Of a DNA stretch of 41,094 nucleotides, positions 1 to 41,094 are shown in pieces; position 1 is the stretch's first letter; each line of letters begins with the position of its first letter. This DNA is from a virus, in IMG/VR virus record IMGVR_UViG_3300004807_000046, positions 1 to 41,094 of that record; one strand, given 5' to 3'. A program made the position numbers and the translations under genes. Under the pieces are notes generated by a model. It saw only the letters and a program-made list of their open reading frames with translations, had not been told where the DNA came from and searched no databases.

Positions 1-3000
1 GTTGTTTAAAGTAAAAACTGTATAAGCAGGTGAATCAAGTTTTAATCCATTGACATTTGTGTAATCTGCTTGAACAGAATAAACTCCTGAATCATTCCAT
101 ATTTTGCCAATAGTTGCTGCGCCGCCATTGCCTTGCTGGATAGTTCCATTTACAAAAAATGTTGACCCATTCCACGTCAGCGCAGAACCATTAACCACAT
201 AACCTGTACCATTCGCATACATCACGCCATTGTTTGTGAAACCTGATGCAGCAAGCTTGGTGTTTGCGGTTGCAAATGCACCATTGGCATATACGCCTGC
301 ACTGTTAGCTGTATTATATGCAGAATTGGCCTGAACAAAAGAAGCGTTTGCTTGTACAAAGATTGAATTTGAAAAACTAAATGGTGCAGCTGCCGTATTT
401 TGTGATGTAGAATCAGCAAATTTGATTGGTAAATTCTTCATTACCAAACCAACATTATTCTTAAATCTTGCTATTTCATTACCAGTATTAACACCATTTG
501 CAGTAAAGATAATGTCGTTTGGTGCACCTGTAGCAATAATCATGTTACCGCCGCCGGTATTTGTGTTGCCATAAGCAATCAAATATCCGTCATTTGGTCC
601 AATCATTGTGTAACCACTATAATTGTATGTACTACTACCCATACCTAAGTCAAGGAATGTATCGCTTGCAGTACCATTATCGGGTGTAATAAAGATATCA
701 AAAGAAGCATTGTTGCCGCTATTGATATTTTGCATGTTAAGTCCAGAGTAACCGTTATAGTTACTGGACATTTGGAATACCATCTGAGGTTCTAAGAAGT
801 AACCTGATGGGATACCAGCGTATAATGCACCAAAACCGTTTGAGGATGAACCAAAGAATTGACCAGTATTACCTGTGATGGTTGAATTGATTACATTACC
901 GGTAAAATTAATATTACCACTAACTGTTAAGTTACCATTGATTGTGGTGTTACCAGAAATTGTACCACCAGTAGATGAGAACTTAGTATTAGCAACAGTA
1001 AAGGCACCATTAGCATATACACCAGCAGAAATTGCTGTAGAGTTGGCTATATTTGCTACTAAAAATGCAGAGTTGGCATATACACCAGCAGAGTTAGCAG
1101 TATTGAAGGCCGCATTTGCTTGTACAAAAGCACCATTAGCATATATGCCTGCTGAGTTTGCTGTTAGATAAGATGAGTTGGCATAAGAACCTGCACTATT
1201 GGCAGCCGTAAATGCCGAGTTGGCATAAGAACTGGCTGAAGCTGCATTGGTAGTTGCAGTATTTGCTTGTGTGTATGCTGAGTTAGCATATGAACTTGCT
1301 GCAGCTGCATTGGTTACAGCTGTATTTGCCTGATTAAATGCCGAGTTGGCATAAGAACTGGCGGCACCTGCATTGGTTACAGCTGTATTTGCTTGTGTGT
1401 ATGCTGAGTTAGCATATACACCAGCAGAAATTGCTGTAGAGTTGGCTATATTTGCTACTAAAAATGCAGAGTTGGCATATACACCAGCAGAAATTGCTGT
1501 AGAGTTGGCTGTATTTGCTACTAAAAATGCAGAATTGGCATAAGAACTGGCCGCACCAGCATTGGTTACAGCTGTATTTGCTTGGTTATATGCTGAATTA
1601 GCTTCTGCAAATGCACCGTTAGCATATGAACTGGCCGCAGCTGCGTTAGATATTGCAGTATTTGCCTGAGTGTATGCTGAATTGGCATAAGAACTGGCTG
1701 CAGCTGCATTGGTTACAGCTGTATTTGCTTGGTTATATGCAGAGTTTGCTTCAGCAAAAGCACCATTTGCATACGAAGCTGCAGCAGATATGTTTGTATT
1801 TTGTGTTGCATCGACACCAGTTTGTAAAGTGAACTGAGTATTAGCATAGTTATAAGCTGAATTGGCATATGAACCTGCTGATAATGCATTTGCATTGGCA
1901 GTATTTGCTTGGTTGTAAGCTGCATTGGCTTCTGCGAAAGCACCGTTAGCATAAGAAGATGCAGAAGCAATATTAGTATTTTGTGTTGCATCTATACCAG
2001 TTTGTAAAGTGAACTGGGTATTAGCATAGTTATAAGCTGAATTGGCTTCTGCGAAAGCACCGTTAGCATATACGCCGGCCGAGTTTGCAGTTGAAAATGC
2101 AGAGTTAGCATAAGAACTTGCAGAGACTGCATTATTTGCAGCGGTATTGGCAGCCGTAAATGCTGAATTGGCATATGAACTTGCTGCAGCTGCATTGGTT
2201 ACAGCTGTATTTGCCTGATTAAATGCCGAGTTGGCATAAGAACTGGCTGCAGCTGCATTGGTTATAGCTGTATTTGCTTGTGTATAAGCTGAATTAGCAA
2301 TATCTCTTGCAACATTATCAATTGCCGAACCACCACTAATTGTATTGGCAAAAGCATACACTATATTTGCCAAGGCAAAAGCACCATTGGCATATATGCC
2401 AGCAGAGTTAGCAGTTGAAAATGCACTATTAGCATAAGAACCAGCTGCATTTGCAGTTGAATATGCTGAATTGGCTTCGGCAAAAGCACCGTTAGCATAT
2501 ATGCCAGCAGAGTTAGCAGTTGAAAACGCAGAGTTGGCATATGAACTGGCTGCAGCTGCATTTGTGGTTGCAGTATTTGCCTGATTAAATGCTGAATTAG
2601 CATAAGAACTGGCTGCAGCTGCGTTGGTTACAGCTGTATTTGCAGTTGAATATGCAGAGTTTGCTTCTGTAAATGCACCATTAGCATATAAAGCTGCACT
2701 GTTAGCTGTACTATATGCCGAATTGGCTTCTACGAATGCCGCATTAGCTTGTACAAAGATTGAATTTGAGAAACTAAATGGCGCAGCTGCCGTATTTTGT
2801 TTAGTGGAATCTGCAAAAGTGAGTGGTAAAGATTTTAATACAAGACCCGTATTGTATTTGAAACGAGCAATTTCATTACCTGTTGTTGCACCATTTGCAG
2901 CAAAAATGATATCTTTTGGTGTATTTGTATAAAATATTAAATTACCACCACCGGTTGTTGTATTACCTGAAGCATAAACATAACCATCATTCGGTCCAAA

Positions 3001-4575
3001 CAAATTATAGTTTGGATTTGAGTATGTTGAACTTGTAATACCCATGTCAATATAACCATCATTTGCAGTACCGTTGTCGGATGTTGCAGTATAATCGGCC
3101 GTTGCATTGGCACCATTGTTCAGATTTTGCAAGTTTATCTGTACATAATCACCATAATTACCACTTGATTGTATAATTGTTTGTGGTTCAAAAGTAAATC
3201 CTGTTGGAACACCAGCATACAAAGCGCCAAAACCATTTGCACTTGTACCAAAAAATTCACCAGTGTTACCGGAAATTGTTTGATTGATAACGTTACCGGT
3301 ATATGTAATGTTACCTGTAACACTCAAATCACCGGAAATAGTGACATTACCAGAAATTGTACCACCGGTAGATGAGAACTTACTATTGGCAGTATTGAAG
3401 GCCGCATTTGCTTGTACAAAAGCACCATTAGCATATATGCCAGCAGAGTTTGCTGTTAGATAAGCTGAGTTGGCATATGCGCCAGCAGAATTGGCTGCTG
3501 TGAAAGCACTATTGGCATAAGAACTGGCTGCAGTTGCATTAGTTGCAGCGGAGTTAGCCTGAGTGTATGCTGAATTGGCATAAGAACTGGCTGCAGCTGC
3601 GTTGGTAGTTGCCGTATTGGCCTGAGTGTATGCTGAATTGGCATATGAAGATGCTGCTAACGCATTGGTTACAGCTGTATTTGCTTGTGTGTAAGCAGAG
3701 TTGGCATAAGAACTGGCTGCAGCTGCATTGGTTACAGCTGTATTTGCTTGTGTATAAGCTGCATTGGCTTCCGCAAAAGCACCATTTGCATATGATGCTG
3801 CCGAAGTAATATTAGTATTTTGCGTTAAGTCTACACCAGTTTGCAAAGTGAACTGGGTATTAGCATAATTGTATGCAGAATTTGCTTCTGCAAATGCCCC
3901 ATTAGCATAAGAAGATGCGGAGTTTGCAGTTATAAAAGCAGAGTTGGCATAAGAACTAGCCGCACCAGCATTGGTAGTTGCCGTGTTTGCTTGGTTATAT
4001 GCAGAGTTGGCAGTTAATCTTGCAACATTATCAATTGCCGAACCACCACTAATTGTATTGGCAAAAGCATACACTATATTTGCCAAGGCAAAAGCACCAT
4101 TGGCATATACACCAGCAGAAGTTGCTGTAGAATTTGCAAGATTGGCTTCTGCATATGCTGAATTGGCTTGAACAAACGCTGCATTGGCCTGTATGAATGC
4201 TGGTTGTGCATATGTGCCTGCATTGTTGGCAGCATTGAAGGCTGCGTTAGCTTGTAAAAATGCTAAATTGGCCTGATTGTATCCATTACCTGCTAATACG
4301 AATGCACTATTAGCTTCTATAAATGCTGCATTGGCATATGCACCAGCAGAATTGGCTGCTGTGAAAGCTAAATTGGCTTGTATAAAACTTGAATTGGCTT
4401 CAGAAAATAAAACGTTTACAGTATTTTGTGTAGCAATATAGTGACCGCCTCTGGTCACACCGTCTTGTAATACTAAAGTGTTGGCTTGTGTATCAACAGT
4501 AAGTTCACCAATGACACCAGTAAATGCCGCAATCTGTGATGTATTACCTCGTCTTAATTGTAATTGTGTTGACAT
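1..4575 (-). CDS. Giant tail fiber protein, partial (C-terminus beyond left edge)
   Basis: The frame is open from an ATG at 4575 to the first base with no stop, giving at least 1525 residues. Residues 1-50 (MSTQLQLRRGNTSQ..., then GELTVDTQANTLVLQDG) match the N-terminal domain common to phage fibers and the major tropism determinant, probably the virion anchor. Residues ~58-393 and ~608-1190 are Ala/Asn-rich heptads (A-N-x-A-[YF]-x-x) suggesting long alanine-core coiled coils. Two homologous globular modules lie at ~394-607 and ~1192-1406 (shared GFGALYAG, NDGY, TGGGN and NEIARFK). The last visible part resembles a beta-rich tip. It is last in the fiber region, with a NATAAATA motif 27 nt before the ATG. 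Role inferred: receptor-binding fiber. The ORF and repeats are seen directly; the receptor is unknown. Confidence 0.88.
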   Translation of the reverse strand, partial: MSTQLQLRRGNTSQIAAFTGVIGELTVDTQANTLVLQDGVTRGGHYIATQNTVNVLFSEANSSFIQANLAFTAANSAGAYANAAFIEANSAFVLAGNGYNQANLAFLQANAAFNAANNAGTYAQPAFIQANAAFVQANSAYAEANLANSTATSAGVYANGAFALANIVYAFANTISGGSAIDNVARLTANSAYNQANTATTNAGAASSYANSAFITANSASSYANGAFAEANSAYNYANTQFTLQTGVDLTQNTNITSAASYANGAFAEANAAYTQANTAVTNAAAASSYANSAYTQANTAVTNALAASSYANSAYTQANTATTNAAAASSYANSAYTQANSAATNATAASSYANSAFTAANSAGAYANSAYLTANSAGIYANGAFVQANAAFNTANSKFSSTGGTISGNVTISGDLSVTGNITYTGNVINQTISGNTGEFFGTSANGFGALYAGVPTGFTFEPQTIIQSSGNYGDYVQINLQNLNNGANATADYTATSDNGTANDGYIDMGITSSTYSNPNYNLFGPNDGYVYASGNTTTGGGNLIFYTNTPKDIIFAANGATTGNEIARFKYNTGLVLKSLPLTFADSTKQNTAAAPFSFSNSIFVQANAAFVEANSAYSTANSAALYANGAFTEANSAYSTANTAVTNAAAASSYANSAFNQANTATTNAAAASSYANSAFSTANSAGIYANGAFAEANSAYSTANAAGSYANSAFSTANSAGIYANGAFALANIVYAFANTISGGSAIDNVARDIANSAYTQANTAITNAAAASSYANSAFNQANTAVTNAAAASSYANSAFTAANTAANNAVSASSYANSAFSTANSAGVYANGAFAEANSAYNYANTQFTLQTGIDATQNTNIASASSYANGAFAEANAAYNQANTANANALSAGSYANSAYNYANTQFTLQTGVDATQNTNISAAASYANGAFAEANSAYNQANTAVTNAAAASSYANSAYTQANTAISNAAAASSYANGAFAEANSAYNQANTAVTNAGAASSYANSAFLVANTANSTAISAGVYANSAFLVANIANSTAISAGVYANSAYTQANTAVTNAGAASSYANSAFNQANTAVTNAAAASSYANSAYTQANTATTNAASASSYANSAFTAANSAGSYANSSYLTANSAGIYANGAFVQANAAFNTANSAGVYANSAFLVANIANSTAISAGVYANGAFTVANTKFSSTGGTISGNTTINGNLTVSGNINFTGNVINSTITGNTGQFFGSSSNGFGALYAGIPSGYFLEPQMVFQMSSNYNGYSGLNMQNINSGNNASFDIFITPDNGTASDTFLDLGMGSSTYNYSGYTMIGPNDGYLIAYGNTNTGGGNMIIATGAPNDIIFTANGVNTGNEIARFKNNVGLVMKNLPIKFADSTSQNTAAAPFSFSNSIFVQANASFVQANSAYNTANSAGVYANGAFATANTKLAASGFTNNGVMYANGTGYVVNGSALTWNGSTFFVNGTIQQGNGGAATIGKIWNDSGVYSVQADYTNVNGLKLDSPAYTVFTLNN
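2305..2396. repeat. 92-bp direct repeat, copy 1
   Basis: These 92 bases are identical to 4018-4109. Both copies lie in the giant fiber gene in the same orientation and reading frame. They encode a coiled-coil segment followed by an SGGSAIDNVAR-type linker. The offset is 1713 bp, or 571 codons. Confidence 0.93.
4018..4109. repeat. 92-bp direct repeat, copy 2
   Basis: Exact copy of 2305-2396 within the same gene. Recombination between the two copies would remove 571 codons without shifting the frame. Confidence 0.93.
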
Positions 4576-4601
4576 GAATAATAGCCTTTGTTAACCTTTT
4601 T

Positions 4602-4609
4602 TATTTATG
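4602..4609 (-). promoter_or_regulatory. Candidate T4-type late promoter for the giant fiber
   Basis: The minus strand reads CATAAATA, seven of eight bases of the T4 late promoter TATAAATA. It lies in the 43-bp gap before the giant fiber gene, its last base 27 nt before the ATG. An AAAGG-like ribosome site sits between. By the T4 rule (motif at -13 to -6) transcription would begin near 4596. Confidence 0.55.
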
Positions 4610-4618
4610 TTATTCTTT

Positions 4619-5236
4619 TTAGTATACTGTGCCTAAATCCACATCACCATATATTTCTATGCCTGTATCCACTGAGCCCAAATCTATGTATGGAAAACCA
4701 CTACTAGAAGATGTATTTGCAGTAATTGTTATTTGTGATGTTGAAGGATTTGCAGTAATAACAACACCATCACCACCAACAAATTGTACTGTTTGACTGG
4801 TACTACCACTAATGGTATCACCCATAGTATCTGTGAAAGCATTAAAACTTGTTGAAGCTAAACTATATGCAGAACAAGCAGTGGAATATGCAGAACTGGC
4901 TAAAGTATATGCTGAATTAGCCTCATCAAATGCCGCATTTGCAGTTGCTCTGGCCACATTATCGGATGAACTACCGGAACCAGAAGAATTGATTGTAACT
5001 GAATTTGTTACTGTATTGGTTGTTAGAGTAACATTGTTGCCTGCCACCAAAGTCAATGGTGAGTTTGCACTATTCGCAAGTACAGTTGACTGTCCTGATA
5101 CTACAATCGTACCAAAAGAGTTACCACCTTGATTGGAGACTTGTAAATCCCATGCATAACCATTGTATACCCAAGTCTTATTACCTACGGTATAACTTTG
5201 TCCTACTGATGGAGATGATGGAAAATTTATTGCCAT
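4619..5236 (-). CDS. Short tail fiber-like protein (205 aa)
   Basis: Residues 4-32 ([25 protein letters not shown]) form a short N-terminal module seen at the start of many phage fibers. A beta-rich stretch follows, then an Ala-rich segment at about 90-140 ([19 protein letters not shown]) related to the giant fiber's coils, then a threonine/serine-rich beta C-terminus ending GDVDLGTVY. The ATG at 5236 has an AGGA ribosome site about 6 nt upstream and lies 3 bp after the preceding stop. Probably a minor fiber or fiber-base protein; the function is inferred from composition and neighbours. No enzymatic motif is visible. Confidence 0.82.
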
Positions 5237-5239
5237 TTA

Positions 5240-6904
5240 TTATCCTATGTAAGCCACAGACCAATTGTCGTTGCTATCAAATATGATTGTACCAGAACTT
5301 GCAATTAATTGTAGTGTATCGCCTACCGCCAGTTTCACAATGTTGGCGCCACCGGCATGGTTCATTGAAGTGTTTGGACCAAATTCAACCATAATACAAG
5401 TTGTTGTCCCACCACCAATTGCAGCAGTTTTTCTAACTAAGGCTTGAGCAATACCACTTGAACTATTATTATATGTTCTAATCACTAAATTAACTTGATA
5501 TAAACCTGCAACAGGCGCTGTAAATATACCAGTAGTTCCGTTCAGGTAACTTCCTTGATTATATTCAATATTCCAATTGCTATTCGTTAATGTGTTTGAG
5601 GAAGCAACTGAGCCACCATTACCTCTTACACAAAATGCTGGACGATTTGGTGCATAACCAGCAGCAATACCGTTTGTTGTTGTATTACCTGCAAGTGTTA
5701 AGTCGCCCGCATCACTCAAAGAAAATGATGTTATTAGGTATGCACTATTAACAACTTGTAATTCACCAACAGAACTTAAACGGATTGTTTTGTTTCCGTT
5801 TGTTGCGCCAGCAGATGTATTTGTAAATTTTAATACATCTGCATAACCTGTACCACCAATTGTATTGGCTGCAGTAATAGACAATCCTGAACCTGTTGTT
5901 GTGACAGGTTGATATGTTATACTTACATTTCCTGTTATACTTCCACCAGTGTTTGCAAGTGCGTTGTTTGCTTTGGAGAAAGCACTATTAGCATATGAAC
6001 CAGCTGAGTTTGCGGCAGTAAATGCTGAGTTTGCATAAGAACTGGCCGCATTAATAGAGTTATTTTGTGTAAGTTCTATGCCTGCTAAATTCACCGTATT
6101 GGATGCTGCGGTATTAGCTGCCGTAAATGCTGAATTGGCATAGGCACCAGCAGAATTAGATGCTGTGAAAGCTGAATTGGCATAAGATCCAGCACTATTA
6201 GCAGTTGAAAATGCACTATTAGCATAAGAACCAGCTGCATTGATGGAACTGTTTTGTGTTAATTCAATACCCACCAAATTAACAGTATTGGATGCTGATG
6301 TATTGGCTGCATTAAATGCCGCATTGGCTTGTGCAAAGATACTATTAGAATATAGTAATAATTCTACACCGCTGTCATAGATTGTATTTGAACTAACACT
6401 ATTGAATGTAGAAGTTGTGACATTACTTTGAGCACCAGTTGGTCCAAATTCTGCCCATATTGGATATGCCGTGTTGCCAAAGTTTTCATACATTACACCT
6501 GTATTAGAATTCAACCACAAATCGTTTGAATTTGGATTACTTGGTGCAGTATTTTGATAATATGTTTGTGTTTTTGCATTGGCTGCTGAGTAGACAATAC
6601 TGCCATCTAATGTAATTGTCTTACTAGTAGTATTAGCAAAAACACCAATACCATTTGCGCCTTTGAAACTTAGAGTGTCTGTGTTAGATGTTGCAAGTAT
6701 TAGTGAACCAGATACGTTCATTGTTGAGAACGAATTGGTAAACTGACCGCTAGAGATATATGTTATTGTACCTGTAGCATTTTTATAATACAACTTTCCA
6801 TCGTAGTAGTTAAGTGCCAACTCACCATAATTTAGTGATGCTGGTACGTTACCTGATACGCCAGATTTTCTTAGTTGAATTGTTGTATTTGCAATTGTTG
6901 CCAT
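5240..6904 (-). CDS. Tail fiber with C-terminal C1q-like domain
   Basis: 554 residues. Residues 1-50 (IQLRKSGVSG, then NYGELALNYYDGKLYYKN) are the same MTD/fiber N-terminal anchor as in the giant fiber. A beta region follows, then Ala heptads at ~190-315 interspersed with GIELTQN-type linkers. Residues ~416-554 look like a C1q/TNF-like jelly roll: RPAFCVRG at the start, then TGIFTAPVAGLYQVNL and a late GDTLQL strand. C1q-like tips in phage fibers are usually trimeric, so this is probably a receptor-binding trimer. A TATAAATC motif lies 30 nt before the ATG, inside the end of the upstream gene. Confidence 0.87.
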   Translation of the reverse strand: MATIANTTIQLRKSGVSGNVPASLNYGELALNYYDGKLYYKNATGTITYISSGQFTNSFSTMNVSGSLILATSNTDTLSFKGANGIGVFANTTSKTITLDGSIVYSAANAKTQTYYQNTAPSNPNSNDLWLNSNTGVMYENFGNTAYPIWAEFGPTGAQSNVTTSTFNSVSSNTIYDSGVELLLYSNSIFAQANAAFNAANTSASNTVNLVGIELTQNSSINAAGSYANSAFSTANSAGSYANSAFTASNSAGAYANSAFTAANTAASNTVNLAGIELTQNNSINAASSYANSAFTAANSAGSYANSAFSKANNALANTGGSITGNVSITYQPVTTTGSGLSITAANTIGGTGYADVLKFTNTSAGATNGNKTIRLSSVGELQVVNSAYLITSFSLSDAGDLTLAGNTTTNGIAAGYAPNRPAFCVRGNGGSVASSNTLTNSNWNIEYNQGSYLNGTTGIFTAPVAGLYQVNLVIRTYNNSSSGIAQALVRKTAAIGGGTTTCIMVEFGPNTSMNHAGGANIVKLAVGDTLQLIASSGTIIFDSNDNWSVAYIG

Positions 6905-6907
6905 CTA

Positions 6908-7432
6908 TTAAAAACTTCCGCCATCCTCTATTGGATTTATAATTGTTGATGTCGTAATCAATTTATTTTCATCAATTTTCTTACGCTTTGCCGGAGTTAA
7001 TTGCAAATAATTTATTTGTTCATTCAATGATTTAATTTTTGATTCATAATCGTCACGAGTTTTTTGGTGTTCATCTCGTTCTCTAATCAATTCATTTCTA
7101 AATGTATCAACATGTTGAACTTGATGACGCACATTTTCATATTCATGTTTCACACTACTTAGATTATTGATTTCTTTTCTCAAGTCTTCAATAATTCTAT
7201 CTTTATTTTCAGATATAGTTCTCACTTGGTCACTCGCAATTTGTTGAGAACTTGATGTTTCTTTTCTTAGGTTCTCAACAATGCTTTCTAATTCTTCAAC
7301 TTTTTGATTTAATTCACCAATTGCTTCGTCACTTATTTTAAGATTGGTCTGTAATGAAATATTTCTCAGTACAGCATCTTGCATCGTATTGGTCACCATT
7401 TCAATATAATAGTTCACATATTTCTCACTCAT
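6908..7432 (-). CDS. Coiled-coil virion-associated protein ending DGGSF
   Basis: 174 residues. Residues ~50-145 are a long charged coiled coil (IGELNQKVEELESIVENLRK, then EDLRKEINNLSSVKHEYENV). The tail is basic (PAKRKKIDENK) and ends in EDGGSF. The family is not recognised. It is flanked by fiber genes and has a strong AGGAG ribosome site before the ATG. The last residues match the C-terminus of the adjacent 426-residue fiber, hinting that both bind the same partner. It may be a fiber chaperone or structural rod; that is inference. Its charged, Lys/Glu-rich composition is unlike the Ala/Asn/Thr-rich fibers around it. Confidence 0.8.
   Translation of the reverse strand: MSEKYVNYYIEMVTNTMQDAVLRNISLQTNLKISDEAIGELNQKVEELESIVENLRKETSSSQQIASDQVRTISENKDRIIEDLRKEINNLSSVKHEYENVRHQVQHVDTFRNELIRERDEHQKTRDDYESKIKSLNEQINYLQLTPAKRKKIDENKLITTSTIINPIEDGGSF
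6934..6941 (-). promoter_or_regulatory. Candidate late promoter for the C1q fiber
   Basis: The minus strand reads TATAAATC, a 7/8 match to TATAAATA, ending 30 nt before the ATG at 6904. It lies within the coding end of the upstream coiled-coil gene. The spacing equals that of the other candidates, which is the main support. Confidence 0.4.
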
Positions 7433-7460
7433 CTCAAACTCCTAATAAATCATAATATAG

Positions 7461-7468
7461 TATTTAGA
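7461..7468 (-). promoter_or_regulatory. Candidate late promoter for the coiled-coil gene
   Basis: The minus strand reads TCTAAATACTATATT, matching 11 of 13 bases of the extended T4 late consensus TATAAATACTATT. The stop codon of the 426-residue fiber (TTC TAA) forms part of it. The motif ends 29 nt before the ATG at 7432, with an AGGAG ribosome site between. Confidence 0.55.
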
Positions 7469-8744
7469 AGCTGCCTCCATCCATAGTTGTTGTCCACACT
7501 GGAACACCTGCATTTGTGACAGTCAAAACTTGATTAGAATATGTTTGGTCTGAATTACCCGCAGCTGCAGTTACACCTAATCCACTGGAACCATTTCCGT
7601 ATGTAATACCATTTGTTGTGAATGATGTTTGTCCTGTACCACCTTGGCCAACTGCAAGTGCATTAGTCAGTGATAGTGTACCAACTGTTGCATTTGTAAT
7701 ATTTGCAGTTGCAAATGTACCTTGGAAACCATTAACGTTTGTATATAATGTGGCAGTATTTGCCTGTGTAAAATAATTGTTACTTAATGTATTTGCTATT
7801 GAAGCATTAGTAGCCGCAATGTTTGCAAACAAATAATAGTTTTTAGAACCTGCATCACGCAACAAACCAGTAATATTGTTTGTTGATCCGTTGTTATACA
7901 ATCCATAGAAACCAATATCAATTACGTCACCCGTAGTATTATTGGCTGCCAACTCAATCATTGAGTCATTGGTTTGTACAATAGATGTATTGACGTATGT
8001 TGCGGTACCAGAAACAATCAAGTTACCAGAGATAGAAAGGTCTGTACCAATTGTTTGTGGACCAACACCAGAAGTATTAGAACGTAAAATTGTATTGTCT
8101 GTACCAATCAATACCGTCTCTGAACCACCAGAACCAGTTACTGTTGTCGTAATACCAGATCCATTACCCTCAATTGTTAGTGTACCACCACCAGATTGTG
8201 AACCAGAACCTGTGTTACCAGATACAGTGAATGATGTTGCAATTGTGTTATTGGAAATGGCGGTGATACGACCTTTTGCATCTACTGTGATAGATGGAAT
8301 TGTTGTTGTATTACCGTATGTACCAATGTTGGAGTTAACTGTTGCTAATGTGAATCCTAATTCAACGTTGGCAGTACCATTAAATGCTACGTTAGCCGCA
8401 GTAGCATCACCATACGCACCAAAATATGTCGTTTGTGTTAATGAATTTGCTGAGTTAGCAATTAAACTACCAACAGTAATACCTGCCGCAGTAATATAAC
8501 CAACAGAAATGTTACCGGATGCATCACGTTTAACAATGGTGCTTGGTGTATTTGCACTGGTCGCATTGTCAATTTGCGAAGTGTAGTATTGGCCACCTAC
8601 GTTTACAACACCAGTACCTGTTGAATTACCAATAAAAATGGTATTTGACAGATATGAATATGCTAATTCACCTGCCTTAAGCGAACTTGGTGTACCCGTT
8701 GCGGTAGAACGTTTAATTAAAATACTTGTATTGGAGATGGCCAT
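7464..8744 (-). CDS. Tail fiber protein (426 aa) ending DGGSF
   Basis: The N-terminus (ILIKRSTATGTPSSLKAGEL, then AYSYLSNTIFIGN) is the common MTD/fiber anchor module. Residues ~50-250 are repetitive beta structure (NTTTIPSITVDAKGRIT, then NGSGITTTVTGSGGSETVLIG), and a SGNLIVSGTATYVN/IELAANNTTGDVIDIGFYG segment typical of fiber shafts follows. Unlike its neighbours it has little Ala-heptad coil. The C-terminus is TTMDGGSF. A NATAAATA motif lies 31 nt before the ATG with AAAAAGGA as ribosome site, so it probably has its own late transcript. No protease or lyase motif is seen. Confidence 0.86.
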   Translation of the reverse strand: MAISNTSILIKRSTATGTPSSLKAGELAYSYLSNTIFIGNSTGTGVVNVGGQYYTSQIDNATSANTPSTIVKRDASGNISVGYITAAGITVGSLIANSANSLTQTTYFGAYGDATAANVAFNGTANVELGFTLATVNSNIGTYGNTTTIPSITVDAKGRITAISNNTIATSFTVSGNTGSGSQSGGGTLTIEGNGSGITTTVTGSGGSETVLIGTDNTILRSNTSGVGPQTIGTDLSISGNLIVSGTATYVNTSIVQTNDSMIELAANNTTGDVIDIGFYGLYNNGSTNNITGLLRDAGSKNYYLFANIAATNASIANTLSNNYFTQANTATLYTNVNGFQGTFATANITNATVGTLSLTNALAVGQGGTGQTSFTTNGITYGNGSSGLGVTAAAGNSDQTYSNQVLTVTNAGVPVWTTTMDGGSF

Positions 8745-8774
8745 TTTAGGTCCTTTTTATAATTGTTATAAGAC

Positions 8775-8782
8775 TATTTATT
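8775..8782 (-). promoter_or_regulatory. Candidate late promoter for the 426-aa fiber
   Basis: The minus strand reads AATAAATA in the 50-bp gap before the gene, ending 31 nt before the ATG at 8744. A small AT hairpin (TTATAA-CAA-TTATAA) and an AAAAAGGA ribosome site lie between. Confidence 0.5.
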
Positions 8783-8794
8783 GGAAAAGGTAAA

Positions 8795-9166
8795 TCAAAA
8801 AGTTCCCCCATCAATATTACCATTCGTTAACTGAGCAGAATTATTTGCTAAATAATATGCTGTATTGGCTTCAGTTATAGCGTTGTTAGCCAAAATCAAT
8901 GCAGTATTTGCTTCCGACAATGCTGAGTTGGCTGTACCACTTACTCCGCTAGCCAATGAATATGCAGTGTTGGCTTCAGCCAAAGCGGAAGTAGCAAGAC
9001 CATAGACTGAATTGGCATAAGTGTATGCTACATTTGCTTCTTGAGAAGCTGCATTGGCTGTTGCACCAATCACAGTTATTTCTGTTGCTAAGTTGGCTGA
9101 ACCAACAAAAGTGGTTGTACCCCTAACAGAAATATTTTGATTTGGATTTACTGTAAAGACTGCCAT
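8795..9166 (-). CDS. Small Ala-heptad fiber-like protein ending DGGTF
   Basis: 123 residues. A beta N-terminus of ~30 residues (FTVNPNQNISVRGTTTFVGS) is followed by almost uninterrupted Ala heptads (ANAASQEANVAYTYANSVYG, then ALAEANTAYSLA) at ~35-110. It ends NGNIDGGTF, like two other proteins nearby. The ATG overlaps the stop of the upstream gene by one base (TAATG), indicating coupled translation. It looks like a free-standing coiled-coil rod, perhaps linking a fiber to the baseplate; that is inference. No family is recognised. Confidence 0.8.
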   Translation of the reverse strand: MAVFTVNPNQNISVRGTTTFVGSANLATEITVIGATANAASQEANVAYTYANSVYGLATSALAEANTAYSLASGVSGTANSALSEANTALILANNAITEANTAYYLANNSAQLTNGNIDGGTF

Positions 9167-9531
9167 TATACCTCTGATCCGTATGATGAAGATACACCAG
9201 TAACTCCAGGATTAACAAAAACTTGGCCCTCTACCACTCTTGTGATTGTATTACTTGAATCTTTGATGGTGATATCGTATACCAATTTACCTGCGGGAAC
9301 ATTAGCAGAATTTGCAGCAGATAAACTTAATTGTACAATTCCACCATTAGCATCTACAATTGAGGTTGTAAAATTAATAAAAACGTTACTGGAGTAATAA
9401 GATTTTTTGGCCTGTGCAGCAACAGTGAACCCTGTCAAATTATAACCATTACCATAAAGGTCGGTCAATGTGGTCTGAGAATTGAATGTTGAACCTTGGT
9501 CAAGGTACAAATCTGCGTAGGCTGCTGGCAT
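9166..9531 (-). CDS. Small beta-sandwich virion protein (121 aa)
   Basis: The sequence (AYADLYLDQGSTFNSQTTLT, then NLTGFTVAAQAKKSYYSSN, then VPAGKLVYDITIKDS) has the alternating pattern of an Ig-like or BppU-like N-terminal domain common in small phage structural proteins. No catalytic residue is apparent. The start has AGGA 7 nt upstream. The preceding 70-bp gap holds a late-promoter motif embedded in a hairpin that covers this ribosome site, so regulation is likely at both transcription and translation. The stop overlaps the next start. Probably a fiber-attachment or decoration protein; the specific role is unknown. Confidence 0.78.
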   Translation of the reverse strand: MPAAYADLYLDQGSTFNSQTTLTDLYGNGYNLTGFTVAAQAKKSYYSSNVFINFTTSIVDANGGIVQLSLSAANSANVPAGKLVYDITIKDSSNTITRVVEGQVFVNPGVTGVSSSYGSEV

Positions 9532-9535
9532 GATA

Positions 9536-9564
9536 ATATCCTATAGGTGTATACTACAGGATAT
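9536..9564 (-). promoter_or_regulatory. Hairpin covering the ribosome site of the 121-aa gene
   Basis: On the minus strand, ATATCCTGTAG (9564-9554) pairs with CTATAGGATAT (9546-9536) around a 7-base loop. This gives 11 RNA pairs including one G-U. The second arm contains the AGGA ribosome site. A transcript begun at the adjacent late promoter (near 9556) would lack most of the first arm and leave the site open; read-through RNA would close it. Confidence 0.6.
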
Positions 9565-9569
9565 TTATG
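9562..9569 (-). promoter_or_regulatory. Candidate late promoter for the 121-aa gene
   Basis: The minus strand reads CATAAATA, ending 31 nt before the ATG at 9531. It overlaps the first arm of the ribosome-site hairpin. Predicted start of transcription is near 9556. Confidence 0.55.
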
Positions 9570-9601
9570 CCTTTATTAACCAGAAGTATACCTGAGTGTA
9601 C

Positions 9602-12600
9602 TCATTTATTATTTCCTTTGAGTACATCTATCTCTGCTTTGAGTTCTTTAATGGCCGCAAATGCAAGAGCACACATTTTTTCGTAATCTACTGCAAGAAT
9701 TCCGTCATCTCTCAATCTTACCGCTAGTGGGAATACTGATTGAACGTCTTGTGCCACAACACCAAAGTCTTGTTTACGTACATAGTATCCGTCTTCACCA
9801 CCACGTGCCTGAATGACTTCATCTTTCCAGTCAAATGTTTTACCACCAATTGTTGTGACTATATCAAGTGCATTTGAAATGTCTTGAATATTTTCTTTAA
9901 GACTTATGTCTGAAGAATAATATGCAGTAATATTATTGGCCGCACGAATCTCACCAGATGCTCCAGATGCACCGGTGCCTACGCCAAATGAACCAAATTG
10001 AACACTACTACTTGTTCCAAAATTACTAGAAATGGTGTTTGCCGCAGAAAAAGCACCATTAGCCTGCGTAAATGCTGAACCTGCATAAGAACTTGCATTG
10101 TTGGCCGCAGTAAATGCTGAATTTGCATATGAACTGGCTGCAGTTGCATTTGTGGTTGCAGTATTAGCCTGATTGTATGCTGAATTGGCATATGAACTGG
10201 CTGCAGCTGCATTGGTTGTAGCCGTATTAGCCTGATTGTATGCTGAACCAGCATATGAATTGGCTGCAGCTGCGTTGGTTGTAGCCGTATTTGCTTGTGT
10301 GTAAGCTGAATTAGCGTATGCACCAGCACTGTTAGCCGCAGTAAATGCTGAATTTGCATATGAGGCCGCAGAAGCAATATTCGTATTCTGTGTTGCATCT
10401 ATAGGATTTTGTACAGTATTGTTGGCATAGTATGTCACCAACTTACTTGTTAAACCATCAATTGCTAATTGAATTGTATTAGCAGTAGATGAAATATTAC
10501 TATTAACTGTAAATGCAATACTGTTCGCATAATTGGAAGCCCAATAGTAACTTCCTGAACCACCAGTTGTTAAAACATATCCAAAAGTTGCTCCTGTTGG
10601 TAAAATGTTAGTTAATGCACCACCAGATGTTGTTGCACCGGTACCGCCAGATGTGATTGGCAACGCTGTGCTTAATGTTAGGCCATTAAATGTTGGAGAT
10701 GCTGATGTTCTCAGGTCTTGTGGTGTATTAACATACAGTGTGTTAACTTGTCCAGATACAACAACACCATTGTTACTAGAAAATGTTACTGCACCAGAAC
10801 TGGCTGTTGCTGTGCCTGTAGTACCAAAGAATGTATTGGTTGAGGTATTTGCTCTAGAATATGCTGCATTTGCCTGAGAGAATACTGCAAGTATATTTGA
10901 AGATATATTTGTATTCAGAGTTGATACGTTTGAAGATATATTTGTATTCAGAGTTGATACGTTTGAAGATATATTTGTATTCAGAGTTGATACGTTTGAT
11001 GTCAAATAATTCAATAGTGTATTTGCAACTGCTGATGCGGCAACTGTTGATGTACTTGTAGATATCAAACTATTGCTAATCAAATTAGCAGTCATAATCT
11101 GAGAGTAGTTTGTACCGTTGTTTACATCAAGTATATCCCAATATTTTGAACCTTCATTCCAACGAATTGATGCATTTGCACCAGAAGTTCCTCTATTTAC
11201 ATTTAATGAAGCATTTTGACCTATTGTCGCATTTGCATTTAATACAAAAGTGTTACTATTGTAAACTGTAGAACCATTAATAACAAAGTTACCACCAATA
11301 GATAATTGGTTTGAAACACTTAAATTATTAATAAAAGCTGTTGCATTATTGGCGAATAATGTTGAAGTAACATTTACTGTTGGTGTAGTAACACTAGTAT
11401 TTGCTACAACGAAATTTGAGTAAGATGTTCCGGTTACAGAAATTGCGGCAGTATTGATACCAGAATTTGCTTGTGTAAAATTAACATAATCTGTTCCAGT
11501 AACCGACATCGATGCAGCATTAACAACTGAATTGGCTTGTAATACATTAACGAAACCTGTTCCTGTTGCAGAAAAAGTTGCTGTATTAACTGAAGTATTA
11601 GCCTGTACAGCATTCAGATAACCAGTAGTTGTGACACTTAATGTAGATGTGTTAACTAGTGTATTTGCTTGAACTGCATTTAAGTAACCAGTAGTTGTAA
11701 CACTTAATGTAGATGTATTAACTAGTGTATTTGCTTGAACTGCATTCAGATAACCAGTAGTTGTAACACTTACAGTACCAGTATTGATACTTGTATTTGC
11801 TTGTAATAAATTAGTAAATGTTGTACCTGTGACACTTAATGTAGATGTATTAACTGAAGTATTTGCTTGTAATAAATTAGTAAATGTTGTACCTGTGACA
11901 CTTAATGTAGATGTATTAACTGAAGTATTAGCCTGTACAGCATTCAGATAACCAGTAGTTGTGACACTTAATGTAGATGTATTAACTAGTGTATTTGCTT
12001 GTAATAAATTAGTAAATGTTGTACCTGTAACACTTATAGTACTAGTATTGACACTTGTATTGGCCTGAACAATATTCAGATAACCATTAGTTGTAACACT
12101 TAATGATGCGGTATTGATATTGGTGTTAGCCTGAATAATTGGCACATATAAATTTGTTGCACCAATAATTGTATTCGAAAACTGTGCGGCACCTGTAACA
12201 AATATAGTATTAGAAATGCTGGTGTTTCCAGATACAGAGAGTGTACTACTTAGTGATGTGGCACCAGTAACACCTAGTGTTCCACCGACTGTTTCATTAC
12301 TTCCAATTGTTAATGTTCCAGATACGGTTGCATTATTTGCAACAGAAAGACCTGTACCAGAACCGTATGCGGAAATTTGTCCATTTGCAAAAAGACTTAA
12401 TGCTGTGTTGGTGAAGTTAACTGTACCACCAACTCTAAGAGTGTTTTGAATGTATGCGGAAGAGCCAGTGCCTTGAACCTGGAATGCACCAGCAACAATA
12501 GCAGCAGTATTAACCTGTAGACCAAGAGAACCATCACCTAAAAATAATGTTCCAGATGGTTTTGTAAAATTGTTGGCCGCAAGGTCGTTATTTTGTTGTA

Positions 12601-12688
12601 GTAATCCGTTAGTCGAAACCACCCAATCAGAGAATGTGTTGGCGTAACTTAAAACCGGAAATACTTGTGCTTGAGAATAATTAGCCAT
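9602..12688 (-). CDS. Long tail fiber with C-terminal S74 self-cleaving chaperone
   Basis: 1028 residues. Residues ~1-180 are beta-rich. About twelve 22-residue repeats (QANTSVNTSTLSVTG-type) fill ~182-446. Three 11-residue repeats (SSNVSTLNTNI) follow near ~565-600, and Ala heptads occupy ~758-887. Residues ~910-1028 are the Peptidase_S74 / endosialidase-type intramolecular chaperone: SSDISLKENI, then GVVAQDVQSVFPLAV and VDYEKMCALAFAAIKEL with a terminal helix. Ser926 and Lys931 have the five-residue spacing of the endosialidase catalytic dyad. Known family behaviour: the domain trimerises the fiber and then cuts itself off. A NATAAATA motif lies 30 nt before the ATG. First fiber gene after the DUF4815/65-aa pair. 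Confidence 0.93.
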   Translation of the reverse strand: MANYSQAQVFPVLSYANTFSDWVVSTNGLLQQNNDLAANNFTKPSGTLFLGDGSLGLQVNTAAIVAGAFQVQGTGSSAYIQNTLRVGGTVNFTNTALSLFANGQISAYGSGTGLSVANNATVSGTLTIGSNETVGGTLGVTGATSLSSTLSVSGNTSISNTIFVTGAAQFSNTIIGATNLYVPIIQANTNINTASLSVTTNGYLNIVQANTSVNTSTISVTGTTFTNLLQANTLVNTSTLSVTTTGYLNAVQANTSVNTSTLSVTGTTFTNLLQANTSVNTSTLSVTGTTFTNLLQANTSINTGTVSVTTTGYLNAVQANTLVNTSTLSVTTTGYLNAVQANTLVNTSTLSVTTTGYLNAVQANTSVNTATFSATGTGFVNVLQANSVVNAASMSVTGTDYVNFTQANSGINTAAISVTGTSYSNFVVANTSVTTPTVNVTSTLFANNATAFINNLSVSNQLSIGGNFVINGSTVYNSNTFVLNANATIGQNASLNVNRGTSGANASIRWNEGSKYWDILDVNNGTNYSQIMTANLISNSLISTSTSTVAASAVANTLLNYLTSNVSTLNTNISSNVSTLNTNISSNVSTLNTNISSNILAVFSQANAAYSRANTSTNTFFGTTGTATASSGAVTFSSNNGVVVSGQVNTLYVNTPQDLRTSASPTFNGLTLSTALPITSGGTGATTSGGALTNILPTGATFGYVLTTGGSGSYYWASNYANSIAFTVNSNISSTANTIQLAIDGLTSKLVTYYANNTVQNPIDATQNTNIASAASYANSAFTAANSAGAYANSAYTQANTATTNAAAANSYAGSAYNQANTATTNAAAASSYANSAYNQANTATTNATAASSYANSAFTAANNASSYAGSAFTQANGAFSAANTISSNFGTSSSVQFGSFGVGTGASGASGEIRAANNITAYYSSDISLKENIQDISNALDIVTTIGGKTFDWKDEVIQARGGEDGYYVRKQDFGVVAQDVQSVFPLAVRLRDDGILAVDYEKMCALAFAAIKELKAEIDVLKGNNK
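10896..10994. repeat. Three perfect 33-bp tandem repeats
   Basis: Units at 10896-10928, 10929-10961 and 10962-10994 are identical. Each encodes one SSNVSTLNTNI unit of the 1028-residue fiber. Copy-number change would add or remove 11 residues in frame. Confidence 0.95.
11350..12145. repeat. ~66-bp imperfect tandem repeat array in the fiber shaft
   Basis: About twelve units encode 22-residue repeats of the form (V/L)QANTxVNTSTLSVTxTxxxN(A/L). Two alternating subtypes end in TTTGYLNA or TGTTFTNL. Central units are nearly identical in DNA and the edge units are diverged. Confidence 0.88.
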
Positions 12689-12716
12689 TTTTGCCTTTGT
12701 CTATCATTGCCTTTTT

Positions 12717-12914
12717 CTATTTATTCAACAACGCCTGAAGCATTTTCTTTATCTCACCCACATCGGACTTCAAAGAATTTAATTCTTCTTCCATCTGTTT
12801 CTTCTTTCTATATTCAACTAAGGCTGCATAATTGGTATTTAATACAGCCTTACTTTCCATATCTCTCACTAAGTGTGGGTGGTCTTTGACTTTTGCTATT
12901 TTCATATTCATCAT
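12717..12914 (-). CDS. Small conserved coiled-coil protein (65 aa)
   Basis: Begins MMNMKIAKVKDHPHLVRDME, and residues ~35-63 form a coiled coil (EYRKKKQMEEELNSLKSDVG, then EIKKMLQAL). The ATG at 12914 overlaps the DUF4815 stop by one base (TAATG). An in-frame ATG at 12905 is the alternative start. Comparable small proteins sit beside structural genes in T4-like marine phages, but I know no function. Position suggests a partner or chaperone of the DUF4815 protein or of the following fiber. The late-promoter motif for the next gene overlaps its stop codon. Confidence 0.75.
   Translation of the reverse strand: MMNMKIAKVKDHPHLVRDMESKAVLNTNYAALVEYRKKKQMEEELNSLKSDVGEIKKMLQALLNK
12718..12725 (-). 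promoter_or_regulatory. Candidate late promoter for the 1028-aa fiber
   Basis: The minus strand reads AATAAATA, ending 30 nt before the ATG at 12688. It overlaps the last codons of the 65-residue gene. An AAAGG ribosome site follows. Confidence 0.5.
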
Positions 12915-15900
12915 TATGCAGTCGCAATCGCACGGAAGTTTTTAATTTGTGGTGTGATTGATGGATTACTTGAATACATTACAACCTTAATTGCAAATGT
13001 ATTGAAGTTGTTGTATAATGCACCAGTTGTAATATCATTATATGAAATATTCAAAGCTTGATATGTGTCTGTTGTAAATGTGGTTGCATCTGTGTAAACA
13101 ACACCAGATCCTGGAATTAGAATTGGGTTCATTAACACATATGGATTATTGTCAAAGTTGTTTGCATCATTAGAATTTAATACTTTGTAATACACTTCAA
13201 TCTTAGTACCAATTTGACGGTTAACATCCAAAACAACAGTTATACCAGTTGACTGGAAGTTATTGTTCAAAGTAACTCGGCGTGTGATGTAACGTGCGGC
13301 CGCAGTACCATTACCAAAACCACCCAATGATTCGGAAACTGTATTGGCAGAATAATATGGTTTGATGGTATTTTGAACAAGGATAGTGTTCAAACGATCC
13401 AAGTCAATAACTGGAGATGTCCATCTATCACTATTTGTAACAGTTGGTTCAACAATCAAGTCGCCAGCAGTACTGTGTGTTTGTCTTGCTGAGAAATTGT
13501 AGTTTTGATGTGGTACAACTTTTACAGCAGAAGACAGTGTATTAGCAGATAAATTAGTTGTTTTAACTGCATAACTGATTGAATCTATACCATTAAATGA
13601 TAGGTCATTATTCATCAGTTGCAACAAATCAAAGTTTGCGGTTGTTGGTGCAGAGTTAGCAGTTACATCAAATGTCACAGTTCCACCAGCAAAATCACAA
13701 ATCTTCAAGTTAAAACACAATGTCTCAGACGGTGCAGGTATCCATGTAGAAGCATTTTGTGACTTGAATAGAGAAGCTGCATAATTCAATTGCGATAATG
13801 TAGCATTTTGGCCATAAATTGTTTGACCAACTTTAGATGAATACATTGTATAATTGTTGGAGTTTGTTGCAACCATCAATGAATATTGACCTGGTGCCAA
13901 ATAAATTGGATGGTCAAATGTAAATGTTGTTGAAGGTCCAATGTTATTAGTAATCGAACTTGATGAGGGAACATTGATATCGGCAGGATTCATGTAAACA
14001 ACTGAACCAGGAATCTCATTTACAGAATCAGGATAACCATTAACTGTTGGTCTGATACGAACAGAGACTGGAATTGTAGGATCAATAGTTGCGAAATACA
14101 AATCTACTGATGATAAGAACACACCATTAGGATATTGTGCTGCATTGACATAGAAGTTTTGTGATAATGGATCGACTGCACCAGACGTGGCATTTGCTGT
14201 AGTACTGGATGTTGCGGATGCAGTTGCAGAGGCTAAGACTTTTTGAACAATAGCCGAAGAAGCTGTTAGTGTTGAAGCATCAACACCTTGAGCAACAGCA
14301 GTTGACCAAATTTGTTCTCCAAGTGAAGCTATTGATGATGCTAATGATGATGCTCCAAAACCTGAAGCGGAAGCATTTCCTGGAGCGGTTTCACCAGTTA
14401 TTGATTGTGCTGCATTTACAATAGATGTATATAATCCACCATTATCCGATACCAAAGCTCCTTGATACCCCGCAACACCTTGAGTTTTTCCTTGACCCGA
14501 AATGATTGATTGTCCATCAATACAAATTTTGGTCACAACAGTTGTTAATGGATCGGTTGAACTACCAAATAATAAGGGTTGATAACCAGTATTTCCATCA
14601 CTTCCATTATCTGCTGGAGGACCTGGATCATTTGGCACATCAACAACTTGTGGTTGTGGTTTAGCTGTCGCCTGTGGTGGTCTTGTTGATACTACTGTTG
14701 TTTGTACAGTTTGCAATGTTCCTTGTGAATAGAAAGAAGTTGTTGCATACGAATGTGATAGAGCTGGAGATATGATACTATCAGACCACTCTACTTTCAA
14801 AGTTCCTGTTGGAAATAATAAAGCATTAGCTGAATTATTTAATGAAATTCCAAGAATACTTGCGGTGTTTTGTGCTGCCGCAGTAACTCCATTAGGAATT
14901 GTTAATGTGCCTGATGCACTACCATTAATATCTGTAACTAACTGTGAACTTTGTGTTGGTGCTTGTGCAGTCAAAATAGCTTGAACTGTATTGCTACCTG
15001 TTACAGTAACATTAGGTGTTGAAGTATAACCAGCACCAGTTTGTACTAGATTAACTGCAATAATTTGTCCACCAGATACATTGGCTGTAAAGACAGCTGG
15101 AGATGTATTTGCACCAGTAATACTAATAATAGGTAAGTTATTACCATTAGTGTATCCTGAACCAGCGTTACTAATTGTCAGATTGTAAACTCTATCTGTA
15201 AATCCTGGTGTAACAAAACCATCTACATTTATACCATTGATATATGTGTGAATTGGTGTAAATGGTACCATACCATTAACATTAAAAGATACTGGAACAC
15301 TTCTGGCATAAGGAATAATTGCACTAGACAGAACTTGAGTTGTGGATGAAACTTGAATTGGTCCACCTTGCAACGCAGAAGTTAATCCTTGAGACTGAAT
15401 TGCGTTGGTAATTCCAGTTGTATCTCTTGTGATAGAAGCTTGGTCACTGGAGTTTACAATAGTATCAGTTGGTTGACCGGTCCAGTTTAGTTGCCAATCG
15501 TTCCATTGAGAACCATTGCCTGTTCCATTAACTGCAGCCGTCCATGCAGCTTGGTCTTCTGTTGTAATATTGATATTTGGTTGTGTGGTTGTTGAATACC
15601 ATACATCACTTGATGGTGAAATTGTTGCATCACCATGAAAACTATAAACATTAAATGGATTAACAGAAATAACTTCTGTAGCTACATTTTGATAAATTAG
15701 TGACGCTTCATCATAAGAGAAGGTGATTAAATTATTATTGATTGATAACTGGTTGTTTGTTTTATTGCCAGGTGAAGTTACAAAAGTACCTTGACTTTGG
15801 TTGACATAATAATTGGCAACATTAGATAAGAATGTTGGTCTTGCTAATTGACTAACAGGATCGATAGCAATTGCATAATCAGGATTTTTCACATCACCAA

Positions 15901-18892
15901 CACTTGAACCAGTGAAACCATCAACCAAGTAACCATTCTTAAACAACAAGTTCAAACCAGTTGAATCGGTTACACTAGAACCAGTAACTTGATTTTCCAA
16001 TATGGACAGAGCCGTAAATTGTTCCAAATTACCAATACGTTTGTCTAACACACCAATATCACGCATGGAATATTTACGAATGATATTAGGTGTTACAACA
16101 ATATCACCTTTAGAGAATGTATATGGTGCGTAATTGAGTGTAAACAGCGTCAATGTTCCAGGAACATCAGAAGGTGTTACAGGATTTGTATAAGAACTTG
16201 TGCCAGTAATTGTTTTGAATTGACCATTAGGATACAATACAATCTTATCTGTTCTAGACAAATAATAACCATAAGTTGCTGTGATGAATTCATTAGCAAA
16301 TGGTGATGGCAATTGGAATGTACTTAAACCAGTTTGGCCAACACCATCTGTTCTACGTGGTCTAAAGTCAATAACATCTCTCAGATTATATGTGGTACCA
16401 TACTGTTGAGATGTGAATGATGGAATATTTGGATAAGAAACAGGATATGAATTCACATCAAAGAATCCTGTACCACCTGAATGTGTAAAATAAGTTAGAG
16501 TTACAACAACATTACCTTTTGCTGCGCCACTAATATTTGTGATTTTACCATGGTCATAGAATGTGTCTCTTTGACCATTGTCTAATGTGTAATTTGCAAT
16601 ATTGTTTGAAATTTGCGACCACACAGTTACAATTGTATTTGGTGTATTGGCTACATTGGTATTTGCTGTAGACATGTAAACATGACCATCAGTAAATGAA
16701 ACATATGTGTTGCTAGAATAAATTGCGGTATTAGACCATGCACCAACATAGTTGGCTGTGTTGCCTAACTCATAAACACCAACATAATTATAAACATCAG
16801 AGTAACCAACATCAATTGCTGTGTTTAATGTATTTGCAGAAACAAGAACTGCAACATTTGCTTGTAGTGTTTTACTCTTGATTGTATCGTTTGTTACACC
16901 AACTGTTGCATAGATTGTAGCAGAACCACCAAATCCGCCACCAATATTGATTGTGGCTTGTGGTGTTGCAGCACTATTATTGATTGTGATAGTTACGTTG
17001 GCACTGTCCATTGGAATAAATTGACCAGCAGTATAACTTCCACTTGTTGATGTTGCTACAACAGCAAAATATTGTTGAGCTTGAGATGAACTGATTGTTC
17101 CTGTACCTGGATAGAACTGTTCATTAGTACCATTTGATGTAATTGTATATGAACCGTTTGTAAAACTTGTAGCAGTAAAATATCTGCGTGTACTATAGTT
17201 TACAGAGGAAACATTTGAGATGTTTGTCTGTGGCAATGGGAAAATCAAAGATTGATATGTATTATCAACTAAGTTGGCTGATGCAACTGTATTTGCTGAG
17301 AATGTAACACTTGAATAATTGTTTGCAGAACCGGGGATAATGAATGATTGTACGTTTGAGAATGAGTTGTTGGCCAACTTGACATCAAACATAAATGCTT
17401 TATATGCAGTGTTTGCCAAAGTGCCGCTATCATAATCAAAATCACGAATACGAGCATATCCAATTTTTGTATTTGTGTTGGCTGTGCCAAAATGCACATT
17501 GTGTAATTCTACTTGTGTACCAACTTGGAAGTTAGGTATTTCACCATTCAAATTTTTAATTGTGGTGTAATTACCATAATATGTGTCAATTTGCTGGGCT
17601 GATAGAACATTGATATCTCTTGCTTTGCTCAATACATAATTTGTCGGTGCACGATGTTCTACTGGATAACCATTTAGATAAACTTTACCTGCACTAATTG
17701 AAGAAAAGAATACATTAGATGTTGCATTACTTCCTGGAACACTATCAACAACTCTTAGGTTAAAAGGTTTAACAATGAAATCACCAGAAGTATCAGATAC
17801 AGATTGAGCAATTGCTGCCGAAACATCAGTTAACACTGGAACATTTACAATATCTTCAACAGTACCAGCATTAATTCTAACCAATTCAATAAATTTACCA
17901 TTAGTTAAGTTACCAAAAGCAATTGTTTGGTCACTTACATATGGTTGTGATGCAAGTACAAGTTGAATGCTGTAACGATCCGCACCGGGAGCTTGATAGT
18001 TAGATGCACCAATTGCAGGATCCAACAAAGAAGGATCGGATGTAGAATCTATAATTGTTTCTTCTACTGTGTAACCAACAACAACAGATGGATATACACT
18101 TAAAGAATTAGGAACAATAGATGATGCATATGATTCAACAAAAACTCCATTGGTGAACCAAACACCAGCATCAATACTTACTTCCATAGCCTTAACAGAA
18201 ATGTTATTTGTGATAACAACTGCTGCATTAGTTACATCACTTGTTAGTGGTTTATTTACTGTAAGTGATGAAGATGAATCAATAGAAACAACTGTGGCTA
18301 AAAAATTGATAGAAGAAATACTAATAGTATCACCAACACTAATACCAGATGTGGTCATTGATAGTGACTGTGATAGATAAGTTCCAGTAACCGTTCTGTT
18401 GATAGTTGCTGTTGTTAGTGTAGTTGAAGTGAACTGTGGAGTAACTATAGAATTCAAAGAATTCAATGCATCAATTTTGGATGTATAGAAATTGATGGTT
18501 TCTCCAGATGCAAAAGCGGAACCGTTGGAGATATTGATTAGTTTTGTAATGATATAGTAATTTGAAGTATCAACACTATTGACGTAACCAATAAAACCTG
18601 ATGTTGCACCAACAACATATAGACCAGTCACATTATTGATAATTGTTGATGCGGATGCAACAAGCTTAGCAGTAACAACATTTGTATCAACTGTGATGTT
18701 ACCACCAGAAACTTTGGAACCATCAGCATAAACGCCTAAACCAAACTTAGAAATTTGGTCTTGTAGTATTGATTGAGATTGTGTTAGTTCTCTTGCCTGT
18801 ACCGCATATCCTGGCTTAAAAAGAATACGATAGAAATTCTTTTTAGGATCAAAATCGTCATAATATGGTGATACGTCAAAATCGAGTGCCAT
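12914..18892 (-). CDS. DUF4815 giant baseplate/structural protein (1992 aa)
   Basis: The N-terminus (DVSPYYDDFDPKKNFYRILF, then KPGYAVQARELTQSQSILQDQI) is the diagnostic start of DUF4815 proteins, found in many T4-like environmental phages. The rest is beta-rich. A GxGY repeat domain lies at ~1235-1302 (SNAGSGYTNGNN and QTGAGYTSTP). An Ala/Ser-rich linker at ~1540-1580 precedes a C-terminal jelly-roll-like part (DPLSQNFYVN, SVRIRP, YSLMVATNSNNY). It follows gp8 by 9 bp with AAAGGA before the ATG, the place held by genes 9-10 in T4, so it may supply the outer baseplate and fiber-docking role; that is synteny-based inference. It is the largest gene in the window. Confidence 0.88.
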   Translation of the reverse strand: MALDFDVSPYYDDFDPKKNFYRILFKPGYAVQARELTQSQSILQDQISKFGLGVYADGSKVSGGNITVDTNVVTAKLVASASTIINNVTGLYVVGATSGFIGYVNSVDTSNYYIITKLINISNGSAFASGETINFYTSKIDALNSLNSIVTPQFTSTTLTTATINRTVTGTYLSQSLSMTTSGISVGDTISISSINFLATVVSIDSSSSLTVNKPLTSDVTNAAVVITNNISVKAMEVSIDAGVWFTNGVFVESYASSIVPNSLSVYPSVVVGYTVEETIIDSTSDPSLLDPAIGASNYQAPGADRYSIQLVLASQPYVSDQTIAFGNLTNGKFIELVRINAGTVEDIVNVPVLTDVSAAIAQSVSDTSGDFIVKPFNLRVVDSVPGSNATSNVFFSSISAGKVYLNGYPVEHRAPTNYVLSKARDINVLSAQQIDTYYGNYTTIKNLNGEIPNFQVGTQVELHNVHFGTANTNTKIGYARIRDFDYDSGTLANTAYKAFMFDVKLANNSFSNVQSFIIPGSANNYSSVTFSANTVASANLVDNTYQSLIFPLPQTNISNVSSVNYSTRRYFTATSFTNGSYTITSNGTNEQFYPGTGTISSSQAQQYFAVVATSTSGSYTAGQFIPMDSANVTITINNSAATPQATINIGGGFGGSATIYATVGVTNDTIKSKTLQANVAVLVSANTLNTAIDVGYSDVYNYVGVYELGNTANYVGAWSNTAIYSSNTYVSFTDGHVYMSTANTNVANTPNTIVTVWSQISNNIANYTLDNGQRDTFYDHGKITNISGAAKGNVVVTLTYFTHSGGTGFFDVNSYPVSYPNIPSFTSQQYGTTYNLRDVIDFRPRRTDGVGQTGLSTFQLPSPFANEFITATYGYYLSRTDKIVLYPNGQFKTITGTSSYTNPVTPSDVPGTLTLFTLNYAPYTFSKGDIVVTPNIIRKYSMRDIGVLDKRIGNLEQFTALSILENQVTGSSVTDSTGLNLLFKNGYLVDGFTGSSVGDVKNPDYAIAIDPVSQLARPTFLSNVANYYVNQSQGTFVTSPGNKTNNQLSINNNLITFSYDEASLIYQNVATEVISVNPFNVYSFHGDATISPSSDVWYSTTTQPNINITTEDQAAWTAAVNGTGNGSQWNDWQLNWTGQPTDTIVNSSDQASITRDTTGITNAIQSQGLTSALQGGPIQVSSTTQVLSSAIIPYARSVPVSFNVNGMVPFTPIHTYINGINVDGFVTPGFTDRVYNLTISNAGSGYTNGNNLPIISITGANTSPAVFTANVSGGQIIAVNLVQTGAGYTSTPNVTVTGSNTVQAILTAQAPTQSSQLVTDINGSASGTLTIPNGVTAAAQNTASILGISLNNSANALLFPTGTLKVEWSDSIISPALSHSYATTSFYSQGTLQTVQTTVVSTRPPQATAKPQPQVVDVPNDPGPPADNGSDGNTGYQPLLFGSSTDPLTTVVTKICIDGQSIISGQGKTQGVAGYQGALVSDNGGLYTSIVNAAQSITGETAPGNASASGFGASSLASSIASLGEQIWSTAVAQGVDASTLTASSAIVQKVLASATASATSSTTANATSGAVDPLSQNFYVNAAQYPNGVFLSSVDLYFATIDPTIPVSVRIRPTVNGYPDSVNEIPGSVVYMNPADINVPSSSSITNNIGPSTTFTFDHPIYLAPGQYSLMVATNSNNYTMYSSKVGQTIYGQNATLSQLNYAASLFKSQNASTWIPAPSETLCFNLKICDFAGGTVTFDVTANSAPTTANFDLLQLMNNDLSFNGIDSISYAVKTTNLSANTLSSAVKVVPHQNYNFSARQTHSTAGDLIVEPTVTNSDRWTSPVIDLDRLNTILVQNTIKPYYSANTVSESLGGFGNGTAAARYITRRVTLNNNFQSTGITVVLDVNRQIGTKIEVYYKVLNSNDANNFDNNPYVLMNPILIPGSGVVYTDATTFTTDTYQALNISYNDITTGALYNNFNTFAIKVVMYSSNPSITPQIKNFRAIATA

Positions 18893-18901
18893 TTTTTTCC
18901 T

Positions 18902-20269
18902 TTAGTAACCTAATACAATCTTAAATTGTTCTATTCCGTCTGTACTTCTCTGGATACCACTTCTATTTTCAATGAATGACATATAACCAGAGAATAATGT
19001 ATAATTTGGAACACTATACGATAATAATGTTCTTGTTGTTCCAGAAGTTTGTCCAAATATTGGTGAGTTAATCACTGGAGTACCGTTTGTATTTATGAGT
19101 TTTACCACATTGTTTCCAACATCGTAACTCAATATGGTTGCAGTAAATGTAGCTGCAGCCAAACTGGTACCTTGATAGATGATTTCATCACTTAGATATG
19201 TACCAAAACCTGGAGCGACCACAAAATTAGTTGTAGAAGAATAAATTGTTCCGTTTGCAGGTATAGGTGAATATTGAGATGTGGTTGGGTTAACTATAAT
19301 ACCCAACTGATGATATGTAATATCTGTTGGAATATAACCACCTTCTGAACCATTAAAGTCAACAGTGACCATAATGTTTGAACAACCCAATTCAGAAATT
19401 GGATCAAATGAATGACCACCAACTGGTGAAGCAAAAGCAACAGCTGCAGCATTAGAACCAGAAGCAGAAGTAATACTTACATTTGCATAAGAATAATTGG
19501 TACCTGTGTTTGCAACTAGAATGTCGGTGATTACACCACCAGAAACTACTGCTGTTCCAGATGCACCTACACCATCACCTGTAACAGTTACAGCAATGGT
19601 TGCATTAGCTGGATCATATCCAGTACCACCATTTGTAACATTGATTACTTCAATATCACCATAACCAGCAGAAGTAAGTAGGGGATTTGGTGTGTTTGCG
19701 CCTACTGGAACTGGAATCCATGTTGTGTCCATAAACTTAACTTTAAGTCCTGAACTAATGGTATACATGTATTTCCATTTGTATCCATCTACACTCTGAA
19801 AAATATTATCTGTGCCATATGTTCCAGGTTGGAAAAAAGGCATTTGTGTTGAACCTGCACCATTATTGTTCCATAGACACTTAAACACTTGGTCATAAGC
19901 ATTTTTCACATAGAACTGATAGATTGGCAATCCAGATATTGAATCTTTTTTGAACATATCAATACCGTCTTGATAATAATCATAAACAGTATTTGCGGTC
20001 CAATCAATACGAGAAATTACAGGACACAAATCATTTGATGTGACTTTTTTGGCCACAAATATGTTTTTAAATACAGATTTGATGTATTGTTGGTCTTGTG
20101 TTGGAATTGGTGGTGTTGAATCATTTGGCCATGGGTTCACTCTTGATAAGAAAACATAAGAGGTTCCCAATGGAACATTAGTTCCTGGTATAACAGCGGA
20201 AGGCGAATAGTACAGCTGTTCTATGTTGCTGATTGCTGCGCCGTAAGTAAGAATGTTTTGATTTGCCAT
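18902..20269 (-). CDS. 8: Baseplate wedge subunit gp8
   Basis: Resembles T4 gp8, which joins gp6, gp7 and gp10 in the wedge. Characteristic segments are YVFLSRVNPWPNDSTPP near residue 40, YQFYVKNAYDQVFKCLWNNN near 115-135 and GYKWKYMYTISSGLKVKF near 165. At 455 residues it is ~120 longer than T4 gp8. The excess is largely a GxGY beta domain at ~204-290 (GGTGYDPANATIAVTVTGDG, then TGTNYSY), also found in gp6 and others here. Start ATG at 20269. A GATAAATA motif ends only 5 nt upstream, too close for a normal leader. Confidence 0.92.
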   Translation of the reverse strand: MANQNILTYGAAISNIEQLYYSPSAVIPGTNVPLGTSYVFLSRVNPWPNDSTPPIPTQDQQYIKSVFKNIFVAKKVTSNDLCPVISRIDWTANTVYDYYQDGIDMFKKDSISGLPIYQFYVKNAYDQVFKCLWNNNGAGSTQMPFFQPGTYGTDNIFQSVDGYKWKYMYTISSGLKVKFMDTTWIPVPVGANTPNPLLTSAGYGDIEVINVTNGGTGYDPANATIAVTVTGDGVGASGTAVVSGGVITDILVANTGTNYSYANVSITSASGSNAAAVAFASPVGGHSFDPISELGCSNIMVTVDFNGSEGGYIPTDITYHQLGIIVNPTTSQYSPIPANGTIYSSTTNFVVAPGFGTYLSDEIIYQGTSLAAATFTATILSYDVGNNVVKLINTNGTPVINSPIFGQTSGTTRTLLSYSVPNYTLFSGYMSFIENRSGIQRSTDGIEQFKIVLGY

Positions 20270-20273
20270 GATG

Positions 20274-20281
20274 TATTTATC
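20274..20281 (-). promoter_or_regulatory. Late-promoter-like motif abutting gp8 (doubtful)
   Basis: The minus strand reads GATAAATA in the 14-bp gap before gp8. T4 spacing would put the transcript start inside the ATG, so either the mRNA is leaderless or the match is chance. Confidence 0.2.
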
Positions 20282-20283
20282 TC

Positions 20284-22821
20284 TTAATTACCAACTCTTA
20301 ACAATGCCCAATTCAACACAATTGCATCTGATGCATCTTGTGGTGCTCCTGCACCATTATTGTAAACAAAAATATCAAAACTACCAACACGAACCGCACC
20401 TACTGTAACAGTATATAATCCAGCGGTAACAGGATTTTGTATTGCAATAATAGGTATATCATAAACGTGTTGCACATAACTATTATTAACTGTAAATGTA
20501 ACTCCAGTTTGGTGATTCAATTTAGCATTGTTCATGGTAATTTGACCAGAAATACCGTTTGCGGTCACCGCAGTAGATTTGCTGGACAACTGAGTTACCA
20601 TTGAGTTTGCAGTGTATGAACTCATTACAAAGGTGTTTGCAACAACAGTATTTGCAGTTGTTGTATTTGAACTAATTGCAAACAATGAAGTATTAATAGA
20701 GGCGGATTGTGTTCTTACATTAGTACCAGTTTGTGTGGTATTAAATGTGATTGTAGAACCTTTGCTGGAATCAGTATAGTTTTCTGCAGCCAAATAATCA
20801 ATTGTTGCACCACCAGATAAAGCAAACGTATTACTATAACCGTTGCCACCCCAACGCATCAATATATCACCAGATTGAACAGCTGTTGGGTTTGCAGAAT
20901 TACCGCGAGCTGCACGACCTGCAAGTAAAGGATATGCATTAGCATTACCTAAACTGTAGTTATCAATAATCATTCGTGTTGCATAACCACCATCAAGTCC
21001 ACTAATTTGCAACATTGTACCAGCTGCGGTAGTTTGTTGTGCAATAGCATTATTTGAACCATCAATTCTTACACCAGATGTTGTTGATGGAAAATTAGAA
21101 TTTTGTATTGTGACTGTACCGTTCATGGTCAATGTCTGTGCCGGTACATTAATTGTAAACACAGTATTGGCATTCAAATTATTTGTTATTGAAACTGAAC
21201 CATTGAATTGTGTATTTCCATTGAATATTGATTGTCCGTTTGCAGTCAAAGTACCAACACTTACAACATTACCTGTGGTTGTTAAGTTACCATTATTAAT
21301 TGTATTGCCATTGTTTGTGGTTGCACCATTATTGATAAAGTTACCATTAAATGTTACTGGTCCTGTTGCAGTCAAATTGCCTGTGGTCACCACATTACCA
21401 GTAGTTGTCATTGCACCATACGTTACAATGTTACTATTAAATGCCGTATTTGCACCATTAATAGTTAGATTACCACTAACAGATAAATTTCCTGCAACAA
21501 CAACAGAACCATTAGTTACATTACCTGTACCTGGGATCAAATTGATGTTGCCGCCAGTTCCACCGATTGCTGAACTGCTACCTGATGTGATGGTAATTGT
21601 ACCTCCTGGATAACCACCAACATCAGAACCAGCAGTTAAATTCAAATTCTTATTATTGTTACTGCCATTAGATGTTAAAATTGTACCATTGCCAGATACA
21701 AAATCTACTTGATTTGAAATGAGAACATAATTTGCAGACACATTTCCAGTAATTGTTAATGAACCAGATAGTGTTCCTGTTGTATTTGCAAGAGCATTGT
21801 TTGCAGTTATGAAGGCAGCATTGGCTTGTGCAAACGCAGCAGTAATACTTGTATTTTGTGTAAGTTGTATACCTGCCAAATTAGCGGCCAAATTGGCGGT
21901 ATTGGAAGCTGCGGTATTAGCTGCCGTAAATGCTGAATTGGCATATGCGCCAGCAGAATTGGCTGTTGTGAAAGCTGAATTGGCTTGTGTGAATGATGAT
22001 GCAATACTTGTATTTTGTGTTGCATTAATTGCTGTTTGTTGTGAATTAATTGTATTAGCTGCCGTAAATGCTGAATTGGCATATGCGCCAGCAGAATTCG
22101 CAGCAGTAAAAGATGCATTGGCTTGTGCAAACGCAGCAGTAATACTTGTATTTTGTGTTGCATTAATTGCTGTTTGTTGTGAATTAATTGTATTAGCAAA
22201 AGCAAATGCAGCTTGTGAGTATGCATATGTGGCCGCATTGGTTGTTTGTACTGTACCATCAGCAAAAGTCAAATAAGATTGTGTATTCAACACCAATCCA
22301 TTTGCAGTCATTTTTGCAGAAATATTGTTTGCATATTGTCCACCAACAGCAAATACTAGATTAGTACCTGGATTTGCAGTACCAATTACTAAATTACCTG
22401 TTGCATTTGAGGCTGGACCATCAACAATCAAATAACCATCTAATGCAAATTGTGAGGTTTGACCATATAAAACCGGATTCCATTGTGAGTTATTGATACC
22501 AAGGTCAATAAAACCACTAGTATCTGTACCCACATCAGTGGTAATAACCATATCACCTGCACCAGTGTTACTGAAGTTTTGCAAATTAACTTGAATGTAA
22601 TTTGTATCAGTACCAGAAAATTGTGCAACTGTGTTTGTTAATAGAATTGGATTTATACCAACTACAAGAGCATTGTTTGAATACAGACCTGCAGCTAATG
22701 TGGTTGCAGTAAACTTACCTGTTGTATCAGAAGGCACATCAACACCAACAAACAGCGTATTGGCTGTGTTTGAATTTAGTTGTGTCAGTGTGGGTAACTG
22801 TGAAATTTTTATCGTACTCAT
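20284..22821 (-). CDS. Tail fiber protein between gp7-position gene and gp8
   Basis: 845 residues. The N-terminus (KISQLPTLTQLNSNTANTLF, then VGVDVPSDTTGKFTA) is a common phage fiber start. A globular module at ~65-190 (YIQVNLQNFSNTG, DTSGFIDLGI, DGYLIVDG, TGNLVIGTA) is homologous to the two modules of the giant fiber. Residues ~191-344 are Ala heptads, followed by a glycine/asparagine-rich shaft (TTTGNVVTTGNLTATGPVTF). The C-terminal ~100 residues (QHVYDIPIIAIQNPVTAGLY, then TVTVGAVRVG) form a distinct beta tip. It breaks the usual 7-8 gene adjacency. Probably a baseplate-attached receptor-binding fiber. The start lies 7 bp after the upstream stop. Confidence 0.87.
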   Translation of the reverse strand: MSTIKISQLPTLTQLNSNTANTLFVGVDVPSDTTGKFTATTLAAGLYSNNALVVGINPILLTNTVAQFSGTDTNYIQVNLQNFSNTGAGDMVITTDVGTDTSGFIDLGINNSQWNPVLYGQTSQFALDGYLIVDGPASNATGNLVIGTANPGTNLVFAVGGQYANNISAKMTANGLVLNTQSYLTFADGTVQTTNAATYAYSQAAFAFANTINSQQTAINATQNTSITAAFAQANASFTAANSAGAYANSAFTAANTINSQQTAINATQNTSIASSFTQANSAFTTANSAGAYANSAFTAANTAASNTANLAANLAGIQLTQNTSITAAFAQANAAFITANNALANTTGTLSGSLTITGNVSANYVLISNQVDFVSGNGTILTSNGSNNNKNLNLTAGSDVGGYPGGTITITSGSSSAIGGTGGNINLIPGTGNVTNGSVVVAGNLSVSGNLTINGANTAFNSNIVTYGAMTTTGNVVTTGNLTATGPVTFNGNFINNGATTNNGNTINNGNLTTTGNVVSVGTLTANGQSIFNGNTQFNGSVSITNNLNANTVFTINVPAQTLTMNGTVTIQNSNFPSTTSGVRIDGSNNAIAQQTTAAGTMLQISGLDGGYATRMIIDNYSLGNANAYPLLAGRAARGNSANPTAVQSGDILMRWGGNGYSNTFALSGGATIDYLAAENYTDSSKGSTITFNTTQTGTNVRTQSASINTSLFAISSNTTTANTVVANTFVMSSYTANSMVTQLSSKSTAVTANGISGQITMNNAKLNHQTGVTFTVNNSYVQHVYDIPIIAIQNPVTAGLYTVTVGAVRVGSFDIFVYNNGAGAPQDASDAIVLNWALLRVGN
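22003..22059. repeat. 57-bp direct repeat, copy 1
   Basis: Identical to 22141-22197, 138 bp (46 codons) away. Encodes a NTINSQQTAINATQNTSI-type linker in the 845-residue fiber. Confidence 0.9.
22141..22197. repeat. 57-bp direct repeat, copy 2
   Basis: Exact copy of 22003-22059, in frame in the same fiber gene. Loss or gain between copies would change the coil by 46 residues. Confidence 0.9.
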
Positions 22822-22828
22822 TTTTGTC

Positions 22829-25774
22829 CTAGTCTAATATGAGAATGTTTCCGTCTTCTGTTATCAATAATATTCCATCTTCAGTAGTCAATTCTGGAGT
22901 ATAAGGTAGACCCAATGGTCCATAAATTACTATCTGTCCGTCACTTGCTGTCAATGTTCTGTTAACTGATAAGAAACCATTTGCGTTTGAAGTGAAATTG
23001 TTTGCTACTCTAATTGTACCATGAATATAATCCACACTGGATACAGTATAAATTGTATTATTGACTTGAACTAAATCACCTGCATATACAATATCCATTA
23101 ACGGATACATTGTATTACTATAAACACCGTCATTAATAATATCATAAGAACCAGTTAGTGACACTATATTTATTGTATTAGAACCTGAATTTGCAGTAAC
23201 TGTTGCAACATTCGGGAAAGTGAGCCAATAACTTTCTCTTAAATTGATTGTTGTTGATTCGGCCATAAAGTCTTCCGAACCAGTTTCAACAGCCAAATCT
23301 TCTGATCCTGTTGCTTTCAATAAGTCTATTGGAGGTACGTCTGCTATACTCCAGACTTCAGACCTCACATTTGGTCCGTGCGGTGTTTCAATTTGAATAA
23401 TACTGTTTGCATAACCAACTTGATTACTGAATATGAAAGAAGTAATATCTGCACCAGCCAAATTATTAAACACAACTGTATTGGAACTCAATGAAGTGAA
23501 GTTTGCACTCATTGTTAAACCAGAACCATTTGTTCCAGTATAATATGATAATGGAACACCACGATATACAGCTTCTTGTGCAGTTGTTTGAATTGTTGCA
23601 TTGGCTTTCAATGCAAAACGGCCGAGAACTTGCATACCAGATGGGTGTAGTAAGTTCAACAACACTTCACGGTATTTGGCAATTTCTTTTTGTACCGTAA
23701 TTTCATATGTGTAATTATTGTATATTGAACTTTGTAACACATCATATGAACTTGGTTGGCCACTTGAATTTAGATATTGACCTTGGCCAACCACCAAACC
23801 GTTTAAGAATGAAGCTGTAGCAACTGCTTTACCATCACCATAGTTTCTGACACCAAATGAATTATATTTTTCATTGTAGGCCACATTTTGTGTGACCATA
23901 TGAATACTTTTACCAAAGATATTAATATTTTGACCAGGATTTGGTTGTGATGTATAATTAAATACTCTTAAGTTATACAATGATTGTGTTGGGTCTGCGT
24001 TTGGTACCAACAATGTTACATTATTGACTGTTGATTTATAGAGTGCGGTATATACATTAGAACCTTGATATGCAATGTCACCAGTTTGTGGTAAGTTTGC
24101 AATCGTTACATTAGACACCACAATATCTTGAACCACCAATGAAACATTTGGTGCAGACACATAATCTTCACCAGGATTGATGATATTGATTGTGGTGATA
24201 GAACCAACTCTGTCAGTAACAGTTTGGAATGTGGCACCTACTCCAAGAATTCCTGGTATGGTCAGGACTGCATTGGCTGCTTGATTGTTTGCAGAAACCA
24301 CGGTTACAACTGGTATTTGTGAAGGAATGTAACCCATACCACCTAACGGATAATGATGTGGATCATCTGGATTAGGATAAACATAACCAACATTTTGAAT
24401 TGCACCGGTTGAATTAACCGATAAAACATTAGCATGTGCACCAATACCACCACCGCCTGTAATTACAATTGTGTCATTAACTTGATAACCATTACCACCG
24501 GATACAATTTGAATCGGTGCCAAAATGCCTAAAGAAGAAATAAATGCAGATGCATTGGCCGTATCTGGATTATCTGTTTGTTCTTGTGAAATTGCTGTTA
24601 CAACCGGTGGTGTAGAAATTCCACCGCCGCCATTCAATACAGTAATAGATGAAATTGGAAATGTTGAGAAAGATTGAAATGTTAATGCATTTGCCAATGT
24701 TGTATTTGCATTGGCTGTATTAAGATTTGCAAAATGATATGCAGAATTACCAATTGTAATTCCTAATTTTGTTGCAATAGAATCAACAGAAAAATATGTA
24801 ACATTAGCTTCTGAGTTTGCAGTAGGAACTAAACTACCAACAATTGCACTTGCGCCTGGTGCATTAGAAATATTGATTATTGTATTGGGAGAATAAGTGT
24901 AACCATAACCACCTGTCAATACATTGATATTTTGAATTGAACCAGATGTAACAGTACCCACTTCTGCTGTTGCACCGATTGGGTTTGTAGTATTTGGATT
25001 CAAACCACCATATACAATAACAGGATCACCTGGTTGATATAGTGTACCACGATAGTTTGAATTGATGTTGATTTTACTAATTTGGCCAACAATTTTTGCA
25101 ACTAGTGTCTCAGCACCTATTGTTCCTGCCGTAACTTGAGCACCATTTTTGAAGTATACTGGTTGATTGTTTGAATCTACAACAATAACACTTTCACCTG
25201 ATTGGAAAAGACGTTCAATGTTGGAAATAAAGACTTCTGTTTTTGTTCCAGATAGAACAGAATTTTCTACTGTAGCAATAGATTTTGAAGTAATACCAAA
25301 AAGTCTTAGATTGTTAATTTCTAAAAAGTTTTTGTCTACTGTAGCCAATCTCAAACTTTTAGGTACGTACCAATTACCAGCAGAAGCTCTAAGAACAGAA
25401 TCACCAGTTACGTTATAGTCAAAATCTGAATTGAATAAGACTCTGAATAGAAATTGATATGATGCTGGTGTACCCTTAGATTGGTACATTTGTTTTGCAA
25501 TTTTAATAACTTTACTTTTATCCGCAAGAATATCCTGCGGAAAGTATGACATAAAATCGTTAACAAAGTAATTTAAAAATTCGGCCGTGGTTGTATCCAC
25601 ATCCATGTAAGTCAATAGACTTTTAGTAAAGTCTAAGGTATTACCACTTTGTTCCATCCATTCATAATACGCCTTAATGAAAAGAACAAAATTGGCGTAA
25701 TTTGGATCTTCACCAATGAACTTGGGTAGTTCATATGGTACCAGCAACGATGTTTTTTGGTTACTTTGTATCAT
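22829..25774 (-). CDS. Large baseplate wedge protein in the gp7 position (981 aa)
   Basis: The N-terminus (LVPYELPKFIGEDPNYANFV, then LFIKAYYEWMEQSGN) opens a well-known family of large myophage baseplate/virion proteins. Residues ~272-555 carry several GxGY-type beta repeats (GGYGYTYSPN, GGNGYQVNDT, GGMGYIPSQ, PGEDYVSAPN). A conserved segment near ~690-740 reads YTYEITVQKEIAKYREVLLN, then LLHPSGMQVLG. The end is a short repeat (ELTTEDGILLITEDGNILIL). It follows gp6 by 9 bp; length and order match T4 gp7 (about 1030 residues), the wedge arm that binds gp8 and gp10. Sequence similarity to T4 gp7 itself is not evident to me, so that identity rests on synteny. Confidence 0.82.
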   Translation of the reverse strand: MIQSNQKTSLLVPYELPKFIGEDPNYANFVLFIKAYYEWMEQSGNTLDFTKSLLTYMDVDTTTAEFLNYFVNDFMSYFPQDILADKSKVIKIAKQMYQSKGTPASYQFLFRVLFNSDFDYNVTGDSVLRASAGNWYVPKSLRLATVDKNFLEINNLRLFGITSKSIATVENSVLSGTKTEVFISNIERLFQSGESVIVVDSNNQPVYFKNGAQVTAGTIGAETLVAKIVGQISKININSNYRGTLYQPGDPVIVYGGLNPNTTNPIGATAEVGTVTSGSIQNINVLTGGYGYTYSPNTIINISNAPGASAIVGSLVPTANSEANVTYFSVDSIATKLGITIGNSAYHFANLNTANANTTLANALTFQSFSTFPISSITVLNGGGGISTPPVVTAISQEQTDNPDTANASAFISSLGILAPIQIVSGGNGYQVNDTIVITGGGGIGAHANVLSVNSTGAIQNVGYVYPNPDDPHHYPLGGMGYIPSQIPVVTVVSANNQAANAVLTIPGILGVGATFQTVTDRVGSITTINIINPGEDYVSAPNVSLVVQDIVVSNVTIANLPQTGDIAYQGSNVYTALYKSTVNNVTLLVPNADPTQSLYNLRVFNYTSQPNPGQNINIFGKSIHMVTQNVAYNEKYNSFGVRNYGDGKAVATASFLNGLVVGQGQYLNSSGQPSSYDVLQSSIYNNYTYEITVQKEIAKYREVLLNLLHPSGMQVLGRFALKANATIQTTAQEAVYRGVPLSYYTGTNGSGLTMSANFTSLSSNTVVFNNLAGADITSFIFSNQVGYANSIIQIETPHGPNVRSEVWSIADVPPIDLLKATGSEDLAVETGSEDFMAESTTINLRESYWLTFPNVATVTANSGSNTINIVSLTGSYDIINDGVYSNTMYPLMDIVYAGDLVQVNNTIYTVSSVDYIHGTIRVANNFTSNANGFLSVNRTLTASDGQIVIYGPLGLPYTPELTTEDGILLITEDGNILILD

Positions 25775-25783
25775 TCTTAGCTA

Positions 25784-27856
25784 TTAGTTCTTTGCGTTGA
25801 CAGTAACACTTACTGCTGCTGGGTCATATGGGTCTATTGTAATGATTCTATTATATGAAGAAGAAATAATTGTTGTGGTTGGTACTGTTGAGATAGTCAG
25901 TTGACCTAATTCATTATCAATATTGATTGGATTAAAGTTTGTTAATGTAATAATACCATTTGTGTAATCAATTGTTCCTACATTGGCATTTAGAATTGTT
26001 TTAACATTTAATGTATTGTTGTAATATGTTCTTAATGTACCAAATTGACCTTGTAGGTTAACCGTTACTGCACCATTTGTGCCTGTTGTATCATTGGCCA
26101 AAGGTGTAATAGTTGCAATTGCACTTGTATAACCAGAACCTACATTAGTTATTGTGACAGCAGAAATACTTCCGTTGACAATTGTTGCGGTTGCGGTTGC
26201 ACCAGAACCATCTCCAGATATAGTGATTGTTGGTGCATATTGATAACCAAAACCAGGATTCAATATCGAAATTGATGAGATGCCACTTGTAGAAGATGGA
26301 ATTTCTTCAATGAATACACCATCAATAATACTTGCATTGTTTGCTGGGTCAACAAATTGCATAGCTGGTGTACTTGATACACCACTTTGGAACATACCTT
26401 TTTGTAATGAACTATTGTAATACAATGTGTATGTTTCAGAAGTTCCTAATGTTGGATAGAATTTCTTTTGTAAATTTAGTTTGAAATCACTGGTTATGAC
26501 AGAAGGATCATAATTGTTAATTGTACTCAATACGTCAAATGAACTGAATGTGGAGTTAAAAGTATTCAAATTGTTAGCTGCATAACCATAAATGGCCTGT
26601 TGAATGCCTGTTTTTAATGCAGATGGTGTTAATGTTGTTTGTGATTGATTGAACAATACATTTGATGTGACCTGAAAATATGTGTAATCTGGGTCTATAA
26701 TTGTGGGTTGAACTGTCAAAACACTATATGGTTTCAGTACTTGATTGGCAATTAATTGTTTTTGTGTTGCAGTTAAGTCATATGCACCAGTTGGTTTTAG
26801 AGAAATAAACACTTGGCCATATGCTGGTGGATTGTTTTCTTCTCCACCCCATACAGATACTGCATCAAAACTGATACCCAAATTATTTTGTTGTAGTAAT
26901 GTAATGTAGTCATTTTTTGTAACTGCACGACCTTGAGCCGCAAATGCTTTTGGTGCTTGAAACTTAATAGAATCAATATCTTCTTTATTTTCACCTTGTG
27001 TGGCAGAAAGATAAGGAGTTATGGTAACTGTACTATATGGTGCAAAGTTGGTCATCAAAGTAAAACCATTTGCTAATCCACCCGCAGTACCTTTTGTAGA
27101 AACATAGGTAACTTTAATAACATTACCATCACTAAGTTTTTGACCTAAAATACCATCTCCAAAATAAATTTGGTAGTTGCCATCTGTTGCTTCTTGTAAA
27201 AAATATACCGGATCAGTTGGTGTTAGTTCCAAATAATTGGTTGTTGGATAGAATACTTGTTGTGAGGTATTAGATGTTGATTGTTTAACCGTAACAGACA
27301 TTGTGGATGTATCAATACCTGAATCGGGAATCTCAAAAATATATTTTGGATTTGTCGTGCTGTTGACTGTAAACGTATAGTTTTGCACTGAGCCTTGTTT
27401 GATTTCAACACCATTGAATGTGGCCACATTGGCACTTACAGGTACGGTTGTTTCATTCAATGTTACATAATTATAATTTATGTTGTTGATAGCTTCAGAA
27501 CGGAAACTTGTATATTGTGGAAGTGTATATGTACTAGTTGTTATTCCGGTGAATCTAAGATTGATAACAGCAACAGGACCAACAGCTGAACGTGGCACAT
27601 AATTCAACATTTTTGCATGGGAAACCACAGATGAACGTTGTATCGCAGAGTCCAAGAACATTTCATTGGCTACCATGTTCAAATAGAAAGCATTGTATTG
27701 TGTATTGTATGCAAGAACATCCAACAAAGTAGACAAAGAAGAACCTGTGAAGTTATAATCTTTGAAAGTATCTTGTGTTTGCAGATAATTGATGAAGTTC
27801 TGCTTAATGTTACTAAAATCTAAGCTAGCAACTTGAACATTTGTATTAGATGCCAT
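25784..27856 (-). CDS. 6: Baseplate wedge subunit gp6 (baseplate J-like)
   Basis: gp6 forms the continuous inner ring of the T4 baseplate. Here 690 residues compare with about 660 in T4. Diagnostic N-terminus: SLDFSNIKQNFINYLQTQDT, then YNTQYNAFYLNMVANEMFLD and RSSVVSHAKMLNYVPRSAVG. The middle contains the baseplate-J-type segment (YQIYFGDGILGQKLSDGNVI, then RAVTKNDYITLL). A GxGY beta domain is inserted at ~523-597 (NPGFGYQYAPTITISGDGSG, then NVGSGYTSA). The ATG overlaps the gp25 stop by one base (TAATG), a conserved 25-6 linkage. Confidence 0.95.
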   Translation of the reverse strand: MASNTNVQVASLDFSNIKQNFINYLQTQDTFKDYNFTGSSLSTLLDVLAYNTQYNAFYLNMVANEMFLDSAIQRSSVVSHAKMLNYVPRSAVGPVAVINLRFTGITTSTYTLPQYTSFRSEAINNINYNYVTLNETTVPVSANVATFNGVEIKQGSVQNYTFTVNSTTNPKYIFEIPDSGIDTSTMSVTVKQSTSNTSQQVFYPTTNYLELTPTDPVYFLQEATDGNYQIYFGDGILGQKLSDGNVIKVTYVSTKGTAGGLANGFTLMTNFAPYSTVTITPYLSATQGENKEDIDSIKFQAPKAFAAQGRAVTKNDYITLLQQNNLGISFDAVSVWGGEENNPPAYGQVFISLKPTGAYDLTATQKQLIANQVLKPYSVLTVQPTIIDPDYTYFQVTSNVLFNQSQTTLTPSALKTGIQQAIYGYAANNLNTFNSTFSSFDVLSTINNYDPSVITSDFKLNLQKKFYPTLGTSETYTLYYNSSLQKGMFQSGVSSTPAMQFVDPANNASIIDGVFIEEIPSSTSGISSISILNPGFGYQYAPTITISGDGSGATATATIVNGSISAVTITNVGSGYTSAIATITPLANDTTGTNGAVTVNLQGQFGTLRTYYNNTLNVKTILNANVGTIDYTNGIITLTNFNPINIDNELGQLTISTVPTTTIISSSYNRIITIDPYDPAAVSVTVNAKN

Positions 27857-28248
27857 TATCTGGACCTTTGAAGAAAGAGATTAACATTTGTTGGTGTAGT
27901 ATTATTTCCAATAAAAAAGGTCAAGGTGACGCTGAAACCATTTTTATCCGTTGAAAGTTGCACATCAATATTACTAATTTTTGCTCTTGGTTCAAAATTT
28001 GCAACAACATTTTGAATTTCATCAGCCAAAATACTTGAAGTGACATTAGTTGCAGGTTCAAACAATAAACCAGTTAAATTGGATCCAACGGTTGGTTGAA
28101 ATGGTCTCTCATAAAAGTTTGTCAATAATAGATTTCTTACAGAAGCTATTACCGCCTGGTCGTCATAACGCAGGGCAACATCTTTTGTTACCGGTAACAT
28201 TCTAAATGTTAAGTCTAAGTCTGAATAGATTTTCTGTAAATTTGCCAT
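27856..28248 (-). CDS. 25: Baseplate wedge subunit gp25 (GPW/gp25 family)
   Basis: 130 residues, close to T4 gp25 (132). Visible family features: YSDLDLTFRMLPVTKDVALR at the start, VIASVRNLLLTNFYERPFQP with the conserved NER/FQP region, and FEPRAKI, the EPR motif of the family. gp25 is the lysozyme-like-fold core of the wedge and primes sheath assembly with gp6 and gp53. It is translationally coupled to gp6. A CATAAATA motif lies just 4 nt before the ATG but includes the upstream stop codon and is probably not a promoter. Confidence 0.95.
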   Translation of the reverse strand: MANLQKIYSDLDLTFRMLPVTKDVALRYDDQAVIASVRNLLLTNFYERPFQPTVGSNLTGLLFEPATNVTSSILADEIQNVVANFEPRAKISNIDVQLSTDKNGFSVTLTFFIGNNTTPTNVNLFLQRSR

Positions 28249-28255
28249 CTGTTAT

Positions 28256-29080
28256 TTATGAGTTCAAATGGGCCTTTAATGCAGGAGTACCAATATAATT
28301 GTTTAAAAGAAAGTTTTGTGACTGTCCAAGATTATTAAGACCACTCAATTTGTTATAATCATGTATCACATTTGCAGAATTTTGAAAGAATTGTGAGTCT
28401 TGCTGTGGATAGTAATACATGACAAAATTGGCAGTTGAAACTACATTTTGTAAGGCTAGAGCGTTTGCGGTACTTATACTTGTAATGTATGTATTTGTTA
28501 TAAAATCATATGTTATGGAGTTTGATAAAATAATAGTCAATGTGTTCATTGAACTATACAAGTTGGCCAAAGTATTACCTAATGTAACACTTGAAAAATT
28601 ACCCATAATAACAGAAGTGTTTGCAATACCATCAGTTTGACTTGTGATGTATGACAACATTTTACCTTGAGCCGTAGCTGTGGTGTAATGTGGTGTCGTT
28701 GTGTCAGAATCTGGTGGAATAACGTTGGATTCTTTATTTGTTACATACAAATAGTTATTTGCTGTTGTGTTTGCTAATGTGACAGATGTTGCAACTATAT
28801 TAGCCAACGCAGTTGTTACGGTTGGGTCCGATGATGTTAAATTGGCTGTAAGTCCAACCAGAGTATTTGACGTATTCCAAATTAACTGTGTCACATTTGC
28901 CACAGGATTCACAAAAAAACCATCAGTTCCGGTGCCAGTAGCCAAAGCATTAGCTTGCCATGGTTTCAATAACGATGGCAAAATTGTCATTTGTGTATTT
29001 ACATTACTACTGTAAGTTGATGACAATGAATTGATTGTTGGATTACTCGAATTGAAACCTAATCTTGCGTAAACGCTCAT
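28256..29080 (-). CDS. Uncharacterised structural protein between spike and gp25
   Basis: 274 residues, family not recognised. It begins MSVYARLGFNSSNPTINSLS and is rich in Asn, Thr and Ser with mainly helical-looking segments (TTALANIVATSVTLANTTAN, then ANLYSSMNTLTIILSNS). Near the end is MYYYPQQDSQFFQNSANVIH. No signal peptide or catalytic motif. It lies between the gp5 beta-helix and gp25 with gaps of under 10 bp, so co-expression with hub and wedge is likely. Probably a virion or baseplate assembly component; nothing more specific can be supported. Confidence 0.7.
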   Translation of the reverse strand: MSVYARLGFNSSNPTINSLSSTYSSNVNTQMTILPSLLKPWQANALATGTGTDGFFVNPVANVTQLIWNTSNTLVGLTANLTSSDPTVTTALANIVATSVTLANTTANNYLYVTNKESNVIPPDSDTTTPHYTTATAQGKMLSYITSQTDGIANTSVIMGNFSSVTLGNTLANLYSSMNTLTIILSNSITYDFITNTYITSISTANALALQNVVSTANFVMYYYPQQDSQFFQNSANVIHDYNKLSGLNNLGQSQNFLLNNYIGTPALKAHLNS

Positions 29081-29086
29081 AATATA

Positions 29087-29890
29087 TTAAACTCCTATTT
29101 CTTGTGGAATTGGTGGACCCGTTGGTCCTTTAGGTGATATATGTATGTGTGCATTGTGTAGACTTAAATTAACCGTATCATAAGCCCATAATGCACTCAT
29201 AACACCAAATTCACCAAGTGGTGCAGAAACTTCAGCTAATGCGGTGACTGAACCTGGCGTTGCAATTGGTATTCCAGCAGAAACGCCACCCAAAACTGTA
29301 ACAAATCCTTCTACACCTGCACTCATGCCGGTCAAAGCGTCTATTCGACCAGTGGATGTTATTTTGCCAGCTGTAATCTCACCATCAACGGTCAAATCAC
29401 CTGTGATATGTTGGTAGTCACCTGTGTTTAATTTCAATCCACCACCAAGAGAACCACCTGCATTGATAACCGTATCACCAATTGAAGTTATACTGTATAC
29501 ACCTTGAACAACTTGTGTGAAATTTCCTTGTACATGTTGTTCAACATTACCATCAACCTGTTCAATTAAGTCTCCCGCAACATGAAGCTCGCAATCGCCT
29601 TGAACTTCAATTTTCATTCTGCCTTGCACCAATAAATTTTTATTTTTAATTGTGATTTCATATCCATCACCATAAACCTTATGCACCTCATCACCATTAG
29701 GATGCATTTCAATGAATGTACCTGTGCGGTGTTGCAGTCTTACACGTTCTCTTGTTGGTGTGTCATCCAATTCAAATGAATGTCCACTAGGTGTTTGTGT
29801 GGCATTATTATATGGGTATACTGGTTGATATTGTGAATTGGCTGCCGATTCAGGCTCTGTCCATGCTGTAAAAAAATCTGGTTGATCCAT
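29087..29890 (-). CDS. Central spike beta-helix protein (gp5 C-terminal domain homolog)
   Basis: 267 residues. Residues ~38-85 (FELDDTPTRERVRLQHRTGT, then FIEMHPNGDEVHKVYGDGYE) match the junction leading into the beta-helix in gp5/VgrG proteins. Residues 88-135 are six perfect VxGxxxxx octads (VQGRMKIE, VQGDCELH, VAGDLIEQ, VDGNVEQH, VQGNFTQV, VQGVYSIT), the signature of the T4 gp5C triple-stranded helix. Further strands follow, then a HIHISPKGPTGPP tail. It probably trimerises as the membrane-piercing needle. No lysozyme domain is present. The ATG has AAGGAC upstream. Confidence 0.88.
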   Translation of the reverse strand: MDQPDFFTAWTEPESAANSQYQPVYPYNNATQTPSGHSFELDDTPTRERVRLQHRTGTFIEMHPNGDEVHKVYGDGYEITIKNKNLLVQGRMKIEVQGDCELHVAGDLIEQVDGNVEQHVQGNFTQVVQGVYSITSIGDTVINAGGSLGGGLKLNTGDYQHITGDLTVDGEITAGKITSTGRIDALTGMSAGVEGFVTVLGGVSAGIPIATPGSVTALAEVSAPLGEFGVMSALWAYDTVNLSLHNAHIHISPKGPTGPPIPQEIGV

Positions 29891-29899
29891 TCAAAGTCC

Positions 29900-30835
29900 T
29901 TAAGGTTGAGATGCTGTTTTTGCAGTTGTACCATAAGATGGTGTAGCTGACGCAACTGTTTCCGTTATATGATTGGTTAATGCACCAGCTGATGCAGCGG
30001 TTGGATTAGTTACAGCATTTACTACTGCACTATTCAATGTGCTACCATAACTAGCGGTACTGTTAGTCAGTTGATTAATTGCACCACTAGTTATATTGTG
30101 TATGTTTGTTTGTGATTGAATGTTATTTACGGTTGAATTCAAAGAATTTTTAAAATTTGTCAAACAATGTGCCACAATTGCTTTTAATTGTGCTGGTAAA
30201 GTTTCTATCCATGTGATAATTTGTTGTAAATCTTTGGCTAAATTAACAATCAGAGATACATCATAAACAATTTGAGCAGCTCTATTGATTGCTTCAGTAA
30301 CCAGTCTAACATAGTATTTGGCTGTAGAAAAGGAAAGAGATGCAACACCTGTTGGATCAAGATTTAATGCTGATAATATACCAGTCACGATAAGTCTGAA
30401 ACCTTGTTGTAGTTGACTAATGGCTGCACGAATTGCATTAGCTGCGGCCATCTTACCATTCTTAACTGCATTTTGAAGTGCCGCAATGGGATTAATCAAT
30501 CCACCTAAATCCAAACCAAGACTAAAAGTAAACTTGAAGTCACAAACGTGTGATAAATCTGCATTGTTAGTTGCTAATGAGGCATTTGCCAATGAACCTC
30601 TTGAAAGGCCTGGTGTGGTTTGTGAACCGGCCGTGTAGAAGAATCCACCATTTGGTAACTGTGGTGATTTTAATTCAAAGACTGCACCAACTGGAGAAAT
30701 ATTTGTTGGTGCTGCATTGACAAAAGATGTAGTAAAAGCATTCTCAGCACTAGTTATTGCACCAGTTACTGTGTTATAAATTATGTTGCTTGCGTTGTTA
30801 ACCGAACTTGCTGCTATATCTGATGCTGTTGCCAT
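29900..30835 (-). CDS. Uncharacterised helical hub-region protein (311 aa)
   Basis: The family is not recognised. Residues ~50-75 (FELKSPQLPNGGFFYTAGSQ) are beta-like. Residues ~95-235 form amphipathic and hydrophobic helices (GLDLGGLINPIAALQNAVKN, then NAIRAAISQLQQGFRLIVTG and AAQIVYDVSLIVNLAKDLQQ). The C-terminus is Asn/Thr/Ala-rich. The gene sits exactly between the gp5 OB-fold gene and the gp5 beta-helix gene, where T4 gp5 has its lysozyme domain, but no lysozyme motif is visible. The start overlaps the OB-fold gene's stop (TAATG). It may bridge or line the hub; this is inference from position. Confidence 0.75.
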   Translation of the reverse strand: MATASDIAASSVNNASNIIYNTVTGAITSAENAFTTSFVNAAPTNISPVGAVFELKSPQLPNGGFFYTAGSQTTPGLSRGSLANASLATNNADLSHVCDFKFTFSLGLDLGGLINPIAALQNAVKNGKMAAANAIRAAISQLQQGFRLIVTGILSALNLDPTGVASLSFSTAKYYVRLVTEAINRAAQIVYDVSLIVNLAKDLQQIITWIETLPAQLKAIVAHCLTNFKNSLNSTVNNIQSQTNIHNITSGAINQLTNSTASYGSTLNSAVVNAVTNPTAASAGALTNHITETVASATPSYGTTAKTASQP

Positions 30836-31212
30836 TATGTTCCACTTTCTTCTTCTGAACTTGAATAATCAGTTGAACCAGTTGTAACAGATGATGAGGT
30901 TGCTGTGTTGGCGGCTGCAAAACCAGGCAATACACCCATCATAATAGGAAACTGACCACTTTCACCGTCCATAAAAAACCCTAAAACCCAATCACCTATC
31001 TCAAGTGGTTGGAATTGTTTAGCTGTATTTATTGAGTTCATTGGATGAGCCCAAGGTAAATCTGTGGTAGGAATTAAACTTGTATCGTCTGTATGCCAAC
31101 CAAAGATACGGACTTGACAACGACCAAGTGCAAGCGGATCAACTCTATTTTCAACTGCACCGACCCACCATATAAAACCATTAAGTCCTGCAAAATTATT
31201 TACTGTTTTCAT
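30835..31212 (-). CDS. 5: Baseplate hub OB-fold protein (gp5 N-terminal domain homolog)
   Basis: 125 residues matching only the N-terminal OB-fold of T4 gp5, which seats the spike on the gp27 trimer. The key run FIWWVGAVENRVDPLALGRC, then QVRIFGWHTDD, is followed by IPTTDLPWAHPM and GDWVLGFFMDGESGQFPIMM. The Ser/Glu-rich C-terminus ends at EESGT with no lysozyme or beta-helix. It starts one base after the gp27-like stop. The missing parts are encoded separately: the beta-helix two genes downstream, and a hydrolase candidate in the plus-strand operon. Confidence 0.9.
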   Translation of the reverse strand: MKTVNNFAGLNGFIWWVGAVENRVDPLALGRCQVRIFGWHTDDTSLIPTTDLPWAHPMNSINTAKQFQPLEIGDWVLGFFMDGESGQFPIMMGVLPGFAAANTATSSSVTTGSTDYSSSEEESGT

Positions 31213-32571
31213 TTAACCACCCACTGCTGTTTTCCAAGCAGAAGACTCAACTGGAATATCTGGATACTGATTTGGAACACTTTCTTTGGCTATTTCCATA
31301 ACAGTCTTATAGTCATTTTGCGTCACCAAATGTCTCACCGCAGTAACTAGATAGTTTCCAGAATAAAATAAATCCAAACCTTTGCTGGATGGGTCTCGTG
31401 ATATCAATTCAAATTCAATAACAGTACCAACAGTAAGATTTGGGTCACCAGGAACAGAAACTTTAAGTCTTGTATAGTTTGCTAAGGCTAACTGTGCTGT
31501 CCTATATGGTATGTATGTCTCTGCAAAAATGTTTGGTGCAACAGAACCTGGATTGGCTTGCACTACTGCATTATTAGCTTCATCAAAGTTGGAAAAAACC
31601 AATTTAAGTGTAGCTTGGTTTGTTTCGTTTAGTTTTTTGCCAAAACGGTTTTGATAGTTGTTTGTTATCGGATAGTTATTCAAACCACCTGTAGAACTAT
31701 CATTCCAATACGCAAAGTAGTCAAAATTAGTTGTCATTCTCTTTCTTGTTAGAATGTCTACAGATAACAACTGATTGGCAAACATGCCAGAATTGATAGC
31801 ATTTAATGTATCATATGAATCTAGTATTTCATATGTTGTTACATTAAGAACTTCTTCTGTTAGATTTGCTTCATTGATATTTTTTGGATCATAACGATAA
31901 GTATTATAGACGGTCAAATTATTACCGTCTGTTAAGGTCTGTAACGATTTGAAGTTAAACCCTTTGTTGTTTTCAAAAAACAACATATCCGCACCTGTGA
32001 ATTTGTCTCCTGCGGAGTTACCATCATTTGGTCTAGCATATGTTGATAACCAATTGATAGCATCTAATGGCTTTAATTTCGGTATAACAAAACTATAGAC
32101 ACCATAAGTCTCATCAATACTTAATCTGTCACTACTAATCCCCAATCCAGTTGTGCAAATATCTGTAATAACTTGGTTTATCTGTTGATTTGGATAAGAT
32201 TTACTGAGTTTATACTGTTCTGAAACCAAAAGTTCTTCTGAACAAAATTGTAAACAAAAGGCTTCAGTATACATTGTACCACTAAGTTTTCTTTTGTCCA
32301 TTTTATAAACACGAAACTTTTTACTGATTATATCATTAGTATCAGCATACTTACTGAAGTTCAAAAGTAAGAATTCATTTCCCGTCAATGACAAAAGTTC
32401 CGAATATGCATTTGATTCTGTTACCATGACATAACCAGAAACCACACCACCAAACAAATCTTCATGGTATGATATTTCATTCATAATGTAACGCAGGTCG
32501 ATAAAACCGACCGAAGTCATTAGTGTTACCGTATCAAGTTGATAGTCACGGGTATTAAGAATTCCAGACAC
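31213..32571 (-). CDS. 27: Baseplate hub subunit gp27-like
   Basis: 452 residues, longer than T4 gp27 (391). Segments typical of gp27/gpD-type hub proteins: FIDLRYIMNEISYHEDLFGG near residue 23, SEELLVSEQYKLSKSYPNQQ, then INQVITDICTTGLGI, and later KPLDAINWLSTYARPNDGNS. The C-terminus has the second tube-like half (RLKVSVPGDPNLTVGTVIEF, then YSGNYLVTAVRHLVTQNDY). gp27 trimers connect the tail tube to the gp5 spike, fitting the immediately following OB-fold gene. The start codon is GTG at 32571, with AGGA about 9 nt upstream. Confidence 0.87.
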   Translation of the reverse strand: MSGILNTRDYQLDTVTLMTSVGFIDLRYIMNEISYHEDLFGGVVSGYVMVTESNAYSELLSLTGNEFLLLNFSKYADTNDIISKKFRVYKMDKRKLSGTMYTEAFCLQFCSEELLVSEQYKLSKSYPNQQINQVITDICTTGLGISSDRLSIDETYGVYSFVIPKLKPLDAINWLSTYARPNDGNSAGDKFTGADMLFFENNKGFNFKSLQTLTDGNNLTVYNTYRYDPKNINEANLTEEVLNVTTYEILDSYDTLNAINSGMFANQLLSVDILTRKRMTTNFDYFAYWNDSSTGGLNNYPITNNYQNRFGKKLNETNQATLKLVFSNFDEANNAVVQANPGSVAPNIFAETYIPYRTAQLALANYTRLKVSVPGDPNLTVGTVIEFELISRDPSSKGLDLFYSGNYLVTAVRHLVTQNDYKTVMEIAKESVPNQYPDIPVESSAWKTAVGG

Positions 32572-32575
32572 TTTA

Positions 32576-33232
32576 TTATCCTAATAATGAAGACAGTTGT
32601 TTTTCTAGTGCTCCAGCAAGATTCACATTTACAAGATTGATGCTTCGTTTAGCTTCATTAACTTGAACCTCATATTCAAAAATGCTTTGTGGTGCTGCAG
32701 CTGTTATAACAGTTACACCTGCACCACTAGGTAATACAGCATTTTGAGTACCTTGAATTACATTTACATATGCATTTTCATCAATAATATAGATGTTTGT
32801 ATTTGATTCTCTTGATGTTGAATCTATTGTGGTTATTGTTTCAACATATTGGTATACGGTATTTTGTGTATATGTTAAAATTTGTGAAGATGTTACATTT
32901 GCAACCGAAATATTTAATGAATTGGCTGTTGCTGATGCATACTTATCAACCAAATAATCATTGAACAAATTAGGATTCATTGGCCAATCACCAATAGAGT
33001 CGAAAAGTTGACTACCAAACATGGTAATCCAATATCTATAACTGTCACCATAATACTTTTGAGCAATGATATCTGGTGTATCACCATCTTTAATGTTATA
33101 TGAATAGAACACTAAAGCATTGTTCAATACAGTTGGAATAATTTCCGTTCTCTCCATGATGTTTGTTACATTGACAAAATTGCCATTGTAATCAGTCACT
33201 TTAATGGTGGGAAATTGTTGAAAGTATTTCAT
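32576..33232 (-). CDS. 53: Baseplate wedge subunit gp53
   Basis: 218 residues (T4 gp53 has 196). N-terminus MKYFQQFPTIKVTDYNGNFV is typical of the family. Residues ~44-85 (YNIKDGDTPDIIAQKYYGDS, then YRYWITMFGSQLFDSIGDWP) form the LysM-like part of gp53. The C-terminus (FEYEVQVNEAKRSINLVNVN) is also conserved. gp53 clamps the gp25-gp6-gp7 wedge core. The ATG overlaps the gp48 stop by one base (TAATG). Confidence 0.93.
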   Translation of the reverse strand: MKYFQQFPTIKVTDYNGNFVNVTNIMERTEIIPTVLNNALVFYSYNIKDGDTPDIIAQKYYGDSYRYWITMFGSQLFDSIGDWPMNPNLFNDYLVDKYASATANSLNISVANVTSSQILTYTQNTVYQYVETITTIDSTSRESNTNIYIIDENAYVNVIQGTQNAVLPSGAGVTVITAAAPQSIFEYEVQVNEAKRSINLVNVNLAGALEKQLSSLLG

Positions 33233-34272
33233 TATCGTAATCCAGCAACAGAATTTGGTGAAGTTGTAACAGTTGGTGAACCGACAGTTGCACCATAACC
33301 AGCAGCAATTTTTGCTTTTGTAACAATTTCAATTTCTTGGAATGATAGTGACAATTGTGTTTGAACAGGTGCACCATCATTGTGAGCTGCAAAACCATTT
33401 GGTGCATAATTGACATCAATATCAGTTAATACACAATCACCATATCTCGGTAAAAATTGATTCTCATTATTATTGAACATAAATTCAATATTGAAGAAAG
33501 ATGGTGGTATAAAGAACATACCACTAACTGCATTACCGGCTAACAGTAAGTCTGGTGCAAAATGGTATTTAAACGTTCCAATAATTTGATTAACCATTGT
33601 TGCTTCTGCTTGAGATGCTGGTGTAAACACAAAGTTTAATTGAAATTTTCTAAAACCAAGACCACGATAAATGACTTGCAATTGTGGGTTAATAGCAAAA
33701 CCTTGTGAATTAAGTGCAATGTCGGTAACTCCACTACCACTTAAATCTATTGAAGTTTTGCCCACTTTTATGTTACTCAAAAATTTATTAAACGAAGATG
33801 CACCTGCATAAATTGCTGCTGGGTCAGAAGCACTAGCCGATGCTGAATTTTTTGATGCATTATCTTTTCCAGCAAATGATTGTATAGCTTGTAAACCTTG
33901 AATACCTTTACCCAAATCGTTTGTTATACTCAATTCGTCATAAGAAGCATTGTATGATGCAGTCAAACTATCTGGCATGTATAAACAAATTACACCGACC
34001 GCATCTTGAACTGGGGTTTGAAAGTTCAATGATAATAATCTATCGATAACTCCTTTTGATTCTGTGGAATCTGGGTTTGTGCTAGATACTGGTGTTGACG
34101 GATTTACTTTTTTGATAGAAAACTTAACGTAATGGTTTTTAGTTGAAGAACCCAAATCGGCTGGATAAACCAATGGTGTCAGACCTGGACTTTTTTGATC
34201 CAAGGCGGCTAAAGGTCCAGTGGTCTGGTCTGCTGATGGTCCAGTTGAAATGGAAGTTATATCTATTGCCAT
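33232..34272 (-). CDS. 48: Baseplate tail-tube cap gp48
   Basis: 346 residues, near T4 gp48 (364). Residues 277-325 carry the tube-type motif of gp48/gp54 proteins: YGDCVLTDIDVNYAPNGFAA, then HNDGAPVQTQLSLSFQEIEI followed by VTK. Earlier, NPQLQVIYRGLGFRKFQLNF and AEATMVNQIIGTFKYHFAPD are also typical. gp48 sits on the hub and nucleates the tube together with gp54. gp54 rather than gp48 is possible, since the two are paralogous. First gene of the minus operon, with a CATAAATA motif ending 29 nt before the ATG. Confidence 0.85.
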   Translation of the reverse strand: MAIDITSISTGPSADQTTGPLAALDQKSPGLTPLVYPADLGSSTKNHYVKFSIKKVNPSTPVSSTNPDSTESKGVIDRLLSLNFQTPVQDAVGVICLYMPDSLTASYNASYDELSITNDLGKGIQGLQAIQSFAGKDNASKNSASASASDPAAIYAGASSFNKFLSNIKVGKTSIDLSGSGVTDIALNSQGFAINPQLQVIYRGLGFRKFQLNFVFTPASQAEATMVNQIIGTFKYHFAPDLLLAGNAVSGMFFIPPSFFNIEFMFNNNENQFLPRYGDCVLTDIDVNYAPNGFAAHNDGAPVQTQLSLSFQEIEIVTKAKIAAGYGATVGSPTVTTSPNSVAGLR

Positions 34273-34291
34273 TAATTTCTCTAAAAAAGAT

Positions 34292-34304
34292 TATACATAC
34301 TATT
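34292..34304 (+). promoter_or_regulatory. Candidate late promoter for the plus operon
   Basis: The plus strand reads TATACATACTATT, 12 of 13 bases of the extended T4 late consensus. It ends just before the gp4 ATG, so the transcript would have almost no leader. Confidence 0.4.
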
Positions 34305-34308
34305 TATG
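34301..34308 (-). promoter_or_regulatory. Candidate late promoter for the minus operon
   Basis: The minus strand reads CATAAATA, overlapping the gp4 start codon. It ends 29 nt before the gp48 ATG, the same spacing as the fiber-gene motifs. Confidence 0.5.
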
Positions 34309-34740
34309 GCTTATTCTGGCAAATTTACACCTAAGAATCCACAGAAGTACGTGGGTGACTATACCAATATTATTTATCGCTCGTCTTGGGAGGCGAGGGT
34401 GATGACTTGGCTCGACAAAGAACCAAGTATAGTATCATGGGCTTCAGAAGAACTTATAGTACCTTACATTTCACCTGTGGATGGTAAAAAACATAGGTAT
34501 TTTCCAGATTTTCTGGTCAAAGTTAGAAACAAAGACGGTCAGTTAAAGACCATGTTGATTGAGATTAAACCTAAAAAACAGGCTATGGAACCTGTTAAGA
34601 AGAAAAGAGTTACTAAACAATATATCCAAGAAGTGGTTACTTATAGTGTCAACCAAGCCAAATGGAAGGCTGCAACCGAATATTGTTTAGACAGAGGTTG
34701 GGATTTCAAAGTTTTGACTGAAGAACATCTTGGATTCTAA
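34306..34740 (+). CDS. 4: Head completion protein gp4 (TnsA-like nuclease fold)
   Basis: 144 residues, close to T4 gp4/gp50 (150). The start MAYSGKFTPKNPQKYVGDYT, then NIIYRSSWEARVMTWLD, matches the T4 family and fixes the start codon. A PD-(D/E)xK-like set is visible: Glu29 (SWEAR), Asp68 (YFPDFLV) and Glu86-x-Lys88 (LIEIKPK). Known role: completes the DNA-filled head before tail joining. It heads the plus operon, 33 bp from the divergent gp48 start, with no good ribosome site. Confidence 0.95.
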   Translation: MAYSGKFTPKNPQKYVGDYTNIIYRSSWEARVMTWLDKEPSIVSWASEELIVPYISPVDGKKHRYFPDFLVKVRNKDGQLKTMLIEIKPKKQAMEPVKKKRVTKQYIQEVVTYSVNQAKWKAATEYCLDRGWDFKVLTEEHLGF

Positions 34741-34752
34741 CCTAAATATATT

Positions 34753-35382
34753 ATGACTTCAAAACTTACATCACTCGCAGAAGCAAAGAAACTAAATGGA
34801 CATAAAACTATGTCCAAAGATGCCGTATCTTGGCTTCAAGATAAGATAGATGAGATTAAAAGACCGTCTGCAATACCAAATACTATTAAAGGTGAGGTAA
34901 ACAGACACAAACAACAAGGCCAGTTAAGAATTGGCATGTTATATTGTTATTATTATGACCCTAAGACTAAAGATGATTTGCCATATTGGGACAGATTTCC
35001 AATGGTGTTGGTCTTAGAAAAGTATAATGATGGATTTCTTGGTTTAAATTTGCACTACTTGCCAGTCAGATATCGTATTGCATTTTTACAGAAGTTAATG
35101 AAGTATGCTCAGTTGACACCTGAACAAGATATTAGAAGAATGAGAATTTCTTATGATATCTTACAGTCAACCAAAAGATTTGCAGAGTTTAGGCCATGTT
35201 TGAAACGATATTTGTTTAGTCATATGAGGTCTAGATTGTTGATGATAGAACCTGATGAGTGGGATGTAGCAACCATGTTACCTATCCAACAATTTAGAGG
35301 TGCAAAACCACAAAAAGTTTGGATGGATTCAGTAAAAGAGTACAAAGAGCATATGGCTCATTTTAACCAAGACGAAGAATAA
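34753..35382 (+). CDS. Conserved T4-like protein of unknown role (209 aa)
   Basis: Residues ~56-105 hold the most distinctive stretch, GQLRIGMLYCYYYDPKTKDD, then LPYWDRFPMVLVLE and GFLGLNLHYLPVRYRIAFLQ. I believe this pattern occurs in virion-gene clusters of other T4-like phages but I cannot name a function. The N-terminus is charged and helical. The stop overlaps the next start (TAATG), coupling it to the tube protein. In T4, gene 2 (DNA end protector) neighbours gene 4, so a gp2-like role is a position-based guess only. A CCTAAATA sequence lies 5 nt upstream, too close to serve as a promoter. Confidence 0.78.
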   Translation: MTSKLTSLAEAKKLNGHKTMSKDAVSWLQDKIDEIKRPSAIPNTIKGEVNRHKQQGQLRIGMLYCYYYDPKTKDDLPYWDRFPMVLVLEKYNDGFLGLNLHYLPVRYRIAFLQKLMKYAQLTPEQDIRRMRISYDILQSTKRFAEFRPCLKRYLFSHMRSRLLMIEPDEWDVATMLPIQQFRGAKPQKVWMDSVKEYKEHMAHFNQDEE

Positions 35383-36161
35383 TGGCACTAGTAGACTTTA
35401 TTTCATCTTTCACAACTGATGTAGCAAGACCTAATAAGTTTGATGCTACTATTGTTGTTCCTGGTCTGTTAAGAGACTATAATCCAATACTACGCAACCT
35501 AACTTTGCGTTGTGAAGCTACTGAATTGCCTGGTAGAACATTTGGTACAGTAGAACAAAAGTTTGGTTCTAATCCAACAACCAAATTTCCAATGCATTCA
35601 TCATACAATGACCTAACAATGACATTTATTGTATCTGGTGATATGTCTGAAAAAACATTTTTTGATGTATGGATGGAATATATTAATCCAACCACATCAT
35701 TTGACTTTGATTATAAACAAAACTTTGCTGGCACAATCAACATTAAACAATACGACCTGCAAGATGTAATTGTTTATTCTGTTAACCTCTTTAATGCATA
35801 TCCTATTGCCGTCAATCAAATGGATTTAGATTGGTCTAATGACGGTTTTCATAAACTGACTGTGGTTTTTGCTTATGATTACTGGCAAAATGCTGGTATC
35901 GAAAATCTAGGAAACTTATTGCCAGCATACAATCAATCAGGTTTATCATTTAATTCATTCTTTGACCAAGGCACAGCAAGTGATTTCTTTACACCACAAA
36001 TTGCTACCAATACATTGACAACAATTCCTGACAATCAATACGACCAGTCTTTAGTTGATTCTTTTGCAGAACAACAACGTGCTGAAGCTGCTGCAAATTA
36101 TGAAGCAGAACAAGAACAGAATCAAGCAGCAATTGATGCTGCTTTATCTGGAGAAGAATAA
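35382..36161 (+). CDS. 54: Tail-tube initiator/tube-like protein (gp54/gp19 family)
   Basis: 259 residues. Residues ~1-185 have the T4 gp19/gp54 tube fold pattern: ARPNKFDATIVVPGLLRDYN, then LTLRCEATELPGRTF, PMHSSYNDLTMTFIVSGDMS and FDVWMEYINP, ending LTVVFAYDYWQ. The C-terminal ~45 residues are an acidic Gln/Ala/Glu-rich tail (QQRAEAAANYEAEQEQNQAA) absent from plain tube subunits. The gene lies between gp4 and gp26. The extra tail and location favour gp54 (initiator) over gp19 (major tube); the latter cannot be excluded. Confidence 0.75.
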   Translation: MALVDFISSFTTDVARPNKFDATIVVPGLLRDYNPILRNLTLRCEATELPGRTFGTVEQKFGSNPTTKFPMHSSYNDLTMTFIVSGDMSEKTFFDVWMEYINPTTSFDFDYKQNFAGTINIKQYDLQDVIVYSVNLFNAYPIAVNQMDLDWSNDGFHKLTVVFAYDYWQNAGIENLGNLLPAYNQSGLSFNSFFDQGTASDFFTPQIATNTLTTIPDNQYDQSLVDSFAEQQRAEAAANYEAEQEQNQAAIDAALSGEE

Positions 36162-36187
36162 TTTTATTTTTAATGGAGTGAATTATA

Positions 36188-36913
36188 ATGGCTTTACCTA
36201 AAATTGATGTGCCAATCTATGAATTGGATTTACCACTTTCTAAAAAGAAGATTCGTTTTAGACCATTCTTGGTTAAAGAACAACGAAATCTTATGATGGC
36301 CATGGAGGCCGATGATAAAGAAACAATTGAAAAGAACATCAAACAAGTTCTACACAATTGTACCTTGACAGAAAATATTGATATTGAATCATTGCCTATC
36401 ATTGACATTGAATTTTACTTTTTGAACCTACGTGCAAGGTCAGTAGGTGAAATCGTAGAAAACAAGTATCGTTGTGAGAATGAAGTTGATGGTAAGAAAT
36501 GTAACAACTTGATGGATTCTAAAGTTAATCTATTGGACGTTAAAGTTGACATGACCAATGTGCCAGATAAAGATATTAAGTTAACTAATACTATCAGTGT
36601 TGGCATGAAGTATCCAGAATTCTCCATTCTAGAACGTGCAACAAGGTTTGAAAATCCAACAGACATGGCTTTTGATATGATTGTTGAAAGTATTGAATAC
36701 ATTTTTGATGGTGACCAATATTACTATGCAAAAGAATCGAGTCCTGGTGAATTAATTGAGTTTGTTGAATCATTAAACCAAGAACAGTTTGCAAAAATTG
36801 AAGAATTCTTTAGTAATTTACCAAAGTTAAATAAGAAGATAGAATTGACCTGCAAGAAATGTAAGTTTCATCACACTATTGAAGTGGAGGGCTTGGACAG
36901 TTTTTTCGGTTAA
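36188..36913 (+). CDS. 26: Baseplate hub subunit gp26 (T4 baseplate family)
   Basis: 241 residues (T4 gp26 has 208). KIRFRPFLVKEQRNLMMAME near residue 21 and DIEFYFLNLRARSVGEIVEN near 73 are the family's recognisable core. Two cysteine pairs, Cys96-x8-Cys105 and Cys222-x2-Cys225 (followed by FHH), look like a zinc site linking the middle to the C-terminus. gp26 acts in hub assembly. A GGAG ribosome site lies ~10 nt before the ATG. The next gene (gp51-like) begins 2 bp after the stop, the T4 order 26-51. Confidence 0.9.
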   Translation: MALPKIDVPIYELDLPLSKKKIRFRPFLVKEQRNLMMAMEADDKETIEKNIKQVLHNCTLTENIDIESLPIIDIEFYFLNLRARSVGEIVENKYRCENEVDGKKCNNLMDSKVNLLDVKVDMTNVPDKDIKLTNTISVGMKYPEFSILERATRFENPTDMAFDMIVESIEYIFDGDQYYYAKESSPGELIEFVESLNQEQFAKIEEFFSNLPKLNKKIELTCKKCKFHHTIEVEGLDSFFG

Positions 36914-36915
36914 CG

Positions 36916-37095
36916 ATGCGGCATGACAACTTGAGAAACTATTATACAACTAATTTCTCACTCATGCAGCATCACAAGTACAGTTTGATTGAACTTGAGA
37001 ATATGATTCCTTGGGAAAGGGACATTTACGTTGCTATGCTTATACAATACATTGAACAAGAAAACGAAAAGATTAAGCAAAAGCAAAGTAGATGA
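36916..37095 (+). CDS. 51: Small gp51-like baseplate hub assembly protein (59 aa)
   Basis: The ATG at 36916 gives MRHDNLRNYYTTNFSLMQHH, then KYSLIELENMIPWERDIYVA and MLIQYIEQENEKIKQKQSR. The segment KYSLIELENMIPWERDIYVAML is the typical core of short gp51-like proteins that follow gp26 in T4-like phages, and it resembles a helical assembly factor. The stop overlaps the next ATG (ATGA at 37092-37095). An internal Met at residue 17 is an alternative start. The gp51 name rests on position and this core. Confidence 0.8.
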   Translation: MRHDNLRNYYTTNFSLMQHHKYSLIELENMIPWERDIYVAMLIQYIEQENEKIKQKQSR

Positions 37096-38717
37096 CACAA
37101 TCCAGCAGTAAAGATTTGCAAAAAGACCTTGATGCACTCAATCAAAAGATTGCGGACAAAAACCGTCATGAGTCTTATGAAAAAGCATCCGAAATGAGAA
37201 ATCGTGGTGTGATTGGTAATATCACCGACAATATAATTGCCGGCAACAGTATTCGTGGTTCTATCAAATCTGGTATTTCTGATACATTCAAGGCCAAAAT
37301 GACTGGTCTTAAAGAGAAGTTTGACCCAATCAACATTGCAAAAACCTTTACAGGTAATCTCGGTGCAGCCGTTGTTGGTAAATTAACATCTAGAAGTGCG
37401 GGAGACATTTCACATTTTACTGGCATTAAGTCGAGTATGGGTGATGAAAATAAAGTTGGTTCTGTTGATACAGCATTCTATACCACAGTAACAAGAGGTA
37501 ACCGATTAAGAAGAGGTGATAGTCTATCTGATATCGCCACAAAATTGTTTTCATTCATGCAAACAACACGTGAAGAAAAACAAAAACAATATGAATTGAA
37601 TAAAGATTTCGATAAAACCAAACACGAAAAAGATAAAGAAAGACATGAACAGTTACTAGAGGCTATAGAAGAGTCTAAAAGTAGGGAAATTCCAGAAAAA
37701 ATGGAAAAGCCTAAAGAAGAACCTAGAAAATCTGAAACTACGACTCCAACCGAACCTCCTAAACCTTCTACTGCAAAACCAGTAGAGGCGCCTAAACCTA
37801 CAGTTAAACCTACAGTTAAACCAGTTGAGGCTGAAGCTCCAATTGCTCCACCCAAAACAACATCATCTGTTTCACAAACCGTTGTTCAAAAAGCAAAAGA
37901 AATAATTACACCAAGTGCAGTATCAACTGCCGCAAAAGTTGCTATTGGTGTGACCGCAGCTGTTACACCAACCACATTAGGTGATTTGATTGCTAAAAAA
38001 GGTGAATCTGGCAAAGCAGGTTATAATGCTGCTAACATGGGTACCAAAGGTGGTAAGATTCAAGGATTAAAACAACCTGTGAACTTAGAACAACTGACGG
38101 TTGGTGAAGTCATGGAAAGACAAGCAATCAAATGGGGTTCTAAAGACGAAGATAAAAAGTTATTTGCCGTTGGTAAATATCAAGTTATTCCAGGAACATT
38201 AAAAGATGCTGTTACTGCATTAGGTATCAGTAAGAGTGATCCTTTTGATGCCAAAACTCAGGAAAGAATCTTTAATGATTACTTATTAAAGGTTAGAAAA
38301 CCTTCTTTGCAAGCCTACCTGGTTAGTAAGGAAGATGATCCTGTGTTGTTAAAGAAAGCAATACATGAATTGTCCTTAGAATGGGCATCTATTGCTGATC
38401 CTAATATTCCTGGTGGTACAACCTCACATTATGGTAGTGGTAATAAAGCATCTATTTTTGTTTCCGAAATGGAAAAAACATTAAGACTGGAAAGAGAAAA
38501 GAATAATAGAACTACCGCAGCACCAACAACCTCATCTTCTGGTATTGGTGAAAGATTGACCAAATCTTCTGTGCAGAATCAGGAATTGACTGAGACAACA
38601 CCATCAAACCTTGTGGTAGTAAATAATTCCGTAACAGCTATTAGTGGTGGAGTAGTAAACAAACAGATAATGAGTACTCCACCTAAAGACATTAAACCAA
38701 CTTACATGGCAAACTAA
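37092..38717 (+). CDS. Tail protein with lytic-transglycosylase-like domain
   Basis: 541 residues. Residues ~37-193 are paralogous to the next gene (IRGSIKSGISDTFKAKMTGL, FDPINIAKTFTGNLG, ISHFTG). A charged helix is followed by a Pro/Lys/Glu-rich linker (~200-260). Residues ~296-465 look like a lysozyme/SLT-type domain: Glu305-Ser306 in KKGESGKAGYNAANMGTKGG is the likely catalytic motif, and FAVGKYQVIPGTLKDAV (358-374) corresponds to the GLMQxxPGT motif. DPFDAKTQERIFNDYLL follows. It may cut peptidoglycan during tail penetration, replacing the lysozyme missing from gp5. The stop overlaps the next start (TAATG). Confidence 0.8.
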   Translation: MTQSSSKDLQKDLDALNQKIADKNRHESYEKASEMRNRGVIGNITDNIIAGNSIRGSIKSGISDTFKAKMTGLKEKFDPINIAKTFTGNLGAAVVGKLTSRSAGDISHFTGIKSSMGDENKVGSVDTAFYTTVTRGNRLRRGDSLSDIATKLFSFMQTTREEKQKQYELNKDFDKTKHEKDKERHEQLLEAIEESKSREIPEKMEKPKEEPRKSETTTPTEPPKPSTAKPVEAPKPTVKPTVKPVEAEAPIAPPKTTSSVSQTVVQKAKEIITPSAVSTAAKVAIGVTAAVTPTTLGDLIAKKGESGKAGYNAANMGTKGGKIQGLKQPVNLEQLTVGEVMERQAIKWGSKDEDKKLFAVGKYQVIPGTLKDAVTALGISKSDPFDAKTQERIFNDYLLKVRKPSLQAYLVSKEDDPVLLKKAIHELSLEWASIADPNIPGGTTSHYGSGNKASIFVSEMEKTLRLEREKNNRTTAAPTTSSSGIGERLTKSSVQNQELTETTPSNLVVVNNSVTAISGGVVNKQIMSTPPKDIKPTYMAN

Positions 38718-40462
38718 TGAAAACATTAACAAAAAAATTACAAGAAGAAATCTTTGTATGGGATGCAAATGCTTTTGGTGGCAAAGGTTATTGGTTTGTG
38801 TTGGGTAAAAATGGTGGGTATGGTAAGGCTGCCAGTAAAAAAGAAGCGGACATTTTGGGTAAACCAGAAATACCTAAAGAAACCGCAACACAAGAAACTG
38901 CATCAATAAGGCCTGTTAGTAATAACATTAAAGAAATACCTGTAAAAGAAACACTAGAACAGGCACCCGTAACTAATATTATCAAAGAAGTTAATAACAC
39001 AGAAACCATCATAAGAGAAGTTTCAAGTTATAATGAAGCTGCTCAGGTTAGAAAAACTAAATTGTCTGACCTCATTGCCAAAAAAATTATTGAAGGTGGT
39101 AACATTGGTTCTTCTATTAAATCTAGCATATCAGAAAAATCAAGAGCAAGATTAACGGGAATCAAAGAGGTATTTGATCCACTAAACATCGCAAAAAAAT
39201 TAACTGGCAATCTTGGTACAGCCATGTTAGGACGTGCAACTGGAAGAAAACAAGAAGATATTGAACACTTTACCGGAAACAAAGCTCTGTATACTAAAGT
39301 GGCAGAAGGACAAAAACAAAAAGTCCTAAAAGGTGATAGTGTTGCTAATGTGTTTGGTAAACTTTATAACTTAATGAAACAATACCATGAAGAAGATGTT
39401 ACTCGCATGGAATTGGAAAGAAGTGCCAAGAAATTTAGAGAAGAAGAAGAACAAACTTGGCACGAAGAGATTATTGCTGCACTAATGGGTAAAGGAACAA
39501 AACAAAAAAAACAAACCGCAAACAAAGAAGAAAACAAAAGTTGGTTTGATAAGATAAAAGAATTGTTTCAGGAATGGCAATCACTTAAAGATGTCTTTAA
39601 TATATTAAAGAAAATAGGTTCCAATGTTTGGAAAGGAATAGTAACTATCGGTGAAGCATTACTTGCTCCTGCAACCTTATGGTTATTAACTATTGGTGCA
39701 TCTACAGTTATGGCTTATTTCTTAGGCACCAAATTAAAAAATGCAATTGAAGAATCTCAGGCAAAACAAGCGGAAAAACTTGGTGGTCCTGAAGCAGTTA
39801 AGGCATTACAAGAAGAACAAAATAGTCGTAATGCATTAAACGAAAGTGGTATGCCAAATGAAGATGAATCTGCAGCAGTAGATAGAAAAGAAGCAGCTAT
39901 CCAAAAGAAACAGGATGCCATTGGAACATACATGCTTCAAAAAGGTTATGACAGATATAATGTCAAAAATTTATGGGGTGGAAAAACTTTTGATTATGTC
40001 TATAGAAAAGGTGGACCAAATGGTCAATTAGCACCACAATCCTTAGTTGATGAAGCGGAAAAATATGTTTCAGAAAATAGACAATTTCCAGCTCCCGTAT
40101 CAACTGCAACGAAGATGAAATTACCTAAAGAAGTTGCACCATCTACTGCTGGTGCTGGTAGAGGTTCATCCGAATCGGCCTCAACAGACGTAAGGCGAGT
40201 TGATATTCCAAGAGAGACAGCAATACCAACAGCACCTGCAGCAAATCCTTTAGGTGAAAGGGTGCAAGGTGTTATTAGTAAAAATAATGATATGAGGATG
40301 GAACAAAATATAGCTGCGAAAACTACTGTTATTGATAACTCAAAAAATATTACTGCTGGTGGTGGTTCAACAACAGAAGATATTACTACAAGTGCTATAC
40401 CTGTTCGTAATGATGAAGATACCTGGATGAAATTGCAGAGATTGAATTACAGAGCGGTATAA
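38717..40462 (+). CDS. Putative tape-measure/hub protein with membrane segment
   Basis: 581 residues, close to T4 gp29 tape measure (590). The N-terminus (EEIFVWDANAFGGKGYWFVL) is unusual. Residues ~115-258 are homologous to ~37-193 of the preceding protein (IGSSIKSSISEKSRARLTGI, FDPLNIAKKLTGNLG, IEHFTG). A helical region with Trp-rich WFDKIKELFQEWQSL leads to a hydrophobic segment at ~308-337 (IVTIGEALLAPATLWLLTIG, then ASTVMAYFLG), as tape measures often carry. Lys/Glu-rich helices and a flexible tail follow. It ends the plus operon just before a terminator. The tape-measure role is inferred from length, hydrophobic segment and place. Confidence 0.68.
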   Translation: MKTLTKKLQEEIFVWDANAFGGKGYWFVLGKNGGYGKAASKKEADILGKPEIPKETATQETASIRPVSNNIKEIPVKETLEQAPVTNIIKEVNNTETIIREVSSYNEAAQVRKTKLSDLIAKKIIEGGNIGSSIKSSISEKSRARLTGIKEVFDPLNIAKKLTGNLGTAMLGRATGRKQEDIEHFTGNKALYTKVAEGQKQKVLKGDSVANVFGKLYNLMKQYHEEDVTRMELERSAKKFREEEEQTWHEEIIAALMGKGTKQKKQTANKEENKSWFDKIKELFQEWQSLKDVFNILKKIGSNVWKGIVTIGEALLAPATLWLLTIGASTVMAYFLGTKLKNAIEESQAKQAEKLGGPEAVKALQEEQNSRNALNESGMPNEDESAAVDRKEAAIQKKQDAIGTYMLQKGYDRYNVKNLWGGKTFDYVYRKGGPNGQLAPQSLVDEAEKYVSENRQFPAPVSTATKMKLPKEVAPSTAGAGRGSSESASTDVRRVDIPRETAIPTAPAANPLGERVQGVISKNNDMRMEQNIAAKTTVIDNSKNITAGGGSTTEDITTSAIPVRNDEDTWMKLQRLNYRAV

Positions 40463-40465
40463 AAA

Positions 40466-40484
40466 ACCCCGCACTAGGCGGGGT
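40466..40484. terminator. Bidirectional intrinsic terminator
   Basis: ACCCCGC and GCGGGGT form a 7-bp stem around a 5-base loop, in the 29-bp gap between convergent genes. On the minus strand it is followed by six T residues, a strong terminator for gp32. On the plus strand it is followed by CTGTATTTT, a weaker T-rich tail. It is the clearest intrinsic terminator I saw. Confidence 0.9.
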
Positions 40485-40491
40485 CTGTATT

Positions 40492-41094
40492 TTAGTCATC
40501 AGCCAACTTGCTGAAATAGGCCAAATCGTCATCATCAGTAACCAACTCAGGTTCTTCCTGAACTGGTTTCTTAGGTGCAGACTTCAATGTCTCTACTGTG
40601 GTTTTAGGCATTGGTGTATCACCATTCAAACCTAGAACCTTTTCAAGGCGAGCCTTCAAGTCATCATAAGACTTGAATTCTTTGTCTGCAACCAACTCTG
40701 CAAGAGAGTGTTCTGACTTCCAAATCTTTTCCAATTCATCGTCATCATCAAGCAATGCTGATGGTGCAGCGAATTCAGACTTGTCATAGTTTTGATAACC
40801 AGCAACCTTGGTGATACGCAACTTGAAGTTAGCACCAGTCCACATATCAAATGGATTGATTGCTGTCTCATCTTCAAAAGCAGGATTCATTGCACCTGTA
40901 ATCTTCTCAAAAATCTTAGCACCGAACTTGAACAACTTAACTTGTCCTTCATTCTCTGGATGCTTAGGATCAGAAACGATATACACGTTAGCAATGTAAT
41001 TCAACTTACGTTTTTGCTTACGAACGATTTCTTTGTTGGCTTCAATGCCAGAATTCCACAACTTGTTATTGTGTTCACACACAGGACATTGTTG
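40492..41094 (-). CDS. 32: Single-stranded DNA-binding protein gp32, partial (N-terminus beyond right edge)
   Basis: The reading frame continues to the window edge (QQCPVCEHNNKLWN...), so the first ~80 residues are missing. CPVC is the second half of the gp32 zinc site. Core motifs: NYIANVYIVSDPKHPENEGQ, then VKLFKFGAKIFEKI, FEDETAINPFDMWTGANFKL and YDKSEFAAPSALLDDD. The acidic C-terminus (PELVTDDDDLAYFSKLADD) is the protein-interaction tail. gp32 coats ssDNA in replication, recombination and repair. It is convergent with the tail operon and probably differently timed, an inference from its role and the separating terminator. Confidence 0.96.
   Translation of the reverse strand, partial: QQCPVCEHNNKLWNSGIEANKEIVRKQKRKLNYIANVYIVSDPKHPENEGQVKLFKFGAKIFEKITGAMNPAFEDETAINPFDMWTGANFKLRITKVAGYQNYDKSEFAAPSALLDDDDELEKIWKSEHSLAELVADKEFKSYDDLKARLEKVLGLNGDTPMPKTTVETLKSAPKKPVQEEPELVTDDDDLAYFSKLADD

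Follow-up and report, generated by a model that had tools for sequence, protein, structure and literature searches.

A leader switch has been described for a few genes of T4 and T4-like phages, mainly lysis, capsid, recombination, and homing-endonuclease genes. In T4 genes e, soc, and 49, a hairpin conceals the ribosome-binding site (RBS), and the 5′ strand of this hairpin contains the late promoter (PMC3014915). The leaders of I-TevI, I-TevII, I-TevIII, segB, and Aeh1 mobE are also controlled by hairpins, and I-TevI represses its own promoter through DNA binding (PMC2988022). In T4 late promoters, the box sits approximately one helical turn ahead of the start (PMC2988020), and NATAAATA has been published as the late motif of marine T4-like cyanophages (PMC2984593).

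Here, we analyzed a site on the minus strand of a 41,094-bp IMG/VR virus record (the whole record is referred to as the window), where a predicted late promoter, a hairpin, and the RBS of a gene for a 121-amino-acid protein coincide (Table 1). The site shares with T4 e, soc, and 49 a promoter located inside an RBS-hiding hairpin and a late RNA that would lack the 5′ strand, and its late promoter, stem, RBS, and AUG have the same geometry as those in the I-TevI, I-TevII, I-TevIII, segB, and mobE leaders. However, the three T4 genes lie behind early or middle genes, whereas the window gene lies behind late tail genes and its product, a probable tail-fibre adaptor, is unlike theirs; the lock in the window is predicted from sequence and folding. 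The segB, mobE, and I-Tev leaders control homing endonucleases, and autorepression by DNA binding is a feature of I-TevI. The PeSL cassettes of T4-type phages combine an early promoter with a terminator-like stem. Like the window site, they are small intergenic units of a promoter and a stem–loop at module borders, but the promoter in the window is of the late type and its stem lies over the RBS.

Among earlier reports, a pelagimyophage survey was unable to predict late promoters (PMC7029224), and the Melnitz paper, with its list of 15 late promoters, does not contain the word hairpin (PMC9004378). Our search of the literature on these phage groups found no description of the lock, which is weak evidence, as most subscription journals lay outside the search.

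Table 1. Features of the promoter–hairpin site and its surroundings (window coordinates)
Feature	Position	Strand	Basis or remark
Putatively controlled gene, 121 amino acids, most likely an LtfC-like tail-fibre adaptor	9166..9531	−	phrog_1084, phrog_3304; T5 p132 profile match
Outer stem, 3′ side, AUGCC, start codon included	9527..9531	−	MFE fold
Inner stem, 3′ arm, holding the Shine–Dalgarno sequence	9535..9546	−	Sequence and MFE fold
Shine–Dalgarno AGGA, 7 nt 5′ of the ATG at 9531	9539..9542	−	Sequence
Predicted transcript start, approximately 6 nt past the box	9554..9557	−	T4 late-promoter spacing
Inner stem, 5′ arm, 12 pairs, overlapping the promoter	9554..9565	−	MFE fold
Late promoter box CATAAATA	9562..9569	−	Sequence; runs directly into the stem
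Outer stem, 5′ side, GGCAU	9567..9571	−	MFE fold; conserved in L003 and L004
Border of the exchanged module	9571..9580	−	L003 and L004 homology begins at 9580
Upstream tail-fibre gene, source of read-through RNA	9602..12688	−	Own probable late promoter at 12718..12724
Probable late promoter ATAAATA ahead of the upstream fibre gene, lacking a strong hairpin	12718..12724	−	

The putatively controlled gene and its neighbors

The 121-amino-acid protein matched phrog_1084 and phrog_3304 (E = 9e-18 for the latter), and its family profile matched the T5 L-shaped tail-fibre protein p132 (PDB 7qg9; E = 2.8e-6); this likeness to the T5 LtfC/p132 collar protein concerns the protein only. The Pfam LtfC match of the family was below the cut-off, and homologues were found in 120 phage records (E ≤ 1e-3). 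These matches suggest that the protein is most likely a tail-fibre adaptor. The window carries a T4-like baseplate and tail-fibre module, and the upstream neighbors of the gene are late tail genes. Because the upstream fibre gene has a probable late promoter of its own, most of the read-through RNA should also be late. The stop of this gene lies approximately 30 nt short of the start of the hairpin, so a ribosome terminating there probably would not melt the hairpin. The same gene also contains many near-identical repeats of approximately 22 residues (NTSTLSVTTTGYLNAVQANTLV; window positions 11300–12150, minus strand).

A predicted hairpin spanning the promoter, the ribosome-binding site, and the start codon

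The minus strand reads GTTAATAAAGGCATAAATATCCTGTAGTATACACCTATAGGATATTATCATGCC across the site. A first-pass annotation had claimed that CATAAATA leads into an 11-pair stem, the second arm of which holds the AGGA of the gene starting with the ATG at 9531. All 11 pairs are present between ATATCCTGTAG (9564–9554) and CTATAGGATAT (9546–9536), comprising 10 Watson–Crick pairs and one G–U pair (9557/9543), and the AGGA lies within the 3′ arm, as described. The minimum free energy (MFE) structure adds a 12th pair (9565–9535) and gives the inner stem a 7-nt loop. It also contains a 5-pair outer stem that ties up the start codon and had been overlooked in the annotation. The MFE of the 101-nt stretch was −34.0 kcal/mol, compared with −18.6 ± 3.2 kcal/mol for shuffled sequences (z = −4.8; 0 of 200 shuffles). 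In this predicted fold of the read-through RNA, the Shine–Dalgarno sequence and the AUG are both paired, in agreement with the claim that such RNA folds over the RBS, and the late box overlaps the 5′ arm. The leader had no family match in Rfam.

The promoter motif and a long stem are each not rare alone: stems of at least 11 pairs occur at approximately 12 places on the two strands of the window, and CATAAATA was found five times, against 5.1 expected. Enrichment of CATAAATA was accordingly dropped as evidence. The rare thing is the coincidence of the promoter and the stem with each other and with the RBS, and we therefore measured the cost of opening positions −18 to +2 in read-through RNA versus RNA starting 6 nt after ATAAATA. 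In the read-through RNA, opening the start at 9531 cost 18.8 kcal/mol, more than at any other of the window's 27 gene starts (runner-up, 14.3; median, approximately 5). RNAs begun in the computation at 9558–9554 all gave approximately 4 kcal/mol at the same site, making the exact position of the predicted start immaterial; the fold was gone in each, consistent with the earlier proposal that RNA started near 9556 would lose most of the first arm. The start-dependent release at 9531 was 13.8 kcal/mol; among the late-promoter genes of the window, no other release was large (next, 4.4 kcal/mol). Under a strict null in which the promoter and the next five bases were fixed, p was 0.02–0.06 for the three close loci of the window's clade. 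This null is conservative because the fixed bases make up most of the 5′ arm.

As a positive control, the first 100 kb of T4 were scanned blindly for ATAAATA sites paired with an ORF. The highest releases were those of gene 49 (13.9 kcal/mol), e (13.8 and 12.9), segB (12.8), and I-TevII (12.6), close to the 13.8 kcal/mol of the window. T4 soc scored 1.8 kcal/mol in the same scan, which indicates that the release measure is not complete. The analogy that the first-pass annotation had drawn with e, soc, and 49 thus holds for the release of e and 49, but soc is weak and the upstream genes in the window are late.

Two other features of the window concern its promoters and gene starts. ATAAATA occurs 11 times, always on the minus strand. 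The T4 late consensus TATAAATA was found 0 times in the window, against 4.75 expected from shuffles, and ATAAATA preceded by C or A occurred on the coding strand only; the late sigma of this phage may prefer a different first base. After 9531, the gene start with the highest occlusion is that at 37092 on the plus strand, which is preceded by a 178-nt gap (36914–37092) containing no ATAAATA.

Conservation and re-pairing among related loci

Three IMG/VR contigs encode the 121-amino-acid protein at 88–100% identity, and GGCATAAATATCCTRTAGTATACAYCTATAGGATATTATCATGCC is kept in all three. Among these contigs, one stem position changes from G–U to A–U and one loop base varies; because this is the only stem change available, the window's own clade offers no test of covariation. 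The DNA homology of L003 and L004 to the window starts just outside the cassette (Table 1), and upstream of this point, L003 carries an unrelated fibre gene and a 217-amino-acid gene that replace the upstream gene of the window. This suggests that the promoter–hairpin stays with the downstream gene, at the border of a module. Near-identical DNA was absent from the annotated phage collection.

A further 160 LtfC-type loci were gathered by protein similarity, not by leader sequence. The C48C1-like phages carry ATAAATA within the 5′ arm, and their arm sequences vary from one sublineage to another, with pairs such as CCCTAAG...CTTAGGG, CTGAGTG...CACTCAG, CCTTAAAC...GTTTAAGG, and CCTCAAGATG...CATCTTGGGG. 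The 3′ arms were misaligned when 30 C48C1-like leaders were analyzed with MAFFT/RNAalifold, which therefore yielded no structure, and the arms were judged by per-sequence folding with arm swaps and in a gap-free subset. A leader's own arms bound each other at a mean of −25.2 kcal/mol, compared with −15.5 kcal/mol after swapping, and 91% of the swaps were weaker. In the gap-free subset of ten leaders, 91% of cells paired, against at most 58% when the arms were slid, and changes on both sides occurred at two pairs. RNAalifold found eight pairs with zero both-side changes in the Melnitz-like leaders, which show little covariation; this group was left out of the covariation evidence for lack of any both-side change.

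When counted by locus, with relatives pooled, a release of at least 8 kcal/mol was found in 94% of the C48C1-like, 30% of the Melnitz-like, and 12% of the other loci, and in 0 of 16 other late-promoter genes within the LtfC-type loci. On the same pooled counting, strong occlusion was seen at 45 of the 96 loci that have a late promoter and at 0 of the 14 that lack one, which fits a lock that is tolerated only when the promoter lies inside it. In a tree of the LtfC proteins, which was built from 118 columns and contains many unresolved forks, the starred branches force at least four changes of hairpin label. A single origin of the lock at the LtfC-type gene is therefore not supported.

The nearest divergent relatives (LtfC 42–58% identical) were found by a scan with the neighboring fibre gene. 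Hairpins around the promoter recur in this group, and their grip on the RBS is variable. In L186, the RBS lies in the second arm and a CTAAATA box in the loop (release, 6.9 kcal/mol). L191–L199 have a short anti-Shine–Dalgarno sequence in the five bases between the box and the start (2–4.5 kcal/mol). L190 has a GC-rich hairpin with the promoter in the loop and the RBS free (−0.3 kcal/mol), and L202 has GGCATAAATATCCAATAGGATAA with the RBS further downstream (3.1 kcal/mol). The median release was 3.2 kcal/mol, the RBS was sometimes outside the hairpin, and the arm-swap test was near random (57%). These varied designs, with their low median release and near-random swaps, indicate that the lock is not deeply conserved at the LtfC-type gene. 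The pairing of the arms, which had been proposed as a check in relatives, was thus kept in the close contigs and re-paired in the C48C1-like phages, but was weak or rearranged at 42–58% identity.

Several individual loci show related arrangements. At one C48C1-like locus (L036:1440–1503), the late promoter and the hairpin have been lost together, which fits the assumption that a lock without a promoter is not tolerated. In Melnitz-2 (MZ577096; L181:6310–6370, gene at 76363), CCCTTGTTCGTCTTATAAATAGATGCACAAGGGATTTTTT lies ahead of the first baseplate gene behind a tRNA and places a late promoter within a hairpin over the RBS; its release of 16.3 kcal/mol was the highest among the Melnitz-2 stretches scanned. 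At a different gene downstream of LtfC, AACTCTTTATAAATA...AAGGAGTT (L159:1830–1880 and L168:1830–1880) forms an additional hairpin that covers both a late promoter and an RBS.

A probable translational lock and its alternatives

We consider it probable that the site is a T4-type translational lock around a late promoter, mainly serving to insulate the adaptor gene from read-through. The design is partly supported, by the folding, the T4 positive control, the retention in close relatives, and the re-pairing in homologous loci. RNA entering from upstream would carry the entire inverted repeat and fold, so that the Shine–Dalgarno sequence and AUG of the adaptor gene would be paired and ribosomes kept off. 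RNA polymerase with a gp55-type late sigma (10 of 13 related records contain a gene of this family) would start at CATAAATA, inside the 5′ arm, and the resulting short RNA, without this arm, would escape the lock and be translated. The dose of the adaptor would then depend on its own promoter, regardless of the tail-fibre gene upstream, and any early read-through would be blocked as well. Insulation is proposed as the main purpose because the upstream genes in the window are late; we think that it is the simplest purpose here, and the anatomy is also compatible with the early/late timing seen in T4. The sequences compared do not support deep conservation of this exact lock.

The inverted repeat might instead be a DNA operator, with a dimeric regulator binding over the late promoter and the RNA fold being incidental. 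The repeat does overlap the promoter, and autorepression by I-TevI at such a place is known (PMC2988022), but the arms of the C48C1-like phages change wholesale and use G–U pairs and bulges, which suits RNA pairing and not the binding site of one protein. Furthermore, where the pairing ends on the 3′ side follows the position of the RBS and, in the window, that of the AUG. We regard an operator as quite improbable. The location of the hairpin between two genes would also suit a terminator or attenuator that halts upstream RNA, with the late promoter restarting transcription behind it. TTTT follows some C48C1-like hairpins and TTTTTT follows a Melnitz-2 hairpin at another gene, whereas the stem in the window is followed by TATCATG, without a T run, and the outer stem extends into the coding sequence. 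An intrinsic terminator at the window site was rejected after a terminator scan was empty there, and this reading as a whole is very improbable.

Hairpins at 5′ ends commonly influence the stability of phage mRNA, and the structure could act as a nuclease target or give the adaptor transcript a more stable 5′ end. However, RNA from the predicted start would lack the hairpin, so protection or processing could act on read-through RNA only, and why strong occlusion occurs only with the promoter inside would be left unexplained; such a role seems very unlikely. We judge it just as unlikely that a promoter-like octamer fell into a moderately stable hairpin by chance. The numbers of such hairpins and of CATAAATA in the window and the values under the strict null speak for coincidence, and the box itself supplies ATAT, so part of the arm comes free. 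Against chance, the site is more occluded than any other gene start in the window and has an outer stem that also pairs the AUG; the cassette was retained while the upstream gene was replaced; and, in another lineage, the C48C1-like phages, re-pairing has recurred at this gene.

Similar cassettes in other phages

The mechanism of the switch is known from T4; its presence here appears to reveal an unexpectedly wide spread, with different sequences, in uncultured lake and ocean phages. It is possible, although we hold this only tentatively, that T4-related lake and ocean phages possess a general and portable control unit, the hairpin-locked late promoter, with several origins at the LtfC-type gene. 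This reading would cover the C48C1-like phages, OM43 phages, and large freshwater phages and, if true, late tail-fibre genes could be inserted behind any gene, whether early or late, and translated only from their own promoter. The recurrence of the lock before tail-fibre genes, with re-paired arms, makes its selective role testable by comparison and suggests a simple way in which host-range genes could change transcription units without being mis-expressed. For phages that resist cultivation, it could also help in predicting when genes are expressed.

The pattern ATAAATATCCT...AGGATAT...ATG matched at least 119 viral stretches; in a collection of this size, some chance matches are to be expected. 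Among the matches listed, many were GATAAATATCCTATATAGAGGATATT ahead of a tail-fibre gene starting with MAVVQISRIQIRRG in freshwater phages. Most of the 80 loci chosen by their MAVVQISRIQIRRG-type protein retain the GATAAATATCCTATATAGAGGATATT cassette (median release, 6.3 kcal/mol), and the loci with this type of gene include contigs of 345–356 kb. In L245, the cassette-led tail-fibre gene sits between a nuclease-like gene and two reductase-like genes, which we read from their sequences as nrdA and nrdB; by analogy, this neighborhood of early-type genes resembles those in which the switch operates in T4. In addition, genes for proteins of approximately 62 amino acids (MTDISKYKSLAVDHACYDKIDKMTK) follow ATATAAATATCCTATAT...GAAAGGATAT, with a longer loop, in L223, L230, L233, L240, L243, L263, and similar loci, which probably represent another phage group with a similar leader.
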